Shown here: in pieces, positions 1-64,000 of the stretch
How positions within the stretch are numbered: position 1 is the stretch's first letter
How the letters are laid out: each line of letters starts with the position of its first letter
NCBI GenBank assembly: GCA_018609755.1
Contig: JAHENZ010000150.1
Span: forward strand, 1-64,000
Direction: 5' to 3'
Length of the DNA: 64,000 nt
From: Salinivenus sp.
GTDB taxonomy: Bacteria > Bacteroidota > Rhodothermia > Rhodothermales > Salinibacteraceae
Program-made: the position numbers and the translations under genes
Notes under the pieces: generated by a model
What the model was told of the DNA's origin: nothing
What the model saw: only the letters and a program-made list of their open reading frames with translations
Databases searched by the model: none

Positions 1-386
1 GCCGGCAGGGCGTCGTGGAGGGTGCAGTGCATGCGGGCCGTCACGCCCTCCAGCAGGGGCGTTCCGTGCTCGTCCTGCGTGTGGGGCACGGCCTCGAATT
101 GCTCACGGCCCGTCAGGCCGGGCACGGCAAACCGCTTGGCGAGGTGCACCTGCTCCTCCGACAGCACGTGAACGGCAAATCGGGAACAGGCCTCCATCAC
201 GTCGTACATCTGCGACTCCTCTCCCACGTTGAAACTCACGAGGGGCGGCTCCAGGGCCACGCTCGTAAACGACCCGATGGTGATGCCTCGCGCCTCCTCC
301 TCCCCCTGCGCCGTCACCACAACCACTGGGGACGGCACCCGGCGCATAACGGTCCGAAAGGCACTTCCCTCAACGGCATCAGACAT
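1..386 (-). CDS. Flavin reductase-like FMN-binding protein (3' end missing)
   Basis: This partial gene runs off the left edge. Its start is the ATG at 384-386 on the minus strand, and the visible 128 residues stay open to position 1. The N-terminal part reads like the flavin reductase-like split-barrel family: a short lead, then V-P-S-P-V-V-V-V-T-A, a G-I-T-I-G-S-F-T-S-V segment that normally contacts FMN phosphate, and P-P-L-V-S-F-N-V followed by a conserved F-A-V-H-V-L block. Family members reduce FMN or FAD with NAD(P)H, or supply flavin to a partner oxygenase in the cytosol. The exact substrate cannot be told from this fragment. It is codirectional with the upstream heat-shock operon but separated from dnaJ by 135 bp, so it may be a separate transcription unit. 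Confidence 0.82.
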   Translation of the reverse strand, partial: MSDAVEGSAFRTVMRRVPSPVVVVTAQGEEEARGITIGSFTSVALEPPLVSFNVGEESQMYDVMEACSRFAVHVLSEEQVHLAKRFAVPGLTGREQFEAVPHTQDEHGTPLLEGVTARMHCTLHDALP

Positions 387-521
387 GAAACTCCACGAAC
401 TTGATGGAACGGCGAACGCAGACTGTCGGAGGACGAACAACGCCCATCCGTCCCCTCCGACCCCGTCTGCAATATATCTGTACGTTGCGCTCGCCGCCCC
501 GTTCGAGACCAATCAGAGACG

Positions 522-1670
522 TTACGAAAACACGTCCGACACGCGGCGGAAGAACGACTTCTCGTGCGGATGCTCGTCCGGCTGCGGCTGGAAATTGTCG
601 TGATGCTGCAGTTGCTCCATCATCTCTCGCTCGCTATCGGAGAGCTCCTGCGGAGTCCAGACGTGAATCCGAATCATCTGATCGCCTTTCCCGCTTCCCT
701 CCAGGTCCGGGATGCCTCGATTGCGCATCCGGAGGATTTTGCCGGCCTGCGTGCCTGGCTCCACCTCCAGCCGCGCCCGCCCCTCCAGCGTGGGCACGTC
801 CACCTCCGTCCCCAAAGCCGCTTCCGGAAACGACAGGTACACGTCGTGATAGATGTCGAGGCCGTCGCGCACGAAGTGTTCGTGCGGCTCTTCTTCAATC
901 TCAATGCGGAGGTCTCCCGGTACGCCCCCTCGAATGCCCGCATTTCCCGCGTCGGAGATCGTGAGGTAGTTGCCCTCCATCACGCCCGCCGGCACGGTAA
1001 CGGAGACCGTCTCTTCGCCCTCGATCCGGCCCTCGCCCCCACAGTCGTCACAGGGATTCTCAATAATTCGTCCCTCGCCGTTGCACTGCGGACACGCCTG
1101 TACGTTGACAAACTGGCCAAAGACCGAGCGCGAGACCTGCCGCACCTCCCCGGTGCCGTCGCACTTGGAGCACATGACGTAGTTTTCGCCCTCCATGCCC
1201 CCCTCAGCGCCCGTGCCTTCGCAGGTCTCACACGCCAAAAACTTCCGAACCTTGATGTTCTTCTCCGTTCCTTCCGCGATCTCTTCGAGCGTGAGAGGGA
1301 GCGTCACACGAAGGTCGCTCCCGGGCCGTCCCCGTTGTCGGCGCGACCGACGTCCGCCTCCGCCCCCGAAGATGTCGTCGAAGGCACTGAAGATGTCTTC
1401 GATGTCATGAAAGCCGCGGCCGGCGCCGCGCCCACCGCCGCCGTCTTGCCCGAGCCCGGCGTGGCCGTAGCGATCATACCGCTCTCGGGTTTCCGGGTCG
1501 GACAGCACGTCGTAGGCCTCAGAGGCCTGCTTAAACTTCTGTTCCGCCTCCGGATCGTCCGGGTTGCGATCCGGATGATACTCCATGGCCTTTTCCCGAT
1601 AGGCCTTCTTAATCTCGTCCTGCGAGGCCTCCGAATCGACCCCCAGAACGTCGTAATAGTCACTCGGCAT
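522..1670 (-). CDS. dnaJ: Chaperone DnaJ (Hsp40)
   Basis: Complete 382-residue type I Hsp40. The J domain occupies about residues 1-70 with the H32-P33-D34 tripeptide that stimulates DnaK ATPase. A Gly/Phe-rich linker follows (about 76-106). Four CxxCxGxG zinc motifs then start at Cys147, Cys167, Cys193 and Cys207, and a C-terminal substrate-binding domain closes the protein. It delivers unfolded clients to DnaK in the cytosol. It is the last gene of hrcA-grpE-dnaJ, 53 bp after grpE, and there is no dnaK in this window. Length and all motifs are normal for the family. I see no Shine-Dalgarno sequence before the ATG, as is common in Bacteroidota. Confidence 0.97.
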
Positions 1671-1723
1671 GTGTGAGACGTTTGCAATTCAGAAAAGAAG
1701 CATGTCGCGAGAACCACCGACGG

Positions 1724-2401
1724 CTACTGGTCGTCGGCGTCCTCCTCGTCGGACGGCTCCGTGGCCACCACGACGCGGCTGTGCCGGATGACGCGGTCAT
1801 CCATTCGGTACCCCTTGCGAATTTCCTGGAGGACCGTACCGGGCGCCTCCTCCTCGGACGGTTGCCGCATCATGGCCTCGTGGAGCCCCTCGTCAAAGGG
1901 TTGGCCCTCCGCTTCAATGGGCTCCACGCCCAGATTTTCCAGAGTATCGCGAAATTTACGAAAGACCATTTCTACGCCCCCCTTCAACGACTCATAGGCG
2001 GCCTCCGGATCCTGATTCTCCTCCAGTTCCTCCGCCGCGTCGATCGAGCGCTCAAAGTCATCCAGCACCTCCAGGACCGGCTCAATCACTTCGAGCATGC
2101 CGGCCTCGTGACGCCGCTTCTTTTCCCGATCCATGCGGCGCCGGTAGTTTTCGAACTCCGCTGCCTTGCGGAGCACACGCTCGTTGAGCTCGTCGCGCTC
2201 TTCTTCGAGCGCCTCGACCTTTTCGGTCAGCTCCTGAATTTTCTGCTCGGAGTCGGAAAGGGATTCAGCCTCTCCGTTCTCGTCGGGGGCCTCCTCGTCG
2301 AGGTCAGGGTCTGGGCCTTCCCCCGACGGTTGGGAGGCCTCCACAGAGTCGGCGGATGAGTCGTTCGCGGTCTGTCGACCGTTGGATTGATCTGTGCTCA
2401 C
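1724..2401 (-). CDS. grpE: Nucleotide exchange factor GrpE
   Basis: A 225-residue GrpE that releases ADP from DnaK. The first 50 or so residues are low-complexity and strongly acidic. A long coiled coil (about 52-110) follows, including the E-F-E-N-Y-R-R-R-M motif at the end of the helix. The C-terminal beta domain has the family signature around V-L-Q-E-I-R-K-G-Y. Translation appears to begin at a GTG (2399-2401). It lies between hrcA (84 bp upstream) and dnaJ (53 bp downstream) and should be co-transcribed with both. The acidic N-terminal extension fits a salt-adapted proteome, which is an inference. Confidence 0.96.
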   Translation of the reverse strand: MSTDQSNGRQTANDSSADSVEASQPSGEGPDPDLDEEAPDENGEAESLSDSEQKIQELTEKVEALEEERDELNERVLRKAAEFENYRRRMDREKKRRHEAGMLEVIEPVLEVLDDFERSIDAAEELEENQDPEAAYESLKGGVEMVFRKFRDTLENLGVEPIEAEGQPFDEGLHEAMMRQPSEEEAPGTVLQEIRKGYRMDDRVIRHSRVVVATEPSDEEDADDQ

Positions 2402-2485
2402 AATCGGGTTGGGGTCTGCAACAGAGAAGAATCAAACGAAGGCCGTCATCGCCAGGGGAATCGCACGCGAGGCGAGAGCACCGCG

Positions 2486-3652
2486 TTACGAGGACGGCTC
2501 CGAGGGCTCGTCGGCCCCCTCGTCCCCCGAGCGATTGATGACGTGGGCGGCATTTTCGACGAGGGCCACGGCGCGGGGGTAATCCATGCGGGTCGGTCCA
2601 ATGACGCCGAGGGTGCCCACCGTGTCCCCAATGCGGTACGGGGAGGTCACAATGGAATACGCATCCATTTCTTCTTCCTCCGAATTTCCGCCAATGCGAA
2701 TGGTCACCTGCCCCACGGCGTTCGGGTCCGACTCGAAAAGATCTTCAAGCACTTGAACGACGTGGTCCTCATCTTCGATGATCTGAATGAGCCGACGAAT
2801 GTCATCCGGCTCCTGGAATTCAGGCTGTGTGAGAATGTTCTCCGTCCCTTTAAACTCCAGGCGTCCCTCCTCCGGTTCACTGAAGAGAACGGCGGCCTCG
2901 TCCACGATGAGTTCGATGAGGCCCGTCTGGTCTCGAAGATCCTTGACTCGCTCCTCGTGCGTCTCGCGGATTTCCTGAAGCGTCAGGCCCGCAAGCCGCT
3001 CGTTCAGGAGCGACACGACGCGATCTACCTGCGGACGCTCCAGGTCCGCTTCACACTCGAGCACGATGGTTTTTACGACCCCGCCCCGCACGCTCATAAC
3101 GAACATGAGTCGATGGCCTGATAGCGGGACAATGTCGAGGCGATCGAGCACACCGGTGGACAGCCGGGGGCTCAACGCAATGCCGAGCAGATTGGAAAGC
3201 TTGCTCAGGAGACGCGTACTTTCTCGCAGCAGCTCGTCGGTGTCCTTCACGAGCCTCGCCAGTCGCATCTTCAACATCTCCCGCTCCACCTCCGTCAGCT
3301 CGGGCGTGTCCATCAGCTCGTCCACGAAGGTGCGATAGCCCATGCGCGTGGGCACCCGCCCGGCGGAGGTGTAGGGATGGTCCAGGTAGCCCATGTCCTC
3401 CAGGTCCGCCATGGTGTTGCGAATGGAGGCGGCACTCAGATCCAGTGAGCTGTCTTTCGCCAGCGAGCGCGATCCGACCGGCCCCGCCGAGTCCACAAAT
3501 TGCTCCACGACGAGACGCAGAATGGTGCGCTCCCGATCACTCAGGGGCGGACGCCCGTCGGTCTGATCCTCAGCCTCCACGGTACTCGTGCTCACGTCGT
3601 TCACTGAGTTGTGTACAGGACAATTTCGCAACAGGGCAACGGTCCTCCTCAT
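2486..3652 (-). CDS. hrcA: Heat-inducible transcription repressor HrcA
   Basis: HrcA represses heat-shock operons by binding an inverted-repeat operator and is recycled by GroEL. Family marks are the N-terminal winged helix (L-S-D-R-E-R-T-I-L-R-L-V-V, then G-P-V-G-S-R-S-L-A and S-I-R-N-T-M-A-D-L-E-D-M-G-Y) and Y-T-S-A-G-R-V-P-T in the wing. The dimerisation/GAF-like domain and C-terminal block follow (G-T-L-G-V-I-G-P-T-R-M-D-Y near the end). The ATG at 3652 gives 388 residues. A GTG at 3595 gives 369 and matches the similar V-S-T start of grpE, so the true start is uncertain. A dyad at 3689-3711 lies just upstream, suggesting autoregulation. Confidence 0.95.
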   Translation of the reverse strand: MRRTVALLRNCPVHNSVNDVSTSTVEAEDQTDGRPPLSDRERTILRLVVEQFVDSAGPVGSRSLAKDSSLDLSAASIRNTMADLEDMGYLDHPYTSAGRVPTRMGYRTFVDELMDTPELTEVEREMLKMRLARLVKDTDELLRESTRLLSKLSNLLGIALSPRLSTGVLDRLDIVPLSGHRLMFVMSVRGGVVKTIVLECEADLERPQVDRVVSLLNERLAGLTLQEIRETHEERVKDLRDQTGLIELIVDEAAVLFSEPEEGRLEFKGTENILTQPEFQEPDDIRRLIQIIEDEDHVVQVLEDLFESDPNAVGQVTIRIGGNSEEEEMDAYSIVTSPYRIGDTVGTLGVIGPTRMDYPRAVALVENAAHVINRSGDEGADEPSEPSS

Positions 3653-3974
3653 GCCCGACCGGGACGCCTAATTTGAATCTAAGCAAAGGACGTGCCGATT
3701 CTTCGCACGTCTCTACTACACTTTCAAAACAAGATCGACATCCCACGAGGAAGCTCTGTTCCCTCCGATACTGTACATAAGGTCTGGTTTCAAGTTTCCT
3801 CTCCGGCCTGTCCAAATTCTCCGGCGACTGGCTCCCATCGGGGGAAGCCGTGCCCAGAAAAAAACACTGTCGGGCCGAAACGCTCCCCTGCCCCACGTAT
3901 ACAGTACGATGCGCGCGAGAAGAGACGGCCCCTCTCTGTGCGTTCGATGGTTTCACCGCTCACCTCCGATCTCT
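3653..3974. other. Divergent hrcA/sppA intergenic region
   Basis: About 320 bp separate the two divergent starts. It contains the CIRCE-like dyad at 3689-3711. I find no other convincing promoter, RNA gene or ORF, although the reading frame of sppA stays open upstream to about 3909 without a likely start. Confidence 0.5.
3689..3711 (-). promoter_or_regulatory. CIRCE-like inverted repeat upstream of hrcA
   Basis: Perfect 7-bp inverted repeat GACGTGC (3689-3695) and GCACGTC (3705-3711) separated by exactly 9 bp. Spacing and place (37-59 bp before the hrcA ATG) match the CIRCE operator of HrcA, consensus TTAGCACTC-N9-GAGTGCTAA, but the arm sequence differs. Calling it the HrcA site is an inference. 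Confidence 0.5.
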
Positions 3975-5780
3975 ATGCGTTTTTTGTCTACACTGACGGC
4001 CAGTGTTCTCGGCACGCTGCTCGCCTTCGGCATCGTCATCTTCTTCCTCTTTTTCTTTTTCTTTGCTCTGAGCCTCTCGACGGACACGACCCCCTCCGTT
4101 GAGCCGAGCTCGGTTCTCACGGTGCCGATTGAGGGCCCGATTCCCGAACGAGTGTCCGATAATCCGTTCCAACAAGCCTTCGGAAACGCTCCCTCCTACG
4201 ACCTGCACGATCTGCAGCAGGCCCTCCGCAACGCCCAGTCGGACGATCGCATCTCGGCCGTCTGGCTCCGCATGAAGGGCACGTCCGCGTCTTGGGGAAC
4301 CCTGGAGGAAGTACGGGACGCCGTGGTTGAGGTCCGTGAAAGTGGCACGCCGGTGATTGCGTCCAGCGAAGAGTTCGGCATGGGAGAAAAAGAGTACTTT
4401 GTTGCCAGCGCGGCCGACAGTGTCTTCGCGGGGCCACAGACGTTTTTTGAGTACAATGGCTTCGCTTCGATCCAGCCCTTCTTCAAAAATGCCTTCGACA
4501 AGCTCGATGTCGAACCGCAGATCATTCGGGCCGGCAAGTACAAAAGTGCCGGGGAGACCTTCATGCGATCGGACTTCTCGGAACCGAACCGGGAGCAGAT
4601 TGAGGCACTCATCACCACCATCAACGACCGCTTTACCTCGGCTGTGGCGGAGGGACGTGGGATGTCCGCCTCGTCCCTGAAGACGCTGGCGGAGGAACAG
4701 GCCGTCCTGGACGCGTCGGTCGCCGTGGACGAAGGTCTCGTGGACGGACTGCGGTACGAGGACGAGGTTCGTTCTCTGTTACGCGACGAGGTCGGGACGC
4801 CCGAGGGGCTCGACCTTTCGACGACCTCCGTGTCGCAGTACAGCCGCATTCCGAGCGAAAACGTTGGGGTCAGCTACACCGGCACGGGAAACGTAGCGGT
4901 CGTGTACGGCGAAGGCAATATCGTTTCTGGTGAGCCCGACCAAAGCCCCTTCGGTCCCTCCTCGCAGGTGCTGGGCTCCACCCCGCTGATCGAGGCCCTA
5001 AACGACGCCCGTACGTCGTCGGCGACGCAGGCGGTCGTCCTCCGAATTAACTCGCCGGGCGGCAGTGCGGCAGCGTCGGAGGCCATGTGGCACGCCGTAA
5101 AACGCACGGCGGACGAAAAGCCGGTGATTGTGTCGATGGGGGGTGTGGCCGCCTCCGGTGGCTACTACATCGCAGCGCCCGCGGACACGATTGTCGCGAA
5201 CACGACGACCACGACCGGCTCCATCGGGGTCTTCGGGCTGCTCTGGAATGCCGAGGGCCTTCTGGAAGACAAGCTGGGCGTGACCTTTGACGCCGTCACG
5301 ACGAGCCCGTATGCCGACCTCTTCGCCTCCAACAAGCCGCTGGCCCCCGAAGAGCGAGCGCTTTTTGAGCGCACCATCGAAAGCACGTACAACACCTTTC
5401 TGCAGCGCGTGGGCGAGGGCCGCGACATGGATACCTCGGCGGTGAACGACGTGGCACAGGGCCGTGTCTGGTCGGGACGCGACGCGCAAGAGGTGGGACT
5501 CGTGGACACGACGGGCAGCCTGCAGGATGCCATTGACATTGCCGGGGCGGCGGCCGGAATGGGCGAGGGTCCGTACCGAACCCGGACGCTCCCCCGTCCA
5601 AAAACCTTCTTTGAACGCCTCAATGAGCAATTGGCCACACAGGCCACGAAAGTCTGGCAGTCGATGGCCTCCACGCCGCTCGAACGGTCGCTGTGGCGCC
5701 ATTCACGGGTGCTGAAGCGCGTGACCGGCTCGAACGGACGGGTGCAGGCTCGATTGCCGTACGTGCCGGATGCCAAGTAA
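3975..5780 (+). CDS. sppA: Signal peptide peptidase SppA, 67K type
   Basis: A 601-residue membrane-anchored serine protease that degrades cleaved signal peptides. The ATG at 3975 is chosen because it places a single strongly hydrophobic anchor at residues 11-34, as expected; longer in-frame starts only add a charged lead. It has two tandem SppA domains, as in E. coli: the N-terminal one supplies the general base Lys190 in G-K-Y-K-S-A-G-E, and the C-terminal one supplies the nucleophile Ser394 in G-V-A-A-S-G-G-Y-Y. Both key residues are present, so it should be active. It is divergent from hrcA, and its TAA stop directly abuts a palindromic element at 5781. Confidence 0.95.
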   Translation: MRFLSTLTASVLGTLLAFGIVIFFLFFFFFALSLSTDTTPSVEPSSVLTVPIEGPIPERVSDNPFQQAFGNAPSYDLHDLQQALRNAQSDDRISAVWLRMKGTSASWGTLEEVRDAVVEVRESGTPVIASSEEFGMGEKEYFVASAADSVFAGPQTFFEYNGFASIQPFFKNAFDKLDVEPQIIRAGKYKSAGETFMRSDFSEPNREQIEALITTINDRFTSAVAEGRGMSASSLKTLAEEQAVLDASVAVDEGLVDGLRYEDEVRSLLRDEVGTPEGLDLSTTSVSQYSRIPSENVGVSYTGTGNVAVVYGEGNIVSGEPDQSPFGPSSQVLGSTPLIEALNDARTSSATQAVVLRINSPGGSAAASEAMWHAVKRTADEKPVIVSMGGVAASGGYYIAAPADTIVANTTTTTGSIGVFGLLWNAEGLLEDKLGVTFDAVTTSPYADLFASNKPLAPEERALFERTIESTYNTFLQRVGEGRDMDTSAVNDVAQGRVWSGRDAQEVGLVDTTGSLQDAIDIAGAAAGMGEGPYRTRTLPRPKTFFERLNEQLATQATKVWQSMASTPLERSLWRHSRVLKRVTGSNGRVQARLPYVPDAK

Positions 5781-5958
5781 TAACCCAAGTTACGACCTAT
5801 GGTGCTGTTTTCGGTGTGACGGCGGACGGCTGACCACAGACCGCGGAATATGGCGCTTTTCGGCGGTCCGCCGTCCGGGGCTCCGACTTCGTCGGAGTCA
5901 TCCTACGCGGTGGTCTGCCGTCATTAAGACATACACTTGTACCCCGCAACTTGGGTTA
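5781..5958. repeat. 178-bp palindromic MITE-like element
   Basis: Bounded by perfect 11-bp terminal inverted repeats, TAACCCAAGTT (5781-5791) and AACTTGGGTTA (5948-5958). Nested inside are GACGGCGGAC (5818-5827) against GTCCGCCGTC (5866-5875), TGACGGC (5817-5823) against GCCGTCA (5917-5923), and a tight hairpin CTCCGAC-TTC-GTCGGAG (5881-5897). No ORF and no clear target-site duplication are visible. It fills the whole gap between convergent sppA and gpmI, so it could be a miniature transposable element, a REP-like element, or a large bidirectional terminator. Confidence 0.55.
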
Positions 5959-5964
5959 CACACA

Positions 5965-7536
5965 TTACTCGGTACGGGCGGGCGTCTCCTGGGGAATCAG
6001 CACATCCCCGTCCATCGTCTTCGGCACCTCTTCGCCGAGAAGGGCAAGAATCGTAGGAGCCACGTCGCCAAGCTTGCCGTCTTGAACGGGCCCTTCGACG
6101 TCGTCCTTCAGAATAATGTGGGGCACGAGGGCCGTCGTGTGTGCCGTGTGTGGCGAGCCGTCCGGATTTTTCAGCTTGTCGGCGTTGCCGTGATCAGCAA
6201 TCACGCTCACGGAGTAGTTGTTGCGACGGGCGGCCTCTACGACCTGCTTCGCGGCAGCATCCACGGCCTCGCACGCCGTCACCGCCGCGTCAAAGTCGCC
6301 GGTGTGTCCCACCATGTCGGGATTCGCAAAGTTGAGCACCACCAGGTTGTACGGCGTCTCGTCGAGCGCCTTTTCCGTCCGTTCTGCCACCTCGGGGGCG
6401 CTCATTTCCGGCTGTAGGTCGTACGTGGACACGTCTGGACTCTGTACGAGAATCCGATCCTCCCCGTCAAACCTGTCCTCTCGCCCCCCGCTAAAGAAGT
6501 AGGTCACGTGCGCGTACTTCTCCGTTTCGGCCACGCGGAGCTGCGTGCCGCCCCGGCGACTGATGACATCGCCGAGCGTGTGCTCCAGGTTCACGCGGTC
6601 GAAGGCAATGGGAAGGTCGAACTCTTTGTCGTACGGCGTCATCATAACGTATTCCAGGTCCAGCTTCTCGCGCTCGAAATGGTCGAATTCGTCCACCGTG
6701 AATGCACGGGTTAACTGTCGCGCGCGATCGGCCCGGAAGTTGAAGAAGATCACGCCGTCCCCATCCTCCACGCGGGTGCCCTTTTCCCCGAAGGCCTCTT
6801 CTCCCTCCACCCGAATACGGCGAGGCTCCACGAACTCGTCCGTGACGTCGTTTTCGTAACTGGCCTCCAGGGCCGCAACGGGATCGTCGAACACCTCTCC
6901 CTCTCCTTCCGTGAGGAGCCGGTACGCCTTCTCCGTGCGCTCCCATCGCTCGTCACGATCCATGGCGTGATACCGGCCGACGATCGACACGAGGCGCCCC
7001 ACGCCCACCTCCTCGGCTGCTTCTTGAAACTGCCGTACGTACTCCACCCCACCGTGCGGATCGGTGTCCCGGCCATCGGTGAAGGCATGCACACAGACCT
7101 GCTCGGGGGCGAGGCCTTCGCGGCGAGCCAACTCCAGCAGGCCGTACACGTGCTCCAGGTGGCTGTGGACCCCCCCGTCCGAGAAGCACCCCATGAGGTG
7201 CAGTTTTTGATCATTCTCCTTGGCCTGACGGGCAGCCCCTACGAGCGCCTCATTTTCAAAGAGCGACTCGTCCTCAATGGCCTTCGAGATGCGCAAAATC
7301 TCCTGCCACACGACACGCCCGGCCCCGAGATTCGTGTGCCCAACCTCCGAGTTGCCCATTTGCCCGTCCGGCAGGCCCACAGCCCGACCGGAGGCCTGCA
7401 GGGTGGCGTGCGGATGTTCGTCGAAGAGCGAGTCGACGAACGGGGTGTCAGCGTGATCGATGGCGCTGACGGACGGGTCTTCGGCAATGCCCCATCCGTC
7501 AAGAATGAGAAGGAGGTGGCGGTTCGAGGCGTCCAT
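5965..7536 (-). CDS. gpmI: 2,3-bisphosphoglycerate-independent phosphoglycerate mutase
   Basis: A 523-residue Mn-dependent mutase of glycolysis that interconverts 3- and 2-phosphoglycerate. The alkaline phosphatase-like metal core starts with L-L-I-L-D-G-W-G. The phosphorylated Ser63 lies in M-G-N-S-E-V-G-H, and the inserted phosphotransferase domain includes H-A-F-T-D-G-R-D. The C-terminal metal ligands are in N-F-A-N-P-D-M-V-G-H-T-G and I-A-D-H-G-N-A-D. The ATG at 7536 is preferred over a TTG 9 bp upstream. Length is normal. It converges with sppA across a palindromic element. Confidence 0.96.
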   Translation of the reverse strand: MDASNRHLLLILDGWGIAEDPSVSAIDHADTPFVDSLFDEHPHATLQASGRAVGLPDGQMGNSEVGHTNLGAGRVVWQEILRISKAIEDESLFENEALVGAARQAKENDQKLHLMGCFSDGGVHSHLEHVYGLLELARREGLAPEQVCVHAFTDGRDTDPHGGVEYVRQFQEAAEEVGVGRLVSIVGRYHAMDRDERWERTEKAYRLLTEGEGEVFDDPVAALEASYENDVTDEFVEPRRIRVEGEEAFGEKGTRVEDGDGVIFFNFRADRARQLTRAFTVDEFDHFEREKLDLEYVMMTPYDKEFDLPIAFDRVNLEHTLGDVISRRGGTQLRVAETEKYAHVTYFFSGGREDRFDGEDRILVQSPDVSTYDLQPEMSAPEVAERTEKALDETPYNLVVLNFANPDMVGHTGDFDAAVTACEAVDAAAKQVVEAARRNNYSVSVIADHGNADKLKNPDGSPHTAHTTALVPHIILKDDVEGPVQDGKLGDVAPTILALLGEEVPKTMDGDVLIPQETPARTE

Positions 7537-7743
7537 GCGGAGCAAAGAATACGTGTGATTGGCGTACAGCGTCGAGTCGTCCTCAAGCTAAGTGGTCGGG
7601 GGCCGAATTGCTACCGGGCCGTGCCTCCCGCTCTCCTCTGGAAACACTCGCAACATTTCCGTCCCTCCTTCCCATTCGTCTTCAGGAGGAGTCGAACACG
7701 ATCCGAGCGAAGAATGCCCCGAGGTTGACTTGAAACGGGGAAA

Positions 7744-8631
7744 TCACCCATTCACCCGGTAGTCCTTCACCTGCTTCGTTGGGGAGCCATTTTTGGTTCG
7801 CAACACCTGCATCGACCCGCAGTGGGGGCACGCCACTTGTTCGAGGTCGTACCGGTCGACGTGGGTGTCCGGCTCATCGAAATAGTGATTGCTAGTGGTG
7901 CAATAGTAGGTGCCTTCCGTCTCGTCGAGCCCAGACTTTTCTTCTGGGAGCGTTTGCAGCCGATCGTAATATTTGCACACCTCCGTGAGCGAGCAGTCGG
8001 CGCAGTCGGGCGAGCGGGCCATGCACGTGTATCGGCCGTGCAGGATGAGCAGATGGTGCGCATCGGCCCAATCGTCCCGTGGAATGACGCGCTTGAGCTG
8101 CTGCTCCACTTTCTTCGGCGTGTCGGCGCCTTCCGTAACGAGCCCGATCCGATTGGCCACCCGAAACACGTGCGTGTCGACCGGGAGGGCGTCTACGTCG
8201 AACGCAACGTTTGCAACCACCTGCGCCGTCTTACGACCCACGCCCGTGAGTGTCTGAAGATCGTCCACCGCCGATGGGACGTCTCCTCCAAAATTCTCCA
8301 CCACCTGCCGTGCCATTTTCGCCAGGTATCCTGCCTTGTTGTTCGGAAACGTAATGGACTGGATGTACGGGTAAATGTCATCCGGGGAAGCACCGGCTAG
8401 GTCGTGAACCGTGGGGTACGCCTCGAAGAGGTCCGGCGTGGCCTCATTCACCCGTTCGTCGGTGCACTGTGCCGAAAGGATGACGGCGACGAGCAACTGG
8501 TAGGGCGTTTCATAGTCCAGTTCGGTGGTCGGGTGCTCAATCTCTTCTCGGAGCCGGTTGAGGACAAACGCGGCACGGTCGGTACGTCCCACAAGTTCGG
8601 TAGCGATTCTGTTCGTAATTGCAACAGACAT
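7744..8631 (-). CDS. nth: Endonuclease III with C-terminal Cys-rich extension
   Basis: A DNA glycosylase/AP lyase for oxidised pyrimidines. The helix-hairpin-helix L-T-G-V-G-R-K-T-A carries catalytic Lys134, and the catalytic Asp152 is in V-D-T-H-V. The [4Fe-4S] ligands Cys203, Cys210, Cys213 and Cys219 have the classic C-x6-C-x2-C-x5-C spacing. The core ends near residue 225, as in E. coli Nth (211 residues). About 70 extra residues follow with C244, H249 and a C-P-H-C pair (268, 271), resembling a small zinc ribbon. The ATG at 8631 is preferred to an upstream TTG. It is divergent from the DUF4105 gene with only 63 bp between starts. Confidence 0.93.
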   Translation of the reverse strand: MSVAITNRIATELVGRTDRAAFVLNRLREEIEHPTTELDYETPYQLLVAVILSAQCTDERVNEATPDLFEAYPTVHDLAGASPDDIYPYIQSITFPNNKAGYLAKMARQVVENFGGDVPSAVDDLQTLTGVGRKTAQVVANVAFDVDALPVDTHVFRVANRIGLVTEGADTPKKVEQQLKRVIPRDDWADAHHLLILHGRYTCMARSPDCADCSLTEVCKYYDRLQTLPEEKSGLDETEGTYYCTTSNHYFDEPDTHVDRYDLEQVACPHCGSMQVLRTKNGSPTKQVKDYRVNG

Positions 8632-8694
8632 TCGAACCCGTCTCCCCCCCAACCGTTCGAGGCGCTCTCGTCGTGTTCAACAGATTTTCGCTCC

Positions 8695-9951
8695 ATGAAG
8701 GCCCGCCGCATCCGTCACTCCTTTCTCTCCTTGATTGTTGTTTTCGGCCTATTTGCCCTTGCGACGGCACAGGGCCAATCTCGACCGCTATCTGAGCAGT
8801 CCGAGATCTCACTGATTACCATTCTGCCGGGAGACCCCGTTTACACCTTTGCCGGACACAGCGCCTTCCGCATCCAGGACCCTGCTCAGGACCTGGACCG
8901 CCTGTACAACTACGGCACCTTCAATTTCGGCGACCCGCTGTTCATCCCAAAGTTTACTTACGGATACCTGCGGTACCATCTGAGCGTGACCCCGTACGAA
9001 CCGATGCTCCGCTTTTACAAGCAGCAGGGACGCCCGGTCATCGAGCAGCGCCTCAACCTCACCCAGTCGCAGCGGACCGCCGTATACCGGTTTCTCCAGG
9101 AGAATGCCCGTCCCGAGAATCGATACTATCAATACGATTTCTTCTTTGACAACTGCTCGACCCGACTCCGAGACGTCTTAAAAGACACGCTCGGACCCGC
9201 GGTCGACTTCTCGGGCGCCTCCCCTCCCAACCGATCCTTCCGGGAACTGCTAGATCCATACGTGGCCTCGCGCCCGCTCTTGGACCTTGGATTCGACATC
9301 GGCCTAGGCCTCCCCGCCGACCGAATGGCGACGGCGCAGGAAGCGATGTTTCTCCCGGAGCACCTGATGCGAGGCTTCGAAGCTGCCACGCTTGGTTCCG
9401 GATCCGACTCGCGCCCGCTCGTGGCGCACACCGACACGGTGCAGTGGATTTCGAGCTACGACGGGATGGCTCCGGTGTGGGACTGGCCCACGTGGTTGAG
9501 CGTGGGCTTCCTCATCGGCACGCTGGGATGGACCGCCCGGCAGGCGGCGACCCAGACGTTGCCCAATCGATGGGGGGATGCCATCCTACTCGTGGGGGTC
9601 GGATTCGCCGGTCTAACGATCTGCTATCTCTGGTTCATCTCCACCTACGGGGTAACCGACAACAATTTAAACCTACTCTGGGCATGGCCCACCCACCTCA
9701 TCGCCGGCTCCTTGTTGCTTCGTCGCCCGTCCAGCCACGGCCTACGCCTCTACTTACTCGCCACGGCCGGAGGAGCCGCACTGTTCGCCCTCGGCTGGCC
9801 AGTCTGGCCCCAAAACTTGCACACCGCCGTCCTTCCTCTCACTCTCGCCGTGGGCCTTCGGGCGGGCTGGTGGGGACTCCTCCTTTCCAGAACCTCCGCG
9901 GGGATGCTTTCGTCCCTCCATTCCAGTGTCCTAAACGAATCCAGCGCATGA
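8695..9951 (+). CDS. DUF4105 (Lnb N-terminal periplasmic-type) membrane protein
   Basis: A 418-residue envelope protein. The ATG at 8695 begins a clean signal peptide that ends near A-L-A-T-A-Q-G. The frame is open further upstream, but that part is antisense to nth. The N-terminal periplasmic domain has the DUF4105 pattern: D-P-V-Y-T-F-A-G-H-S-A-F-R-I, then Y-N-Y-G-T-F-N-F, then Y-D-F-F-F-D-N-C-S-T-R with the conserved His and Cys that suggest a papain-like fold. About five membrane segments fill the C-terminal third (from about residue 265). Its biochemical role is not established. Confidence 0.85.
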   Translation: MKARRIRHSFLSLIVVFGLFALATAQGQSRPLSEQSEISLITILPGDPVYTFAGHSAFRIQDPAQDLDRLYNYGTFNFGDPLFIPKFTYGYLRYHLSVTPYEPMLRFYKQQGRPVIEQRLNLTQSQRTAVYRFLQENARPENRYYQYDFFFDNCSTRLRDVLKDTLGPAVDFSGASPPNRSFRELLDPYVASRPLLDLGFDIGLGLPADRMATAQEAMFLPEHLMRGFEAATLGSGSDSRPLVAHTDTVQWISSYDGMAPVWDWPTWLSVGFLIGTLGWTARQAATQTLPNRWGDAILLVGVGFAGLTICYLWFISTYGVTDNNLNLLWAWPTHLIAGSLLLRRPSSHGLRLYLLATAGGAALFALGWPVWPQNLHTAVLPLTLAVGLRAGWWGLLLSRTSAGMLSSLHSSVLNESSA

Positions 9952-9956
9952 AAAAA

Positions 9957-9988
9957 CCCCGCTATGAGGAACGAGACTCACAGCGGGG
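9957..9988 (-). terminator. Intrinsic terminator, minus strand
   Basis: CCCCGCT (9957-9963) pairs with AGCGGGG (9982-9988), with inner TGAG/CTCA pairing. On the minus strand it is followed directly by six T residues (9951-9956). It should end transcripts of the pseudokinase gene, whose stop codon is about 270 nt upstream on that strand, giving a long 3' UTR. Confidence 0.75.
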
Positions 9989-10017
9989 CAAACGTCAGAC
10001 GTTTGTTCTATTCTTCG
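9989..10017 (+). terminator. Intrinsic terminator, plus strand
   Basis: A perfect hairpin, CAAACGT (9989-9995), loop CAG, ACGTTTG (9999-10005), is followed by TTCTATTCTTC on the plus strand. It lies 38 bp after the DUF4105 stop codon and probably ends that transcript. Confidence 0.65.
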
Positions 10018-10019
10018 TT

Positions 10020-10138
10020 CTAGTGGTCAGGTGTTAGGTACCGAATTGGACACGTCGATCCGAATGATGCTTCAGTGGCCTGAATACAAGCCGTCGATCT
10101 ACGCTCGACTCGACATGGAAAATTTGTCGCACCACTAG
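10020..10138. repeat. Structured repeat unit 1, closed by CTAGTGGT/ACCACTAG
   Basis: Ends are an 8-bp inverted repeat (10020-10027 and 10131-10138). Just inside the right end is a 19-nt hairpin (10111-10129). The last 36 bp align with unit 2 at about 75% identity. It is transcribed as part of the pseudokinase 3' UTR if the terminator at 9957-9988 is used. Confidence 0.55.
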
Positions 10139-10264
10139 TGCTCAATCAAGCTGAAGATGTCGAGTGTCGAATTGCAATCTTTCTCTGAAAGTTATTGTCT
10201 GACACGAACCTACGGTTCGATGGGCAACGCTCAACCCGACACGGAGAACGTGACGCAGCACTAG
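10135..10264. repeat. Structured repeat unit 2, closed by CTAGTGCT/AGCACTAG
   Basis: Shares the central ACTAG with unit 1. The 8-bp closing arms (10135-10142 and 10257-10264) differ from unit 1 by one base on each side, and the change is compensatory. It has the equivalent 19-nt hairpin (10237-10255) one base from the closing arm, plus an internal CGAACC-TAC-GGTTCG hairpin (10205-10219). Its right end overlaps the pseudokinase stop codon. Confidence 0.55.
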
Positions 10265-12678
10265 TTCTGGAGCTGGAACTGGATCCAGACGGTCTTCCGG
10301 GCGGGCACAGCCTCGCCGTTGTACTTGCCCGGTGTAAACTCTGCGTCCCTCACAACCTCAAGGGCCTCGTTGTCGAGGGCCTCTCCCAGCCCGCGAACAA
10401 TCTTCGCACTCCGGACCGTCCCGTCGGGATTCACCACCGCCTGAACGTAGACCCGTCCTTCAAGCCCTTGGTCACGCGCTTCCTGCGGATAGGACGCCTC
10501 TTGAGTCAGGCTCGCTAGGCCGCCCTTCACTTGAGGTTCTTGATCGACGCGCTTATAAACCCCATCTTCGTCGATGATTTCCTTACGCTTTTTCTCCTGC
10601 TCCTGCATCTCCTGCTGCGCAAGGCGCATTTCCTCGAGCTCGCGGTTCGCCTGTTCAATCCGGCCTTTCACGTAGTCGTCGTCGTTCCGGATCTCAAGTG
10701 CCTTCTTGTAGCTCGCGATGGCCTCCTGGAAACTCCCCGCATCGTAGAGAGAATCTCCCTGCGCCCGGTACGTCTCATACTGGGCCGTCTGCTGCTGTTT
10801 TACCTGCATGAGGCTGTCAGCCTCCGCGAGGGCCTCCTCAACCTGAGGACCGTCGGGGTTGACTTCCGCCGCCTTCTGGAAATCCGACTTCGCCTCACTG
10901 TACTCCTGCGCCCGGAGGTGCTGTTGTCCTTCGTTAAAGAACTGCTGGAACCGCTGCTGACGCTCCTGCTCCTCAATCTGCTGTTGCAAGTCAGAAACGG
11001 CCTGCTTCAACTGCGAATTGCCGGAATCGTACTCCAGCGCCTGCTGATACTGTTCGAGGGCCGCCCGTAGATTCCCTTGCTCCAACTGCCGATCCCCCTT
11101 GTTCTGGAAGAACTCGGCCAGTTGTTGGATACTCACGTTGCCCCCGTCGCCCCCACCGCCGGCCTGTCGCTTGGCGATCGTTTTTTGACGAGCCTCGATG
11201 GCCGAAATCTGCTCTTGTGCTGCTTCCCCTTCAGGGTTGGCGTCTTGGGCGGAGTAGAACGCCCCCATTGCCCGTGAATACTGACTAGAGGCTTCCCCGA
11301 GGGCTCCGGCCTGGAAAAGGGAGTCCGCCTCCGCCTTTAGAGTATTGCCTCGGGTGAGAAACTTCTGATACCGCTCTGAGCTGCTCTGCTGCTGAATCTG
11401 TTCGAGCTTCTCCAGGCGCTGTTGGACGTACTCGTCGTCATTCCTGATTTCGAGAGCCTGGTTGTACAAAAACTCGGCAGTTTCGTAATTCTGGTTTTCA
11501 AAGAGCGAATCAGCCCGGCGGCGATACTCCTCATAGGAGCCACTATCAGCGCTCGACGCCCCGCCCGAACTCATCATAAACCACATCCCTCCTCCCAACA
11601 CCAGAACCAGCACCGGGATGCCGATCATAAGGGCCGTCTTATTATCCGACGACCCGCTTCGGGTACCACTTCCACTCCGGGCGGGCCGATCTCCCTCTGC
11701 GCGGGTCGAAAGGACCTCGACTTCGTCGTCGTCTTCGAAGTCTTCTTCCCCCGTCTCCGGCTCCACCGGAATAATGGAATACGAGGCCTCGTCCTCTTCG
11801 TACCGGGTGGACGATTCCTTCAGGGCATTGATGAGCGCATCGATCGACTGGAGCCGCTGCGAGGGATCGACCGCCAGCGCGTCCACGAGGGCCTCCCGCA
11901 CGCCGGGCGCCGAGAACACGTCTGCGTCCTGTACAAGATCGGTTAGGGGATCATCCCCCTCCAATCGGTCGGTAGACTCCGGCAAGCTTTCGCCGGTCAC
12001 CATCTGGCAGATGGTTGCCGCGGCGGAGTATACGTCCGTCCACGGCCCCTGCTGTCCCCGCGGGGTGTACTGCTCCACTGGACTCGTCCCAGACTGGACC
12101 AGCTCCGACATCTTGCTGGTTTCCCGGGCCAACTGAAAGAACGCCCCGCGAAAGCCTGTCAGCAGTACGTCCCCGCCCTCCAGTAACCGAATCGTGCGCG
12201 GAGACACCCCTGCGTGATAGAGCCCATTCTCGTGCGCCAGGTGAAGGGCCTCCAGAATGGGCATCATGATCGTGAGCGCCGCCTTCTCCGACAACTGCCC
12301 CTTGTCTTCGAGTCCCTTCGCGAGAGACATGCTGGGCGGATGCGGACGAACCCGGTAGTACGTCCCGTTCGCCTCGAACGTATCGTAAGACTCCGGAAGG
12401 GCCTCGTGGTCCAGTCCAGCAAGGACCTCCGATTCCTTCCGAAAATATTCGAGGCCGGAGTCGAAGAGGTCAGCTTCCTCCTCCCCCCCCTTCATTTCCA
12501 CCGAGGTTTTCTCCTCCTCGCGACGGGCAAGATGGGCCGGGAAGTACTCGCGGATGATGTACTCCTCATCCGAGTCGACATCCTGCCCCAAGTAGGTGAT
12601 GTCGAAGGGACCCGGATCCCCAAGCGAGCGCTTGACGGTGTACCGCTGATTGAGAACGGTGAGCGGAGCCAGTTCCAT
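10261..12678 (-). CDS. Pseudokinase-TPR-TonB C-terminal domain fusion protein
   Basis: An 805-residue single-pass membrane protein. Residues 13-290 follow the Hanks kinase fold, but every catalytic motif is lost. The VAIK lysine is Arg43 (Y-I-I-R-E-Y-F-P), the HRD loop reads H-A-G (155-157) with Gly for the catalytic Asp, and DFG reads G-F-R (175-177). An acidic linker leads to a membrane helix at 348-368. TPR-like, Gln/Glu-rich coiled repeats span about 380-700, and a TonB C-terminal domain ends the protein (about 715-805, including Y-P-Q-E-A-R-D-Q-G-L-E-G-R-V). It probably acts as a non-catalytic scaffold or receptor spanning the inner membrane into the periplasm; that role is inferred. It has a hairpin leader and a structured 3' UTR. 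Confidence 0.9.
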   Translation of the reverse strand: MELAPLTVLNQRYTVKRSLGDPGPFDITYLGQDVDSDEEYIIREYFPAHLARREEEKTSVEMKGGEEEADLFDSGLEYFRKESEVLAGLDHEALPESYDTFEANGTYYRVRPHPPSMSLAKGLEDKGQLSEKAALTIMMPILEALHLAHENGLYHAGVSPRTIRLLEGGDVLLTGFRGAFFQLARETSKMSELVQSGTSPVEQYTPRGQQGPWTDVYSAAATICQMVTGESLPESTDRLEGDDPLTDLVQDADVFSAPGVREALVDALAVDPSQRLQSIDALINALKESSTRYEEDEASYSIIPVEPETGEEDFEDDDEVEVLSTRAEGDRPARSGSGTRSGSSDNKTALMIGIPVLVLVLGGGMWFMMSSGGASSADSGSYEEYRRRADSLFENQNYETAEFLYNQALEIRNDDEYVQQRLEKLEQIQQQSSSERYQKFLTRGNTLKAEADSLFQAGALGEASSQYSRAMGAFYSAQDANPEGEAAQEQISAIEARQKTIAKRQAGGGGDGGNVSIQQLAEFFQNKGDRQLEQGNLRAALEQYQQALEYDSGNSQLKQAVSDLQQQIEEQERQQRFQQFFNEGQQHLRAQEYSEAKSDFQKAAEVNPDGPQVEEALAEADSLMQVKQQQTAQYETYRAQGDSLYDAGSFQEAIASYKKALEIRNDDDYVKGRIEQANRELEEMRLAQQEMQEQEKKRKEIIDEDGVYKRVDQEPQVKGGLASLTQEASYPQEARDQGLEGRVYVQAVVNPDGTVRSAKIVRGLGEALDNEALEVVRDAEFTPGKYNGEAVPARKTVWIQFQLQN

Positions 12679-12740
12679 AACGGGCGTTCCTGACGTTAAT
12701 GATCGATGGCGTCGGTCCTGTGGATCAGTCCAGTTGCAAA

Positions 12741-12758
12741 AAACGGATCATTCCGTTT
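12741..12758 (-). terminator. Terminator-like hairpin in the pseudokinase leader
   Basis: AAACGGA (12741-12747) pairs with TCCGTTT (12752-12758) around a 4-nt loop. On the minus strand the stem ends in TTT and continues TTTGC. It sits 62 nt before the pseudokinase ATG, so it is either an attenuator or the end of an upstream minus-strand transcript. Confidence 0.55.
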
Positions 12759-12790
12759 CTGATGCGCACAACGGGACGTACATTCCCCAC

Positions 12791-12798
12791 CAAAAGTA
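12791..12798 (-). promoter_or_regulatory. Possible Bacteroidota -7 element (TACTTTTG)
   Basis: An exact match to TAnnTTTG on the minus strand, 113 nt before the pseudokinase start and just upstream of the hairpin at 12741-12758. I do not see a matching -33 TTTG at the usual distance, so the call is weak. Confidence 0.25.
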
Positions 12799-12995
12799 TG
12801 CCTCCCCTTAATAGAGCCGATAGGAGCCTAGCGATAAAGGCATTGTGTGTAAAAACGGAATGTCCTGGGGCCTGTTTCTCAGATACTTCACACCCTTCAT
12901 ACGGTTTCGTGCTCGTTCGGCGAGCGGGGACGACCTGAAGGCTTCCCTGTAGCGTACTGCGTCCGTACGTCGGCTTACATACCATACAAACAAAA

Positions 12996-13022
12996 GGCCT
13001 CAGGAAACGACATCCTGAGGCC
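12996..13022 (-). terminator. Intrinsic terminator of the tRNA unit
   Basis: A perfect 10-bp stem, GGCCTCAGGA (12996-13005) and TCCTGAGGCC (13013-13022), with a 7-nt loop. On the minus strand it is followed by TTTTGTTTGT. It lies 7 bp beyond the 3' end of tRNA-Glu. Confidence 0.85.
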
Positions 13023-13028
13023 AAAGAG

Positions 13029-13103
13029 TACCGCGTACGGGATTTGAACCCGTGTTACCGGCGTGAAAAGCCGGCGTCCTAGACCAGGCTAGACGAACGC
13101 GGC
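13029..13103 (-). tRNA. tRNA-Glu (TTC)
   Basis: Read on the minus strand, the 75-nt cloverleaf has acceptor GCCGCGT/ACGCGGT, an anticodon stem CCGGC/GCCGG with loop TTTTCAC (anticodon TTC), and the T-arm GTTCAAATC. CCA is not encoded. It is 16 bp downstream of tRNA-His. Confidence 0.95.
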
Positions 13104-13119
13104 ACATTCTCAAATGTGG

Positions 13120-13194
13120 GGTGAGCGGTGGGATTTGAACCCACGGCCTCCAGGACCACAACCTGGCGCTCTAACCGACTGAGCTACGCCCACC
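13120..13194 (-). tRNA. tRNA-His (GTG)
   Basis: Minus-strand cloverleaf with acceptor GTGGGCG/CGCTCAC and an encoded extra 5' G opposite discriminator C73, the tRNA-His identity pair. The anticodon stem CCAGG/CCTGG encloses TTGTGGT (anticodon GTG). CCA is not encoded. It is probably co-transcribed with tRNA-Glu. Confidence 0.96.
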
Positions 13195-13310
13195 ATGTCA
13201 CGTTCTACTACATCCTATCCGACGAGAATCCTAGGCGATACGTTTCATGATTACAATGAGGGTCCCCATCAGAAGCCGTGAACTTTCCGTGGACCGCCGG
13301 AAATTTCTTC

Positions 13311-13775
13311 TCAGAGACGATCCATGACGTTCGCCATCTCGATCGCGGTCTTGGCGGCATCGCTGCCTTTATTCCCTGCTTTCGTTCCTGCCCGCTCGAT
13401 TGCCTGCTCGATGGTATCGGTCGTAATCACCCCGAAAATGACCGGCACCTCGGTATCGAGTGCGGCCTGCATGGTCCCACTCGACACTCCGGAGCACACG
13501 TAGTCGAAGTGATCCGTTGCGCCCCGAATGACCGCGCCTACACAGATGACGGCGTCATAGTCCCCAGAGCGAGCACACTTTTGCGCCACGACGGGAATTT
13601 CGAGGGAGCCGGGCACATGCACCACCGTGACCTCGTCGAGGTCGGCCCCGTGCCGGTCCAGCGCGTCGAGCGCCCCGTCGAGCATCGACTCCGTAATAAA
13701 CTCGTTGAACCGACCAACGACAATAGCAAAGCGATGGCCGTCGGCGACGAGGTCTCCTTCAACGTGAGTGGGCAT
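13311..13775 (-). CDS. ribH: 6,7-dimethyl-8-ribityllumazine synthase
   Basis: A 154-residue lumazine synthase for the penultimate step of riboflavin synthesis. Family motifs are the aromatic site in [19 protein letters not shown], the phosphate-binding [13 protein letters not shown], and [12 protein letters not shown] near the end. The ATG at 13775 gives the normal length; a longer frame would overlap the upstream PHP gene. It follows that gene by 38 bp on the same strand, with the two tRNA genes downstream. Confidence 0.96.
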
Positions 13776-13813
13776 GACAACCTGGGATTGGGACGAGAAA
13801 AAAGCGAAATCTG

Positions 13814-14656
13814 TTACGCAGTGGCGGCCTGGAATCGTTCCCACGCCTCCACACTCATCCCGACCGCGCCGAGGGTAGGTCCATCGCCCTCCCGGTGCCC
13901 GTGATAGTCGGATCCTCCCGTTTCGGAGAGGCCGTATCCGCGAGCCAGGCGCTGGTAATATCGCTGGAGGGACGCATCGTGTGAAGGGTGCCAGATCTCG
14001 ATTCCGTCCAGCCCTTCGTCTACCATACGGCGGATCTGTGTGCCGGGCGTCCAGTGTCCCGGATGCGCGAGGACGGCGACTCCCCCCGCCCCGTGAATCA
14101 CGTCCAGGGCGTCGCCGACCGGAACCTCGGGTTTGGGAACGTAAGCGGGCTTCCCATTGCCAAGATATTTCTCAAACGCGCCGTCCATCGTGTCGACCTG
14201 TCCCGCCTCCACCAGCACGGCGGCGACGTGCGGTCGCCCCACAGCGGTGGTCGCAGTGATCTTCTCGTGAAGCCCCCGATCATCCACCTCCACTCCCTGC
14301 TCCCGGAGTCGATCCATCATCGCCCACGCCCGATCTTCGCGGGCGGCCTGCATGTCTCGCAGGTACGCTTGCAATCCATCGTCCGTAGCGTCAATGCCGT
14401 ATGCCAGTACGTGTACTTCCGCCCCTTCGATCGTAGCACTCATTTCAATGCCAGGAACGAAAACGAGGCCTTCGTCCTCCGCCGCTGCGCGCGCCTCGTC
14501 CAGACCGCGTACCGTGTCGTGGTCCGTAACGGCCAGCACCTGAAGTCCACGTTCGGCAGCCGCCGCTACGAGCTCTCGGGGAGAAAGACGGCCGTCGGAA
14601 CGGGACGTGTGGGTGTGAAGGTCGGCATAGACCGTCCGTTCGGCGGGACTCGGCAT
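13814..14656 (-). CDS. PHP-domain phosphoesterase (YciV/RNase AM-like)
   Basis: A 280-residue PHP-fold metal-dependent phosphoesterase. Motif I is [11 protein letters not shown], motif II is V-T-D-H-D-T-V-R-G, and the third metal site includes P-G-I-E-M-S-A. Later metal ligands lie in V-L-A-H-P-G-H and G-G-S-D-Y-H-G-H. Relatives (E. coli RNase AM/YciV) trim 5' ends of RNA or remove phosphate from 3',5'-nucleoside bisphosphates; which activity applies here is not known. It lies upstream of ribH on the same strand and diverges from the HIT gene with a 112-bp gap. Confidence 0.88.
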
Positions 14657-14768
14657 GGGGTTTTTGGATACTTCGTGGAGTAGGTTGAACTGCGGCCGTT
14701 AACTGTAGTATTCTTTCCACCCGGCAGAATCGGGAGCGCATTCTTTGTGACAACTCCCCTTTCTCCCG

Positions 14769-15287
14769 ATGGATCGCATGTGGAGCCCGTGGCGGGCTGA
14801 GTACGTCTCCGACGCAGCCCACCGAACACCCGACGAGGGAGAATCTGTGTTTACGACCCTCCTCAACGAGGACAATGACGTTGAGAATCTGATTCTGTGG
14901 CGGGGCGAGCACGTCTTCGTCATCATGAATCTCTATCCGTACAACAATGGCCACCTCCTCATTGTCCCGTATCGTCAGGTCGACGCGTACCACGCGCTTA
15001 CCTCGGACGAACAGAAAGCGATTGCGACGACCATCGATCGGTGCATCGGATGGCTCCGCGAAGCGTTCTCGCCGCAGGGCTTCAACGTGGGAATGAATCT
15101 CGGGGCCGCGGCGGGCGCCGGCATTCCGGAGCACCTCCACATGCACGTCGTGCCCCGCTGGAACGGCGACACGAACTTTATGACCACGACGGCAGAGACG
15201 CGAGTGCTGCCCGAGGACCTGTCCTCCACCTACCAAAAACTGCGGGCCGTCATCGAGGACCCCGCCGCTTCGGCCGATTCCCCGTAA
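14769..15287 (+). CDS. HIT family hydrolase/phosphorylase (Ap4A phosphorylase-like)
   Basis: A 172-residue histidine-triad protein. It opens with R-M-W-S-P-W-R-A-E-Y-V, which marks the Ap4A phosphorylase-like HIT branch rather than the short HinT type. The catalytic triad is E-H-L-H-M-H-V-V-P-R-W (His122, His124, His126). It probably cleaves dinucleoside polyphosphates in the cytosol. The DUF72 gene follows 13 bp downstream, and the two likely share a transcript. Confidence 0.93.
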   Translation: MDRMWSPWRAEYVSDAAHRTPDEGESVFTTLLNEDNDVENLILWRGEHVFVIMNLYPYNNGHLLIVPYRQVDAYHALTSDEQKAIATTIDRCIGWLREAFSPQGFNVGMNLGAAAGAGIPEHLHMHVVPRWNGDTNFMTTTAETRVLPEDLSSTYQKLRAVIEDPAASADSP

Positions 15288-15300
15288 CCTTCCGCTTCCC

Positions 15301-16371
15301 ATGCCCTCCGCTCCTACTAATCGGACGCTCCAGGACCGGCGCTCGGCCGTCGACCGCTACGACTTCCACGGCCTCCACCCGAACGTTCGCTTCGGCACCG
15401 CAAGCGACCGCTACGCCGGATGGATGGGCCAAATCTACCCCGAAGACGTGTACGCCGACCAAGTGTCTTCCCGAAAGCGGACCCTGCAGGGCCAATCGTT
15501 CGAGGAGCGGCAGGTCCCGGTGGCGTCCGTCCGGGAGTACTTCAAGCACTTCGGGGTGTTGGAGCTCGACTTTACGTTCTACCGCCCGTTACTGGAAGAG
15601 GACGAGCCGTCGTCCAACTACTTCGTACTGTCGAAGTACCTCGATAACGCACCGGACGACGCGTCGTTTTTGCTGAAGGCCCCCCAAAAATTCTTTGCCC
15701 GCTCGCTACGCCGGAAAGGATCGTTCGTCGACAATCCTGATTTTCTGGACGCAGAGGGCTACGTCGAAACCTTTCACGAGCCCGCCGTCGAACTCATGGG
15801 CGACCGACTCGACGGCATCATTTTCCAGCAGGAGTACCAACGGGTGGCGGACAGCCCGAGCCCAGAAGAAAATGTGGAGCAGCTCGACGATTTCTTCTCG
15901 GCCCTCCCGAACGACGCTCAGTTTCACGTCGAGCTCCGGTCCGAACACCTGCTGTCGTCCGGCTACTTCGACTGGCTCGACGAACGGGGACTGGGATACG
16001 TTTTCAGCCACTGGACCTGGCTCCCCGCCATCCGCGAGCAGTGGAGTCGATGCGGCGAACGCTTCACGGCGGCAAACGATCAGGTCGTCACGCGCCTCCT
16101 CACGCCCCGCAACGTGAAGTACGCCGACGCCTACGCGAAGGCCTACCCATTCGACGCTCCCGAGCCCGAAATCAGCGAGACGGAGCAGGCGCATGACATG
16201 GTGCTTGACGTAACGGCCCTCGCGTACCGGGCCGAGGCCGAAAATGCACTGCTGAACGTCGTGGCCAACAACCGCGCCTGGGGCAATGCGCCGGATCTTG
16301 CCCGCACCATCGCGCACCGAATTCTAGACGAGGAGGAGCGCCGGTCGGGCGCCAGCGGAGATGAGGGGTAG
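15301..16371 (+). CDS. DUF72 family TIM-barrel protein
   Basis: A 356-residue DUF72 (YecE-like) protein. It shows the early R-F-G-T-A-S-D-R-Y-A-G-W motif, the long-range F-K-H-F-G-V-L-E-L-D-F-T-F-Y segment, L-L-K-A-P-Q-K-F, and V-E-L-R-S-E-H late in the barrel. The biochemical function of DUF72 is unknown; the fold resembles sugar-phosphate TIM barrels. It is translationally close to the upstream HIT gene (13-bp gap) and converges with ruvX. Confidence 0.88.
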   Translation: MPSAPTNRTLQDRRSAVDRYDFHGLHPNVRFGTASDRYAGWMGQIYPEDVYADQVSSRKRTLQGQSFEERQVPVASVREYFKHFGVLELDFTFYRPLLEEDEPSSNYFVLSKYLDNAPDDASFLLKAPQKFFARSLRRKGSFVDNPDFLDAEGYVETFHEPAVELMGDRLDGIIFQQEYQRVADSPSPEENVEQLDDFFSALPNDAQFHVELRSEHLLSSGYFDWLDERGLGYVFSHWTWLPAIREQWSRCGERFTAANDQVVTRLLTPRNVKYADAYAKAYPFDAPEPEISETEQAHDMVLDVTALAYRAEAENALLNVVANNRAWGNAPDLARTIAHRILDEEERRSGASGDEG

Positions 16372-16468
16372 CGTGGGTGCTCCCTGCTCTACCGTGAGCC
16401 CTTACGCCCCCATCCTCCCCCAACGGCAGAAAAACAGCACGGTCGAGCCGGTGCAGGCCGAGGAGAAA

Positions 16469-16897
16469 TCACAGCGAGTCGAGGTAGCCTTGGAGGATGA
16501 CGGCAGCGGCAGCTGCGTCCACACGGCCCTTGTCGTAGCGGCCCGGCTGCGATACCCCCGCCCTGCGCAGCAGATCCTTTGCCATTTCCGACGTGTACCG
16601 CTCGTCTTCCCGCACCACGTCCGCCGCTCCGATGACGTCTTTGATGCGCTCCACGTAGGCCTGCACCATGTCGGTCGCGTCGCCCGCCTCCCCGTCTTCG
16701 GTCAGGGGCCAGCCCACGACCACCGTCTCAATCCCTTCGTCCTGCGCGAGCGAGCGCAGCACCTCTAGCGCCTCATCGGGAGCATAGGTCCCCTCGGTCT
16801 GCGCGAAGTGTCGGAGTGGATCGGCTACGGCGACGCCCACGCGTTTCGTGCCTACGTCCACACCAACGATCCGAGACGGACGGTCCAGAACACTCAC
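16469..16897 (-). CDS. ruvX: Holliday junction resolvase-like RuvX/YqgF
   Basis: A 142-residue RNase H-fold protein with the family start R-I-V-G-V-D-V-G-T-K-R-V-G-V-A. It has the central V-V-V-G-W-P-L-T-E-D-G and the C-terminal acidic residues in V-R-E-D-E-R-Y-T-S and G-R-V-D-A-A-A-A. It is involved in pre-16S rRNA 5' processing and possibly Holliday junction resolution. It starts at a GTG, 27 bp after the HU gene, so relA/spoT-HU-ruvX form a likely operon. Confidence 0.94.
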   Translation of the reverse strand: MSVLDRPSRIVGVDVGTKRVGVAVADPLRHFAQTEGTYAPDEALEVLRSLAQDEGIETVVVGWPLTEDGEAGDATDMVQAYVERIKDVIGAADVVREDERYTSEMAKDLLRRAGVSQPGRYDKGRVDAAAAAVILQGYLDSL

Positions 16898-16924
16898 CAG
16901 CGCTCTCCTCCGTTTGGGTTCAAT

Positions 16925-17302
16925 CTACGCGTTCGACTCGTCCTCGGGCTCGTCTGCACTGCCCTCCGGAACCGAGTAGCCCAGCTCCCGAAGTGGTGTC
17001 TTCAATACCTCGCGGATGCGCTTCCCCGGCTTAAAGTGCGTCTTGCGCCGGCTGGGAACGAAGACGGGCTCATTGGTCTGAGGATTGCGCGCCGTGGGCT
17101 TGGCCTTCGTCTTCTTGACCTCGAAGACCCCAAAATCGCGGAGTTCGATGCGTCGCTCCGGGTCCGCCTCCATCAGGAGATCCCCCACCGCCATCAGCAC
17201 GGCTCGGACCCATGGCTTGGCCTTGTAAAGGGGCCGATCCATCTTTTCGGATACGCGCCGGGCCACATCTTCTTTCGTGAGCGTTTCGGTTCGGTCGGAC
17301 AT
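16925..17302 (-). CDS. HU/IHF family DNA-binding protein
   Basis: A 125-residue nucleoid protein. The helical dimer part starts T-K-E-D-V-A-R-R-V. The beta arm appears as G-V-F-E-V-K-K-T-K-A-K-P-T-A-R-N-P-Q-T and ends with F-K-P-G-K-R-I-R. It is about 30 residues longer than classic HU because of a C-terminal tail with an acidic end, typical of the longer Bacteroidota forms. It lies between relA/spoT (38 bp upstream) and ruvX. Confidence 0.92.
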   Translation of the reverse strand: MSDRTETLTKEDVARRVSEKMDRPLYKAKPWVRAVLMAVGDLLMEADPERRIELRDFGVFEVKKTKAKPTARNPQTNEPVFVPSRRKTHFKPGKRIREVLKTPLRELGYSVPEGSADEPEDESNA

Positions 17303-17340
17303 GTCGACCTCAAAGACTCGATGAGAAGAAAACTGACTGC

Positions 17341-19581
17341 CTACTCTTCGAAGCGATACACGCCGTGAATGCCGTCAATGCGCTTGAGGCGTTCCATCAA
17401 ACGCTGCAGGTGCTCCAGATCCGAGACGTGCAGCATAATGGTCCCTGAAAAGATCCCGTCCTCCGTGTCAATGGTAAGGGAGCGGATGTTGGTCTTCAGG
17501 TTTTTGGAAATGACCGTCGTGATGTCGTTGACCATGCCTACCCGGTCTTCGCCCATGAGACGAAGCGCCGCCACGAACTGCACGTCCTTCTGACGGCTCC
17601 AGTCCACGTCCAGGATGCGGTCGGCCTGGTTCACCAGCAGGTCCGAAGCATTCCGGCAATTCGAACGGTGGATGTTGATCGTCCCCGTGCGGCTCACAAA
17701 CCCGAAGACCTCATCCCCCGGAATGGGATTGCAGCACGAGGCGTAGCTGACGGCCAGGTCCTCTTGCACCTCACCATTAATCACCAGGGTCTGCTTGCCA
17801 GACGACTGGGCCGAGTCAAGGAAGTTTTCGAACCGCTCCTTCAGTGACTCGTCGTCGTCTCTTTCGTCTTCCGTCTGCTCCTCTTCGGTTTGGCCCTTGA
17901 CGTAGTCGACCAGCTCGTCAGGATCGTAGAGGCCTTTTCCAATCTCGTAGAAGAGCTGCTGGAGGTCGGGAAATTTGAGATCGTGGGCCACCTCCTGCAG
18001 ATCCTGATCGCTGATTTCGATGTTGGCCCGGTCCTTCTTCTTCTCCCAAATCTCCTTCCCGAGCTCAACCGCCTTGCGCCGCTCCTCATTGGTCCACTGG
18101 CGAATCCGGCTCCGCGCCTTGTGGGTGACCACGAAATTAACCCAGTCGGGATTCGGCTGCTGCTTTTTCGACGTGATGACCTCTACCTGATCGCCGCTGG
18201 ACAACTCGTGGGAAAGCGGCACCATCTTCCCGTTCACCTTCGCCCCGATGCACTGCATTCCCACTTCCGTGTGCACCTTAAAGGCAAAATCGACGGGCGT
18301 GGCCCCCTGTGGCAACGTCATTAAGTCGCCCTGCGGAGTGAAGACGTAGATCTCCTCGTCGTACAGGTTGAGGCGAAACTCCTTGACGAATTCCGTCGCC
18401 TCGTCCGGCTTGGGATTGTCGAGAAGGTCGCGCACCCACTCCAGGAATTGCTCCATCTCCTCGTCGACGTTCTCGGTCCCCTCCTTGTACTTCCAGTGAG
18501 CCGCCACGCCGCGCTCGGCCACCTCGTGCATCTCCTGCGTCCGGATCTGCACCTCCACGCGCCGGCCTTCGGGCCCAAAGACCGTCGTGTGCAGGCTCTG
18601 GTACCCGTTGGACTTGGGAACGGAAATGAAGTCGCGGAAGCGCTCAGGCAGCGGCTTGTAGAGATCCGTCACCAGCGAGTAGACGCGCCAGCAGTCCTCT
18701 TTGCCTTTTTTGCCCCCACTCTGCAGGACAATCCGAATCGCGAAGATGTCGTAGATCTCGTCGATCGGCTTGTTCTGCCGCTTCATCTTACGGTGGATCG
18801 AGTAGATGTTCTTCACCCGCCCGTAGATGTCAAACTCGTATCCCTCTTCTTTCAGATGCTCCTCGAGCGGGTCAATAAACTCGGCAATGTAGGCATCCCG
18901 CTGCTCGGCCATCTCCTCCAGCGTCGAGACAATGTGCTCGTACGCGTCCGGATCGAGAATCTTGAAGGAGAGGTCCTCCAGCTGGCTCTTGATGCTGAAC
19001 AGCCCGAACCGGTGGGCCAGCGGGGCGAAGAGATCGAGCGTTTCACTCGCTTTCTTGAGCTGCTTTTTCTTCGGCAGCGCCTCGATCGTGCGCATGTTGT
19101 GGAGCCGGTCCGCAAACTTCACCAGGATGACGCGGAGGTCCGTCGCCATCGACAGCATCAGCTTGCGAACGTTCTCGGCCTGTCCCAGCTCACGACTCTC
19201 AAAAACGCCGCTAATCTTCGTGAGGCCGTCGATGATGTTCTCCATCGTCTCCCCAAACTCCTCCCGAATGAGGTCGAGGGAGAGCTCGGTGTCTTCCACC
19301 ACGTCGTGCAGAAGGGCCGCCGCCACACTCATGTCGTCCAACCCGATGTCGCGGGCCACGATCGTCGCCACCGTCATCGGGTGGCTGATGTAGCGCTCCC
19401 CAGACTCGCGCCAATCGTTGCGGTGGGCCCAGTAGCTGAGACGAAAGGCCCGATGGATCATGTCTTCGTCCACCGTGGGCAGATGCTCACGGCACTGCGT
19501 GAGGAGCTCCTGGAGCTGGTCGTGAAATCGCTCGTCAATGTCGAGTTCCCCCTTCTCGGGAACGGCCGACGCCTGAATCAT
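17341..19581 (-). CDS. Bifunctional (p)ppGpp synthetase/hydrolase (RelA/SpoT)
   Basis: A 746-residue long RSH enzyme controlling the stringent response. The HD hydrolase domain is intact (Y-I-S-H-P-M-T-V and L-L-H-D-V-V-E-D-T). The synthetase domain carries V-P-K-S-N-G-Y-Q-S-L-H-T-T-V and V-E-V-Q-I-R-T. A TGS domain begins I-Y-V-F-T-P-Q-G-D, a zinc-finger-like S-Y-A-S-C-C-N-P-I-P-G-D follows, and an ACT domain ends the protein. All motifs suggest both synthesis and hydrolysis. The ATG at 19581 is chosen because the longer frame adds an atypical N-terminus. It is the first gene of a likely operon with HU and ruvX. Confidence 0.95.
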   Translation of the reverse strand: MIQASAVPEKGELDIDERFHDQLQELLTQCREHLPTVDEDMIHRAFRLSYWAHRNDWRESGERYISHPMTVATIVARDIGLDDMSVAAALLHDVVEDTELSLDLIREEFGETMENIIDGLTKISGVFESRELGQAENVRKLMLSMATDLRVILVKFADRLHNMRTIEALPKKKQLKKASETLDLFAPLAHRFGLFSIKSQLEDLSFKILDPDAYEHIVSTLEEMAEQRDAYIAEFIDPLEEHLKEEGYEFDIYGRVKNIYSIHRKMKRQNKPIDEIYDIFAIRIVLQSGGKKGKEDCWRVYSLVTDLYKPLPERFRDFISVPKSNGYQSLHTTVFGPEGRRVEVQIRTQEMHEVAERGVAAHWKYKEGTENVDEEMEQFLEWVRDLLDNPKPDEATEFVKEFRLNLYDEEIYVFTPQGDLMTLPQGATPVDFAFKVHTEVGMQCIGAKVNGKMVPLSHELSSGDQVEVITSKKQQPNPDWVNFVVTHKARSRIRQWTNEERRKAVELGKEIWEKKKDRANIEISDQDLQEVAHDLKFPDLQQLFYEIGKGLYDPDELVDYVKGQTEEEQTEDERDDDESLKERFENFLDSAQSSGKQTLVINGEVQEDLAVSYASCCNPIPGDEVFGFVSRTGTINIHRSNCRNASDLLVNQADRILDVDWSRQKDVQFVAALRLMGEDRVGMVNDITTVISKNLKTNIRSLTIDTEDGIFSGTIMLHVSDLEHLQRLMERLKRIDGIHGVYRFEE

Positions 19582-19760
19582 GCTGCTGAAAACTTTGACA
19601 TTAAAACACGCAGAAGTCCACAGGGGCTTTAAATTCCTGTCATTCCACAAGTTTCTCGGTTCCGCCAGCCGACATTAGAAGAGGAGGCCTACTCGTTTTT
19701 CTCGGTGCCGCCCTCCGTTCTCGTTCTGATTCGTGATTCTCGTTGCGTGCCCCCTCCCCT

Positions 19761-21179
19761 TTACGACGTGCCATTATTCCCCTGGCCCACCTCCATGAGG
19801 GCACTAATGAGATCGCTCTTCGTGAGCACCGAGTAGCCCCGACGGCCGTCGGGACCGTGGTCGACCAGCACAGCGCCGACGTCCTGCTCCAGGTACGCGG
19901 AAAGGTGCTCCAGGTGCAGGGAGGCCGGCACGACGGGAAACGGATCGCCCATGATGGTGCGCACCGGCTTGTCGCGCGAATCCGGGTTGTCGATGAGCCG
20001 GTTCAGAATGCGCGTCTCTGTGACACTGCCCACCACCTCATTATCGTTGTCGATCACTGGCATCTGCGAAATGCCTTCGTCCGTCATTCGCTCGATAATG
20101 TCTCCGATTTTGTCGCCCGGCGCGGCCGAGATGACCTCCGCGTGGTCCTGCCGCAGATTCAACACCTCGCCCGCCGTCACGTCCGGCTTGCTTTCCAGGA
20201 AGCCGTGATTCCGCATCCACTCGTCGTTGTAGGTTTTGGACAGGTAGCGGAAGCCGGAATCCGGTAAGAGCACGACGACCACGTCGTCCTCCGTGAGCAC
20301 GCTGCGATGATCCTCCAGCCACTGCAACGCCCCTGCCAGGGCCATGCCGCAGGACTGCCCAACGAAGAGCCCCTCCTCACGAGCAAGCCGTCGGGTCATC
20401 TGCATGGCCTCCTTGTCCTCAATCTGGACGAAATCGTCCACCACGTCGAAATCCATGTTCTCGGGCAGGATGTCTTCGCCCACGCCCTCGGTGAAATAGG
20501 GATAGATCTCATCCTCGTCGAAGACGCCCTCGTGAAAGTATTTGTAGAAGACGGACCCGGCGGGGTCGACGCCAATGACTTTCGTGTCTTCCTCCTGCTC
20601 CTTCAGGTAGCGGCCCGTTCCACTGATGGTGCCCCCCGTTCCGGCCCCCGCAATGTAGTGAGTGATCTGGCCCTCGGTTTGCTCCCAAAGCTCCGGCCCC
20701 GTGGTCTCGTAGTGAATTTGAGGATTCGAGGGGTTGTCGTACTGGTTCAGATAAACGGAATTCGGAATTTCCTCCGCGAGCCGCTGGGCCACAGAGTAGT
20801 AGCTGCGCGGATCGTCCGGTTCCACGTTCGTCGGGCAGATGAGCACTTCCGCCCCTAACCCCCGCAGCACGTCCACTTTTTCCCGACTCTGCTTGTCGGT
20901 GGTCGTAAAAATGCAGCGGTACCCCTTCGCTATAGCCGCAATGGCGAGGCCCGCCCCGGTATTGCCGCTCGTGCCCTCAATAATCGTCCCGCCCGGCTCA
21001 ATCAGTCCTTTCTCCTCCGCATCCTCGATCATGCTGACGCCGATGCGGTCCTTCACCGACCCCCCCGGATTGAAAAACTCCACTTTTCCAAGTACCGTGC
21101 AAGGGAGATCCTCCGCAATTTCGTTGATGCGAACGAGCGGCGTATTCCCAATCGTGCCGAGGACGGTGTCGTGCCACAT
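19761..21179 (-). CDS. Cystathionine beta-synthase with C-terminal CBS pair
   Basis: A 472-residue PLP enzyme of the beta-substituting family. The PLP lysine is Lys43 in G-G-S-V-K-D-R, the substrate loop is E-G-T-S-G-N-T-G-A, and the phosphate loop is G-A-G-T-G-G-T-I-S-G-T-G. The core ends near residue 330. Two CBS motifs follow (I-S-Q-M-P-V-I-D-N-D-N, then the C-terminal L-S-A-Y-L-E segment), which in relatives bind adenosyl ligands and regulate activity. It probably condenses serine with homocysteine, or acts as an O-acetylserine sulfhydrylase; sequence alone cannot decide. It lies 179 bp upstream of relA/spoT. Confidence 0.9.
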   Translation of the reverse strand: MWHDTVLGTIGNTPLVRINEIAEDLPCTVLGKVEFFNPGGSVKDRIGVSMIEDAEEKGLIEPGGTIIEGTSGNTGAGLAIAAIAKGYRCIFTTTDKQSREKVDVLRGLGAEVLICPTNVEPDDPRSYYSVAQRLAEEIPNSVYLNQYDNPSNPQIHYETTGPELWEQTEGQITHYIAGAGTGGTISGTGRYLKEQEEDTKVIGVDPAGSVFYKYFHEGVFDEDEIYPYFTEGVGEDILPENMDFDVVDDFVQIEDKEAMQMTRRLAREEGLFVGQSCGMALAGALQWLEDHRSVLTEDDVVVVLLPDSGFRYLSKTYNDEWMRNHGFLESKPDVTAGEVLNLRQDHAEVISAAPGDKIGDIIERMTDEGISQMPVIDNDNEVVGSVTETRILNRLIDNPDSRDKPVRTIMGDPFPVVPASLHLEHLSAYLEQDVGAVLVDHGPDGRRGYSVLTKSDLISALMEVGQGNNGTS

Positions 21180-21475
21180 AAGGTCTGGGTGAAAGTGAAG
21201 TGGATGCTGATGGTAGGATCTCCTCCCAGCGCCCAGTGCCGGCGTCTTCCCGACGATCGGCCTGCTGAGACGCGCGCCCTAGTACGTACGACCTGCCCCT
21301 GTGCCGGTATTCCAACGGGCGCCCGCCTCAACAGTTGCTCTCGAAGCTGCACCTTCCGAGTCACATGGACGTTGGATTGTCCATGATAATGATCAGCAAC
21401 GACGCTGTCACCCCTCTCCCGCAGAAACGATGTGGGACATCTGCCTCGTTCTTCTTCTAGTTCCGCTCTGTCCTG
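21180..21475. other. Divergent intergenic region
   Basis: A 296-bp gap between the divergent CBS and histidine kinase starts. It contains one clear dyad (21364-21385), listed separately. No ORF or RNA gene is supported. Confidence 0.4.
21364..21385. promoter_or_regulatory. Operator-like dyad upstream of the histidine kinase
   Basis: CATGGAC (21364-21370) and GTCCATG (21379-21385) are perfect 7-bp inverted arms separated by 8 bp. The dyad is centred about 100 bp before the histidine kinase start. The shape fits a dimeric regulator site; the regulator is unknown. Confidence 0.35.
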
Positions 21476-22942
21476 ATGAACGCTCCCGACACGGTTCCAA
21501 CCGTTGAACCGGCCCTGCTGATCGCTACGTTCGCCCCGTCTGGGACCCTACGCAACTGTAATGAAGCCTGGCAATCGGTCCTGGGCACCGCCGAGGCGCC
21601 CTGGGCCATGCTGCCCGAAGACGACAAGGAGCTTGCGAGCTCCTCCGTGCTCGAAGCCGGGAAGGGCTCCCTGGTCACGAACCAAGTGGTAAACGCCCAC
21701 ACCCCGGATCGGGACGAGCCCCTTCCCGTCCTCCTCAACTTCGTGCCGGTTCACGGCGACGCAGACGACGAGTCCCGAATCACCGCCGTTACCATCAGCG
21801 GCGAGGTGATGGCCGAACCGCCCTCCTGGATGATCAGCCAGACGCAGCGCCATCGCATGGAAGCCCTCGGGCGGATGACGATGGGGGTGGCCCACGACCT
21901 CAACAATCTTCTCAGCGGCCTCATCGGGCACATCGAACTGCTAAAGGAAAAAGCCGCACGCAGCGACGATCCCGCGGCGGACATCCAGCCCTCCATCCGG
22001 ACGATCGAGAAGACGGCGGAAGACGGTGCGTCCCTCATTGAAAAAATGCAGCGCTACATCCGCGAGGACACTCAAAAGCACTTCGAGCGCGTGAGTCTCG
22101 CGACGCTCATAGAGGACTGCATCACCATCACCCAGCCCTACTGGTATAATGAGCCGCGGCGGCAGGGCATAGAAATTGACGTGGAGCGAAATCTCGATTC
22201 CGTGCCGGACGTGATGGGGGCCGCCTCCGAACTGCGGGAGGTCTTCGTAAACCTCATCCTGAATGCCGTACAGGCCATGCCGGAGGGCGGTACGCTCACC
22301 TTCGAAACCTTTGCTGACGAATCGTCGGTCTATGCCCGCGTGACGGACACCGGCATCGGCATGAGCGATGAGATCCAGGAAAACATCTTCGAACCCCTCT
22401 TCACCACCAAAGGCGAGCAAGGCACCGGCATGGGCCTCGCCGCCAGCTACGGCATCATTCAGGAGCACGAGGGCGACATTCAGGTCACCTCGGAGCCTGG
22501 GGAAGGCACGACGTTTACCATGTCCTTTCCTCCTGCCGACGAGTCGGAGCCGGAGCCGGAGGAGTCGACGGAAGAGACCGTCGATAACGAGAACGTGCGT
22601 GTTCTGGTCGTGGACGACGAGGAGATGGTGCGCTCCATCATCACGCAGCTCCTCACGCTCAACGATCACGAAGTGGACCGTGCGTCGTCGGGCGCCGAAG
22701 CCCTTTCGATGTTCGAGGCGAACCACTACGACATCGTCTTCACCGACTTTGGCATGCCTGAAATGACCGGCGCAGAACTGTCGCGGAAGCTTCACGAACG
22801 CCAGCCGGACCTCCCGATCATCTTGCTCACGGGCTATACCGACACCGAAACCGCTGTCGATGAGGTCGATGACATCCTGTCGAAACCGTTCAAGCTTGAG
22901 GAGCTGGAGGCCACCATCCAAAAGTTTGTGATCTCGTCGTGA
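21476..22942 (+). CDS. Soluble hybrid histidine kinase (PAS-like, HisKA, HATPase, REC)
   Basis: A 488-residue cytosolic signalling protein without membrane segments. Residues 1-120 resemble a PAS sensor. The phospho-acceptor is His140 in G-V-A-H-D-L-N-N-L-L-S-G. The ATPase has its N box around Asn263, G1 as D-T-G-I-G-M, an F box with E-P-L-F-T-T-K, and G2 as G-T-G-M-G-L-A-A-S-Y-G-I. An acidic linker leads to a receiver domain (about 374-488) with V-L-V-V-D-D-E-E, phospho-acceptor Asp424 and Lys470. No DNA-binding output is fused, so it probably passes phosphate to another protein. No partner regulator is adjacent. lon follows 151 bp downstream. Confidence 0.93.
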   Translation: MNAPDTVPTVEPALLIATFAPSGTLRNCNEAWQSVLGTAEAPWAMLPEDDKELASSSVLEAGKGSLVTNQVVNAHTPDRDEPLPVLLNFVPVHGDADDESRITAVTISGEVMAEPPSWMISQTQRHRMEALGRMTMGVAHDLNNLLSGLIGHIELLKEKAARSDDPAADIQPSIRTIEKTAEDGASLIEKMQRYIREDTQKHFERVSLATLIEDCITITQPYWYNEPRRQGIEIDVERNLDSVPDVMGAASELREVFVNLILNAVQAMPEGGTLTFETFADESSVYARVTDTGIGMSDEIQENIFEPLFTTKGEQGTGMGLAASYGIIQEHEGDIQVTSEPGEGTTFTMSFPPADESEPEPEESTEETVDNENVRVLVVDDEEMVRSIITQLLTLNDHEVDRASSGAEALSMFEANHYDIVFTDFGMPEMTGAELSRKLHERQPDLPIILLTGYTDTETAVDEVDDILSKPFKLEELEATIQKFVISS

Positions 22943-23008
22943 GTACCGTGCGGCTGTCACCTTGACCGACCACTCGTGACAGAACGCCTGCTTTCTTGCA
23001 AAACGTCT

Positions 23009-23024
23009 CGACCGTCCGCGGTCG
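23009..23024 (+). terminator. Weak hairpin between the histidine kinase and lon
   Basis: CGACCG (23009-23014), loop TCCG, CGGTCG (23019-23024). A short T run (ATTTTG) begins 8 nt later. It may attenuate or end the histidine kinase transcript before lon. Confidence 0.3.
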
Positions 23025-23093
23025 GTCCACATTTTGCGGATGCTTCTCCACCACGGCCCGCCCCCTTCTCCCTGATTTTTCCCTCCGAAGCAC

Positions 23094-25628
23094 ATGACAG
23101 ATCAGAAACCCTTCTCTCTCCTCACCGACGAGCCCGGTCCCTTAGGCGGCAAAGAATCTGACCAGGATATTCCGCTCCCGAATCCGGACGAGGAAGCTCA
23201 ACTCAGTGCCTCGGAGGTGCCGGAGCAGCTTCCGATTCTCGCGCTCCGGAATACAGTCCTCTTCCCTGGGGTGGTGTTGCCCATTACGCTCGGGCGCGAC
23301 TCTTCACTGCAGCTCGTGAAGGAGGCGTCGGAGGCCGATCGGTTGATTGGAGTCGTTGCCCAGCGATCGGCCCAGGACGAAAACCCTGCCCCCGAGGACC
23401 TTTACGACGTCGGCACCGTGGCCGAAATCTTGAAGCTCATCAAGATGCCGGACGGGTCGCGGTCGATCATTATTCAGGGCAAACGCCGTATTCGGGTGAC
23501 CGAATACGTGGAAACGGAGCCGTACTTCCGCGCCCGGGTGGAACCGATCGAGGAGCCGGAGGAGACTGAGGATCTGGAATTGGAGGCCCACACCCGTTCG
23601 ATCAAAGAGCTGGCCGTGCAGATCGTACGGCAGGCGCCGCACCTCCCCAGCGAAGCCGCCGAAGCGATCGAGAACATCGAGTCGCCGGACTTTCTGATTC
23701 ACTTCATTGCCTCCAACCTGCAGGAAGAAGTCAAAGGGAAGCAGAAGATCCTCGCCACCCTCCCCCTCATGGAGCGGGCCGACCTCGTCCTTCAGAAGCT
23801 GCAGGACGAACTGCAGGTGATGAAGCTGTCCGAAAAGATTCGCAGCCGCGTGCGGAGCGACGTAGACGAGCAACAGCGGGAGTACCTGCTGCGCCAGCAG
23901 TTGAAAGCGATTCAGGAGGAGCTGGGCGAGACCGACGAGCGGACCGAGGTTGAGGATCTTCGACAGAAAGCCGCCGAAAAGGATCTGCCGGAACACGCCC
24001 GGGAGCAGGTGGACAAGGAGCTCACCCGACTCGCCCGCACGAATCCGGCCTCCCCGGACTACGCGGTGACCCGCAACTACGTAGATTGGATTCTGGATCT
24101 CCCGTGGTCCACGTATTCCGAGGACCGCCTGGACGTGACGCGGGCCGAGGAGGTGCTGAATGAGGACCACTACGGCCTCGACGACGTGAAGGAGCGCATT
24201 CTGGAGCACCTGGCCGTCCTCAAGCTAAAGGGCGACATGAAGGCTCCGATTCTCTGCCTTCATGGGCCGCCCGGCGTGGGCAAAACCAGTCTCGGCCAAA
24301 GCATTGCCCGGGCGATGGAGCGGGAGTTTGTGCGCATGAGCCTGGGTGGTGTGCGAGACGAGGCGGAGATTCGGGGCCACCGCCGGACGTACGTAGGCGC
24401 CCTTCCGGGCCGCATTCTGCAGGGACTGAAAAAGGCGGGGACCAACAATCCCGTCTTTATGCTCGACGAGGTCGACAAGCTCGACTCCGGCATGCGGGGC
24501 GATCCGTCCAGCGCCCTCCTGGAGGTGCTGGACCCGGAGCAGAACGATGCGTTCAACGACCACTACCTGGAGCTCGATTACGACCTCTCGAAGGTTTTCT
24601 TCATCGCGACGGCCAACTACGCGGAACGCATTCCGCCGCCCCTCCGCGACCGCATGGAGATGATTGAAATCTCCGGGTACACGCAGGAGGAGAAGCTGCG
24701 GATTGCCACGGGATATCTCCTTCCCCGCCAGCTGGAACGCAACGGCCTCGCCAACCACGACATCAGCCTCTCCGACGACGCGCTGCGCCTACTCATCGAC
24801 GGCTATACGCGTGAGTCCGGCGTCCGCCAACTAGAACGCACCATTGGGGCGGTGCTGCGCGGCGTAGCGAAGGAATTTGCGACGGACACGCTGAGCGACC
24901 CCACGGTCGATGCAGACGACATCGAAGACTACCTTGGTGTGCGAAAGTTCGAGTCGGACGTGGCCGAGCGAACGGAGGTCCCGGGCGTGGCTACGGGCCT
25001 TGCCTGGACGCCGGCCGGGGGCGAAATTTTGTTCATCGAGGCGTCGCTCTCGCGCGGGTCCGGGCGCATGACGGTCACCGGCCAGCTGGGGGACGTGATG
25101 AAGGAGTCGGCTCAGGCCGCAGTCTCGTACGTGAAGGCGCAGGCTGACGAGCTCGGCATTCCACAGGACGCGTTCCGGTACTGGGACCTCCACCTGCACG
25201 TCCCTGCGGGTGCCACGCCCAAAGATGGCCCCTCCGCCGGCATCGCCATCCTCTCGGCCCTCGTCTCCGCCTACACGCAGCGCCGCGTGCGCCACACCCT
25301 GGCGATGACCGGTGAAATTACGCTTCGCGGCCTCGTACTGCCGGTGGGAGGAATCAAAGAAAAAGTTCTCGCCGCCCGGCGTGCCGGCATCAAACAGGTG
25401 CTGCTCCCGAAGAAAAACGAGAAGGACGTGAAGGACATTCAGGAGGGGGCGCTGGACGGCATCGAGATCACGTACCTGGAACGGATGGACGACGTGATCG
25501 ACCTCGTGCTGGAAGACGAGGTCCTCCAGGATCCGGCGGAATACTTCTCCCTCCCGGAAGAGGAGAAGCAGCGCACCTCCTCGGGAGACGGGGCTGTGGG
25601 CATTGCGGATCCGGAGACCGTGTCCTAA
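23094..25628 (+). CDS. lon: ATP-dependent protease Lon
   Basis: An 844-residue LonA protease that degrades misfolded and regulatory proteins in the cytosol. The N-terminal LAN domain starts near residue 44 ([14 protein letters not shown]). A coiled linker leads to the AAA module, with Walker A G-P-P-G-V-G-K-T at 391-398 and Walker B F-M-L-D-E-V-D-K. The protease domain has the Ser714-Lys755 dyad in D-G-P-S-A-G and G-G-I-K-E-K. An acidic 40-residue N-terminal lead precedes the LAN domain. Length and motifs are normal, and it is probably transcribed on its own. Confidence 0.97.
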
Positions 25629-25836
25629 CTGAAACCGACACCGCGAAAACCAGCCCCTCAACCGGCCCCGATCGGCCTCGCCTGTCTCATCCATAACGGT
25701 TAATTCCACTCTCCGACCTACCGAGCGCTGGCCGCAAGCGATTCCAATTCGTGTCTACTGCTAGACAGTTCATCGCCCCCCGCTCTCTTCCGGATCACGC
25801 TTCTCGACACTTGTCCAAAAAGACAAAATCATTCTC

Positions 25837-26271
25837 ATGAACTCTCTCCCTCCCGGTCTCGGGTTCTGTGCTCTCCTTTTCAGCGGCGGGATCCTCCTCA
25901 GTGCGTGCCAACAGGAGTCCCCCTCTCAGCAAAGCGCCGCGGCGGATTCGACATCCGAGGCCTTCTCCGATGATGACGTGTACGTAGTGGTTTCCCAGCA
26001 GCCCGACTGCGGCGGCGTCGAGGCCCTGCAGGAGTACATCAATAACAATCCCCCGGAGCCCTTTTGGCCCTGGACGGAGACCGAAGGCAAAGTCTTCGTT
26101 CAGTTCGTCGTGAGCAAGGAGGGCGAAGTGGTAACCCCAGAGGTGACCCGTGGTGTGAGCGAACCGCTCAATACGAGGGCCCTCGAGGCCGTGCAGAACC
26201 TGAACTGCGAGCCGGGGGTGCAGGAGGGCCAACGTGTGCACGTTCGGATGAGTCTGCCAGTTACATTTTGA
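25837..26271 (+). CDS. Small lipoprotein with TonB-like C-terminal domain
   Basis: A 144-residue exported lipoprotein. The signal peptide ends in the lipobox L-L-S-A-C (Cys24), followed by a Ser/Gln-rich linker. The rest (about residues 45-144) reads like a TonB C-terminal domain: G-G-V-E-A-L-Q-E-Y-I, then G-K-V-F-V-Q-F-V-V-S-K-E-G-E-V, then L-N-T-R-A-L-E-A-V-Q. Unlike true TonB it has no inner-membrane helix or Pro-rich spacer, so it cannot act as an energy transducer in the normal way. It converges with the Hanks kinase gene (65-bp gap). Its partner is unknown. Confidence 0.82.
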   Translation: MNSLPPGLGFCALLFSGGILLSACQQESPSQQSAAADSTSEAFSDDDVYVVVSQQPDCGGVEALQEYINNNPPEPFWPWTETEGKVFVQFVVSKEGEVVTPEVTRGVSEPLNTRALEAVQNLNCEPGVQEGQRVHVRMSLPVTF

Positions 26272-26336
26272 GAGTAATGAGCGCGTGCAGCCTTCCGAGA
26301 CTATAGAGCGTCCCAAATTGAGCCCGAGCGCCGTCG

Positions 26337-29300
26337 TTACGTCTCCGCCGCAGGGGTCTCCTCTGCCTTGAGGGAGTCGCGGTATCGCTGGGCCTGAATG
26401 GATTTGTCCCACGCTTCGTATAGGTCCACGAGTTTCTGGATCGATTCGCGCAGGGCGGGATGCCCCGAACGGTAGGTTGAACGACGGATCGACAAAAGAT
26501 CGAGTAAGTGCTGTTCAGCGGCCGCGTACTTTTCCTGCGTACTCAACACGGTCGCCAGGTTGCTCAACGTCCTGGCGGTTCTTGGGTGACGGGGTCCCAG
26601 TTTCTCACGACGGAGGGCTAACACCTTGCGGAAGATCGAATCGGTAGCGGCGTACCGGCCCTGACGGTACAGCACCCCCGCCAGGTTATTCAGTATCGTG
26701 ATGGTTTCCGGGTGTCGCGGCCCCAACGCCTCTCGCCGGATGGCCAAGGCTTCGTGGAATAAGGAATCGGCCACCTCATACCGGCCCTGCTCGTACATCG
26801 AGAGCCCAAGTCGATTCAGTGCCCCAGCCGTCTCCACGTGATTCGCCCCTAACTGCTCCCGCCGGATGGCCAGGCCCCTGCGGTAGAGCGAGTCGGCCCG
26901 TTCATACCGACCCTGCTTGCGAAAAGTACTTCCCAAATTCAAGAGCGCCGTGGCGGTTTCCGGATGTTGCGGCCCCAATGCCTCCCGCCGGATGGCCAAG
27001 GCCTCACGGAATGCCGAATCGGCCGCCGCGTACCGGCCCTGCATGCGCAGCGCGCTTCCGAGGTTCACCAGCGTCGAGGCGACATCCGGATGGCGCGGCC
27101 CTAGTCGCTCCCGGTCGATCGAGAGAACGTCGCGGTACACCGAATCGGCTGCGGCGTACCGGCCCTGACTGTAGTACGTGATTCCCAGATTATTGAGTGT
27201 CGTAGCGGTTTTTGGATGCCGCGGTCCCAGTTGTTCTCTGGCGATCGCCAAGGCCTCCCGGAATACTGAGTCGGCCGCCTCATATCGGCCTTGCTCGCGC
27301 AGCGTGAGGCCAAGGCTGTTGAGCGTCACCGCCGTTTCAGGATGCCGCGGCCCCAATGTCTCACGCCGAACGGCCAGGGCATCTCGGAAAACCGAGTCGG
27401 CCGCTGCGTACCGGCCTCGTTCAATTAACGCATTCCCGAGGTTGCTCAGCGTCGTAGCGGTACTGGGGTGCTGCGGCCCCAGTCGTTTGCGCTTCAACGC
27501 TAGGGCCTTGCGGTAAATCGAGTCGGCCGCTGCGTAGCGCCCCTGTTCATCCAAGACAATTCCCAGATCGTTGTAAAGCACAGCGATTGTGCGGTGGGGG
27601 TCGTCGTGCACTGCTCGTCGCATTGAAAGGGCGGCTCGAAGAAGAGAATCGGCCGGGGACAAGAGCTCCCGATCCCGCTTGACAAGACCGAGATCGTGGA
27701 GACTCTCCGCGATCTTCGGATGAGGCGGATCGAACAGGCGCCGTCGCATTGCCAGGGCCTCTGCGTGGAGCGACTCGGCAACGGCGTACCGGCCCCGGTT
27801 GCGCTGCACCTCCCCGTAGTTGTCGAGACTCTCCGCCACTTCGGGATGAGGTCCATCGTAAAGACGAGAGCGAATCTCCCGGGCGCGAGAGATAAACGAG
27901 TCGGCCCGCCCGTATTCCCCCAGTCCCTGATAGGCTCGCCCGATGGCTCCAAGCAACTGGGCCTGCGATGCCGGCTGGTCCTGCAACTGGGAGACGCGTT
28001 CTTCTCCGCGCCGAAGAAGGGTCTCAGCCGTCAGCGTGCTCGGTTGTTCGTAGGGATTGCTCGCCTCGAAAAGACCCACGAGCAAATCCGACACCTCCTC
28101 GGCCGTCTCCGCCTCCCGCTGCGCGCGCTCCTTCTGCTCCGCCAGTCGGTCGGCCTGAAGGGTGACCGTCCCCGCGTAGGCCACTCCGAGGATAGCGATG
28201 ATTATGCCTGCCACGACCCCTGTTCGATTGCGCTCAACAAACTTTCTGGCACGGTAGCGCAATGTCGACGGCCGTGCCTCGATCGGCTCGCCCGCCCGGT
28301 AGCGTCGGAGATCCCTCGCCAGCGCCCCGACCGATCGGTATCGACGCTCCGGTTCCTTCCGCAGAGCCTTGAGCACGATGGTGTCCAGATCGCCCTGCAA
28401 GGACTCGCCCGCAACACCCGCATCGCCTTGAGCCTCCTCCGAAGGAACAGCCGGCGACTCCTCGATGAGGACGCGCTCAATCTCGGTGAGCGACTTTCCC
28501 TCCAGCTCAAACGGCCGCGTTCCCGTAAGAAGCTCGTAGGTGAGCACACCCAGCTGGTACACGTCCGTCGCCGTCGTAATCTCCTCCCCTTTCACCTGCT
28601 CTGGCGCCGCGTAGGCCGGCGTCATGAGGTGCTGACCCGTCCGCGTGTTCGGCCGCGTCACCGGCAGCGAATCGTCGAGCAGCTTTGCAATGCCGAAGTC
28701 CAGAAGCTTAATCGTCGGCCCGCTCTCGGTCTCGGTAACCAGCACATTCGAGGGCTTCAAATCGCGATGCACCACCAGCCGGCCGTGGGCCGCCGAGACG
28801 GCATCGACGACCTGCTCCAGCAGATCCAGCCGGGCCGCCAAGTTCAGTTCTCGCTCCTCCGCGTACGTGGTGATGAACTGTCCGTCCACGTGCTCCATCA
28901 CGAGGTAGGGACGCCCGCCCTCAGTTACACCGCCGTCGATGAGCCCCGCGACGTTCGGGTGCTCAAGGCTGGCTAGCACCTGACGCTCGGTCCGGAAGCG
29001 CTCGACGGCGGCCTCGGAGTGGAGGCGCCGCTGCAAAAGCTTGATCGCGACCGTCTGCTCGAAGTCGCCGGTGACCCGCTCCGCCCGATATACGATCCCC
29101 ATTCCCCCCACGCCGACCTCCTCTACCAGGCGATAGGGACCGATTTGCCGACCCGAAAGGTCCATAACGTCCGCCACGTCCTCTCCTCCAGTTGGGATTT
29201 CTGGAGACTCTGACATGAGCGGGGCCACGACCCGATCGGCCATCTGCGAAAAGAAGTTCGGAGCCTCCTCTCGGGCCGAAAGCAGAGACGCCACCTCCTC

Positions 29301-29414
29301 CTGCACCGCCGGATCCTCGCAGTGCGTTGCAAGGTATTGCTCCCGCTCATCCCGCGGAACGTCTAGCACAGCTTCGAAGAGCGTTTGGATCCGGTCCCAC
29401 TGTCGTTCAGCCAT
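26337..29414 (-). CDS. Hanks-type Ser/Thr kinase with twelve TPRs
   Basis: A 1025-residue membrane kinase. A short N-terminal helical region is followed by an intact kinase domain (about 94-370) with G-V-G-G-M-G-I-V, Lys125 in V-A-I-K, H216-R217-D218-L-K-P-S-N and D239-F-G. A membrane helix at 399-416 follows. The rest is twelve exact 42-residue kinesin-light-chain-like TPRs (residues 501-1004). The kinase faces the cytosol, so the TPRs should be periplasmic. It starts 15 bp after the sigma factor gene and is surely co-transcribed with it; known pairs of this kind (EcfP/PknT) use kinase phosphorylation to activate the sigma factor. That link is inferred here. Confidence 0.94.
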   Translation of the reverse strand: MAERQWDRIQTLFEAVLDVPRDEREQYLATHCEDPAVQEEVASLLSAREEAPNFFSQMADRVVAPLMSESPEIPTGGEDVADVMDLSGRQIGPYRLVEEVGVGGMGIVYRAERVTGDFEQTVAIKLLQRRLHSEAAVERFRTERQVLASLEHPNVAGLIDGGVTEGGRPYLVMEHVDGQFITTYAEERELNLAARLDLLEQVVDAVSAAHGRLVVHRDLKPSNVLVTETESGPTIKLLDFGIAKLLDDSLPVTRPNTRTGQHLMTPAYAAPEQVKGEEITTATDVYQLGVLTYELLTGTRPFELEGKSLTEIERVLIEESPAVPSEEAQGDAGVAGESLQGDLDTIVLKALRKEPERRYRSVGALARDLRRYRAGEPIEARPSTLRYRARKFVERNRTGVVAGIIIAILGVAYAGTVTLQADRLAEQKERAQREAETAEEVSDLLVGLFEASNPYEQPSTLTAETLLRRGEERVSQLQDQPASQAQLLGAIGRAYQGLGEYGRADSFISRAREIRSRLYDGPHPEVAESLDNYGEVQRNRGRYAVAESLHAEALAMRRRLFDPPHPKIAESLHDLGLVKRDRELLSPADSLLRAALSMRRAVHDDPHRTIAVLYNDLGIVLDEQGRYAAADSIYRKALALKRKRLGPQHPSTATTLSNLGNALIERGRYAAADSVFRDALAVRRETLGPRHPETAVTLNSLGLTLREQGRYEAADSVFREALAIAREQLGPRHPKTATTLNNLGITYYSQGRYAAADSVYRDVLSIDRERLGPRHPDVASTLVNLGSALRMQGRYAAADSAFREALAIRREALGPQHPETATALLNLGSTFRKQGRYERADSLYRRGLAIRREQLGANHVETAGALNRLGLSMYEQGRYEVADSLFHEALAIRREALGPRHPETITILNNLAGVLYRQGRYAATDSIFRKVLALRREKLGPRHPRTARTLSNLATVLSTQEKYAAAEQHLLDLLSIRRSTYRSGHPALRESIQKLVDLYEAWDKSIQAQRYRDSLKAEETPAAET
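26403..27914 (-). repeat. Twelve tandem 126-bp coding repeats (TPR array)
   Basis: Twelve in-frame 126-bp units each encode one 42-residue TPR, with a consensus near Y-A-A-A-D-S-x-F-R-E-A-L-A-I-R-R-E-x-L-G. Repeats 4-11 are closely similar, also at DNA level, so unequal crossing-over could change the copy number. Confidence 0.85.
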
Positions 29415-29429
29415 GACGGTCGAATGTCC

Positions 29430-30071
29430 TCAATTCGACGACGCGCGATCCGTGGACTCGTCGCCCAGAGACTCTCCTCCGTGAATTCGCTTCATTTCCC
29501 GGTAGAGCCACGCCTGTGCGAGGTCCCAGTCGCGGCTGACGGTTGACCCGGAAATGCCAAGGGCTTCGGCGGTTTCCTCGATCGTCATGTCACCAAAAAA
29601 GCGGCACTCGACCACACGGGCGGCCCGCTCGTGCTCTTCCTCAAACCGACGGAGGGCAGCGTCGAGCACCACGAGCATTTCGGACCGCTCCTCGGTCGTG
29701 GCCTGGTCCCGATTCAAGGACTCTCGGAGGGCCTCCAGTGACAGGATCTGGGCGTCTCCCCCACGTTTTTGGGCGCGTTGTTTCCGAGCCCGATCCACGA
29801 GGATGTGCCGCATCGCACGGGAAGCCACGGCAAAGAAATGAGAGCGACTTTCCCAAGACTGCTCCTCCTGCCGGACGAGCTTCACATACGCTTCGTGCGC
29901 CAGGGCCGTCGTCCGTAACCCCGGATCGCCCTTCCACTGCTTCCGCTGTCCACGAGCCCGATGGCGAAGCTCCGTGTACACTTCCTCGAAGAGATCGTCC
30001 ACGACCTCGTCGTCGCCACCGCGTAGATCGACGAGCAACTCAGTCACTGTGTCCTGAGTGGAAGAGGCCAT
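29430..30071 (-). CDS. ECF-type RNA polymerase sigma factor (PF07638/TIGR02999 type)
   Basis: A 213-residue extracytoplasmic-function sigma factor. Region 2 includes E-V-Y-T-E-L-R-H-R-A-R and A-L-A-H-E-A-Y-V-K-L, followed by S-H-F-F-A-V-A-S-R-A-M-R. Region 4 contains E-C-R-F-F-G-D-M-T-I-E-E-T-A-E-A-L-G and S-T-V-S-R-D-W-D-L-A-Q-A-W-L. There is no anti-sigma gene nearby. Instead the Hanks kinase gene follows after 15 bp, as in ECF43-like systems in which the kinase replaces the anti-sigma factor (family knowledge; assignment inferred). Confidence 0.92.
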   Translation of the reverse strand: MASSTQDTVTELLVDLRGGDDEVVDDLFEEVYTELRHRARGQRKQWKGDPGLRTTALAHEAYVKLVRQEEQSWESRSHFFAVASRAMRHILVDRARKQRAQKRGGDAQILSLEALRESLNRDQATTEERSEMLVVLDAALRRFEEEHERAARVVECRFFGDMTIEETAEALGISGSTVSRDWDLAQAWLYREMKRIHGGESLGDESTDRASSN

Positions 30072-30169
30072 GACGACGTGCTCTTAAGTGAAGATAATAA
30101 GAAGTAGGGAGCCTCGCGGAGAGAAAGTGAGCAATCTCAAGGAAATCCCTCGTGAATAGAAGTGAAGGG

Positions 30170-30187
30170 GCCTCTCAGTACAGAGGC
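30170..30187. other. Short hairpin in the sigma factor/lipoprotein divergent region
   Basis: GCCTCT (30170-30175), loop CAGTAC, AGAGGC (30182-30187), about 100 bp upstream of the sigma factor start and 150 bp upstream of the divergent lipoprotein start. It could be an operator or leader hairpin. The surrounding 265-bp gap holds no gene. Confidence 0.3.
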
Positions 30188-30336
30188 TCTTTCTAAAACC
30201 GCATTGTTTTGGTAGAAGGGTTTGACTTCTGAAGGTTTCAAGAGGAATGCAACTCTTCACTTCTCTTTGGGGCTGGTTAAAAACCCAGGTTCCTGCATAC
30301 CCGCTGGACCTTGCTCGCAAGTTACCCGACGACCCT

Positions 30337-31038
30337 ATGTCTATTCTGCGTTTCACACGCTTCGCTGCGCTCCTCACTCTCTGTGGTGCCGTTCTTTTCC
30401 TATGGGGATGTGACTCCGCTGGCAACTCTCAAGAAAACCAGTCCCCTTCGGCCGATGTTGCGGTCAGTCCCTCGACTGTGGACATCGGCTCGCAGGTAAC
30501 ACTCGATGGGTCGGGCTCTTCTGATCCGGACGGGGACAACCTCAACTACAGCTGGTCGCTAAACGGCCCGAGTGAAAGCTCCGCGAGTCTCTCGGATCCG
30601 AGTGCCGAAACGACCCCCTTCACCCCAGACGTGGCGGGGGACTACACTGCGACCCTCGAGCCCGGTGTGGATATCCGGTTCGAGAATGACGTGGCCCTAT
30701 GGGTCAACTCTGGCTCGGCCCTGGTAGCTGAAGGCACGTCCAGCGACCCAATTACGATGACCGCCACGGACGGAAACGAGCAGCAGGGCTGGTGGCGCGG
30801 TTTGGCCATCTATTCGAACAACGCGAACAACACGCTCAACTACGTGGAAGTCCACCACGCCGGTAGTACCGACATGAGCAGCATCAACCAGGCCACAAAC
30901 GTCGCGGTCGAATCCGATGCCATCCTCAACCTCACCAACTCTACGATTACGGACAGTGGAGGAAATGGGGTGTACTGCGATGCATCGGATGCCTCCCTCA
31001 ATGCCTCTGGAAATTCCTTTAGCAACAACACGGGCTAG
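30337..31038 (+). CDS. PKD/beta-helix lipoprotein, apparently internally deleted and truncated
   Basis: A 233-residue exported lipoprotein starting at the ATG at 30337, with lipobox L-W-G-C before D-S-A-G. A PKD-like domain (G-S-Q-V-T-L-D-G-S-G-S-S-D-P-D-G-D) runs to A-G-D-Y-T-A-T-L. There it changes abruptly to a right-handed beta-helix pattern (E-P-G-V-D-I-R-F-E-N-D-V, then N-V-A-V-E-S-D-A-I-L-N-L). The last PKD strand and the usual start of the beta-helix are missing, and the protein stops after S-F-S-N-N-T-G, where such helices normally go on. It looks like an in-frame deletion plus a C-terminal truncation. Function is unknown; it is a likely cell-surface protein. Confidence 0.65.
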   Translation: MSILRFTRFAALLTLCGAVLFLWGCDSAGNSQENQSPSADVAVSPSTVDIGSQVTLDGSGSSDPDGDNLNYSWSLNGPSESSASLSDPSAETTPFTPDVAGDYTATLEPGVDIRFENDVALWVNSGSALVAEGTSSDPITMTATDGNEQQGWWRGLAIYSNNANNTLNYVEVHHAGSTDMSSINQATNVAVESDAILNLTNSTITDSGGNGVYCDASDASLNASGNSFSNNTG

Positions 31039-31363
31039 AATGTAGCAAACTGTTAGTAGAGCGTCCGGTCGGGCCTCTGTAGGCGAGGGAAAACCGCTCT
31101 CGCCCACTAAAGGCTGAGGGATCGACGACTCGTGTCTTCAGTCTCGTCACGCCTCGGTATGCCTTCCTGGATCTCTGTCACAACGCCGGCCCTGCTTGAA
31201 GGTAGAGGGTTCGTACCTCATGCTACGAGTAGGAGCCCACTGCTTAAAGGTAGCCCCAAAGCACCGACGTAAATTTACTCCTATCCGCGAACGGGACCAC
31301 GAGGCCGCCTCTTTTGAACGGCGAATGCCACTATCGCTTTTCTCGAACGACCTACTCTTTTCA
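31039..31363. other. Intergenic region between lipoprotein genes
   Basis: A 325-bp gap. It contains a hairpin GGCGAG/CTCGCC (31082-31104) with an 11-nt loop and no T tract. It also contains two near-identical 14-mers CTGCTTgAAGGTAG (31192-31205) and CTGCTTaAAGGTAG (31240-31253), 48 bp apart. The downstream frame is open from 31196 but has no likely start before 31364. Confidence 0.4.
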
Positions 31364-31975
31364 ATGAGAAACCGTCAACTCCAAGCTCCTCTATTCACTC
31401 TTTTTGCCCTCATTCTCCCGCTTGCTCTATTGTCGTGCGACAGCAGCGGGACCAACAACAATGGCGAAAATGACCCCGGGCGTGACACGTTTTCGCTCAA
31501 CAAGGGGAATTTCAGCGCCACAATCACCGAAGACGGCACCGAGACCGACGTGTCCGGCAGTGCTGTCTTTGGTGTCGCAACCGACGTCGACCCCGGAAAC
31601 GACGATGTCGCCAGCGACAACGGCGAAGCCTTCATCATCTATCTTCTCGAAGGAGAAAAAACCCTTGAGGACGACGGCGACGTCAGCCTAGCAGAAGGAG
31701 GCACGGAGATCATCCTCAGCCGAGAGGATTCGACCGTTCCTGGAACCGGGACGACCTCCCTCGACCAATGGTCCATGGTGAATCGAACCCCAAACATCGT
31801 TGCCGGGAGCCCGGACGGAACCGTGGACATTACGACCTCAAGCGATGGAACGCTGGAAGGAACGTTCCAGGTCGACGTGACCATTGGGGGCATTTCTGTT
31901 GAGGGGTCCTTTACCGCTGAGGAGAGGGACGACATCGACTCGGTGCTGTGCGCACCGGGGTGCGACACTTCTTAA
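31364..31975 (+). CDS. Putative surface lipoprotein, unknown family
   Basis: A 203-residue exported lipoprotein. The ATG at 31364 gives a clean signal peptide ending in lipobox L-A-L-L-S-C. After an Asn/Gly linker the protein is an acidic, beta-rich domain with G-N-F-S-A-T-I-T-E-D-G, D-N-G-E-A-F-I-I-Y-L-L, and a closing G-T-F-Q-V-D-V-T-I then G-S-F-T-A-E-E. The same closing pattern recurs in the next gene, suggesting distant tandem paralogs. I do not recognise a functional family. Two cysteines near the C terminus (V-L-C-A-P-G-C) could form a disulfide. Confidence 0.75.
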   Translation: MRNRQLQAPLFTLFALILPLALLSCDSSGTNNNGENDPGRDTFSLNKGNFSATITEDGTETDVSGSAVFGVATDVDPGNDDVASDNGEAFIIYLLEGEKTLEDDGDVSLAEGGTEIILSREDSTVPGTGTTSLDQWSMVNRTPNIVAGSPDGTVDITTSSDGTLEGTFQVDVTIGGISVEGSFTAEERDDIDSVLCAPGCDTS

Positions 31976-32139
31976 TTCTGCACCCAGTGAACCAGATCGT
32001 GGGCTTTCGCTCTGCCGTTGAGGAGGACCGTTCTCTCCATACGCCACGGGCGAGCCCAAAAGCGCGTGACGACATGCGTCAGAAATCGTGAACTGAGAGC
32101 GTCATACTCAACACTCAAACAACACCTCTGATTAGGACC

Positions 32140-32811
32140 ATGGATCGATTCTCCCCGACTCGAACGCTCATGATCACCCTCGGGGCTCTGCTGCTTCTCC
32201 TCCCCGCCTGCGATTCCGGGGGCGCCTCCGAGGAAGAGGAAGACGTCAACAACCAATTCAGCCTGACGATCTCGCCTCTCAACTCCAGTACGGCCCCCCT
32301 TGCAACCCCGAAGCAGACCCATTCGGACTCCCTGCAGGGATGGAGCTTCTTCTACGACAGCGAAGGACGACACAGTGACACGAGCCCGACGGGTGACCTC
32401 TTCTTGATCTACTTCAATAATACGGAGGCTTTTCAGGACGGAGAGGCCGTGAAAGAAGGCCTCTTTGGGGTCGCCTCACTCTACGACAACCGTCCCCCCA
32501 CAGGCTCCCATCCCATCGGCGACGCGGGTGACGAGGCAGTTAATGAGGGGGATGCCTTCACGTTCTTCATCTCTGAAAACTTCGACGCGGTTCAAAATCA
32601 GACCTTCCCCTTCACTCTGTATCGCGTCCACGACGGCACCCTGGAGCTCAGTCACTCGACCGACCACAAACTCAAGGGGACGTTCGAAACCCAAGCTCAG
32701 GCCATCACCCTTGACTCGACCGGAACCATCACGCGGGATACGGTCTCGGTCAGCGGGCCCTTCACCGCCGAGGACGTTGAGACGTACGTCAACACCAGCA
32801 CTCAATTCTAA
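32140..32811 (+). CDS. Putative surface lipoprotein, unknown family (related to the preceding gene)
   Basis: A 223-residue exported lipoprotein with a signal peptide and lipobox L-L-P-A-C. The mature part is acidic and beta-rich, with G-D-L-F-L-I-Y-F-N-N, N-E-G-D-A-F-T-F-F-I, and the ending G-T-F-E-T-Q-A-Q then V-S-G-P-F-T-A-E-D. The order of these blocks matches the previous lipoprotein, so the two may share a fold. It is 164 bp downstream of that gene and 64 bp before a FAS1 gene. Function is unknown. Confidence 0.78.
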   Translation: MDRFSPTRTLMITLGALLLLLPACDSGGASEEEEDVNNQFSLTISPLNSSTAPLATPKQTHSDSLQGWSFFYDSEGRHSDTSPTGDLFLIYFNNTEAFQDGEAVKEGLFGVASLYDNRPPTGSHPIGDAGDEAVNEGDAFTFFISENFDAVQNQTFPFTLYRVHDGTLELSHSTDHKLKGTFETQAQAITLDSTGTITRDTVSVSGPFTAEDVETYVNTSTQF

Positions 32812-32875
32812 GGTCCCTCGCGTACGTCCCGCTCCTTCCCTTCTCACAAGCAATAGAAAAAAGCCCTTCTTTGCC

Positions 32876-33475
32876 ATGCGCACCCTGATGATGTGCGTAG
32901 GTTGTTTCCTGCTTCTCGTGGGCCTCTGCGCCCTCCCCTCTCCAACACTCGCACAAAACCAAGAGAACGGGTCGAGCGACAAGCCCATGCTCGGTACCCT
33001 CTTCGAAGAGGACATGATGTTCACGAGAAAGGCCTTCTCTGCCTCTATTCGCTTTGCGGGCCTCGTGGACACCCTCAGGAGCGAAGGACCATTTACCGTG
33101 TTCGTGTTCAGCAACGAGGCAGCAAAAACACTGGAGAAGGCATTCCCCAAACCTCAGAGCAACCCCGAATTCCGGTCCGTAATTGCATATCACGTCGTTC
33201 CCGGGCGAAAGGTAATGGCCGCCGACTTCCCGAATGTCGATGAGCTACAAACCCTGGAGGGGACTCCGATTGAGGTAGAAACGAAGGGCGGATCGTCGGT
33301 CGTCGTCGAAGGCGGGACAGGAGGACAACGCGTCTCAAAACAGCCGGAGACGATCCTCCTCCACGGAAAGAATACGGTCGAAATCGGCTCAGAGCCGACC
33401 CATCGCGACCTAACGACAACCTCGAACGGCGTCATCCACCTCATCGATTCGGTCCTGAGAGTCCCTGACGACTAA
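32876..33475 (+). CDS. Secreted fasciclin (FAS1) domain protein
   Basis: A 199-residue exported protein. The ATG at 32876 starts a signal peptide ending near P-T-L-A-Q-N. A single FAS1 domain follows: the H1 box G-P-F-T-V-F-V-F-S-N-E-A, the conserved Y-H-V-V-P-G-R, and the H2 box T-S-N-G-V-I-H-L-I-D-S-V-L. FAS1 domains mediate adhesion or bind small hydrophobic ligands. The longer open frame upstream overlaps the preceding lipoprotein gene and is not coding. A second FAS1 protein lies at 57741-58757. Confidence 0.88.
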   Translation: MRTLMMCVGCFLLLVGLCALPSPTLAQNQENGSSDKPMLGTLFEEDMMFTRKAFSASIRFAGLVDTLRSEGPFTVFVFSNEAAKTLEKAFPKPQSNPEFRSVIAYHVVPGRKVMAADFPNVDELQTLEGTPIEVETKGGSSVVVEGGTGGQRVSKQPETILLHGKNTVEIGSEPTHRDLTTTSNGVIHLIDSVLRVPDD

Positions 33476-33535
33476 TCTCTTGACGGACTCGGAAGTCCTG
33501 ACGGTTTCCCTTTCACCCAAAGCCCATCCTCGCCC

Positions 33536-35428
33536 ATGTATCGCTTCTCGGCCCTTTCCCAGCGCGTTCATCTCGCGTTGCCCTCCATCGTCGAGGGATT
33601 TGTGCTTCCCTGTCTCCTGCTCACCAGTCTCACAGCCTTAACGGCAGGATGCGGAAGCGCCGTTCAAACCACTCTCCCGAAGGAATGGGAAGCCGAGGTC
33701 GGGGAAAACACCCAAACCCTCGCGGTGGACCGACAGCGCGAGCACCTGATCGTCGGAAAAAACAAAGAGACGACGATCTATGATGACAGCGGAACGCGCA
33801 TTCTTGGAGAGGACGACAGCGGCCTCTCCGGTATGCTGAGCAACGTCAGCAGTGCCGTCTCGCAGAGCTCACCATTTTCGGCCGACAAACTCGATTACGT
33901 GGTTCTTTCCGATCCCGGAATCGCGCTGGTCTTCGACTACACCTCGGACGACGACATCGTCCGCGCCCTCAACCTCGACACCGGAAGCGAAATGTGGAAG
34001 CGTACCGACTACCGGTGGAGTCTCGAAAAGTATCAGTCGGTGGGCTCCGAGATCGCAGAGGGATTGTTGCAGAACGCGAATCTCCAGGCCGGAGCCGGGG
34101 CCTTGGCTGCCACAGGGGTGGCCAACGCTACGCTGCTCCGAGAACGGTTCGTGTACGACCTCGTGGCCGAGGTCCCCAACCAGAATGCGATCCTGCTAAA
34201 GACGGTGGGCGAGCTTCGTCTCGTCGACCTGGAGACCGGAAATACGGAGTGGCGCATCGATGACGTCTCCGGAAGCAGCCTCATCCACACCAGCCGGCTG
34301 CCGTCGGGCGACATGATTCTCGCAACAAACTACACGAGCATCCTGGAACGTGCCTCTGGAGGGCGTGAGGTACTTCGCATCGATGCACGAGATGGCACGG
34401 TACAGTGGCGCAGTGACCACGACGCCGACGCCGTGCGTCACTCCGAGCTAAAGGACAACCTTCTCCTCCTTCAGCACGGGGACAAGGACTTGGAGGCGTT
34501 CCGCGTCGACGACGGGACCGAGGTGTTCGACGTCGAGATGGACTGGCGAGCAGATGTCGTGAGTTATCGGTCTGCTTCATACAGGGGAGAAGACTACCAA
34601 GTCTCTTACACTGAGGGCCCCAAAATGACGGAGAATGCCGTGTACGTGCCCCACCTCGCAAACATTCAGACCATTGGGGCACCGGACTACGGGGTCAAAC
34701 GATTCAACCTGAACTCAGGAGATCAAACCTGGGCCTCGGAGCCGGTATCGGAAATGCACGCCCTACAGGACCTGACGATTCAGGACAATCTCTTGATCGC
34801 CCGGGCGTTCCACTGGGGCGGGGGCGCACTCGGATCAGATCCGCGACAGCGCGTCTTGAGTTGGGACCTGTCGGATGGCACGATGGAGTGGAATCATCGG
34901 ACCCCCTACGATCCCTCCAAGGCGTCCCTGGTCCGATCTCAGGTTCTAGGGGACGCCCCTCCCTCCTCCTACAACCTCGTGGTTGATCAAGGCCGAGCAT
35001 ATGCGGCCACCGATACGTCGATTGTCGCCTACACGGCATCCAACGGGTCCCTCTATGCTTCTGCCGGAGCGGAAAGCTCGGGCCAACCGGTGTGGCTCAC
35101 AAAACAGGACGACATTCTCGTGGACCTTCGCACAATGGGGGTCGGCTTCCACGCCAAGTCGGACCTAACCCCTGTCGCCGAGCCCATCTCCTTTGCGTCC
35201 GAAGTGATCACCTACAATCGCGAGGGGTCTCTCTTACTTGTCCGAACCGAAAACGGACTCTACGTGGTGGACCTGGGGCAGCAGTCGCTGGTGGGTACCG
35301 TAGCTCAGGAGGATGCAGGGGGATTCGTAAGCGGCAATCTCCGGTCCGGGTTCGTCGTCACCGAGGGCGGAGAATCCGTCTTCGTGCTGACGCCGGATTG
35401 GGTCGTGCAGAAGTACCGCATCCCCTAG
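33536..35428 (+). CDS. PQQ-like beta-propeller lipoprotein
   Basis: A 630-residue exported protein. The signal peptide is long and ends L-T-A-G-C, a plausible lipobox. The mature part carries many quinoprotein-type propeller blades of the form A-L-N-L-D-T-G-S-E-M-W-K-R, R-I-D-A-R-D-G-T-V-Q-W-R and W-D-L-S-D-G-T-M-E-W-N. There is no dehydrogenase active-site signature, so a structural or assembly role (as in BamB-like propellers) or a binding role is more likely than catalysis. It starts 60 bp after the FAS1 gene. A decayed membrane-protein remnant begins right after its stop codon. Confidence 0.83.
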   Translation: MYRFSALSQRVHLALPSIVEGFVLPCLLLTSLTALTAGCGSAVQTTLPKEWEAEVGENTQTLAVDRQREHLIVGKNKETTIYDDSGTRILGEDDSGLSGMLSNVSSAVSQSSPFSADKLDYVVLSDPGIALVFDYTSDDDIVRALNLDTGSEMWKRTDYRWSLEKYQSVGSEIAEGLLQNANLQAGAGALAATGVANATLLRERFVYDLVAEVPNQNAILLKTVGELRLVDLETGNTEWRIDDVSGSSLIHTSRLPSGDMILATNYTSILERASGGREVLRIDARDGTVQWRSDHDADAVRHSELKDNLLLLQHGDKDLEAFRVDDGTEVFDVEMDWRADVVSYRSASYRGEDYQVSYTEGPKMTENAVYVPHLANIQTIGAPDYGVKRFNLNSGDQTWASEPVSEMHALQDLTIQDNLLIARAFHWGGGALGSDPRQRVLSWDLSDGTMEWNHRTPYDPSKASLVRSQVLGDAPPSSYNLVVDQGRAYAATDTSIVAYTASNGSLYASAGAESSGQPVWLTKQDDILVDLRTMGVGFHAKSDLTPVAEPISFASEVITYNREGSLLLVRTENGLYVVDLGQQSLVGTVAQEDAGGFVSGNLRSGFVVTEGGESVFVLTPDWVVQKYRIP

Positions 35429-35740
35429 GTGGGAGACCAGTCTGGGGGTCAGTGCTGCTTCCGCGGTACCTCATCCATTCGGCAACGCTACAACGTGGTG
35501 GTGACGCTCCGCATCGTAGGCCGACCCGTCTGGTGGGTGCTCCTCGGTTTTATCCCGATTGCCAACCTGGTCTTGCTCATCATTCCGATTGACCTGGCGA
35601 AGAGCTTTGGAAAAGGGACGGGATTCGGGATTGGGCTGATTCTCCTGGCGCCCATCTTCTATCCCATTCTTGCCTTTGGGGACGCATCGTACCAGGGGCC
35701 GACAGCCGCTGCCGACGGTACAGCCTGTGCCACGGCCTGA
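35429..35740 (+). pseudogene. Remnant of a DUF5684-type small membrane protein
   Basis: The last 70 or so codons match the C-terminal half of DUF5684-like membrane proteins: Y-N-V-V-V-T-L-R-I-V-G-R-P, then two hydrophobic helices around I-D-L-A-K-S-F-G-K-G-T-G-F-G, then F-G-D-A-S-Y-Q-G-P. The family N-terminus, with its first helix and K/A-G-x-P-G-W motif, is missing. The region before Y-N-V-V-V is unlike the family, and the frame opens directly after the upstream stop codon. It is probably a truncated gene fused by deletion to this site; expression is doubtful. Confidence 0.6.
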
Positions 35741-35768
35741 CCCGCTGATTGCATTCCGGTACTGATGA

Positions 35769-35801
35769 CGGGCCTTCTCCTTCTTGGAGGAGGCCCGTTT
35801 T
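35769..35801 (+). terminator. Intrinsic terminator after the DUF5684 remnant
   Basis: CGGGCCTTCTCC (35769-35780) pairs with GGAGGAGGCCCG (35786-35797) with one G-T pair and a 5-nt loop, followed by TTTTC on the plus strand. It probably ends the lipoprotein-propeller transcript. Confidence 0.8.
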
Positions 35802-35978
35802 CATGTGGTACACGCAGTCGGATGCAGTTCACCACGCAAACGTGCAGTCCGTTACAGAGCCTGAACCTATCTAAAAAATGGAAGCGTTACCAATGCACCT
35901 CCCACACCGGATGGATCGGATGAGGGTGCCCCCCGTTCTCGGTTACGACGTGTCTTTCCACTCGGACTCTCGCCGCAC

Positions 35979-36941
35979 ATGGCCTCTCTCCGAAAGGCGT
36001 GGCATCATCACGGCCTCCTCTCCCTCTTCGTCGGGCTCTGGGGGGCAAACTTCGTGTTGGCCGAGGTGGCACTTCAGGAAATGGCCCCCATCTCATTCAG
36101 TGTCACACGCTTCTTAATGGGCGGCGGAGCACTCCTTGCCCTACTCTACACCCAGCGGCCCGCTCCGTCTAGCAACGAACCCTCGCACCTCTTTCCCCAA
36201 ATTCACACGAACGACTGGCCGCGGCTGCTCCTCGTGTCGGTCTTGAGTGCCACCCTCGCCCCCTGGCTCGGCATTGAGGGATTAGAGCTGACCCATAGCG
36301 GTCGGGCCTCCCTCTGGCTCGCCCTCGGTCCCGTGCTCAGCTCTGCACTCGGCTACCTCAGCGACACGGAAGAAATTGGCTGGATCGGATTCGTGGGAGT
36401 CAGCATGGCCGGCCTCGGCACCTTCGTCCTGGCAGTGGACGGCCTCCGCCCTGAGCAGGCATTCTGGGCCGGGGATCTGCTCCTGTTCAGTGCCCTGCTC
36501 ATGACGATCGCCGAGATGCATCTGATCAAGCCCCTGGTGGCCGAGTACGGATCCATTTCGATGGTGGCCCTGCGCACGACGATCGGTGGGGCCCTTTATT
36601 TCCTCATCGCCAGCCCTGCACTCGTCCAGGAGCCCTGGCTGTCACTCAGTACCTGGACGTGGATCGCCATTCTTCTGGGGGGCGCCATCGGTGTAGGGAT
36701 GGGACAATGGGTCAAGTACCGCGCACTCAACGTGATTGGCCCCACACGGGTGGTGCTCTACGGCAACCTCGTCCCCGTCGCCACTCTTCTTCTAGCCTGG
36801 CTCACCCTGGGCACGACCCCCTCCGGATTCGAAATCCTTGCCGCCGGGCTCATCGTCACCGGGGCCGTGTGCCTCCAGATCGTGGATCTCCGCGCAACGG
36901 CCCCTGCCCCCTCCGACCCCCAGCCCGAACTTACCTCCTAA
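35979..36941 (+). CDS. EamA/DMT family transporter
   Basis: A 320-residue inner-membrane protein with about ten hydrophobic helices arranged as two EamA repeats. The first repeat starts L-F-V-G-L-W-G-A-N-F-V, with F-S-V-T-R-F-L-M-G-G-G after it. The second repeat ends G-P-T-R-V-V-L-Y-G-N-L-V-P-V. Members export amino acids, metabolites or drugs; the substrate here cannot be told. It stands alone, 240 bp after a terminator-ended unit. Confidence 0.9.
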   Translation: MASLRKAWHHHGLLSLFVGLWGANFVLAEVALQEMAPISFSVTRFLMGGGALLALLYTQRPAPSSNEPSHLFPQIHTNDWPRLLLVSVLSATLAPWLGIEGLELTHSGRASLWLALGPVLSSALGYLSDTEEIGWIGFVGVSMAGLGTFVLAVDGLRPEQAFWAGDLLLFSALLMTIAEMHLIKPLVAEYGSISMVALRTTIGGALYFLIASPALVQEPWLSLSTWTWIAILLGGAIGVGMGQWVKYRALNVIGPTRVVLYGNLVPVATLLLAWLTLGTTPSGFEILAAGLIVTGAVCLQIVDLRATAPAPSDPQPELTS

Positions 36942-37276
36942 TCAAATCACGGCCCCGAAGAGGTTTACGACTGGAACCGTGCGGAAAGCCGACAACTACG
37001 GCAGTGCTCCGTACGGCAAGGTGATGGAAGGCCTATGCCCGCGCTACGAGTGCCTGCCGATCGGCTTCCGTAAAAGCAACGGCACCGACAACACCGGAGG
37101 CCTGCTAGAGAGTGCCATTAGACGACACCACGGTCGAGTCGAGCGACTTCGAGCTCTTCGGCCTGAAAACCAAAGCCGGAGCAACGCCCCGCAGGATCTG
37201 TTCGGAGTCAAAGAAGGGATTCGACGCGAACCCATTTTCCTTTTCCCGACTGTCAACTGCATCCTCCATTCTCCTG
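36942..37276. other. Intergenic region with no recognisable gene
   Basis: A 335-bp gap between the EamA and DUF3267 genes. One plus-strand frame stays open from within the EamA gene to 37284, but its translation (for example P-Y-G-K-V-M-E-G-L-C-P-R-Y) matches no family I know. No terminator or repeat was seen. It may contain gene debris. Confidence 0.35.
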
Positions 37277-37900
37277 ATGGATAAACGTTCTTCCAGGGCC
37301 CCTTCTCCCCCTCGTCTTTCCCGGGACGAGGTAGGGGCGGCCACCATGCCGATGCTGCGCGCTCAGATTCTCAGCTTCGTCCTGATTGTGCCGTTTGGGG
37401 CCCTTTCTGTAGTCCCCCACACGTATTTCTGGGGCGTTCCGGACGGGAATCCCATGCCGCTCTCCGTCTTCGGCGCGTTCGTCGGAAGCATTGTCGTGCA
37501 CGAAGCCTTACACGGCATCGGCTACTACTGGGCCGGAGCCGACCGGTCGGACATCGAGTTTGGGTTCAACTGGTCGGGCTTCGCCCCGTACGCACACTGC
37601 TCGGTGCCCCTACAGGCCGATCCCTATCGAGTGGCCATCGCCCTGCCGGGTTTCATGCTGGGTGTACTTCCGCTTGGGATCGGCCTTAGTCTAGGCATCT
37701 GGTGGCTCACCCTTTACGCGTTTCTAATGCTGCTGGCCGCTGCCGGGGACACCCTCCTCCTCTGGATCATGCGTGACGTGCCGGGCAACGCGTGGACACA
37801 GGACCATCCAAGCGAGATGGGCTGTCTCGTGCTCGGGCACGGTTCCTCGCCCGTTGCCCCCATTCTGGAAAAAGCACCAGAAGACGAGCCAAAAAGATGA
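37277..37900 (+). CDS. DUF3267 putative zincin metalloprotease
   Basis: A 207-residue membrane protein. The ATG at 37277 is chosen because the longer frame adds a lead unlike the family. The zinc motif is H-E-A-L-H (an HExxH), within I-V-V-H-E-A-L-H-G-I-G-Y-Y-W-A-G. Two or three further helices include A-L-P-G-F-M-L-G-V-L-P. Downstream polar residues in G-D-T-L-L-L could supply another ligand. DUF3267 proteins resemble membrane-embedded site-2-type zincins, but substrates are unknown. Confidence 0.82.
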   Translation: MDKRSSRAPSPPRLSRDEVGAATMPMLRAQILSFVLIVPFGALSVVPHTYFWGVPDGNPMPLSVFGAFVGSIVVHEALHGIGYYWAGADRSDIEFGFNWSGFAPYAHCSVPLQADPYRVAIALPGFMLGVLPLGIGLSLGIWWLTLYAFLMLLAAAGDTLLLWIMRDVPGNAWTQDHPSEMGCLVLGHGSSPVAPILEKAPEDEPKR

Positions 37901-38012
37901 AGTTGAAGCCCACCGTTCCATCCGCGATCTTGTTATCACGTCGTCCTGATAGGCTTGACAGTCGCGGCTGGACTCCTCTACACCTTCCCTTAAATTACCC
38001 TCTCTCCCAAAG

Positions 38013-38588
38013 ATGAGTCTCCGATCTGCCCTCTGCTCTCTCTTGGTCCTCCTTCTCGCTGCCTGCGGTACGCAGGCCCAGTCTCCCCCCGACGCCGAAA
38101 CGCAGATTTCTACGGCCCTTAGGGCCGCCCCCGCCCCCATGCGGGACGCCGCCACCGTGCTCGGCTACGACGATCAGATGGAGGTGACGACGCTCCGCGA
38201 CGGCACCGGCTCCCTCGTGTGCTTGGCCGACGACCCGCGGACGGACGAGTTTCACGTGGCCTGCTATCACGAGGCGCTGGAACCGTTCATGAAGCGCGGA
38301 CGCGAGCTGAGCCGACAAGGCAAGTCCCGTGCGGTCGTTGACAGCATCCGGCGGGCGGAGATCGAGGCCGGTACGCTCTCCTACCCCGACCGCCCGACGG
38401 CCCTCTACAACCTGTCCGGCACCTACGACGCCGCGGCGGACACGGTGCGCGACGCTTCCCGCCTCCGCGTGCTCTACGTTCCCAACGAAACGGCCGAAAC
38501 GACGGGCCTGCCCACGAAGCCAAAGGACGGTCCCTGGCTCATGGAACCGGGCACCCCGTGGGCACACGTCATGATTCCCGGCCAGTGA
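38013..38588 (+). CDS. Unknown exported lipoprotein
   Basis: A 191-residue exported protein with a signal peptide and lipobox L-L-A-A-C (Cys18). The mature part is mixed alpha/beta without a domain I recognise. It includes L-V-C-L-A-D-D-P, a conserved-looking H-V-A-C-Y-H-E-A-L-E-P-F and a C-terminal W-A-H-V-M-I-P-G. The His and Cys residues could suggest metal or haem binding, but there is no CxxCH motif. It converges with the M14 peptidase gene with only 11 bp between stops. Confidence 0.78.
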   Translation: MSLRSALCSLLVLLLAACGTQAQSPPDAETQISTALRAAPAPMRDAATVLGYDDQMEVTTLRDGTGSLVCLADDPRTDEFHVACYHEALEPFMKRGRELSRQGKSRAVVDSIRRAEIEAGTLSYPDRPTALYNLSGTYDAAADTVRDASRLRVLYVPNETAETTGLPTKPKDGPWLMEPGTPWAHVMIPGQ

Positions 38589-38599
38589 TCATCGTCCTA

Positions 38600-41248
38600 T
38601 TACTCCACTAACGCCGGCACGAGCATCACCGCGTTTTGCATCATGCGACTGGGCCCGCGCCAGAACATGCGGTACTGCGTGTTGTCGACGAGAAAGACGA
38701 CGCGCCCCTCGCCCATTTCCACCGTCCCGGCAAAGGATTTGCCCGCTAGCCGCTCCAGATTTTGCCGCGAGGCATAGCCACTGACGAGTAAGTCGTCCGG
38801 ATCTTTATCGTAATGGGCTGCGGTCTGCAGGTCGGCACTCGGCTTTAGGGCGGCCGTTCCGTATTTGAGCGAGTAGACCCGATCGCCAATGCCGAAGACC
38901 AGTGGATGAGTCGTGTCCACCGACCCGTCCAGGGCCGCGCCCGGAATGTTGCCGAGCCCCGAGGAGTCGTCCCGTGCAGCGTATGCGGTGTAGGGACCAA
39001 TCCGAGAGCCCGCTGTGTCCTTCACCGCCTCTACCTGTGTGAGCCCTGAGGCCTGCTTCGTGAGGAACCGAGCACTCTCTTCCGTCCCCACCAGTGTGCC
39101 ACCGGCCTGCACCCACTCGCGGAGGGCGTTCACTTGCGTGGAATCGAACACCGTCTCCAGCCGATATCCTCCTGGCAGCACGAGCACGTCAAAGTCTTGA
39201 AGGCGCGCCTTACCGTATCGGGCGTACCGGCTGGCGCTGGTGGCCGACTGCTCAAAGTTAGAGGCCCGAACGCGGGTGATGGGCAGCTGCGTCTCCTGAT
39301 CGAAGAGGTACCAGAGCTGGCCACTCGTGTAGGTCGAAAAGGGTTGATCCACCAGGAGCCCCACCTCCGGCTGCTTCACCGGAGGATTGTTTTGCGATCC
39401 CAAATCGGGACCGTCCGCCATCCGTCCCGTATCGAGGCCCACAATTTCGACGGTGGCTGCCTCGGCAATGCGTTGCATCTCCGCACCTACGTTCGTTTTC
39501 TCCGGATTACGCCCGAGCAATACGATGAGGGAGCCAGCCCCGAAGGAGCGCTCTCCGGTGGAGAACGCCTCGTGCGCCGTGCGGACGCGATATCCGGCTT
39601 CCCATAGATGGGTCAGCGCGGTCGGGGCGTGCCGCTGATCCCAGTCGACCACGTAGGCGTAGCGAGCATCTGGATTCGTGACTCCGGCCCGTGGCGTCGG
39701 ATCGTCGGTCACCGGCTCTGTGGCTCCCTCCGGCGCATTCCGGGTGCTATAGGTGGTGAGATTGTACGCCAGCGGCGCCGACCACGTTGACATGTCGTAC
39801 ATCACCGAATCCTGAAACGACACCTGTCGCCGCAAGAGCGTGTTGATGAAGAGGTGTCGGGGCTGCTCCGTGGACACCACATACGCCCCGCGGTCCACGC
39901 GGCGATCGCTCCGCTCGCCCGTCCGATAATCCAGCGCATTCTCCAGCTGCAGGGGTTCGGTGGCCCGTGCAACGTCGACCCCATGGTGACGGAGCATGTC
40001 GATTACGTCGTAGAGGTACCCCGTGTCGTCGTCGGGAAAGACGTAGGCGGCCGTTTCGACGGTATTCGATTCTTGCGAGTGCGCCCGAAGGTCGTATTCC
40101 AGAAGCTGCCGCCGATTGCGGACTGCCGCCTTGAGCGTGGCAAACGACGTGGCGTAGTGGTCAAAGACGCGCTGTCGAAGGGTGAGGGTATACCCGTCTT
40201 CATTCTCCACGGCCCGCCCGGCCCCAATGCCGGCCTGCTCTGTGAGCATCCCGATGCCCCCCATCACGCTGGGATAGGACGACCCGTAACTCGGATAAAA
40301 GAAATCGAAAGCCTCGCGGGTAAAATAGCTGACCTGATTATGATCGAAGGCCTGGACGTTGGCACGGCCAAACGTGTCGGCCCAGGCCACGTAGCGGTCC
40401 GGGAGGAGCGGATTTCGGGGCGTGGTGCCGGGCATGGTAAAGTAGTGGTCTTCGTACCCTTGCTCGTGGTAATCGGCGTGCACCTGCGGCAGAAACTCTT
40501 GATAAACGGAGGTCAGCCCCTCCATTTCGGGGTGCACGTTCCACACCCAGTCGCGGTTGAGATCGAACCAATAGTGATTGGTGCGACCCTGCGGCCAGGG
40601 TTCGTCGTGCACAATGTCGTTCGGCTCCGTGGCCACCTGCGCTCGTTGCATCGACCGCGCCCAGTAGACGTAGCGATCGCGCCCGTCGGGGTTCACCGCC
40701 GGATACATGAGGAAGACCGTCTCGTCGAGGATGCGCTGCGTGGCCTCATCCTGCGCTGCGGCGAGCCGGTAGGCCACCTGCATCGCAGCCTCCGTCCCAG
40801 ACGCCTCGTTGCCGTGGATGTTGTAGCTGTAGGAGACCGTTACCGGCTGATTCTGGAGCAGCCGTTCGCGCTCCTGTGCCAAAAGGGAGGCCGGATCGGA
40901 AAGATGTCGACTGTTGCGCTTGAGCTCGTCGAGCCGACTGTGATTCTCGGCACTCGTGAGGACCAGGTAGACGAGGGATCGGTCCTCATACGTCGTCCCG
41001 TACGTCCCCATTTTCACCCGATCGGAAGCCTCGGCCAATGCTCGCAGGTACTCAACCGCGTCGGCATACAGCGTAAACTGGGTGCCCATCTCGTATCCAA
41101 GTGCTTCTTGGGGCGCGGGCACCTCGTCGCTGTACGGGAGTCCCAGATCAAACGAAAAGCGCTCCGGGGTGAGGTCGACCGGCTGTCCCTGCCCGGGACA
41201 TACGACAAGGAGACTAAACAGGAGAATCCCGAAAACACGTCGGTGCAT
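38600..41248 (-). CDS. Secreted M14-family zinc carboxypeptidase
   Basis: An 882-residue exported peptidase with a signal peptide of about 21 residues. The M14 domain (about 50-400) has the zinc pair His145/Glu148 in N-I-H-G-N-E-A-S-G, the P-A-V-N-P-D-G-R-D substrate segment, and Q-V-H-A-D-Y-H-E-Q-G with the third ligand region. The C-terminal part includes a class I glutamine amidotransferase-like segment (D-V-L-V-L-P-G-G-Y-R), common in large bacterial M14 proteins. It probably degrades peptides in the periplasm or outside the cell. DUF2071 lies 102 bp upstream on the same strand. Confidence 0.92.
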   Translation of the reverse strand: MHRRVFGILLFSLLVVCPGQGQPVDLTPERFSFDLGLPYSDEVPAPQEALGYEMGTQFTLYADAVEYLRALAEASDRVKMGTYGTTYEDRSLVYLVLTSAENHSRLDELKRNSRHLSDPASLLAQERERLLQNQPVTVSYSYNIHGNEASGTEAAMQVAYRLAAAQDEATQRILDETVFLMYPAVNPDGRDRYVYWARSMQRAQVATEPNDIVHDEPWPQGRTNHYWFDLNRDWVWNVHPEMEGLTSVYQEFLPQVHADYHEQGYEDHYFTMPGTTPRNPLLPDRYVAWADTFGRANVQAFDHNQVSYFTREAFDFFYPSYGSSYPSVMGGIGMLTEQAGIGAGRAVENEDGYTLTLRQRVFDHYATSFATLKAAVRNRRQLLEYDLRAHSQESNTVETAAYVFPDDDTGYLYDVIDMLRHHGVDVARATEPLQLENALDYRTGERSDRRVDRGAYVVSTEQPRHLFINTLLRRQVSFQDSVMYDMSTWSAPLAYNLTTYSTRNAPEGATEPVTDDPTPRAGVTNPDARYAYVVDWDQRHAPTALTHLWEAGYRVRTAHEAFSTGERSFGAGSLIVLLGRNPEKTNVGAEMQRIAEAATVEIVGLDTGRMADGPDLGSQNNPPVKQPEVGLLVDQPFSTYTSGQLWYLFDQETQLPITRVRASNFEQSATSASRYARYGKARLQDFDVLVLPGGYRLETVFDSTQVNALREWVQAGGTLVGTEESARFLTKQASGLTQVEAVKDTAGSRIGPYTAYAARDDSSGLGNIPGAALDGSVDTTHPLVFGIGDRVYSLKYGTAALKPSADLQTAAHYDKDPDDLLVSGYASRQNLERLAGKSFAGTVEMGEGRVVFLVDNTQYRMFWRGPSRMMQNAVMLVPALVE

Positions 41249-41350
41249 CAGGTACTTCGGTTCTGGTTCGGTAAAAGCAACAGTGTGAAAGATGCAAAGT
41301 CCCTTGGGCTCTCACAACCCCGGCCCCTGCTCTTCTTCCGGAAGCCCTTG

Positions 41351-42076
41351 TTACATCATTCGCTCGCGCCACCGAAGCGTAACGGGACTGTCGGGAACCA
41401 AAAAGGCATGGCTCGGCTCCTCATCCGCCAAAAATGCCCACGGGTCGCCGTACACCGAGGCCCACCGCACCGTGGCGTATGCTTCTCGGCTGCGGATCAC
41501 CGGCGCGACGGGACGGTCAACGTGGGTCCGTACGAGGGTCCCGTCTCCGCCGGCATACCGCCAGTTTCGATTCTGTAGAAAATGAGTCGTCGTGTCCGGC
41601 GCGGGCATCACCGGGGGCGTCTCCCCCACCACGCGTAGGCGCTGCTCCCGCCCGGCCACGTCGAAGCGATATGTCATCTTGACGCTGTCCTCTTGCTCGC
41701 GCCACACCGGCTGCATCGGAGCCACCGTCACCGACTCGTCGTACAGCAGCCGCGCGCCCCACGCCACGACCCGCCGTGGCACGTGGGCCTGCATCGTGAT
41801 CGTCCCCCGCCGGGCAGGGGCCTGCCGCTCCTGTACGGGCACCTGAAGCTCCGTCGCCGGCACGCGCCGAAAGCCCGGCCCCGGCAGGCCCAGCACCCGC
41901 AGATTGACGAGCTGGAGGCCCACCAGCGTGACGAAGGCCTGCCCCTCCCGCGTGTCGGGAACGAGCCCGTCGGGCAATCGAGGGGCCACACGGTCCGGAG
42001 CCAGAGCGAACGCCACAACGACCCGATTTCGGATCGTGGCCTGGAGGATGCGCGGGCGATTGGCGGCGGAGGACAT
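41351..42076 (-). CDS. DUF2071 (YqjF-like) protein
   Basis: A 241-residue cytosolic protein of the DUF2071 family, related by fold to acetoacetate decarboxylase-like barrels. Marks are V-A-F-A-L-A-P-D-R-V-A-P-R-L-P near the start, G-Q-A-F-V-T-L-V-G-L-Q, and a late Y-A-T-V-R-W-A-S-V-Y segment. Catalytic function is unknown. It lies between rpoD and the M14 peptidase on the same strand, and a terminator separates it from rpoD. Confidence 0.8.
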   Translation of the reverse strand: MSSAANRPRILQATIRNRVVVAFALAPDRVAPRLPDGLVPDTREGQAFVTLVGLQLVNLRVLGLPGPGFRRVPATELQVPVQERQAPARRGTITMQAHVPRRVVAWGARLLYDESVTVAPMQPVWREQEDSVKMTYRFDVAGREQRLRVVGETPPVMPAPDTTTHFLQNRNWRYAGGDGTLVRTHVDRPVAPVIRSREAYATVRWASVYGDPWAFLADEEPSHAFLVPDSPVTLRWRERMM

Positions 42077-42215
42077 GCCGGGATGAATTTGTGGAAACCA
42101 ATGTGCGGATCGGCGTGCGCCCGATCGCTATCGCAGTACTCGTTCCGTTTGGGAGTCCTAAATTTCACTCGGAGCGCCGTGGACTCCAACGCGGAAAAGC
42201 GTGCCCCAACAGAAA

Positions 42216-42246
42216 GGGACGCACCCCAGTGTGTGGAGCGCGTCCC
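42216..42246 (-). terminator. Intrinsic terminator of rpoD
   Basis: GGGACGC (42216-42222) and GCGTCCC (42240-42246) form a 7-bp stem, extended by imperfect inner pairing. On the minus strand it is followed by TTTCTGTT. It lies 29 bp after the rpoD stop codon. Confidence 0.7.
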
Positions 42247-42274
42247 GAACGTTCCGCCGAAATGATCTCAATCT

Positions 42275-43117
42275 CTAGTTGTCGGTGTGCGGCTGCAGAT
42301 CCTCCTTGCTGTGGCGCTGACGCAGCTTCCGGAGGGCCTTCTCCTTAATCTGCCGGACGCGCTCACGGGTCAGGTCAAACCGCTTGCCGATCTCTTCGAG
42401 CGTCAGCGGGTGTTCGCGCCCGATGCCGAAGTAGAGGCGCGTGATCTCAGCCTCCCGGTCGTGGAGCATACTGAGCGCGCGCTCGATGTCGATCTTGACC
42501 GACTCTGAGAGCATCTCCTCGTCGGGCGAGTCGCTCTCCTCGTCCGGAAGTACGTCGAGGAGGCTGTTTTCGTCCTCCTCGTTGAAGGGGGCGTCCATCG
42601 AGAGGTGGCGGCTGGTGTGCTGCATCGCTTCGCGCACCTTCTGGACGTCGATCTCCAGCTCCTCGGCTAGCTCTTCGATGTTGGGCTCGCGGTCGAGCTC
42701 CTGCTGGAGCCGGGCGCTGGCCTTGCGAATCTTGCTGATGGTACCGATGCGGTTGAGCGGCAGGCGCACCACGCGGCTCTGCTCGGCGAGGGCCTGCAAA
42801 ATGGCCTGGCGAATCCACCAGACGGCGTAGGAGATGAATTTGAAGCCGCGGGTTTCGTCGAAGCGCTTGGCGGCCTTGATGAGGCCGTAGTTGCCTTCGT
42901 TAATCAGGTCGGCGAGGGAGAGGCCCTGTCCCTGATACTTCTTCGCGACGGAGACGACGAATCGAAGGTTGGCCCGGCACAACTTGTGCAGGGCTTCTTC
43001 GTCGCCATCCTCGATGCGACGGGCCAGCTCGACCTCCTCCTCCGGCTCTAAGAGGTCGATCTTTCCAATTTCTTGGAGGTACTGGTCCAGCATCCGTTGT
43101 TCACGCGGAACGTGCAT
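42275..43117 (-). CDS. rpoD: Primary RNA polymerase sigma factor RpoD/SigA
   Basis: A 280-residue group 1 sigma factor of the short Bacteroidota type, lacking region 1.1. Region 1.2 begins at L-D-Q-Y-L-Q-E-I-G. Region 2 has the core-binding and melting segments ([37 protein letters not shown]). Region 3 and region 4 follow, with the helix-turn-helix [19 protein letters not shown]. It directs most housekeeping transcription. Unusually for this window it has a strong Shine-Dalgarno sequence. Confidence 0.97.
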
Positions 43118-43121
43118 ATGG

Positions 43122-43128
43122 CTCCTTT
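43122..43128 (-). promoter_or_regulatory. Strong Shine-Dalgarno sequence of rpoD
   Basis: On the minus strand AAAGGAG lies 4 nt before the rpoD ATG. Most other starts in the window lack such a site, so it supports this start and suggests unusually strong anti-SD pairing for rpoD. Confidence 0.6.
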
Positions 43129-43330
43129 CAGTTGTGGAGAGTGTGACGATGGTGGTGGCGATGGAGAGGACAGCACACGTTCACTCCGGATGTGGAGGCC
43201 GGAGGCTGTCCGGTGGCGGCAGCCAATTCGCCCTAAAAAGGACGACGTGCATGCCGCAGGCTCATCACGAGTGACAAGAAGGCTTGTTCCAGGGGAAACT
43301 TGAACAGATACAACAGCGAACGGGTCAAAG

Positions 43331-44872
43331 TCAATTCTTACGGTCCAGGGTTGCGAGAATTCCATCCGCAACACTGCGATTGTCACTCATGCGTGGGACC
43401 TTGGTCTGACCGCTAATCTCGTCCTTTGTCGCCTTCAGCCAATCGTAAAATGCGCCATCGGGAACGACCGAAATGTCGGGGGCATCGAACGCCTGGGCCT
43501 CGCGGCGAATCTGATAATGGCGATTCACGTCTTGAAGGTAGCGATCAATGAGGTCAGAGAAGGCCTCCAGGTCCGCTGGGGCCTGCTCAAACTCAATGAG
43601 CCATTCATGCCCGGGCCGATCCCCATTTTTCATTGGACGTGGTGCAATGTGATAGTCGACGACGTGCGCGCCTGTTTCGTCGCAGGCGTGCTGCAGGGCC
43701 GCACGGGCTTCATCCCCGTACAACGCCTCCCCGTACTCGTCGATCATCTCACTGGTTCGGCCGGCCACAGTAATTTTGTGCGGAAAGGTGTTCGTGAACC
43801 GAATCACGTCGCCGACCTCGTAGGCCCACAGGCCGCTGCTGGACGTAACGTACAGGGAGTAACGCACCCCTGGTTCCACGTCGGCAATCGTGTGACGGCG
43901 CGGATTCTCCTCGTCTCGCTCATCGACGCGCACGAACTCGTAAAACACCCCGTTGTCCAGGTGCAAGAGCATCGACGGGTCGTCCAGGTCGTCCTGAAAG
44001 GAAAAGAAGCCTTCCGACGCGCCGTAGGTTTCAATGAAATCCACGTCGCGTCCAATTTTTTCCTCCAAGAGATCGCGGTAGGAGCTCAGCGGAACCCCGC
44101 CCGCGATGAACACCTGGAGATTGGGCCAGACCTCGCCCACCGTGCTCACCGTGTCGGCGTTGCGCTCGTTGTAAAGCTCGATGAGTTGGTCGAAAAGCAC
44201 GATGGCCCAGGACGGCACCATTACGAGAAGCCGGATGTCCTGATCAACCGTGCGCTCGGCGATGGCCTGGAGTTTCTCCTCCCAATTCGAGATGAACGAG
44301 ACCTCGTTCGGAACGGCCTGATAGAGACTTCTGAAGAAATTTGGGGCGTTCTCGGCGAGGATGCCGCTGATTTCTCCGGCAATCGTACCCGGATAGTCGG
44401 GATCCTCTTCTACCCGCCCCGGCAGCGTGAGGTGGTTGCCCAGAAAGAACCGCCCGTCGAGCGTGTGCTTGAGGTAATGAAGCCCCGTCCCAACGCTGAA
44501 CTCGCGGTTGTGATCGATCGTCTCCTGGCTGATCGGAATGATCTTGCCGTCGGACACCGTCCCGCTGGAGACGGCAAAGTTGGTGATGGTCCCAGGCCAC
44601 ATCACGTCGGACGCCCCCTCCCGCACTCGTAGGACGTCGTCTTCGATGTCGTCGTAGGTATGGAGGGGGACACGGTCCTGATAGGCCGCCACCACGTTGG
44701 AGGCGTTCACAATTTCGGAAAACCCGTAGCGACGGCCCCACTCCGTATCGGCGGCCTGCGACAGCAGATTGCGGAGAAGCGTGCGCTGCGTCGATACGGG
44801 ATGCTTTTTAAACTTCTCAATCCGGTGAACAGGATCGAGATATTGCAACGCAGAACGGATCAACTCGTCCAT
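43331..44872 (-). CDS. GH3 auxin-responsive promoter family protein
   Basis: A 513-residue protein of the ANL adenylating superfamily, GH3 branch. It has the ATP loop-like V-S-S-G-T-V-S-D-G-K-I-I-P, the middle motif I-E-T-Y-G-A-S-E-G-F-F, and the later Y-E-V-G-D-V-I-R-F-T segment. Plant GH3 enzymes join hormones to amino acids. Bacterial members are common in Bacteroidota, and their substrates are unknown. It lies upstream of rpoD on the same strand with a 213-bp gap. Confidence 0.92.
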   Translation of the reverse strand: MDELIRSALQYLDPVHRIEKFKKHPVSTQRTLLRNLLSQAADTEWGRRYGFSEIVNASNVVAAYQDRVPLHTYDDIEDDVLRVREGASDVMWPGTITNFAVSSGTVSDGKIIPISQETIDHNREFSVGTGLHYLKHTLDGRFFLGNHLTLPGRVEEDPDYPGTIAGEISGILAENAPNFFRSLYQAVPNEVSFISNWEEKLQAIAERTVDQDIRLLVMVPSWAIVLFDQLIELYNERNADTVSTVGEVWPNLQVFIAGGVPLSSYRDLLEEKIGRDVDFIETYGASEGFFSFQDDLDDPSMLLHLDNGVFYEFVRVDERDEENPRRHTIADVEPGVRYSLYVTSSSGLWAYEVGDVIRFTNTFPHKITVAGRTSEMIDEYGEALYGDEARAALQHACDETGAHVVDYHIAPRPMKNGDRPGHEWLIEFEQAPADLEAFSDLIDRYLQDVNRHYQIRREAQAFDAPDISVVPDGAFYDWLKATKDEISGQTKVPRMSDNRSVADGILATLDRKN

Positions 44873-45083
44873 TGATGGCGCACAAGATCAGTAGAAAACG
44901 ACGTCTGGACCCCGATAGAAACGGCCGGAAACCGACGCACCCGCGTCTCGGATTCCGAGCGGGCAAAAAATTCCGCAAAAACGAGACAATGGATCTCGTC
45001 TCGGTGCCGCTCTGTGTATACTTCGTACACGCATATGTTCGCGACGGCCTCGCGATCCGCTTTTTCCGAAACTGCCCTCTCTC

Positions 45084-46007
45084 ATGCCTACGTCGGCTCC
45101 CCCCACACCCCCCTTCCCCGACGATTCGTTTCCGGCCGACCGGTTTTTGCTCGACTGCCAGGGCCAGACGCTCAATTGCCGACCGGGTCGCGGAGAGGGC
45201 CCCGGCGTGCAGGTGATGGGGATTCTCAACGTGACGCCCGACTCGTTTTCGGACGGCGGGCAGTTTCTAGCCGTAGAGGACGCAGTGTCGCGGGCCGCGG
45301 AGATGTTGAGTGACGGGGCGTCCATTATCGATATCGGAGGAGAGTCTACCCGTCCCGGAGCAGAGCCTGTCCCTCCGGAGGATGAGATCGACCGCGTGCT
45401 GCCGGTGGTGGAAGCAATCACCCGCGAATTCCCCGAGGCCGTGCTGTCGGTGGACACGTACAAGCCGGAGGTAGCCCAGGCCGCCCTTGAGGCGGGCGCC
45501 CACATTGTGAACGACGTCACCGGCCTTCGCCACCATCCCGAGATGGCCGAAGTCGCCGCCGACGCCGATGCTCCACTGGTCATTATGCATTCGAAGGGAG
45601 AGCCCGGCGACCTTACGGCCCCTCGCGAGTATGCCGACGTGACGGCCGAGGTCCGCGATGCGCTCGCTCAGTCCATCGAAACGGCCGAGGAGGCGGGCGT
45701 GGACTCCATTATCATTGATCCTGGCTTCGGATTCGGCAAGTCCCACGCCGAGAACCTTCGACTCATTAACGAGATCGACGAGCTATTAACGCTGGATCGC
45801 CCATTGTTGATGGGCGTATCCCGCAAGAGCACGATCGGAGCCACGCTTGGAACCCCCGACGCTCCAGCCCCCGTGGACGACCGGCTCTTCGGCTCGCTCG
45901 GCGCCACCGCCGTCGGCGTCATGCGCGGGGCCTCGCTCGTGCGGACGCACGACGTGGCCGCCACCGTTCAAATGCTTACGGTGATGAACGCCACTCTTCA
46001 GGCGTAG
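45084..46007 (+). CDS. folP: Dihydropteroate synthase
   Basis: A 307-residue folate enzyme that joins p-aminobenzoate to the pterin diphosphate. Family signatures are M-G-I-L-N-V-T-P-D-S-F-S-D-G-G, the second signature I-I-D-I-G-G-E-S-T-R-P-G-A, the N-D-V-T-G-L loop, D-P-G-F-G-F-G-K and a closing V-R-T-H-D-V. About 20 extra N-terminal residues precede the barrel. It is followed 55 bp later by cdaA, a gene order often seen in Bacteroidota. Confidence 0.96.
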   Translation: MPTSAPPTPPFPDDSFPADRFLLDCQGQTLNCRPGRGEGPGVQVMGILNVTPDSFSDGGQFLAVEDAVSRAAEMLSDGASIIDIGGESTRPGAEPVPPEDEIDRVLPVVEAITREFPEAVLSVDTYKPEVAQAALEAGAHIVNDVTGLRHHPEMAEVAADADAPLVIMHSKGEPGDLTAPREYADVTAEVRDALAQSIETAEEAGVDSIIIDPGFGFGKSHAENLRLINEIDELLTLDRPLLMGVSRKSTIGATLGTPDAPAPVDDRLFGSLGATAVGVMRGASLVRTHDVAATVQMLTVMNATLQA

Positions 46008-46062
46008 TCGCCGGCCTCCCCTCGTCCCCTTTCCCGCTCTTCCTTGACGGCCTCCACGTCCC

Positions 46063-46863
46063 GTGACGCTTTTCGAAATCATCAGCTTTGGGGTGCGCGA
46101 CGTCATCGAGATCGCACTGGTGGCGTACCTGCTCTACCAGCTGTACTGGCTGATGCGAGGCACCATTGCGGTGCAGATTGCCGTCGGACTGGGGGCCCTC
46201 TTTCTGATACAGGTGGTGGTGGAGCTCGCGAACATGACGATGCTGAGCACCATCTTCAGCTACTTCAACCAGGTCTTCGTCCTGGCGGTCATCATCATCT
46301 TTCAGCCCGAGATTCGGCGCCTGCTTCTGCTGCTAGGCAAAAACCCGATCGTCCGTCGCTTCGTAAGCTCCACGGACCAGAGCGAAATCGTGAATGAAGC
46401 GGTGACGGCCGTCGAACAGATGGCGGACCACAAAATCGGGGCGCTCATTGCCTTCCAGCGCAGTACCGGACTCCGAAGCTACATCGAGACCGGAAAGCAG
46501 CTCCAGGCAGAGGTCTCCCACGACCTGCTCGTCACTCTCTTTCACGGACAGAACCCGCTCCACGATGGGGCCGTGATCGTCAACGACCGCCGGATCGAAG
46601 CCGCACGGTGCATCCTCCCGGTCTCAACCAGCATGAAGCTGAGCCCGCAGCTGGGCCTGCGGCATCGAGCAGCGGTTGGCCTCACGGAGCAAACCGATGC
46701 GTTCGTCGTGGTCGTCTCAGAGGAAACGGGCAACATTAGCGTTTCGCGCGATGGGGCGCTGATCTCTAACATTACCCCCGACGAGCTCCGTACCTACCTC
46801 ACAAACGCTCTCACGAACCAGACGGCCAAAAGTGGCTCGTCGCTGGAGAAAACTTCCGCGTGA
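46063..46863 (+). CDS. cdaA: Diadenylate cyclase CdaA (c-di-AMP synthase)
   Basis: A 266-residue membrane enzyme that makes cyclic di-AMP from two ATP. It starts at a GTG (46063). Three membrane helices occupy about residues 15-82. The DAC domain carries D-G-A (168-170) and R-H-R (200-202), both needed for catalysis. c-di-AMP usually controls potassium and osmolyte balance, a fitting role in a salt-loving cell (inference). It lies between folP and pcm, probably in one operon (pcm begins 33 bp downstream). Confidence 0.95.
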   Translation: MTLFEIISFGVRDVIEIALVAYLLYQLYWLMRGTIAVQIAVGLGALFLIQVVVELANMTMLSTIFSYFNQVFVLAVIIIFQPEIRRLLLLLGKNPIVRRFVSSTDQSEIVNEAVTAVEQMADHKIGALIAFQRSTGLRSYIETGKQLQAEVSHDLLVTLFHGQNPLHDGAVIVNDRRIEAARCILPVSTSMKLSPQLGLRHRAAVGLTEQTDAFVVVVSEETGNISVSRDGALISNITPDELRTYLTNALTNQTAKSGSSLEKTSA

Positions 46864-46896
46864 CTCCATTTTTCCTGTTCGGACGCGCCTTTCCTC

Positions 46897-47589
46897 ATGA
46901 CCAACACGTCCTCTCAAAACGATAATGGCACGTACCGGCGACGCCGCGAGCGCCTGGTACAGACGCTCCGGGATCGGGGCATACAGGACGACCGCGTGCT
47001 TCAGGCCGTTGGTGCGGTGCCGCGTCACAAATTCGTGGAGCCGGCCTTCCGGAGCCGGGCGTACGCGGACGAGGCTCTGCCCATCGGCATGGACCAGACG
47101 ATCTCGCAGCCATTCACAGTGGCCTATCAGACCTCTCTTCTAAAGGTGCAGCCTCAGGATCGCATCCTGGAGGTGGGCACTGGAAGTGGCTATCAGGCAG
47201 CGATTCTTTGTGAAATGGGGGCACGAGTCTTTTCCATTGAACGCCACAAACCCCTTCTCGCGCGCACCAAGGCCCTGCTCGACGACCTCGGGTACTCCGT
47301 ACGCACGCGGCACGGCGACGGGACGAAGGGCTGGCCGGCCTTTGCGCCGTACGACGGCATCGTGGTCACGGCTGCCGCCCCCAAGATCCCCGACCCGCTT
47401 TTGACCCAACTCCGCGAGCCAAACGGAACGCGGGGCGGACGGCTCGTTATCCCTGTCGGGGGACGCGGAGGACAAACCATGACGCGCGTCACCCGCTCTG
47501 GCAGCGGCCCCCACGACTACGACCGTGAGGAGTACCACAATTTCCGCTTCGTCCCGCTGGTGGATGAAAATGACGACGAGGACGCCTAG
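46897..47589 (+). CDS. pcm: Protein-L-isoaspartate O-methyltransferase
   Basis: A 230-residue SAM-dependent repair enzyme that methylates isoaspartyl residues. It has V-P-R-H-K-F-V-E-P-A, I-G-M-D-Q-T-I-S-Q-P-F-T-V-A, the SAM loop I-L-E-V-G-T-G-S-G-Y-Q-A, and V-V-T-A-A-A-P-K-I-P. The C-terminal tail is acidic. It follows cdaA by 33 bp. Confidence 0.95.
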   Translation: MTNTSSQNDNGTYRRRRERLVQTLRDRGIQDDRVLQAVGAVPRHKFVEPAFRSRAYADEALPIGMDQTISQPFTVAYQTSLLKVQPQDRILEVGTGSGYQAAILCEMGARVFSIERHKPLLARTKALLDDLGYSVRTRHGDGTKGWPAFAPYDGIVVTAAAPKIPDPLLTQLREPNGTRGGRLVIPVGGRGGQTMTRVTRSGSGPHDYDREEYHNFRFVPLVDENDDEDA

Positions 47590-47852
47590 AGGGCACTTGT
47601 GCGTTGGCGGAACTGCCGCACGACCTGTAACTCGTCTGCTTCTCTTCCCTCTCGCCGAGCGAGTCCCTTCACTCGTCACGGCAATCGCATCTTGCACCCA
47701 CCGACTTGTTTTTATCTTCGATTGAGGCAGTACGACCGTGCGCTCCACTCCCACCCTCCCTTTCTCCCGCGCTTCCCCGGCAGTATTGTCCATCGGAGGC
47801 AGTCGAGCCACCGGTCTTCAACAGAAACTTTTAACATACGATTGCCCTGCCT
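47590..47852. other. Convergent intergenic region
   Basis: About 260 bp between convergent pcm and the unknown gene at 47853. It has only a weak CTCGC-CGA-GCGAG hairpin (47651-47663) and no gene that I can support. Confidence 0.35.
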
Positions 47853-48416
47853 TCACTCGTCCCCCGCTCGTCTCTTTCCTTCCGTGCCCCGATCTTCCCG
47901 AAGAGAATCCAGGAGCCAGTCCACGTGCCGCTGGCGCATGTGGCGGACGGCCTGTGCAGCGTTGGGGCCGGCGGTGAACTCAACCCAGCGCTCGCTCATG
48001 TGAGCTGCATCGAGGGCCGCCCGGAACGGATCAGGATGCGTACAAGCATGGACGGTGAGCAACTGCGCAGCATACTGATCCCCCTGAGGGAGTCCGAGGG
48101 CCGCAGCCCGCACGACCGCCTGGCTGGCGTCCGTCCGAGCTTCCGCCCACGCGTCTTCTCCGGACTGCACCGCCGACCACAGCATTCCAACCTTTGAGTC
48201 TTCCGGGGCGAGGCCCACATCCACCTGTCGGGCGCACCACCGCGCGAAATGTCGCAGCCGAGCCGCCCGTTGCTCGCCTACGTAGTCGATAAGCTGTACA
48301 CGGGGCATCGTCGACCACGTCACCTCCTCGCCCGTGGTTCGGTCGACCACGAGCGCTCGCTGCTCCCGACTATCGAAGATGTAGTAGAACCGATCCACCG
48401 AGACATCCGAAATCAT
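47853..48416 (-). CDS. Hypothetical protein, unknown family
   Basis: A 187-residue protein with no signal peptide or membrane helix and no motif I recognise. It starts with a short beta-strand-rich part (D-R-F-Y-Y-I-F-D-S-R-E-Q-R-A, then T-G-E-E-V-T-W) and continues as an alpha-helical domain rich in Ala, Arg and Asp, ending R-H-V-D-W-L-L-D-S-L-R. The balanced composition and codon use resemble neighbouring genes, and no better ORF overlaps, so I accept it as coding. It is divergent from the S41 protease genes. Confidence 0.65.
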   Translation of the reverse strand: MISDVSVDRFYYIFDSREQRALVVDRTTGEEVTWSTMPRVQLIDYVGEQRAARLRHFARWCARQVDVGLAPEDSKVGMLWSAVQSGEDAWAEARTDASQAVVRAAALGLPQGDQYAAQLLTVHACTHPDPFRAALDAAHMSERWVEFTAGPNAAQAVRHMRQRHVDWLLDSLREDRGTEGKRRAGDE

Positions 48417-48531
48417 TGCAGAGAAGCAGAATAGGATAAAAAACGGTCGAGCGGTTCACAGCACTCGTCTGTGACGTTCATCACACACGTCACAACCCAT
48501 CCGGAAGATTCTGCAACAAACGCGTCGTCAC

Positions 48532-48539
48532 CAAATATA
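48532..48539 (-). promoter_or_regulatory. Possible Bacteroidota -7 element (TATATTTG)
   Basis: An exact TAnnTTTG match on the minus strand about 120 nt before the hypothetical gene that starts at 48416. No -33 element is evident at 19-21 bp, so the call is weak. Confidence 0.25.
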
Positions 48540-48670
48540 GAAGGTCTGCAGATTGGATTTCGTATTCCCCTTTCCGGGAGCTCTAGACTCCGGTCGAAGA
48601 ACAAGTTCGCCCCCCCACCCGTCCAACGATAGCCTCCCGTCTCCTCCCAAATACGCTTGCTTGATTGTTT

Positions 48671-50359
48671 ATGCAGTCGCTCACCAAGCGCTACCTTCTT
48701 CCGGCCCTCGCTCTCATCCTGATCGGAGGCGTCGGAGGCGCTCAACTCAATTCGTACGTCTCGACCGACGATGCGATTGAGCAATTCCAAAAGATGAAGC
48801 AAGCGTTCGTGATCATCAGCGGAAAGTACGTGGAGCCGGTCGATGCCCAAAAGCTGGCCGAGAGTGGAGTCGAGGGCATGCTGAACGACCTCGATCCCCA
48901 TTCCACCTACATTCCCGCCGAAGAGGCGAAGCGCACGCGGGACCGATATCGGGGCTCCTTTGGCGGCATCGGCATTCGATTCGACATTATGAACGACACG
49001 GCCCGCGTGGTGTCGCCCCTGGCGGGCGGGCCCAGTGAAGAGGCCGGCATCATGGCCGGGGACCGCATTGTGAAGATCGAAGATTCGACGGCCATCGGCC
49101 TTTCGAACACGGGGATTCGGGAACGTCTTACGGGAGAAATTGGGACAGAAGTTACCTTCACGGTCTACCGTCCCCTCTCCGACAGGCAACAGACCGTCAC
49201 CATCGAACGAGGCGAGATTCCACTCTACTCCGTCCACTCCTCGTACATGGTCGACGACGAGACCGGCTACATTGAGGTGGGCCGGTTTGCAAAATCCACT
49301 CCCGAAGAGTTCCTCAACAAGGTCGACACGCTCCAGTCACAGGGCATGCAACGCCTGGTCGTGGACCTGCGCGGGAATCCGGGGGGCGTGATGGAATCGG
49401 CCGTAAAGATTGCCGACGAGATGCTCGGGACGCCTGGTCAGACCATCGTGGAGACGAAGGGCCGCGGGGCTCGCATCAATCAGACCCTGCGTGCGCAGGG
49501 CGGCGGGACCCTCTCGGATCAGCCCATCACCGTGCTGGTGGACGGCAACTCGGCCTCCGCGAGTGAGATTCTGGCGGGCGCTTTGCAGGACCACGACCGG
49601 GCACTGCTCGTGGGTCGCCGCACCTTCGGCAAAGGCCTCGTCCAGAAGCCGTTCCGTCTCAATGACGACAGCTTCCTCCAACTCACCGTTGGGCGCTACT
49701 ACACCCCGGTGGGCCGGCTCATCCAGACCCCCTACGAAAAGGGGAAGATGAAACAGTACTACGAGGATAAGTTTGCGAACCGGAAAGACGCCATCTTCAA
49801 CGTTGAGAAGTACAAAGAAAGCATTCCGGATTCGCTGACGTACGAAACGGAGCACGGCCGAACCGTCTTCGGTGGTGGCGGAATTCTGCCGGACTACGTC
49901 GTGAAGCCGGATACCACCTCCCTCTCAGGATTCCTCCGGCGTAGCGAGGTGGACCGCCTCTTCGCCCTGGCCGCTCGGGAATGGTTTGCCAACCACGACG
50001 AGGAGTTGCGGGGCACGTGGCAGGATCGCCAGAAGGAATTTATGTCCACGTACGAAGTCCCCGATGAGGCCGTCTCGGCGTTCTGGAGCTACGTCCAAGA
50101 GAATGAGGTCCTCACTCTGACAACGGCCCCCGACAGTGTAAATCCGGGGGAACAGATATACTTGCAAGCGCATGCCGACGAGGCAAACGACCTCGTTCGC
50201 CCCCACCTGAAGGGCTTCCTTGCGAACACGCTCTACGGCCGTGGTGCGGGTCGGCCCCTTCTCAACAAGGTGGATCCCGCCGTGCAACAGGCCCTGACAT
50301 TGTGGCCCTCTTCGAAAGAGTTGGCCGGGTACCACGCGTCTGCAACCAGGAACGAGTAG
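48671..50359 (+). CDS. S41 C-terminal processing protease (paralog 1)
   Basis: A 562-residue exported protease of the CtpA/Tsp family. The ATG at 48671 starts a signal anchor (R-Y-L-L-P-A-L-A-L-I-L-I). A helical domain leads to a PDZ domain (about 85-180: G-S-F-G-G-I-G-I-R-F to the first V-T-F-T-V). The S41 catalytic core has Ser296 in G-N-S-A-S-A-S-E and Lys321 in F-G-K-G-L-V-Q, 25 residues apart as in Tsp. The C-terminal 200 residues are helical. It trims C termini of envelope proteins. A very similar paralog follows 294 bp downstream. Confidence 0.95.
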   Translation: MQSLTKRYLLPALALILIGGVGGAQLNSYVSTDDAIEQFQKMKQAFVIISGKYVEPVDAQKLAESGVEGMLNDLDPHSTYIPAEEAKRTRDRYRGSFGGIGIRFDIMNDTARVVSPLAGGPSEEAGIMAGDRIVKIEDSTAIGLSNTGIRERLTGEIGTEVTFTVYRPLSDRQQTVTIERGEIPLYSVHSSYMVDDETGYIEVGRFAKSTPEEFLNKVDTLQSQGMQRLVVDLRGNPGGVMESAVKIADEMLGTPGQTIVETKGRGARINQTLRAQGGGTLSDQPITVLVDGNSASASEILAGALQDHDRALLVGRRTFGKGLVQKPFRLNDDSFLQLTVGRYYTPVGRLIQTPYEKGKMKQYYEDKFANRKDAIFNVEKYKESIPDSLTYETEHGRTVFGGGGILPDYVVKPDTTSLSGFLRRSEVDRLFALAAREWFANHDEELRGTWQDRQKEFMSTYEVPDEAVSAFWSYVQENEVLTLTTAPDSVNPGEQIYLQAHADEANDLVRPHLKGFLANTLYGRGAGRPLLNKVDPAVQQALTLWPSSKELAGYHASATRNE

Positions 50360-50653
50360 CTGGCCCGGGGGCTCTCTCCTGCGGTCTCCGTAGCGAAGTT
50401 CTCGCGCGCCCCCCAGGTGCCGAGGCGCCTCCCTCGTCCCCCCACTGAGCGTTTTTCTGAGAGGTCTATGTTTTGTAAACCTCCGAGGGGGACAAATCGT
50501 CTTTCGTACCCTTTCCTCCCATCTTCGCTGCAACAAAACTGAGTCTTCGAAATAGGACTGTTACTGCGAATGCTGATTTTCTTGCAGTGGATGATGGCGT
50601 AGCCTTAGAAGACGTGCTCGACCTCCACCGGCCATCCCAATCCTGACTCTTCC
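50360..50653. other. Intergenic region between S41 paralogs
   Basis: A 294-bp gap. It contains GAGGT/ACCTC arms (50461-50465 and 50479-50483) around an AT-rich loop that includes TATGTTTT, a near match to the -7 consensus. The second S41 gene may therefore have its own promoter. No gene is seen. Confidence 0.35.
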
Positions 50654-52336
50654 ATGAAGCGTCTCAGTACGTACCACCTCCTTCCTGCCCTCGCGCTTTT
50701 GCTGTTTGGTGCGGTCTTGGGCGTTCAGTTTGACTCCCAACTGTCGGCCGACGATGCGCTAAATCAGTTTGAGAAGCTGAAACAGGCGTTCGTCATCATC
50801 AACGGAAACTACGTTGAACGCGTCGACTCGCAGAAAATGGTCGAGGAAGGAGTGAAGGGCATGCTGAACAGCCTCGATCCGCACTCCAGTTATATCCCTT
50901 CCGAGCAGGCGCAAGACACCCGAGATCGGTATAAGGGGTCGTTTGGCGGCATCGGGATCCGTTTCGAGCCGGGAGACACAGCACGGGTGGTGGCCCCAAT
51001 TGCTGGGGGCCCTAGTGAAAAGGTGGGAGTGATGGCCGGCGACCGAATCGTTGAGATCGAAGATTCAACGGCCATCGGCCTGTCCGGCGACGACATTCAG
51101 GATCGGTTGAAGGGCAAGATCGGAACGGATGTGACTCTTACCATCTATCGGCCCCTCGCTGACAAGCGGCTCACCTTTACGATTACACGGGACGAAATCC
51201 CCCTCTACTCGATCCACTCCTCGTACATGGTCGACGACCAGACCGGCTACATCGAAATCAGCCGGTTCGCGATGTCGACCCATGAAGAGTTCATGAAGAA
51301 GGTCCAGACCCTGAAGGGACAGGGAATGCAACGCCTCGTGCTGGACCTGCGCAACAACCCGGGGGGTGTCATGCAATCTGCGGTGAAGATTGCCGATGAG
51401 ATGCTGGGGGCTGGAATGACCCTCGTCCGAACGAAGGGCCGAAGCGAAGAGATGAACACCCGCTATCGGGGCCACGATGGGGGAGCTCTCGAAGATCACC
51501 CCCTGATTGTCCTCGTAAGCCAGCAGTCTGCATCGGCCAGCGAGATCCTTGCCGGGGCCCTTCAGGATCACGACCGGGCGTTACTCGTGGGTCGCCGCAC
51601 GTTCGGCAAAGCCCTCGTTCAAAAGCAGTTTGAACTGAACGACGGTAGCCTAATGCAAATGACCGTGGGTCGCTACTACACTCCGGTGGGTCGGCTCATC
51701 CAGACTCCTTACGAAAAGGGGAAGATGAAGCAGTACTACGAGGACAAGTTTGCGAACCGGAAAGACGCCGTCTTTAACGTCGAAAAGTACAAAGAAAGCA
51801 TTCCGGATTCGCTGAGATACGAAACGGAGCACGGCCGAACCGTCTTTGGCGGCGGTGGAATCCTGCCGGACTACGTCGTAGCGCCGGACACGACCGCCCT
51901 TTCCACCTTCATCCGTGGAAGCCAGCTCGACGCCATCTTTGCTCGAGAGTGGTTCTCTCGTCACGAGCAGCAAATCCGGAGCCGGTGGCAGGACCGCGAG
52001 CAGGAATTCCTATCGTCGTTCGAGGTGCCGGACGAGGCCCTCTCTGAATTCTGGACGTTTGCTCAAAACGAAGATGTCCTCTCCCTGACATCGAACCCGG
52101 ACTCGGTGAACGCGAAGGAGCGGGTGTTCCCACGCTCTGAAGCGGACACCCTCCGTGGGTTAGTGCGCTCCCGCCTGAAGGGGCGCCTCGCCAACGTAAT
52201 CTTTGGCACAGGCACCGGGCAGCCCATTTTGAACCAGACGGACCCTGCGTTCGAGAAAGCCATTTCCCTCTGGCCCTCCTCTATCGAACTGGCGGGACAT
52301 CACACGGCCGCGTCTGTGGAAGTAGACAACGAGTAG
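50654..52336 (+). CDS. S41 C-terminal processing protease (paralog 2)
   Basis: A 560-residue exported protease with the same architecture as its upstream neighbour: signal anchor, helical lead, PDZ domain, and S41 core with Ser294 (Q-Q-S-A-S-A-S-E) and Lys319 (F-G-K-A-L-V-Q). Both copies keep the catalytic dyad, so both should be active. From Y-Y-T-P-V-G-R-L to D-Y-V-V the two proteins are almost identical, while the termini are more divergent. It is the product of a tandem duplication and converges with the FAD dehydrogenase gene. Confidence 0.95.
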   Translation: MKRLSTYHLLPALALLLFGAVLGVQFDSQLSADDALNQFEKLKQAFVIINGNYVERVDSQKMVEEGVKGMLNSLDPHSSYIPSEQAQDTRDRYKGSFGGIGIRFEPGDTARVVAPIAGGPSEKVGVMAGDRIVEIEDSTAIGLSGDDIQDRLKGKIGTDVTLTIYRPLADKRLTFTITRDEIPLYSIHSSYMVDDQTGYIEISRFAMSTHEEFMKKVQTLKGQGMQRLVLDLRNNPGGVMQSAVKIADEMLGAGMTLVRTKGRSEEMNTRYRGHDGGALEDHPLIVLVSQQSASASEILAGALQDHDRALLVGRRTFGKALVQKQFELNDGSLMQMTVGRYYTPVGRLIQTPYEKGKMKQYYEDKFANRKDAVFNVEKYKESIPDSLRYETEHGRTVFGGGGILPDYVVAPDTTALSTFIRGSQLDAIFAREWFSRHEQQIRSRWQDREQEFLSSFEVPDEALSEFWTFAQNEDVLSLTSNPDSVNAKERVFPRSEADTLRGLVRSRLKGRLANVIFGTGTGQPILNQTDPAFEKAISLWPSSIELAGHHTAASVEVDNE

Positions 52337-52394
52337 GGTGCCATCTCGGAGCTGTTGGCTCCTTCAGGGCGGGTGGGAGGTTCCGTTTCTGGAC

Positions 52395-55325
52395 CTATGT
52401 GGTTTTCGAGAATCCTTTTCCTGCTGTCGATAGGGCCTGCCACAGCAGCTCGGCCGGATGCTGCGCGGTGCGGTCGGTCACGTTTTTGATCTGCGAGCGA
52501 CAAGAGAACCCTGTCGCCGCCAGAGCGGTGCCGTTTCCGGCGTTCCGAACTGCCGGGGCCAACCGGAGTTCGGCCATCTGTTTCGACACGTCCACGTGTT
52601 CGGCTTCATAGCCGAAACTGCCCGCCATTCCACAGCAGCCGGCATCGACGGCCTCTACGCGATAGCCCGGCAGCGCGAGGGCTCGCTCCGTTGCCTCGGT
52701 GCCGATGAGGGCCTTCTGGTGACAATGCCCATGCAGGAGCACGTCGCCGGCGGTGCTCTGCCAATCCAGATTTTCAAAAGCCCCGGCCGCCGCCCGCTGC
52801 GCCACGTACTCCTCGAACGTGCACACGTGCTCTGCTACCACCTCTGCCCGTGGTTCCCCCGGCAATAGGTCCAGAAACTCGTCTCGGAGCGTGAGAATAC
52901 AGCTTGGCTCCAATCCCATGATCGGCACCCCATCATCTGCGTAGGGATACAGCACCTCCACCGTTCGGAGGGCCCGGCGCTGAGCCTGTGGAATGTGTCC
53001 CTTCGAGAGCATCGTGCGACCGCAACAGGTACGGGCATTCGGGAGCTCGACTCGATGGCCGGTGGCGTCCAGAAACCGGGCCGCGGCCTGAAGCGGAGGG
53101 GGCGTGTGGTAGGCATTGAACGAGTCTGCGAACATAACCACCCGCGGCCCCGAAGACGGAGACCCATTCCACGACTGTGCCCGGAACCACTGCTGAAACG
53201 TTTGCCGAGCAAAGGGCGGCACACTCCGCTGTGCATCCACCCCGAAGAGGATTTCCCCGACCCTGCGAAGTGCCGAACGCTCCCCGAACCAGTTGGCCAG
53301 TCGAGCCAGCGGTGTACCACTGACCCATCGGGCCCAGTCAGGCTGGTGGGCAAACAACCTCGTGCGAAGGGGCACGGAATGCTCCTGCCAGTAGTGGTGC
53401 TGCCACTCCGTCTTAATCTTCGCCATGTCCACGTTCGAGGGACACTCCGTCTTGCAGGCCTTACACTGGATACAGAGGTCCATGACGTCGGCCATCTCGT
53501 CACCCGTCATGGCGTCGTCGGACAGATCCCCCGCCAACGCACTTCTGAGAGCATTCGCACGCCCGCGAGTCGAATCCTGTTCGTCCCGCGTCGCCATGAA
53601 GCTCGGGCACATGGTGCCGGCGCGCAGCTTGCGGCAGGCGCCATTGCCGTTGCACTTCTCCACCGCCTCTGCAAAGTCCCCGTCGTCCGAAAAGTCGAGC
53701 TCCGTCCGAAACGGGCGCGTCTCGTAGTCCGGCCCCATGCGCAAGTGCTCGGTCATGCGCGGAGCATCGACGACCTTCCCCGGATTCAAAATCCGATCGG
53801 GATCAAAGATTTCCTTCGTCTTGCGGCAGAGTTCGTAGAGGTCGTCTCCCAAGATATGTGGGTTGGCCCATCCCCGTGCGATGCCGTCCCCGTGCTCCGA
53901 CGACACGACGCCCCCGTACTTTTTGACGAGGGTGAGCGATTCTTTCGCAATCCGCTCCATCTTCTCCACCTCCGCCTCGTCTCGGGTATTGACGAACGGC
54001 CGTACGTGAAGGCAGCCGGCCGAGGCGTGCGCGTAGTAGGCCGCCCGCGTATCCGTCGCGTCGACGAAGGTAGAAAGCTCATCGATGTAATCGGCCAGGT
54101 TCTCGACCGGTACGGACGCATCTTCGATGAACGCCCACGGCTTGTACTCCCCCTCCACGCCCATGAGGAGCCCGAGCCCTTCCTTCCGGATCGACCAGAC
54201 GTTCTCCACTGCATCTGGCTCTTCTACCCGAACGACAGAGTAGCCTCGGCTGGTATTTGCGATGGCGTGATCGAGGGCAACGAGCTGGTCGTGCACCTCT
54301 TCCCTCGTGTCGCCCGAATACTCCGTGATGAGAACGCCCCCCGGCTCTCCTTCAATAAACGTGAGGCGGTTCGCATAGCCTTCGGTCTGACGGGTACGTT
54401 CGATGGCCACTCCATCGAAGAGCTCAACGGCGGTCGGGTCGGTCTCTAGGACCGTGGTGACGGCCCGGAGGGCATCGTCCCGAGTCTCAAAGTGGGCGAC
54501 ACCGAGGGCCGTGTGGCTCGGCTTTTCGACGAGGTCGCACGTAATCTCCGTGGCGACCGCAAGCGTCCCCTCGCTACCGCAAATGAGCTTGGCGAGGTTC
54601 CGCTCGTCTTCCAGCAGCGTCTCCAGCCGATAGCCGTTGTTTCTGCGCCAGTGGCTCGGCGTGTCATTTTTGATCGTCTCTCGCCCCTCCGCCAGCATCG
54701 CGTCCAGACTGCGGTAAATCGCGCCCTCCAGTCCGTCGGCCCGCATTCGATCCTGCCACTGGGTGTGGTCCATCGGCTCGAACGTGGCGGCCGAACCGTC
54801 GGCCAGCAGCACCTCGGCCCGCCGGACGTGGTGAATGAAGTTGCCATAGGTAATGGAGTGTGTGCCGGTCGAATTGTTGGCGAGCATGCCCCCAAGTGTG
54901 GCACGGTTGGCACTCGCAGGGTCCGGCCCCACCATGAGGCCGTGCCGGGCGGCCGCTCGATTCAATTCTATGAGCGTGACGCCGGGCTGCACACGAGCGG
55001 TCTGTGCATCGGGATCGATCTCCAGAATGTCGTTGAGGTGTTTCGAGAAGTCAATGACGAGGGCCGTGTTTACCCCCTGCCCCGCCAGCGACGACCCCCC
55101 GCCCCGAGGCAGTACGGGCAGCCCCACGGTCGACGCCACTTGCAACGCCGCCTGCACGTCGGCCACCGTCTCCGGGACCAGCACCGCGATCGGCGTCATG
55201 GCATACATGCTGGCATCCGTCGCGTAAAGGGCCCGCGTCATCTCATCCGTATGTAGCTCGCCGGACAGGCGAGGGCGGAGGGTCTCATCGAGGGCCTTGT
55301 GGTATTTCGTGGAAGGAGGAGACAT
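52395..55325 (-). CDS. YdiJ-like FAD/Fe-S dehydrogenase (D-2-hydroxyglutarate type)
   Basis: A 976-residue fused oxidoreductase. The N-terminal FAD_binding_4 domain has L-P-R-G-G-G-S-S-L-A-G-Q and G-G-M-L-A-N-N-S-T-G. The FAD-oxidase C domain runs to about residue 510. A ferredoxin-type section follows, with G-A-C-R-K-L and C-I-Q-C-K-A-C-K-T-E-C-P, then a CCG domain with T-C-C-G-R-T and G-C-C-G-M-A-G-S. This layout is that of E. coli YdiJ, which oxidises D-2-hydroxyglutarate; a D-lactate or glycolate substrate is also possible. The ATG at 55325 is chosen because the longer frame adds an atypical lead. Confidence 0.9.
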   Translation of the reverse strand: MSPPSTKYHKALDETLRPRLSGELHTDEMTRALYATDASMYAMTPIAVLVPETVADVQAALQVASTVGLPVLPRGGGSSLAGQGVNTALVIDFSKHLNDILEIDPDAQTARVQPGVTLIELNRAAARHGLMVGPDPASANRATLGGMLANNSTGTHSITYGNFIHHVRRAEVLLADGSAATFEPMDHTQWQDRMRADGLEGAIYRSLDAMLAEGRETIKNDTPSHWRRNNGYRLETLLEDERNLAKLICGSEGTLAVATEITCDLVEKPSHTALGVAHFETRDDALRAVTTVLETDPTAVELFDGVAIERTRQTEGYANRLTFIEGEPGGVLITEYSGDTREEVHDQLVALDHAIANTSRGYSVVRVEEPDAVENVWSIRKEGLGLLMGVEGEYKPWAFIEDASVPVENLADYIDELSTFVDATDTRAAYYAHASAGCLHVRPFVNTRDEAEVEKMERIAKESLTLVKKYGGVVSSEHGDGIARGWANPHILGDDLYELCRKTKEIFDPDRILNPGKVVDAPRMTEHLRMGPDYETRPFRTELDFSDDGDFAEAVEKCNGNGACRKLRAGTMCPSFMATRDEQDSTRGRANALRSALAGDLSDDAMTGDEMADVMDLCIQCKACKTECPSNVDMAKIKTEWQHHYWQEHSVPLRTRLFAHQPDWARWVSGTPLARLANWFGERSALRRVGEILFGVDAQRSVPPFARQTFQQWFRAQSWNGSPSSGPRVVMFADSFNAYHTPPPLQAAARFLDATGHRVELPNARTCCGRTMLSKGHIPQAQRRALRTVEVLYPYADDGVPIMGLEPSCILTLRDEFLDLLPGEPRAEVVAEHVCTFEEYVAQRAAAGAFENLDWQSTAGDVLLHGHCHQKALIGTEATERALALPGYRVEAVDAGCCGMAGSFGYEAEHVDVSKQMAELRLAPAVRNAGNGTALAATGFSCRSQIKNVTDRTAQHPAELLWQALSTAGKGFSKTT

Positions 55326-55446
55326 GCGTGCGAGGGCTGTAGCTCTGAAGCGTGGGTGGGAATCAGGAAGATACCAACTCGGGAGGACCCGCGTCAATGG
55401 GTCCCACGTCCTCCGCCGAGTCGTCCATACGACTGGCAAAAAGCGC

Positions 55447-55478
55447 TTGCAGAAAGGGGACGCTGAGGCCTACTTTGG
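55447..55478 (+). promoter_or_regulatory. Possible promoter of the sialate esterase gene
   Basis: TTG (55447-55449), 21 bp, then TACTTTGG (55471-55478). This is close to the Bacteroidota pattern TTTG-N19-21-TAnnTTTG, with one mismatch in the -7 box, and ends 26 bp before the chosen start codon. Confidence 0.3.
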
Positions 55479-55504
55479 AATTTGTGTCGATTTGCCACAT
55501 AGAT

Positions 55505-57484
55505 ATGATCACCATGTCCTTTTCCCGTCCGCTACGGGCCTTCCTGACGCTCTTTTTTCCGTGTCTGTTGGCCGTGCTTCCATGCACAGCGCAAGACACA
55601 GATCCACTACTGAACCCGATTTTCCAGGATCACGTAGTTGTGCAGCGGGACACCACCGTTCGGGTCTGGGGCACGGCCCCCCCTCAGGACACGGTTAGTG
55701 TCGTCATGGCAGGAAAAGCCGCGCGAACCGTCGCCTCAGCCGATGGCGCCTGGACGGCCGATCTTCCCGCGATGGACGCCGGGGGGCCTCACCGTCTCGT
55801 CGCTCGTACGTCGAGCGGTCGCGTACAAATTGTGGACGACGTGATGGTTGGGGACGTGTACCTCTGCTCCGGACAATCGAATATGGAATTTCCGGTCCAC
55901 CGGTCGCTCAACTCCAGTGCCGCAACCAGCAGCCCACCCAACGACCGGCTCCGGATGCTGACGGTCGACCACGCGCACAGCGCGACCCCAAAGGAGACGC
56001 TCCCAACCCCGGTTTCGTGGGAGACGGCCTCGTCGGAAACCGTTGGCGACTGGTCGGCAGTGTGCTATTACTTTGCCAACGATCTGCAGCAGCACGTTGA
56101 CGTCCCGATCGGGCTCATCAACAGCTCGTGGGGAGGAACCAGCATCACCGCGTGGATGAGTCAAGACGCCCTGTCGTCCGTAGGCACGTACGGGGACAAA
56201 CTCGACCTCCTCCAGCGCTACGCTGACGATTCGGAGGCGGCCCAGCACACATTTGGCGAGCAGTGGGAATCGTGGTGGCGCGAACAGTCCGGCGACGCAA
56301 AGGGAGCAGAGCCGTGGCAGCCACAAACCGGAACGCAGTGGTCAGAGGTGCCGGGAGAGCTTCGAAGCTGGAAGGAATGGGGCAAGCCCGAGCTAAATAC
56401 GTACAACGGGACCCTCTGGTACCGGACGACAGTGACCCTGACGACCGAGCAGGCGTCACAGGACGCGGTGCTATCGCTCGGCGTCGCGGACGACGTGGAC
56501 CAGACGTGGATGAACGGGACAGTCGTGGGCAACACCTTCGGCTGGGGCCTACCGCGCACGTACACAATTCCGGCAGAGCAGTTGAAAGAGGGCGAGAACG
56601 TTATCGTCGTAAACGTACTCAACACGTGGGGATCTGGGGGCCTGCTTGCAGCCCCGCCCGAACGGGCTCTTCTGGCAGGCACGGGCGACCGTCTCCCGCT
56701 GGACGACTGGCAGTACGAGAAGCCCACGGATGACATTGGCTATCCGCCGCGCACACCGTGGGAGCCCATCTCGGGCCTCTCCACCCTCCACAACGCCATG
56801 CTGGCGCCGCTGCACGACGTTCGTCTGCGAGGGGCCCTTTGGTATCAGGGCGAATCCGACACGGATATGGGCGAAGCATACGAGGAGCATCTGAACGGCC
56901 TCAAGGCCCAGTGGCGCGACCAGTTTGGTGAAAATCTGCCTGTGTTCGTGGTGCAGCTCGCAAACTTCGGGGATCAACCCACCCAGCCCACGGAGTCGGG
57001 CTGGGCAGCGGTGCGAGACGCACAGCGCCGGGCCACGCAGGGCGATCCGAACGCAGGGCTCGCCGTCACCATCGACATCGGCACCCCCTACAACATCCAC
57101 CCCACGAACAAGAAGGAAATCGGGCACCGGCTCACGCACGCAGGGCTGAAGATCGTGTACGGTCACGACGTCCCATCAGGCAGTCCCCTTCCCGCCGATG
57201 CCACACGAGAGGGCGACGCCATCGCCATCCCCTTTCAACAAGTCGAGGGCCGCCTCGTCGCCTACAGCCACGACGAACCCATCGGCTTCGAGCTCTGCGG
57301 TGCCGAATCGGGGTGCCACTTTGCCGACGCAGCAATCGACGGCACTCGCGTCCTCCTTACCGCAGAAGAAGTACGTCAGCCGACCCGCGTGCGCTACTGC
57401 TGGGCCGACAGCCCCGTCTGCACCCTCTACGACGAAGCGGGCCTTCCCGCCAGTCCGTTTGAGCTGGAAATCTCCGGCGATTAA
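55505..57484 (+). CDS. Sialate O-acetylesterase family protein (SGNH hydrolase)
   Basis: A 659-residue exported esterase. The signal peptide ends near L-P-C-T-A-Q-D, and a second ATG 9 bp downstream is an equally good start. The SGNH fold begins with D-V-Y-L-C-S-G-Q-S-N-M-E-F (catalytic Ser in G-Q-S-N). A galactose-binding-like jelly roll is inserted in the middle (L-W-Y-R-T-T-V-T-L, then L-K-E-G-E-N-V-I-V-V-N-V). The later G-A-L-W-Y-Q-G-E-S-D block follows. Family members remove acetyl groups from sialic acids or other glycans outside the cytosol. It is divergent from the YdiJ-like gene. Confidence 0.9.
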   Translation: MITMSFSRPLRAFLTLFFPCLLAVLPCTAQDTDPLLNPIFQDHVVVQRDTTVRVWGTAPPQDTVSVVMAGKAARTVASADGAWTADLPAMDAGGPHRLVARTSSGRVQIVDDVMVGDVYLCSGQSNMEFPVHRSLNSSAATSSPPNDRLRMLTVDHAHSATPKETLPTPVSWETASSETVGDWSAVCYYFANDLQQHVDVPIGLINSSWGGTSITAWMSQDALSSVGTYGDKLDLLQRYADDSEAAQHTFGEQWESWWREQSGDAKGAEPWQPQTGTQWSEVPGELRSWKEWGKPELNTYNGTLWYRTTVTLTTEQASQDAVLSLGVADDVDQTWMNGTVVGNTFGWGLPRTYTIPAEQLKEGENVIVVNVLNTWGSGGLLAAPPERALLAGTGDRLPLDDWQYEKPTDDIGYPPRTPWEPISGLSTLHNAMLAPLHDVRLRGALWYQGESDTDMGEAYEEHLNGLKAQWRDQFGENLPVFVVQLANFGDQPTQPTESGWAAVRDAQRRATQGDPNAGLAVTIDIGTPYNIHPTNKKEIGHRLTHAGLKIVYGHDVPSGSPLPADATREGDAIAIPFQQVEGRLVAYSHDEPIGFELCGAESGCHFADAAIDGTRVLLTAEEVRQPTRVRYCWADSPVCTLYDEAGLPASPFELEISGD

Positions 57485-57668
57485 TTCCGGCTCGCTTGTC
57501 TTCAGCCCTCAGCACCCGATTATCGACAGTGAACGACGGAGCTCGAAATCTGAGACATGATTCGACGCCCCCCCGTTCGCAATTCGGTTAGGAGCAGGTC
57601 GGGCGCTTGAGCACCTCCTCAAGCCGGAGGCTCAGACAGACCGGAGCGAACCCGTCAGGATATAGAAA

Positions 57669-57698
57669 CGCCGGGCCCTGGTGGTACAGGACCCGGCG
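57669..57698 (-). terminator. Intrinsic terminator of the FAS1 lipoprotein gene
   Basis: CGCCGGGCCCT (57669-57679) pairs with AGGACCCGGCG (57688-57698) with one mismatch and an 8-nt loop. On the minus strand it is followed by TTTCTATAT. It lies 42 bp after the FAS1 gene stop codon. Confidence 0.75.
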
Positions 57699-57740
57699 CG
57701 TGAAAACCGAAAATACGACGGTCCTCCTAAGCGCAACACG

Positions 57741-58757
57741 CTACGGAGTCAACACCGTGCCGATGCCGTGAACGACACCATTTTCCACCCTGGCGTCCGG
57801 AATCGTGACCGGATTGCCGTTTACCGTTACGGAGTCCGGCGCACTGTCTTTCGGGAACCGCTGCACAGTCACGTCGGATCCTTCAAGGGTCTCTACGTTG
57901 GTGGGACTCGTCGGAATATCTTCGACCCTGAAGACATCACCAATGACGTGATACTCGAGAATGTCATCGGCATTGTCGGGAATCTCGTCTTCCTCGATCT
58001 GACCGTTCCCGTTCTGGTCGAGGGCCGACACGAAGGCCGCATTCGTCGGGGCAAAGACCGTGAGGTCCTCTCTGGGATTTGGTCCCGGCCGCTCGCCCCG
58101 AAGGACGCCCTCCAGCCCCGTTTCTCCAATCAGGCGTCTCAGAATCCGGAACGCCGGCGTCAATTCGGCCCGGTCGACGACGTCAGTGCTCTCAAGAAGC
58201 ACTCCATCCGTCACGTGCACGACGCCGTTGGACGCGTCCGCGTCGCCATTCGAGATGGGCACACCGTTCACCGTGGCACTGCCAGAAGTGACTCGAACCC
58301 TCAGTTCGTCCCCTTCAACCGTGGTAAACGTCGCCGATCCCGAATCGGCACCGTCCGCTAGAATGGGATCATCTCCCTCCCGCAGCTTCACGGCCTGCGG
58401 AACGATGTGATACTGCAGCACCTCGGTCAGCAAGTCGCTATTCGCGTCGGCCAGGAGGTCCGACTTGTCGAAATTCTCGGGTGCAAAGGCTCCGTCCGTC
58501 GGGGCAAAGACGGTGATGTCGTCCTCCTCCAGGGCGCTCATGAGTCCCGCCTTGGTCGTCACTTCTTCAAGGCTACTTAGTGCTCGGACCTCTTCGACGT
58601 ACTGCTTGATGGTGGGCTTCTGTTTATTCGAATCCCCGAGATCCTGACTGGTAAAGGCATCGCAGCCGACCACGAATAGAGCAAGGGCCAAAACACTGAC
58701 ACCGGCGATCCCCCAGGTCCGAAACCGGAAAAAAAGTGTGGTGGTAGCGTCAATCAT
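57741..58757 (-). CDS. Lipoprotein with two fasciclin (FAS1) domains
   Basis: A 338-residue exported lipoprotein. The ATG at 58757 precedes a signal peptide with lipobox F-V-V-G-C. Two FAS1 domains follow. The first has D-I-T-V-F-A-P-T-D-G-A-F and L-Q-Y-H-I-V-P; the second has D-L-T-V-F-A-P-T-N-A-A-F and L-E-Y-H-V-I-G and ends V-V-H-G-I-G-T-V-L. It probably mediates adhesion at the cell surface. It follows a TonB receptor on the same strand after a hairpin, so both may act together. Confidence 0.9.
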   Translation of the reverse strand: MIDATTTLFFRFRTWGIAGVSVLALALFVVGCDAFTSQDLGDSNKQKPTIKQYVEEVRALSSLEEVTTKAGLMSALEEDDITVFAPTDGAFAPENFDKSDLLADANSDLLTEVLQYHIVPQAVKLREGDDPILADGADSGSATFTTVEGDELRVRVTSGSATVNGVPISNGDADASNGVVHVTDGVLLESTDVVDRAELTPAFRILRRLIGETGLEGVLRGERPGPNPREDLTVFAPTNAAFVSALDQNGNGQIEEDEIPDNADDILEYHVIGDVFRVEDIPTSPTNVETLEGSDVTVQRFPKDSAPDSVTVNGNPVTIPDARVENGVVHGIGTVLTP

Positions 58758-58813
58758 AGATACCAAACGTTCTCAATTCGAAATCAGAAAAGGGGACCAG
58801 TCGCGCCGACGGC

Positions 58814-58836
58814 GACAGGGGAATCGCTCCCCTGTC
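58814..58836. other. Intercistronic hairpin between TonB receptor and FAS1 genes
   Basis: A perfect 9-bp stem GACAGGGGA (58814-58822) and TCCCCTGTC (58828-58836) with loop ATCGC and no T tract. It may stabilise or partly end the receptor transcript, lowering FAS1 expression relative to the receptor. Confidence 0.5.
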
Positions 58837-58855
58837 CCTGCCGAGCGAGGTGCCG

Positions 58856-61660
58856 TTAGAGCGAGATTGTCAGCCGACTGTAAACGAACCGTCCGTTGAA
58901 CCCAAATGGTGAGTTCCGGGGATACGGAAGGATCACATCGAAGGGATCGTTGACCTCCGGGGCACGATCCGGGTAAACGTCAAAGGCATTGTCGACGCCC
59001 ACGGCAATGTTGACCGCATCGTCCTGGAGGGGGCTATATCCGACCTCAGCGCCGAAGATGTACTCCGGACCCATCGTATACTCGTCCGGGAACCCATCGT
59101 CGTCAGGAACCAGCTGCTCCCCGTAGCGCGACCCACGGAGCGTCACGTTCACCGACTCAGTCGCGAGTCGAGCGGTTAGCTTCGTCGTGGTGTTGGGCGA
59201 GCTTCCCTCGGTCAAGGCTCGTTCGTTTACCGGCGGGAAGATCTGCTCGTCAAACTGGTCCCCGAGCCGCTCCGGATTGCGCGGCCCCCCGGTCACTTCC
59301 GTGCTCGTCCAGTTGAAGGCGCCGCGCAACTGGAGCTGCACTCCATCGGCCAGCAGCAGGGCATACTTCGAGGTCACGTCCACCCCCCGCGTTCGGGTGT
59401 CGATCGCATTCGAGAAAAAGCTGGCCGTCGCAGCGCCCGTGTTGTTCTCCTGAAGAATCGCGCGGACCTGTTCCGCACCCGGAGAGCCCGGTTCCCCTAG
59501 ATCCTCAGACAGGATGATCCGATCGCTGATGTTGATGTTGAAGACATCCGCCGAGATCTGGAACTGCTGGATTGGCTGGAAGATGATGCCGCCACTAAGA
59601 TTGAAGGACGTTTCCTCCGTCAGGTCCGGAATGCCAAAGGCGTTTCCGACGTCGCTATTCACCGGGAAGAGCCCCGTCTGGACCGGCCGGTTGTCGATGA
59701 AGGTCGTCGAGACTTTCGAGAAGTACTTCTGCGCCTGATTCGGAGCGCGGAAGCCGGTCTGGGCTGTGCCGCGAAGCGACAGCCAGTCGGTGGCATCGAG
59801 ACGGCTGGCTACCTTCCAGTTCAGCGTCGACCCAAAGTCACTGTAGTTCTCAAATCGGCCCGCCACATTGATGAGAAGCGGATCCAACACGTTGGCTTCT
59901 AGGTCGACGTACGTTCCGAAGTTGGTCCGTGTGCGATCCACTTCTTGCGACGGACGGAAGCCCGGAAAGACCTGTGCTCCGGCGGCCGGTACCCCACCCG
60001 TCTGACTAATCTGCCAGGGAGCGTCTTCAAAACCAGCCCACGACGCCTCTTCTCCGGACTCGATCTGGTAGGTGTCCCCGCGAAATACGGCTCCGGCGGC
60101 GACGTTGAGGGGCGAGGCGAGGGCATCGACCTCGTACGCCCGGTCCACGTCGAGTTGCACGTGGGACTGTGCCAGCCGCACGGTTCCGGCGTAAAACTCG
60201 GTCTGATTTCCGGACAAGTAGGGACCGTAGCTCGCGTTCAGCGTGTTCGTGATATTGTACTGGAAGTCGTTGAGTCCCTGCTGGACGTTCAGGTCATAGT
60301 TCCACTCGCCCAGCATACCACGCAGCCCGACCGAGACGGAGTAGTCGTTGATCGGATTCTCGAAGTTCGGCAGGAAGCCCTCCGGATAGATGTTGGTCCA
60401 GTTGTCTCCGCTAAACTCTTCGCGATAGAATCCCTGGCCCTTCCCCTTTCGGTAACTGTACCCCCCGAAGGCGTAGACTTCGGTCGGCTGCTCGGCGTCG
60501 TAATTCGCGACCGGATAGGCGCCGTTCACCCAGAACAGCAGATTTTCGGATTTCCCGTCGCCCCAGTGAAAGTTGGGCTGGTCGACGGTCCGGTTCTTCT
60601 GGGTAACCTCGTAGAACCCATCTCCGTCGGTGTCGGCCACCTCGTCACACGGAGTCGGGCTACAGCCAAAGGGCCAGTTGAACCCGAAATTCGGATTCTT
60701 CCCGGAGGGGCCGGCGCGGTTGGTCGGCGTCCGCAGCCGGTACTCCCCGAAGAAGTTCAGGAATCCGCCCTCGTCGCCAAGCTCGACCCCAAAGGAGGGA
60801 CGGACGCTATACATCGTGCCGTCGTTGTCGTAGGGATCCGTCACATATCCCCCAAGACGCGTCTCGACCGTCGGGTCGAGGGCCTCGTCCTTCAAGCGAA
60901 TGTTAACGACCCCCGCGATCGCATCGGATCCGTACTGCGAAGACGCTCCGTCCCGCAGCACCTCCATTCGCTCGATCGCATTTGCTGGAATAGAGTTCAG
61001 ATCGATGGGACTCGATCCGCCCTGCACCCCAGACCCAAGACGATTGACCAGAGCGCTCTTGTGACGCCGCTTCCCATTTACGAGCACGAGCGTCTGGTCG
61101 GGACTGAGGCCCCGCATCGTAAAGGACCGAAGCGCGTCCATCCCGTCGGAAAGCGTGTTCTGTGGGAAGTTCACCGACGGGGCAATCTGTTGCAGGATGC
61201 GCCCGGTTTCGAAGGCACCCGCGAGCTGGAGTTCCTCCGTTCCGTACACGTCCACCGGTACCGCCATGTCCTCCGCGGCCACGTTCCGGGCACGGGACCC
61301 AACGGTCACGGTCACTTCTTCCCCCTGGAGGGAGGCAATTTCAAGCTGGAAATTCTGCGTCCGAGTACTCCCTCCTTCAATGGTGATTTCCCGTTCAACA
61401 GCCTGATAGCCGACAAAGCTGACGCGGACCGTATACTCTCCCACGGGGATATTGGTGATTCGGTACGATCCATCCGCCCCTGCCGCCGTGCCTTTTTGCG
61501 TTCCAGCAAGCACGACATTCGCCCCGGTCAGGGGTTGCCCTTGGGTGTCGGTAACCGTTCCAGTGAGCGTCCCGGTCTGCTGGGCGAATGCTGGTCCCCC
61601 GGCAACCAACGCCCACAAGAGACCAGTCAATAAAGCGACAAACGAGTAGCGTAGCGTCAT
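58856..61660 (-). CDS. TonB-dependent outer membrane receptor
   Basis: A 934-residue outer-membrane transporter. The ATG at 61660 starts a signal peptide ending G-P-A-F-A-Q. A CarboxypepD_reg-like domain follows (G-T-L-T-G-T-V-T-D-T-Q-G-Q-P-L-T-G-A-N-V). The plug domain carries M-R-G-L-S-P-D-Q-T-L-V-L-V-N-G-K-R and I-E-R-M-E-V-L-R-D-G-A-S-S-Q-Y-G-S-D-A-I-A-G-V. The barrel ends with the usual aromatic C terminus. The D-x-D-G-D-G-F segment near residue 300 looks calcium-binding-like. The substrate is unknown, and no SusD-like partner is adjacent. Confidence 0.93.
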   Translation of the reverse strand: MTLRYSFVALLTGLLWALVAGGPAFAQQTGTLTGTVTDTQGQPLTGANVVLAGTQKGTAAGADGSYRITNIPVGEYTVRVSFVGYQAVEREITIEGGSTRTQNFQLEIASLQGEEVTVTVGSRARNVAAEDMAVPVDVYGTEELQLAGAFETGRILQQIAPSVNFPQNTLSDGMDALRSFTMRGLSPDQTLVLVNGKRRHKSALVNRLGSGVQGGSSPIDLNSIPANAIERMEVLRDGASSQYGSDAIAGVVNIRLKDEALDPTVETRLGGYVTDPYDNDGTMYSVRPSFGVELGDEGGFLNFFGEYRLRTPTNRAGPSGKNPNFGFNWPFGCSPTPCDEVADTDGDGFYEVTQKNRTVDQPNFHWGDGKSENLLFWVNGAYPVANYDAEQPTEVYAFGGYSYRKGKGQGFYREEFSGDNWTNIYPEGFLPNFENPINDYSVSVGLRGMLGEWNYDLNVQQGLNDFQYNITNTLNASYGPYLSGNQTEFYAGTVRLAQSHVQLDVDRAYEVDALASPLNVAAGAVFRGDTYQIESGEEASWAGFEDAPWQISQTGGVPAAGAQVFPGFRPSQEVDRTRTNFGTYVDLEANVLDPLLINVAGRFENYSDFGSTLNWKVASRLDATDWLSLRGTAQTGFRAPNQAQKYFSKVSTTFIDNRPVQTGLFPVNSDVGNAFGIPDLTEETSFNLSGGIIFQPIQQFQISADVFNINISDRIILSEDLGEPGSPGAEQVRAILQENNTGAATASFFSNAIDTRTRGVDVTSKYALLLADGVQLQLRGAFNWTSTEVTGGPRNPERLGDQFDEQIFPPVNERALTEGSSPNTTTKLTARLATESVNVTLRGSRYGEQLVPDDDGFPDEYTMGPEYIFGAEVGYSPLQDDAVNIAVGVDNAFDVYPDRAPEVNDPFDVILPYPRNSPFGFNGRFVYSRLTISL

Positions 61661-61838
61661 AACGGAGGAATCAACATCCGAGAGTACAGACGAGAATGTC
61701 CACAGCGCCCCCCTGTAAAGAGGCGCTAAGACGAAGGCAGCGTACACAGGGAGGAAGGGATCTTCAAGCTCTCCCCGAACTGTAACCAGAACGTCTACTT
61801 TCTAAAGCTAGAAGTCCCTGAAGTTATCCTCCCAGAAA

Positions 61839-63656
61839 TCAGAGTCCCACGGCCGCACCGGTCCCTCGCGGATCTGAGCTGCCATGGAAGGTCACAGACG
61901 GCCCCTGCGGATCGGCGGGATGCTTGATCCGAAGGCCCTGTGCCCGGCCCCACCGCGGAATCCCCCCGAATACACCCATTTCAACCGGCCACCCTCGCGC
62001 TCGCAGGTTCCACGTCACGTCTTGAGGCAGGGTGTTCTTTTCGTAGCTGAGGATTCGAGGCTTCCACTGGTGGTGGATCCGTCCTGCCGAGATGGCCCGT
62101 TCGATGTCCATTCCGTGGTCGATCACGTTCATGATGACCTGGAATGTCGTCGTTATAATTGTGGACCCACCGGGCGCGCCAATCACCATAAACAGTTGTC
62201 CTTGCGGATCTTCTACGATCGTTGGCGACATCGAAGACACCATGCGTCGACCAGGCGCCACCAGATTGCGTTTCGTGCCCGAAAGGCCGTACAGGTTCGG
62301 CACGCCGGGCTTCAGCACGAAGTCGTTCATCTCGTTGTTCATGAAGAAGCCCCCGCCGTCGATGACCACCTTGGAGCCGTACCCGCTGTTGAGCGTCGTG
62401 GTGACACTTACAGCCATGCCGCTGCTGTCGGCCACCGAGTAGTGACTCGTTTCCATCGACTCGGACGCGAGCATCGGCTGCCCCGCCTTCACCGAATCGC
62501 TGGGGGTGATGCGATCAGAGTTGAACGACGCCATGCGATCGCGCATGTAGTCCTTCTGAATGAGTCCCTCTGTGGGCACCTCTACGTGATCGGGATCGCC
62601 AAGCCACTTCGCCCGGTCGGCATACACGCGGCGCATCGTTTCCCCGAGGTAGTGGACGGTCGAACTGGAATTGAATCCCATTTTTTCGATAGGCTTCCTC
62701 TCGGCAGCATTGAGCAGCTGTGCAATAGCCACGCCGCCGGACGAGGGCGGACCCATCGAGTGCACCTCGTATCCCCGGTACGTGGTGCTCACCGGATCGC
62801 GCTCCACCGCCTCGTATTCGGCCAGGTCCTGCTCGTCAATCAATCCGCCGTTTTCTTGAAACTGCTCGGCAAGGAGCTCAGCCGTCCTGCCTTCATAAAA
62901 TCCGTCTTTCCCCTGATTCCGAATCCGTATCAGCGTCTGCGCTAGATCCTTCTGAACGAACATCTCCCCGACCCGATACGTCTTCGTCGAGTCTCCTTTG
63001 GTGAAATACTTCTTCGAAGGAGGAAACGCAGCAAAGTCTTCGTATGCGTCGTTCAGGTCCTCCGCAAGGGAATGTGGCAGCGGGAATCCTTCCCGAGCGA
63101 GCCGAATGGCAGGGGCCATGACCGTTTCGCGATCGAGCGTGCCGTGTTCGTCGAGGGCCTTCAGCAGTCCCGCCACGGTCCCCGGCACGCCGGAGGCAAG
63201 ATAGCCCCGCCGACTCCGCTCTCGCACGGCGTTGCCCTCATCATCCAAATACACGTCCTGCGTGGCCCCGCTAGGCGCCTCTTCTCTGTGGTCGATGGTG
63301 GTCACCGAACCGGCGGGCATCCGGATGACCATAAAGCCTCCTCCGCCGATATTCCCCGCCCAGGGATGCACCACGGCGAGCGCAAAACCGGTCGCCACGG
63401 CCGCGTCGACCGCATTGCCGCCCTTCCGAAGCATCTCGACGCCGGCTTCCGAAGCCCGACGTTTGGCCGAGACGACCATCCCGTTCTCAGCGTACTCGGG
63501 CGTTGGAGCCGGACCCGTTGACTCGACCCGGTCGCCCGGCTCGTGCCCAGAATCAGTTCCAGTAGACGGGAGTGGGGTCCACCCCGAAAAGACTACACCA
63601 ATCGCTGTAAGGAGAAATACGAGACCACATGCGCGTACCGTGATACGACGAATCAT
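61839..63656 (-). CDS. ggt: Gamma-glutamyltransferase
   Basis: A 605-residue exported Ntn-hydrolase that splits glutathione and transfers gamma-glutamyl groups. The signal peptide is N-terminal. The large-subunit part contains A-S-E-A-G-V-E-M-L-R-K-G-G-N-A-V-D-A-A-V-A. The autocleavage site is the catalytic Thr403 in E-T-S-H-Y-S-V. The small subunit follows with N-S-G-Y-G-S-K-V and S-S-M-S-P-T-I-V. All key positions are present. It stands 178 bp upstream of the TonB receptor on the same strand. Confidence 0.95.
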   Translation of the reverse strand: MIRRITVRACGLVFLLTAIGVVFSGWTPLPSTGTDSGHEPGDRVESTGPAPTPEYAENGMVVSAKRRASEAGVEMLRKGGNAVDAAVATGFALAVVHPWAGNIGGGGFMVIRMPAGSVTTIDHREEAPSGATQDVYLDDEGNAVRERSRRGYLASGVPGTVAGLLKALDEHGTLDRETVMAPAIRLAREGFPLPHSLAEDLNDAYEDFAAFPPSKKYFTKGDSTKTYRVGEMFVQKDLAQTLIRIRNQGKDGFYEGRTAELLAEQFQENGGLIDEQDLAEYEAVERDPVSTTYRGYEVHSMGPPSSGGVAIAQLLNAAERKPIEKMGFNSSSTVHYLGETMRRVYADRAKWLGDPDHVEVPTEGLIQKDYMRDRMASFNSDRITPSDSVKAGQPMLASESMETSHYSVADSSGMAVSVTTTLNSGYGSKVVIDGGGFFMNNEMNDFVLKPGVPNLYGLSGTKRNLVAPGRRMVSSMSPTIVEDPQGQLFMVIGAPGGSTIITTTFQVIMNVIDHGMDIERAISAGRIHHQWKPRILSYEKNTLPQDVTWNLRARGWPVEMGVFGGIPRWGRAQGLRIKHPADPQGPSVTFHGSSDPRGTGAAVGL

Positions 63657-63908
63657 GCCAGAGTGGGGGTGATTTAAACGAATGACTTTGCTAATCTAGG
63701 GGCGGTATCCCCGAAAGACAATCAGTGTCCCTCCCCCCGTGTCCGCTACGGGACTCTACAATCACAACGACCTTGCAATATTCAGGGATTTCCTCAAGTC
63801 TCGAGCGTATTTGCCGAGACCGAAAACTGAATGCGCCCCCCTGCGTTTTGCAAATGACAGAGAACAGCTGAGCTCGTGGCCTACTGTACTGCCCGCCCAA
63901 CGGGACAG

Positions 63909-64000
63909 TTACTCTTCCTCAGCATAGATGTGAATCTCCCGCTGTTCGGGTTTCACCTCGACGCTGGGATCGGGAATTTTCCGAAGGGCATCTTCGAGTG
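63909..64000 (-). CDS. C-terminal end of an unidentified gene (5' part missing)
   Basis: An open frame enters from the right edge and ends at TAA (63909-63911). The 29 visible residues (starting L-E-D-A-L-R-K-I-P-D-P and ending Y-A-E-E-E) are charged and look like a true protein tail, with third-position bias like the neighbours. They are too few to name a family. The gap to ggt (63657-63908) shows only an imperfect CTGT/CCCG hairpin (about 63883-63907). Confidence 0.5.
   Translation of the reverse strand, partial: LEDALRKIPDPSVEVKPEQREIHIYAEEE

Follow-up and report, generated by a model that had tools for sequence, protein, structure and literature searches.

Pseudokinases that act as membrane-anchored scaffolds are known from Gram-positive or mycobacterial envelopes, with EssB/YukC, TraF and MviN as the described cases. 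EssB/YukC and TraF each combine a cytosolic pseudokinase, one transmembrane (TM) helix and a helical extracytoplasmic part, and serve as non-catalytic scaffolds of membrane complexes (PMC12599244, PMC13037476). YukC scaffolds its secretion complex via an FHA partner (PMC13037476), and the phosphorylated tail of MviN recruits FhaA (PMC12599244). Among further families, CP1 has no TM segment and GLW carries the residues GLW at the HRD position (PMC12599244).

Here, we describe a gene from a 64,000-nucleotide stretch of DNA that was analyzed as a whole (the window), whose product carries a PpkA-like pseudokinase domain, TPRs and, at its C terminus, a TonB-family domain. We found no report in the literature that joins pseudokinase, TonB and TPR, and no fusion of this kind appears in a review of 2025 on the pseudokinase families of bacteria; its text, with which we compared our protein by description only, covers ActPs1-3, GLW, CP1, DYD and DLHK and mentions neither TonB, TPR nor PpkA (PMC12599244). 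Like EssB/YukC (T7SSb) and TraF (pIP501 T4SS), the window protein is predicted to place a dead kinase in the cytosol, followed by one TM helix and a helical extracytoplasmic part; unlike it, these proteins belong to Gram-positive secretion systems and have no TPR-TonB_C end. Moreover, EssB has an attenuated activation loop, whereas in the window protein the PpkA-like domain is full and retains EQY and GPWTDVY, and EssB is not among the best 60 phmmer and best 50 Foldseek matches listed. The PpkA Ser/Thr kinases (5hnv), its nearest solved relatives, share the EYxP and GPWTDVY signatures but retain the VAIK Lys, HRD and DFG and have no TonB domain. MviN (ActPs3, M. tuberculosis), a recruiting domain, is likewise membrane-linked with bulky residues in the ATP site (PMC12599244), although it belongs to a different family and a different fusion. 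A transmembrane pseudokinase scaffold is thus known as such, while the end predicted to face the outer membrane is new. Since the closest inside-cell analogues are the EssB/YukC, TraF and MviN pseudokinases, we lean slightly towards regarding the protein as a vertically inherited, non-catalytic trans-envelope scaffold or tether, and not as a transducer driven by the proton motive force.

Domain architecture of the window protein

Along the 805 residues, Pfam detects a Pkinase domain (E 2.3e-9), several TPR families and TonB_C (PF03544, 1.3e-19), in this order. Together with a single TM helix at residues 350-368, this bears out the preliminary description, in which a kinase-like domain was joined across the membrane to TPRs and a TonB C-terminal domain. 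The gene and its segments are as follows.

10261..12678, minus strand: complete gene, 805 aa, pseudokinase-TM-TPR-TonB_C (ATG start, intact ORF, Pfam)
11794..12678, minus strand: pseudokinase domain, aa 1-295, PpkA-like kinase fold (Pfam, phmmer, AF2, Foldseek)
11638..11793, minus strand: acidic juxtamembrane linker, aa 296-347, low-confidence in AF2
11575..11631, minus strand: lone TM helix, aa 350-368, without His, Ser or acidic residue
10576..11535, minus strand: aa 382-701, predicted to form an extended rod of TPR hairpins with continuous 34-41-residue helices between them
10270..10497, minus strand: TonB C-terminal domain, aa 728-803 (PF03544; solved TonB C-terminal domains match)

The AF2 model (17 family members) has a mean pLDDT of 82, with confident kinase, TPR and TonB parts and a disordered stretch at residues 309-380. 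PpkA is the nearest solved kinase both by sequence (phmmer 3.3e-26) and by structure (Foldseek E 1.0e-15, TM 0.82 over the target), and pLDDT values of ~85-95 across most of residues 1-290 agree with the earlier statement that the kinase fold and length are retained.

Loss of catalytic residues throughout a pseudokinase clade

The same description had read Arg for the VAIK lysine, HAG for HRD and GFR for DFG, and alignment with intact kinases places all three replacements at the right columns, adding a fourth in the catalytic loop.

12550..12552, minus strand: R43 in place of the VAIK lysine (alignment with intact kinases)
12208..12216, minus strand: H155-A156-G157 in place of HRD, the catalytic Asp being gone
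12193..12195, minus strand: T162 (HRD+5) in place of the Mg-binding catalytic-loop Asn
12148..12156, minus strand: G175-F176-R177 in place of DFG

Further losses in the window protein affect the VAIK Ala (I41), the gatekeeper Met (R111) and two glycines of the Gly loop (P24 and D26). The HAG of the window protein is HGG in most close relatives. We then compared 27 related domains with 21 intact PpkA-like kinases from the same bacterial order. These relatives conserve the degenerate motifs: the HRD Asp and the catalytic-loop Asn are absent in 27/27 domains, which shows that the pattern of motif loss is not due to chance. In all 27, the VAIK Ala is replaced by V, I, L or T and the gatekeeper Met by R, L or S; the VAIK Lys is lost in 25/27, the DFG Asp in 24/27 and the DFG Gly in 27/27, and the Gly loop reads GPFD in the pseudokinase clade versus GGFG in the intact kinases. 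Common to both sets are Y29, E44, P47, E82 (the alpha-C Glu), H149 and H155, as well as F176, E202 (the APE Glu), D215, Y217 and R275. The shared residues are those that hold the fold, whereas the lost ones are those of ATP binding and catalysis. The exceptions are few: two members of family f7 (L058 and L114) have both the VAIK Lys and the DFG Asp, and one f1 member (L052) has the DFG Asp.

From these replacements, we infer that the domain has no kinase activity, and it probably does not bind ATP. Nucleotide sensing by the pseudokinase is unlikely, because the ATP-contacting residues are replaced throughout the clade; in the f7 branch with Lys and DFG Asp, nucleotide binding may occur, which speaks against a purely scaffolding role there. 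One could alternatively imagine a nucleotide-binding switch, or an unconventional transferase working via other residues, given that the domain still has its kinase fold and alpha-C Glu, that Arg stands for the Lys facing this Glu, and that two f7 members keep Lys and DFG Asp. However, with V, I or L at the VAIK Ala, R, L or S at the gatekeeper, Pro and Asp in the Gly loop, and both the Asn and the HRD Asp gone in every domain, we regard this as very improbable.

Age of the loss, selection and distribution

A maximum-likelihood tree places the 27 pseudokinase domains on one side of a branch with 100/100 support. Compared with L048, its closest ortholog, the window protein is 93% identical in the pseudokinase domain (dN/dS ~0.03) and 79% identical in the TPR part (dN/dS 0.06); for this pair, dN/dS lies at 0.02-0.08 in every segment, values that are rough as dS is near saturation. 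The frame is open and the orthologs are conserved, and in 6/6 pairwise comparisons the dead kinase domain has the highest identity among five segments. The loss of catalysis is therefore ancient, of single origin and under purifying selection. Recent decay, which the preliminary description had named as the case that would overturn it, or an artefact, might be suggested by a bare sequence pattern in a single protein or by the truncated stub found in one relative (below), but the monophyly of the loss, the strong purifying selection and the conserved synteny exclude recent decay and rejected it as an explanation, and the probability left to either is negligible.

Every complete-frame homolog ends in TonB_C with the exception of one paralog (L056:4533-6233, in G014), in which the TPR-TonB part is swapped for a weakly DUF5689-like domain. 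Another paralog (L057:6946-7929, in G021) has a frame that runs off the contig. In genomes of family f9, the pseudokinase gene is present at separate loci in two to four copies that have diverged (L062, L063, L068, L115 and L116, and further L118, L119, L120 and L122), and the neighboring genes differ between the copies. Among the matches listed, all genomes with a match belong to the same order, both in the class (245 genomes, E<=1e-40) and in a sample of the phylum (395 genomes, 1e-50); a scan of the whole collection gave L047 as the sole match, apparently the same contig as G002:C90. Within this range, loss or reduction has occurred repeatedly: most genomes of the window's own genus lack the gene, and in G018 a broken C-terminal (TonB_C) remnant occupies the same slot (L145, ~6640-6900). 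The absences in the genus and the stub argue that the gene is dispensable, which counts against a scaffolding role.

Membrane segment, predicted rod and TonB domain

The TM helix has the sequence TALMIGIPVLVLVLGGGMWFMMSSG. Its flanks carry a charge of +2 on the N side and -1 on the C side, which is consistent with a cytosolic N terminus. Behind the membrane, the predicted rod is of an unusual kind, with short TPR hairpins joined for the most part by helices of 51-62 Angstrom each, and, if extended, would in principle be long enough to span the periplasm. Among the best 50 matches, no solved TPR structure superposes well over the rod (TM <= 0.30), and its global geometry is of low confidence (pTM 0.53), a further point against the scaffold. 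Judging by the kind of domain, TonB_C could plausibly bind an outer-membrane protein.

Comparison with energy-transducing TonB proteins

It had also been proposed that the protein links kinase-like sensing to envelope energy transduction. In TonB, coupling to the motor relies on the TM helix with its SHLS motif and on a D-box behind it (PMC12204202, PMC10907165). In canonical TonBs from this genome and related ones, a TM helix of the form E(I/V)GLxLxL...AF(Q/R) precedes a strand-like EIVxxEEIQQT segment and a Pro-rich linker. The window protein resembles such transducers in carrying a TonB-family C-terminal domain on a TM-anchored periplasmic arm; unlike them, its TM helix is internal, a TPR rod takes the place of the Pro-rich linker, and a large, presumably cytosolic pseudokinase precedes the membrane. 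Its TM helix has no motor-binding signature, neither SHLS/His nor the E..GL..AFQ of the lineage, and the segment after it, SSGGASSADSGSYEEYRRR, runs straight into a helix with no D-box or motor-box strand, as judged by eye against the description in PMC10907165. Proline makes up 0.9% of residues 381-700 versus 14.9% of the start of one canonical TonB linker in the same genome. Because the TM signature, the D-box-like strand and the Pro-rich linker of the genome's own TonBs are all absent, the proposed link to energy transduction is unsupported, and the protein is probably not an energy transducer.

This bears on the possibility that ExbB/ExbD drives the protein as an energy-transducing TonB paralog whose cytosolic cap is regulatory. 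In its favor, the TonB C-terminal domain is a true one and matches solved TonB structures; the genome also encodes two ExbB-family proteins and ~49 TonB-dependent receptor plugs, so that a docking partner could be available. Nevertheless, the TM helix and the segment behind it, the helical rod and the bulky folded domain before the membrane, which is unlike the three-domain TonB/TolA transducers (PMC12204202), make this reading quite improbable.

Conserved locus and exchange of the cytosolic module

The gene looks monocistronic, because a terminator-like hairpin lies upstream of it, behind two tRNA genes; a second one lies downstream of it, next to a convergent neighbor.

12996..13022, minus strand: terminator-like hairpin 5' of the pseudokinase gene, behind tRNA-His and tRNA-Glu (13028-13193)
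9956..9989, minus strand: terminator-like hairpin 3' of the pseudokinase gene
8404..9951, plus strand: Lnb_N/5TMH_Lnb (DUF4105) protein, convergent neighbor, in the conserved synteny block

The block HU-ruvX-DUF72-HIT-PHP-ribH-[gene]-Lnb-nth-gpmI, with Lnb convergent, is found, complete or partial, in families f1, f7 and f9. An operon, or a partner encoded in the neighborhood, was considered and rejected, as the flanks consist of housekeeping genes and the Lnb protein; that the gene has no operon partner likewise weighs against the scaffold. No secretion genes, including those of a T6SS, occur in the block around the locus. A PorZ-like (T9SS) gene adjoins ribH at this position in other families (L135:2768-5173, L136, L138, L139 and L147) and in L058 of f7; a link to the T9SS was dismissed as too weak, since porZ adjoins the pseudokinase gene only in L058. 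Elsewhere in the window, a second kinase (26337-29414, minus strand) consists of a Pkinase domain that scores like an ordinary kinase (1.8e-41) and, behind it, a long array of TPRs. Another TonB_C match (44 bits) is found at 26080-26268 on the plus strand; the 168-aa open frame that contains it overlaps an ORF of the minus strand.

In family f2 (L065 in G025 and L146 in G058), the same slot is filled by a PEGA-TPR-TonB_C protein. That of L065 (1805-4741) has a low-complexity N-terminal half, then a TM helix and no kinase domain; that of L146 (6330-7505) is cut off by the contig end. A single branch (SH-aLRT 99) unites the TonB domains from the pseudokinase proteins, L065, L146 and the G018 stub, and the canonical TonBs in these genomes lie outside it; branch membership was read from row names, and the tree contains duplicate loci. 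With kinase-free proteins in the f2 slot and TonB domains on one branch, what has stayed constant at the locus is the TPR-TonB half, and the cytosolic module has been exchanged.

Intact PpkA-like kinases end in TPRs, a sulfatase-modifying-enzyme domain or a beta-helix, without TonB_C. The exception is L075:3130-4734 (G034, family f11), which like the window protein has kinase, TM helix and TonB_C in one chain, but whose catalytic motifs are intact and which has no TPRs. It is probably an independent fusion, because its surroundings contain none of the marker genes of the synteny block and the tree puts its TonB domain on a different branch. We also considered it as the ancestor of the pseudokinases and rejected this, its kinase lying outside the pseudokinase clade and its TonB domain elsewhere, though an AU test does not reject the grouping of L075 with the pseudokinases (p 0.17). 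Fusions of an M56 (BlaR1-type) peptidase with TonB_C resemble the window protein in that TonB_C forms the periplasmic end of a membrane signaling protein, with a peptidase instead of a pseudokinase and without a TPR rod; in the window's own genome, such a peptidase is fused to two TonB_C domains (L001:1096-2859).

Proposed role in the envelope

Our preference for a scaffold or tether draws on the architecture, the clade-wide loss of catalysis, its single origin, purifying selection, synteny and module exchange. In the mechanism we propose, the PpkA-type pseudokinase would act in the cytosol as a folded protein-binding domain that performs no phosphorylation and probably binds no ATP. From there, a single TM helix would lead into the periplasm, where TPR hairpins and long helices would form an extended rod. 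The rod would bring the TonB-family domain towards the outer membrane, and TonB_C could pair there with a partner protein, outer-membrane or periplasmic, through a strand of that partner resembling a TonB box. In this manner, the protein might tether an outer-membrane complex to a cytosolic partner, or report on the complex to that partner, with no transduction driven by the proton motive force on its own part.

The main competing explanation is a receptor, in which TPR-TonB_C would sense the state of the outer membrane or periplasm and the pseudokinase would allosterically control an active PpkA-like kinase or recruit an FHA protein in the cytosol. It is a possible but distinctly less probable explanation: the genome does encode four FHA domains as well as a kinase-TM-TPR paralog whose PpkA-like kinase is intact, EssB/YukC and MviN in the literature work through FHA partners, and TonB_C is also fused to the M56 peptidase in this genome, but no kinase or FHA gene is linked to the locus, whose neighbors are housekeeping genes. 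It is tempting to speculate further that the protein represents a new class of trans-envelope signaling in diderms, the pseudokinase being coupled mechanically or allosterically, via the TPR rod and TonB_C, to the state of outer-membrane TonB-box proteins, but we hold this to be unlikely.

In the diderms studied here, an entire pseudokinase clade that lost catalysis once, long ago, is fused to a TonB-type domain that could potentially dock at the outer membrane. This arrangement makes it testable whether a cytosolic pseudokinase extends towards the outer membrane and whether TonB C-terminal domains are employed outside energy transduction. Since the comparison of slots shows the TPR-TonB half to be constant and the cytosolic module to be exchangeable, domain-swap tests are direct.
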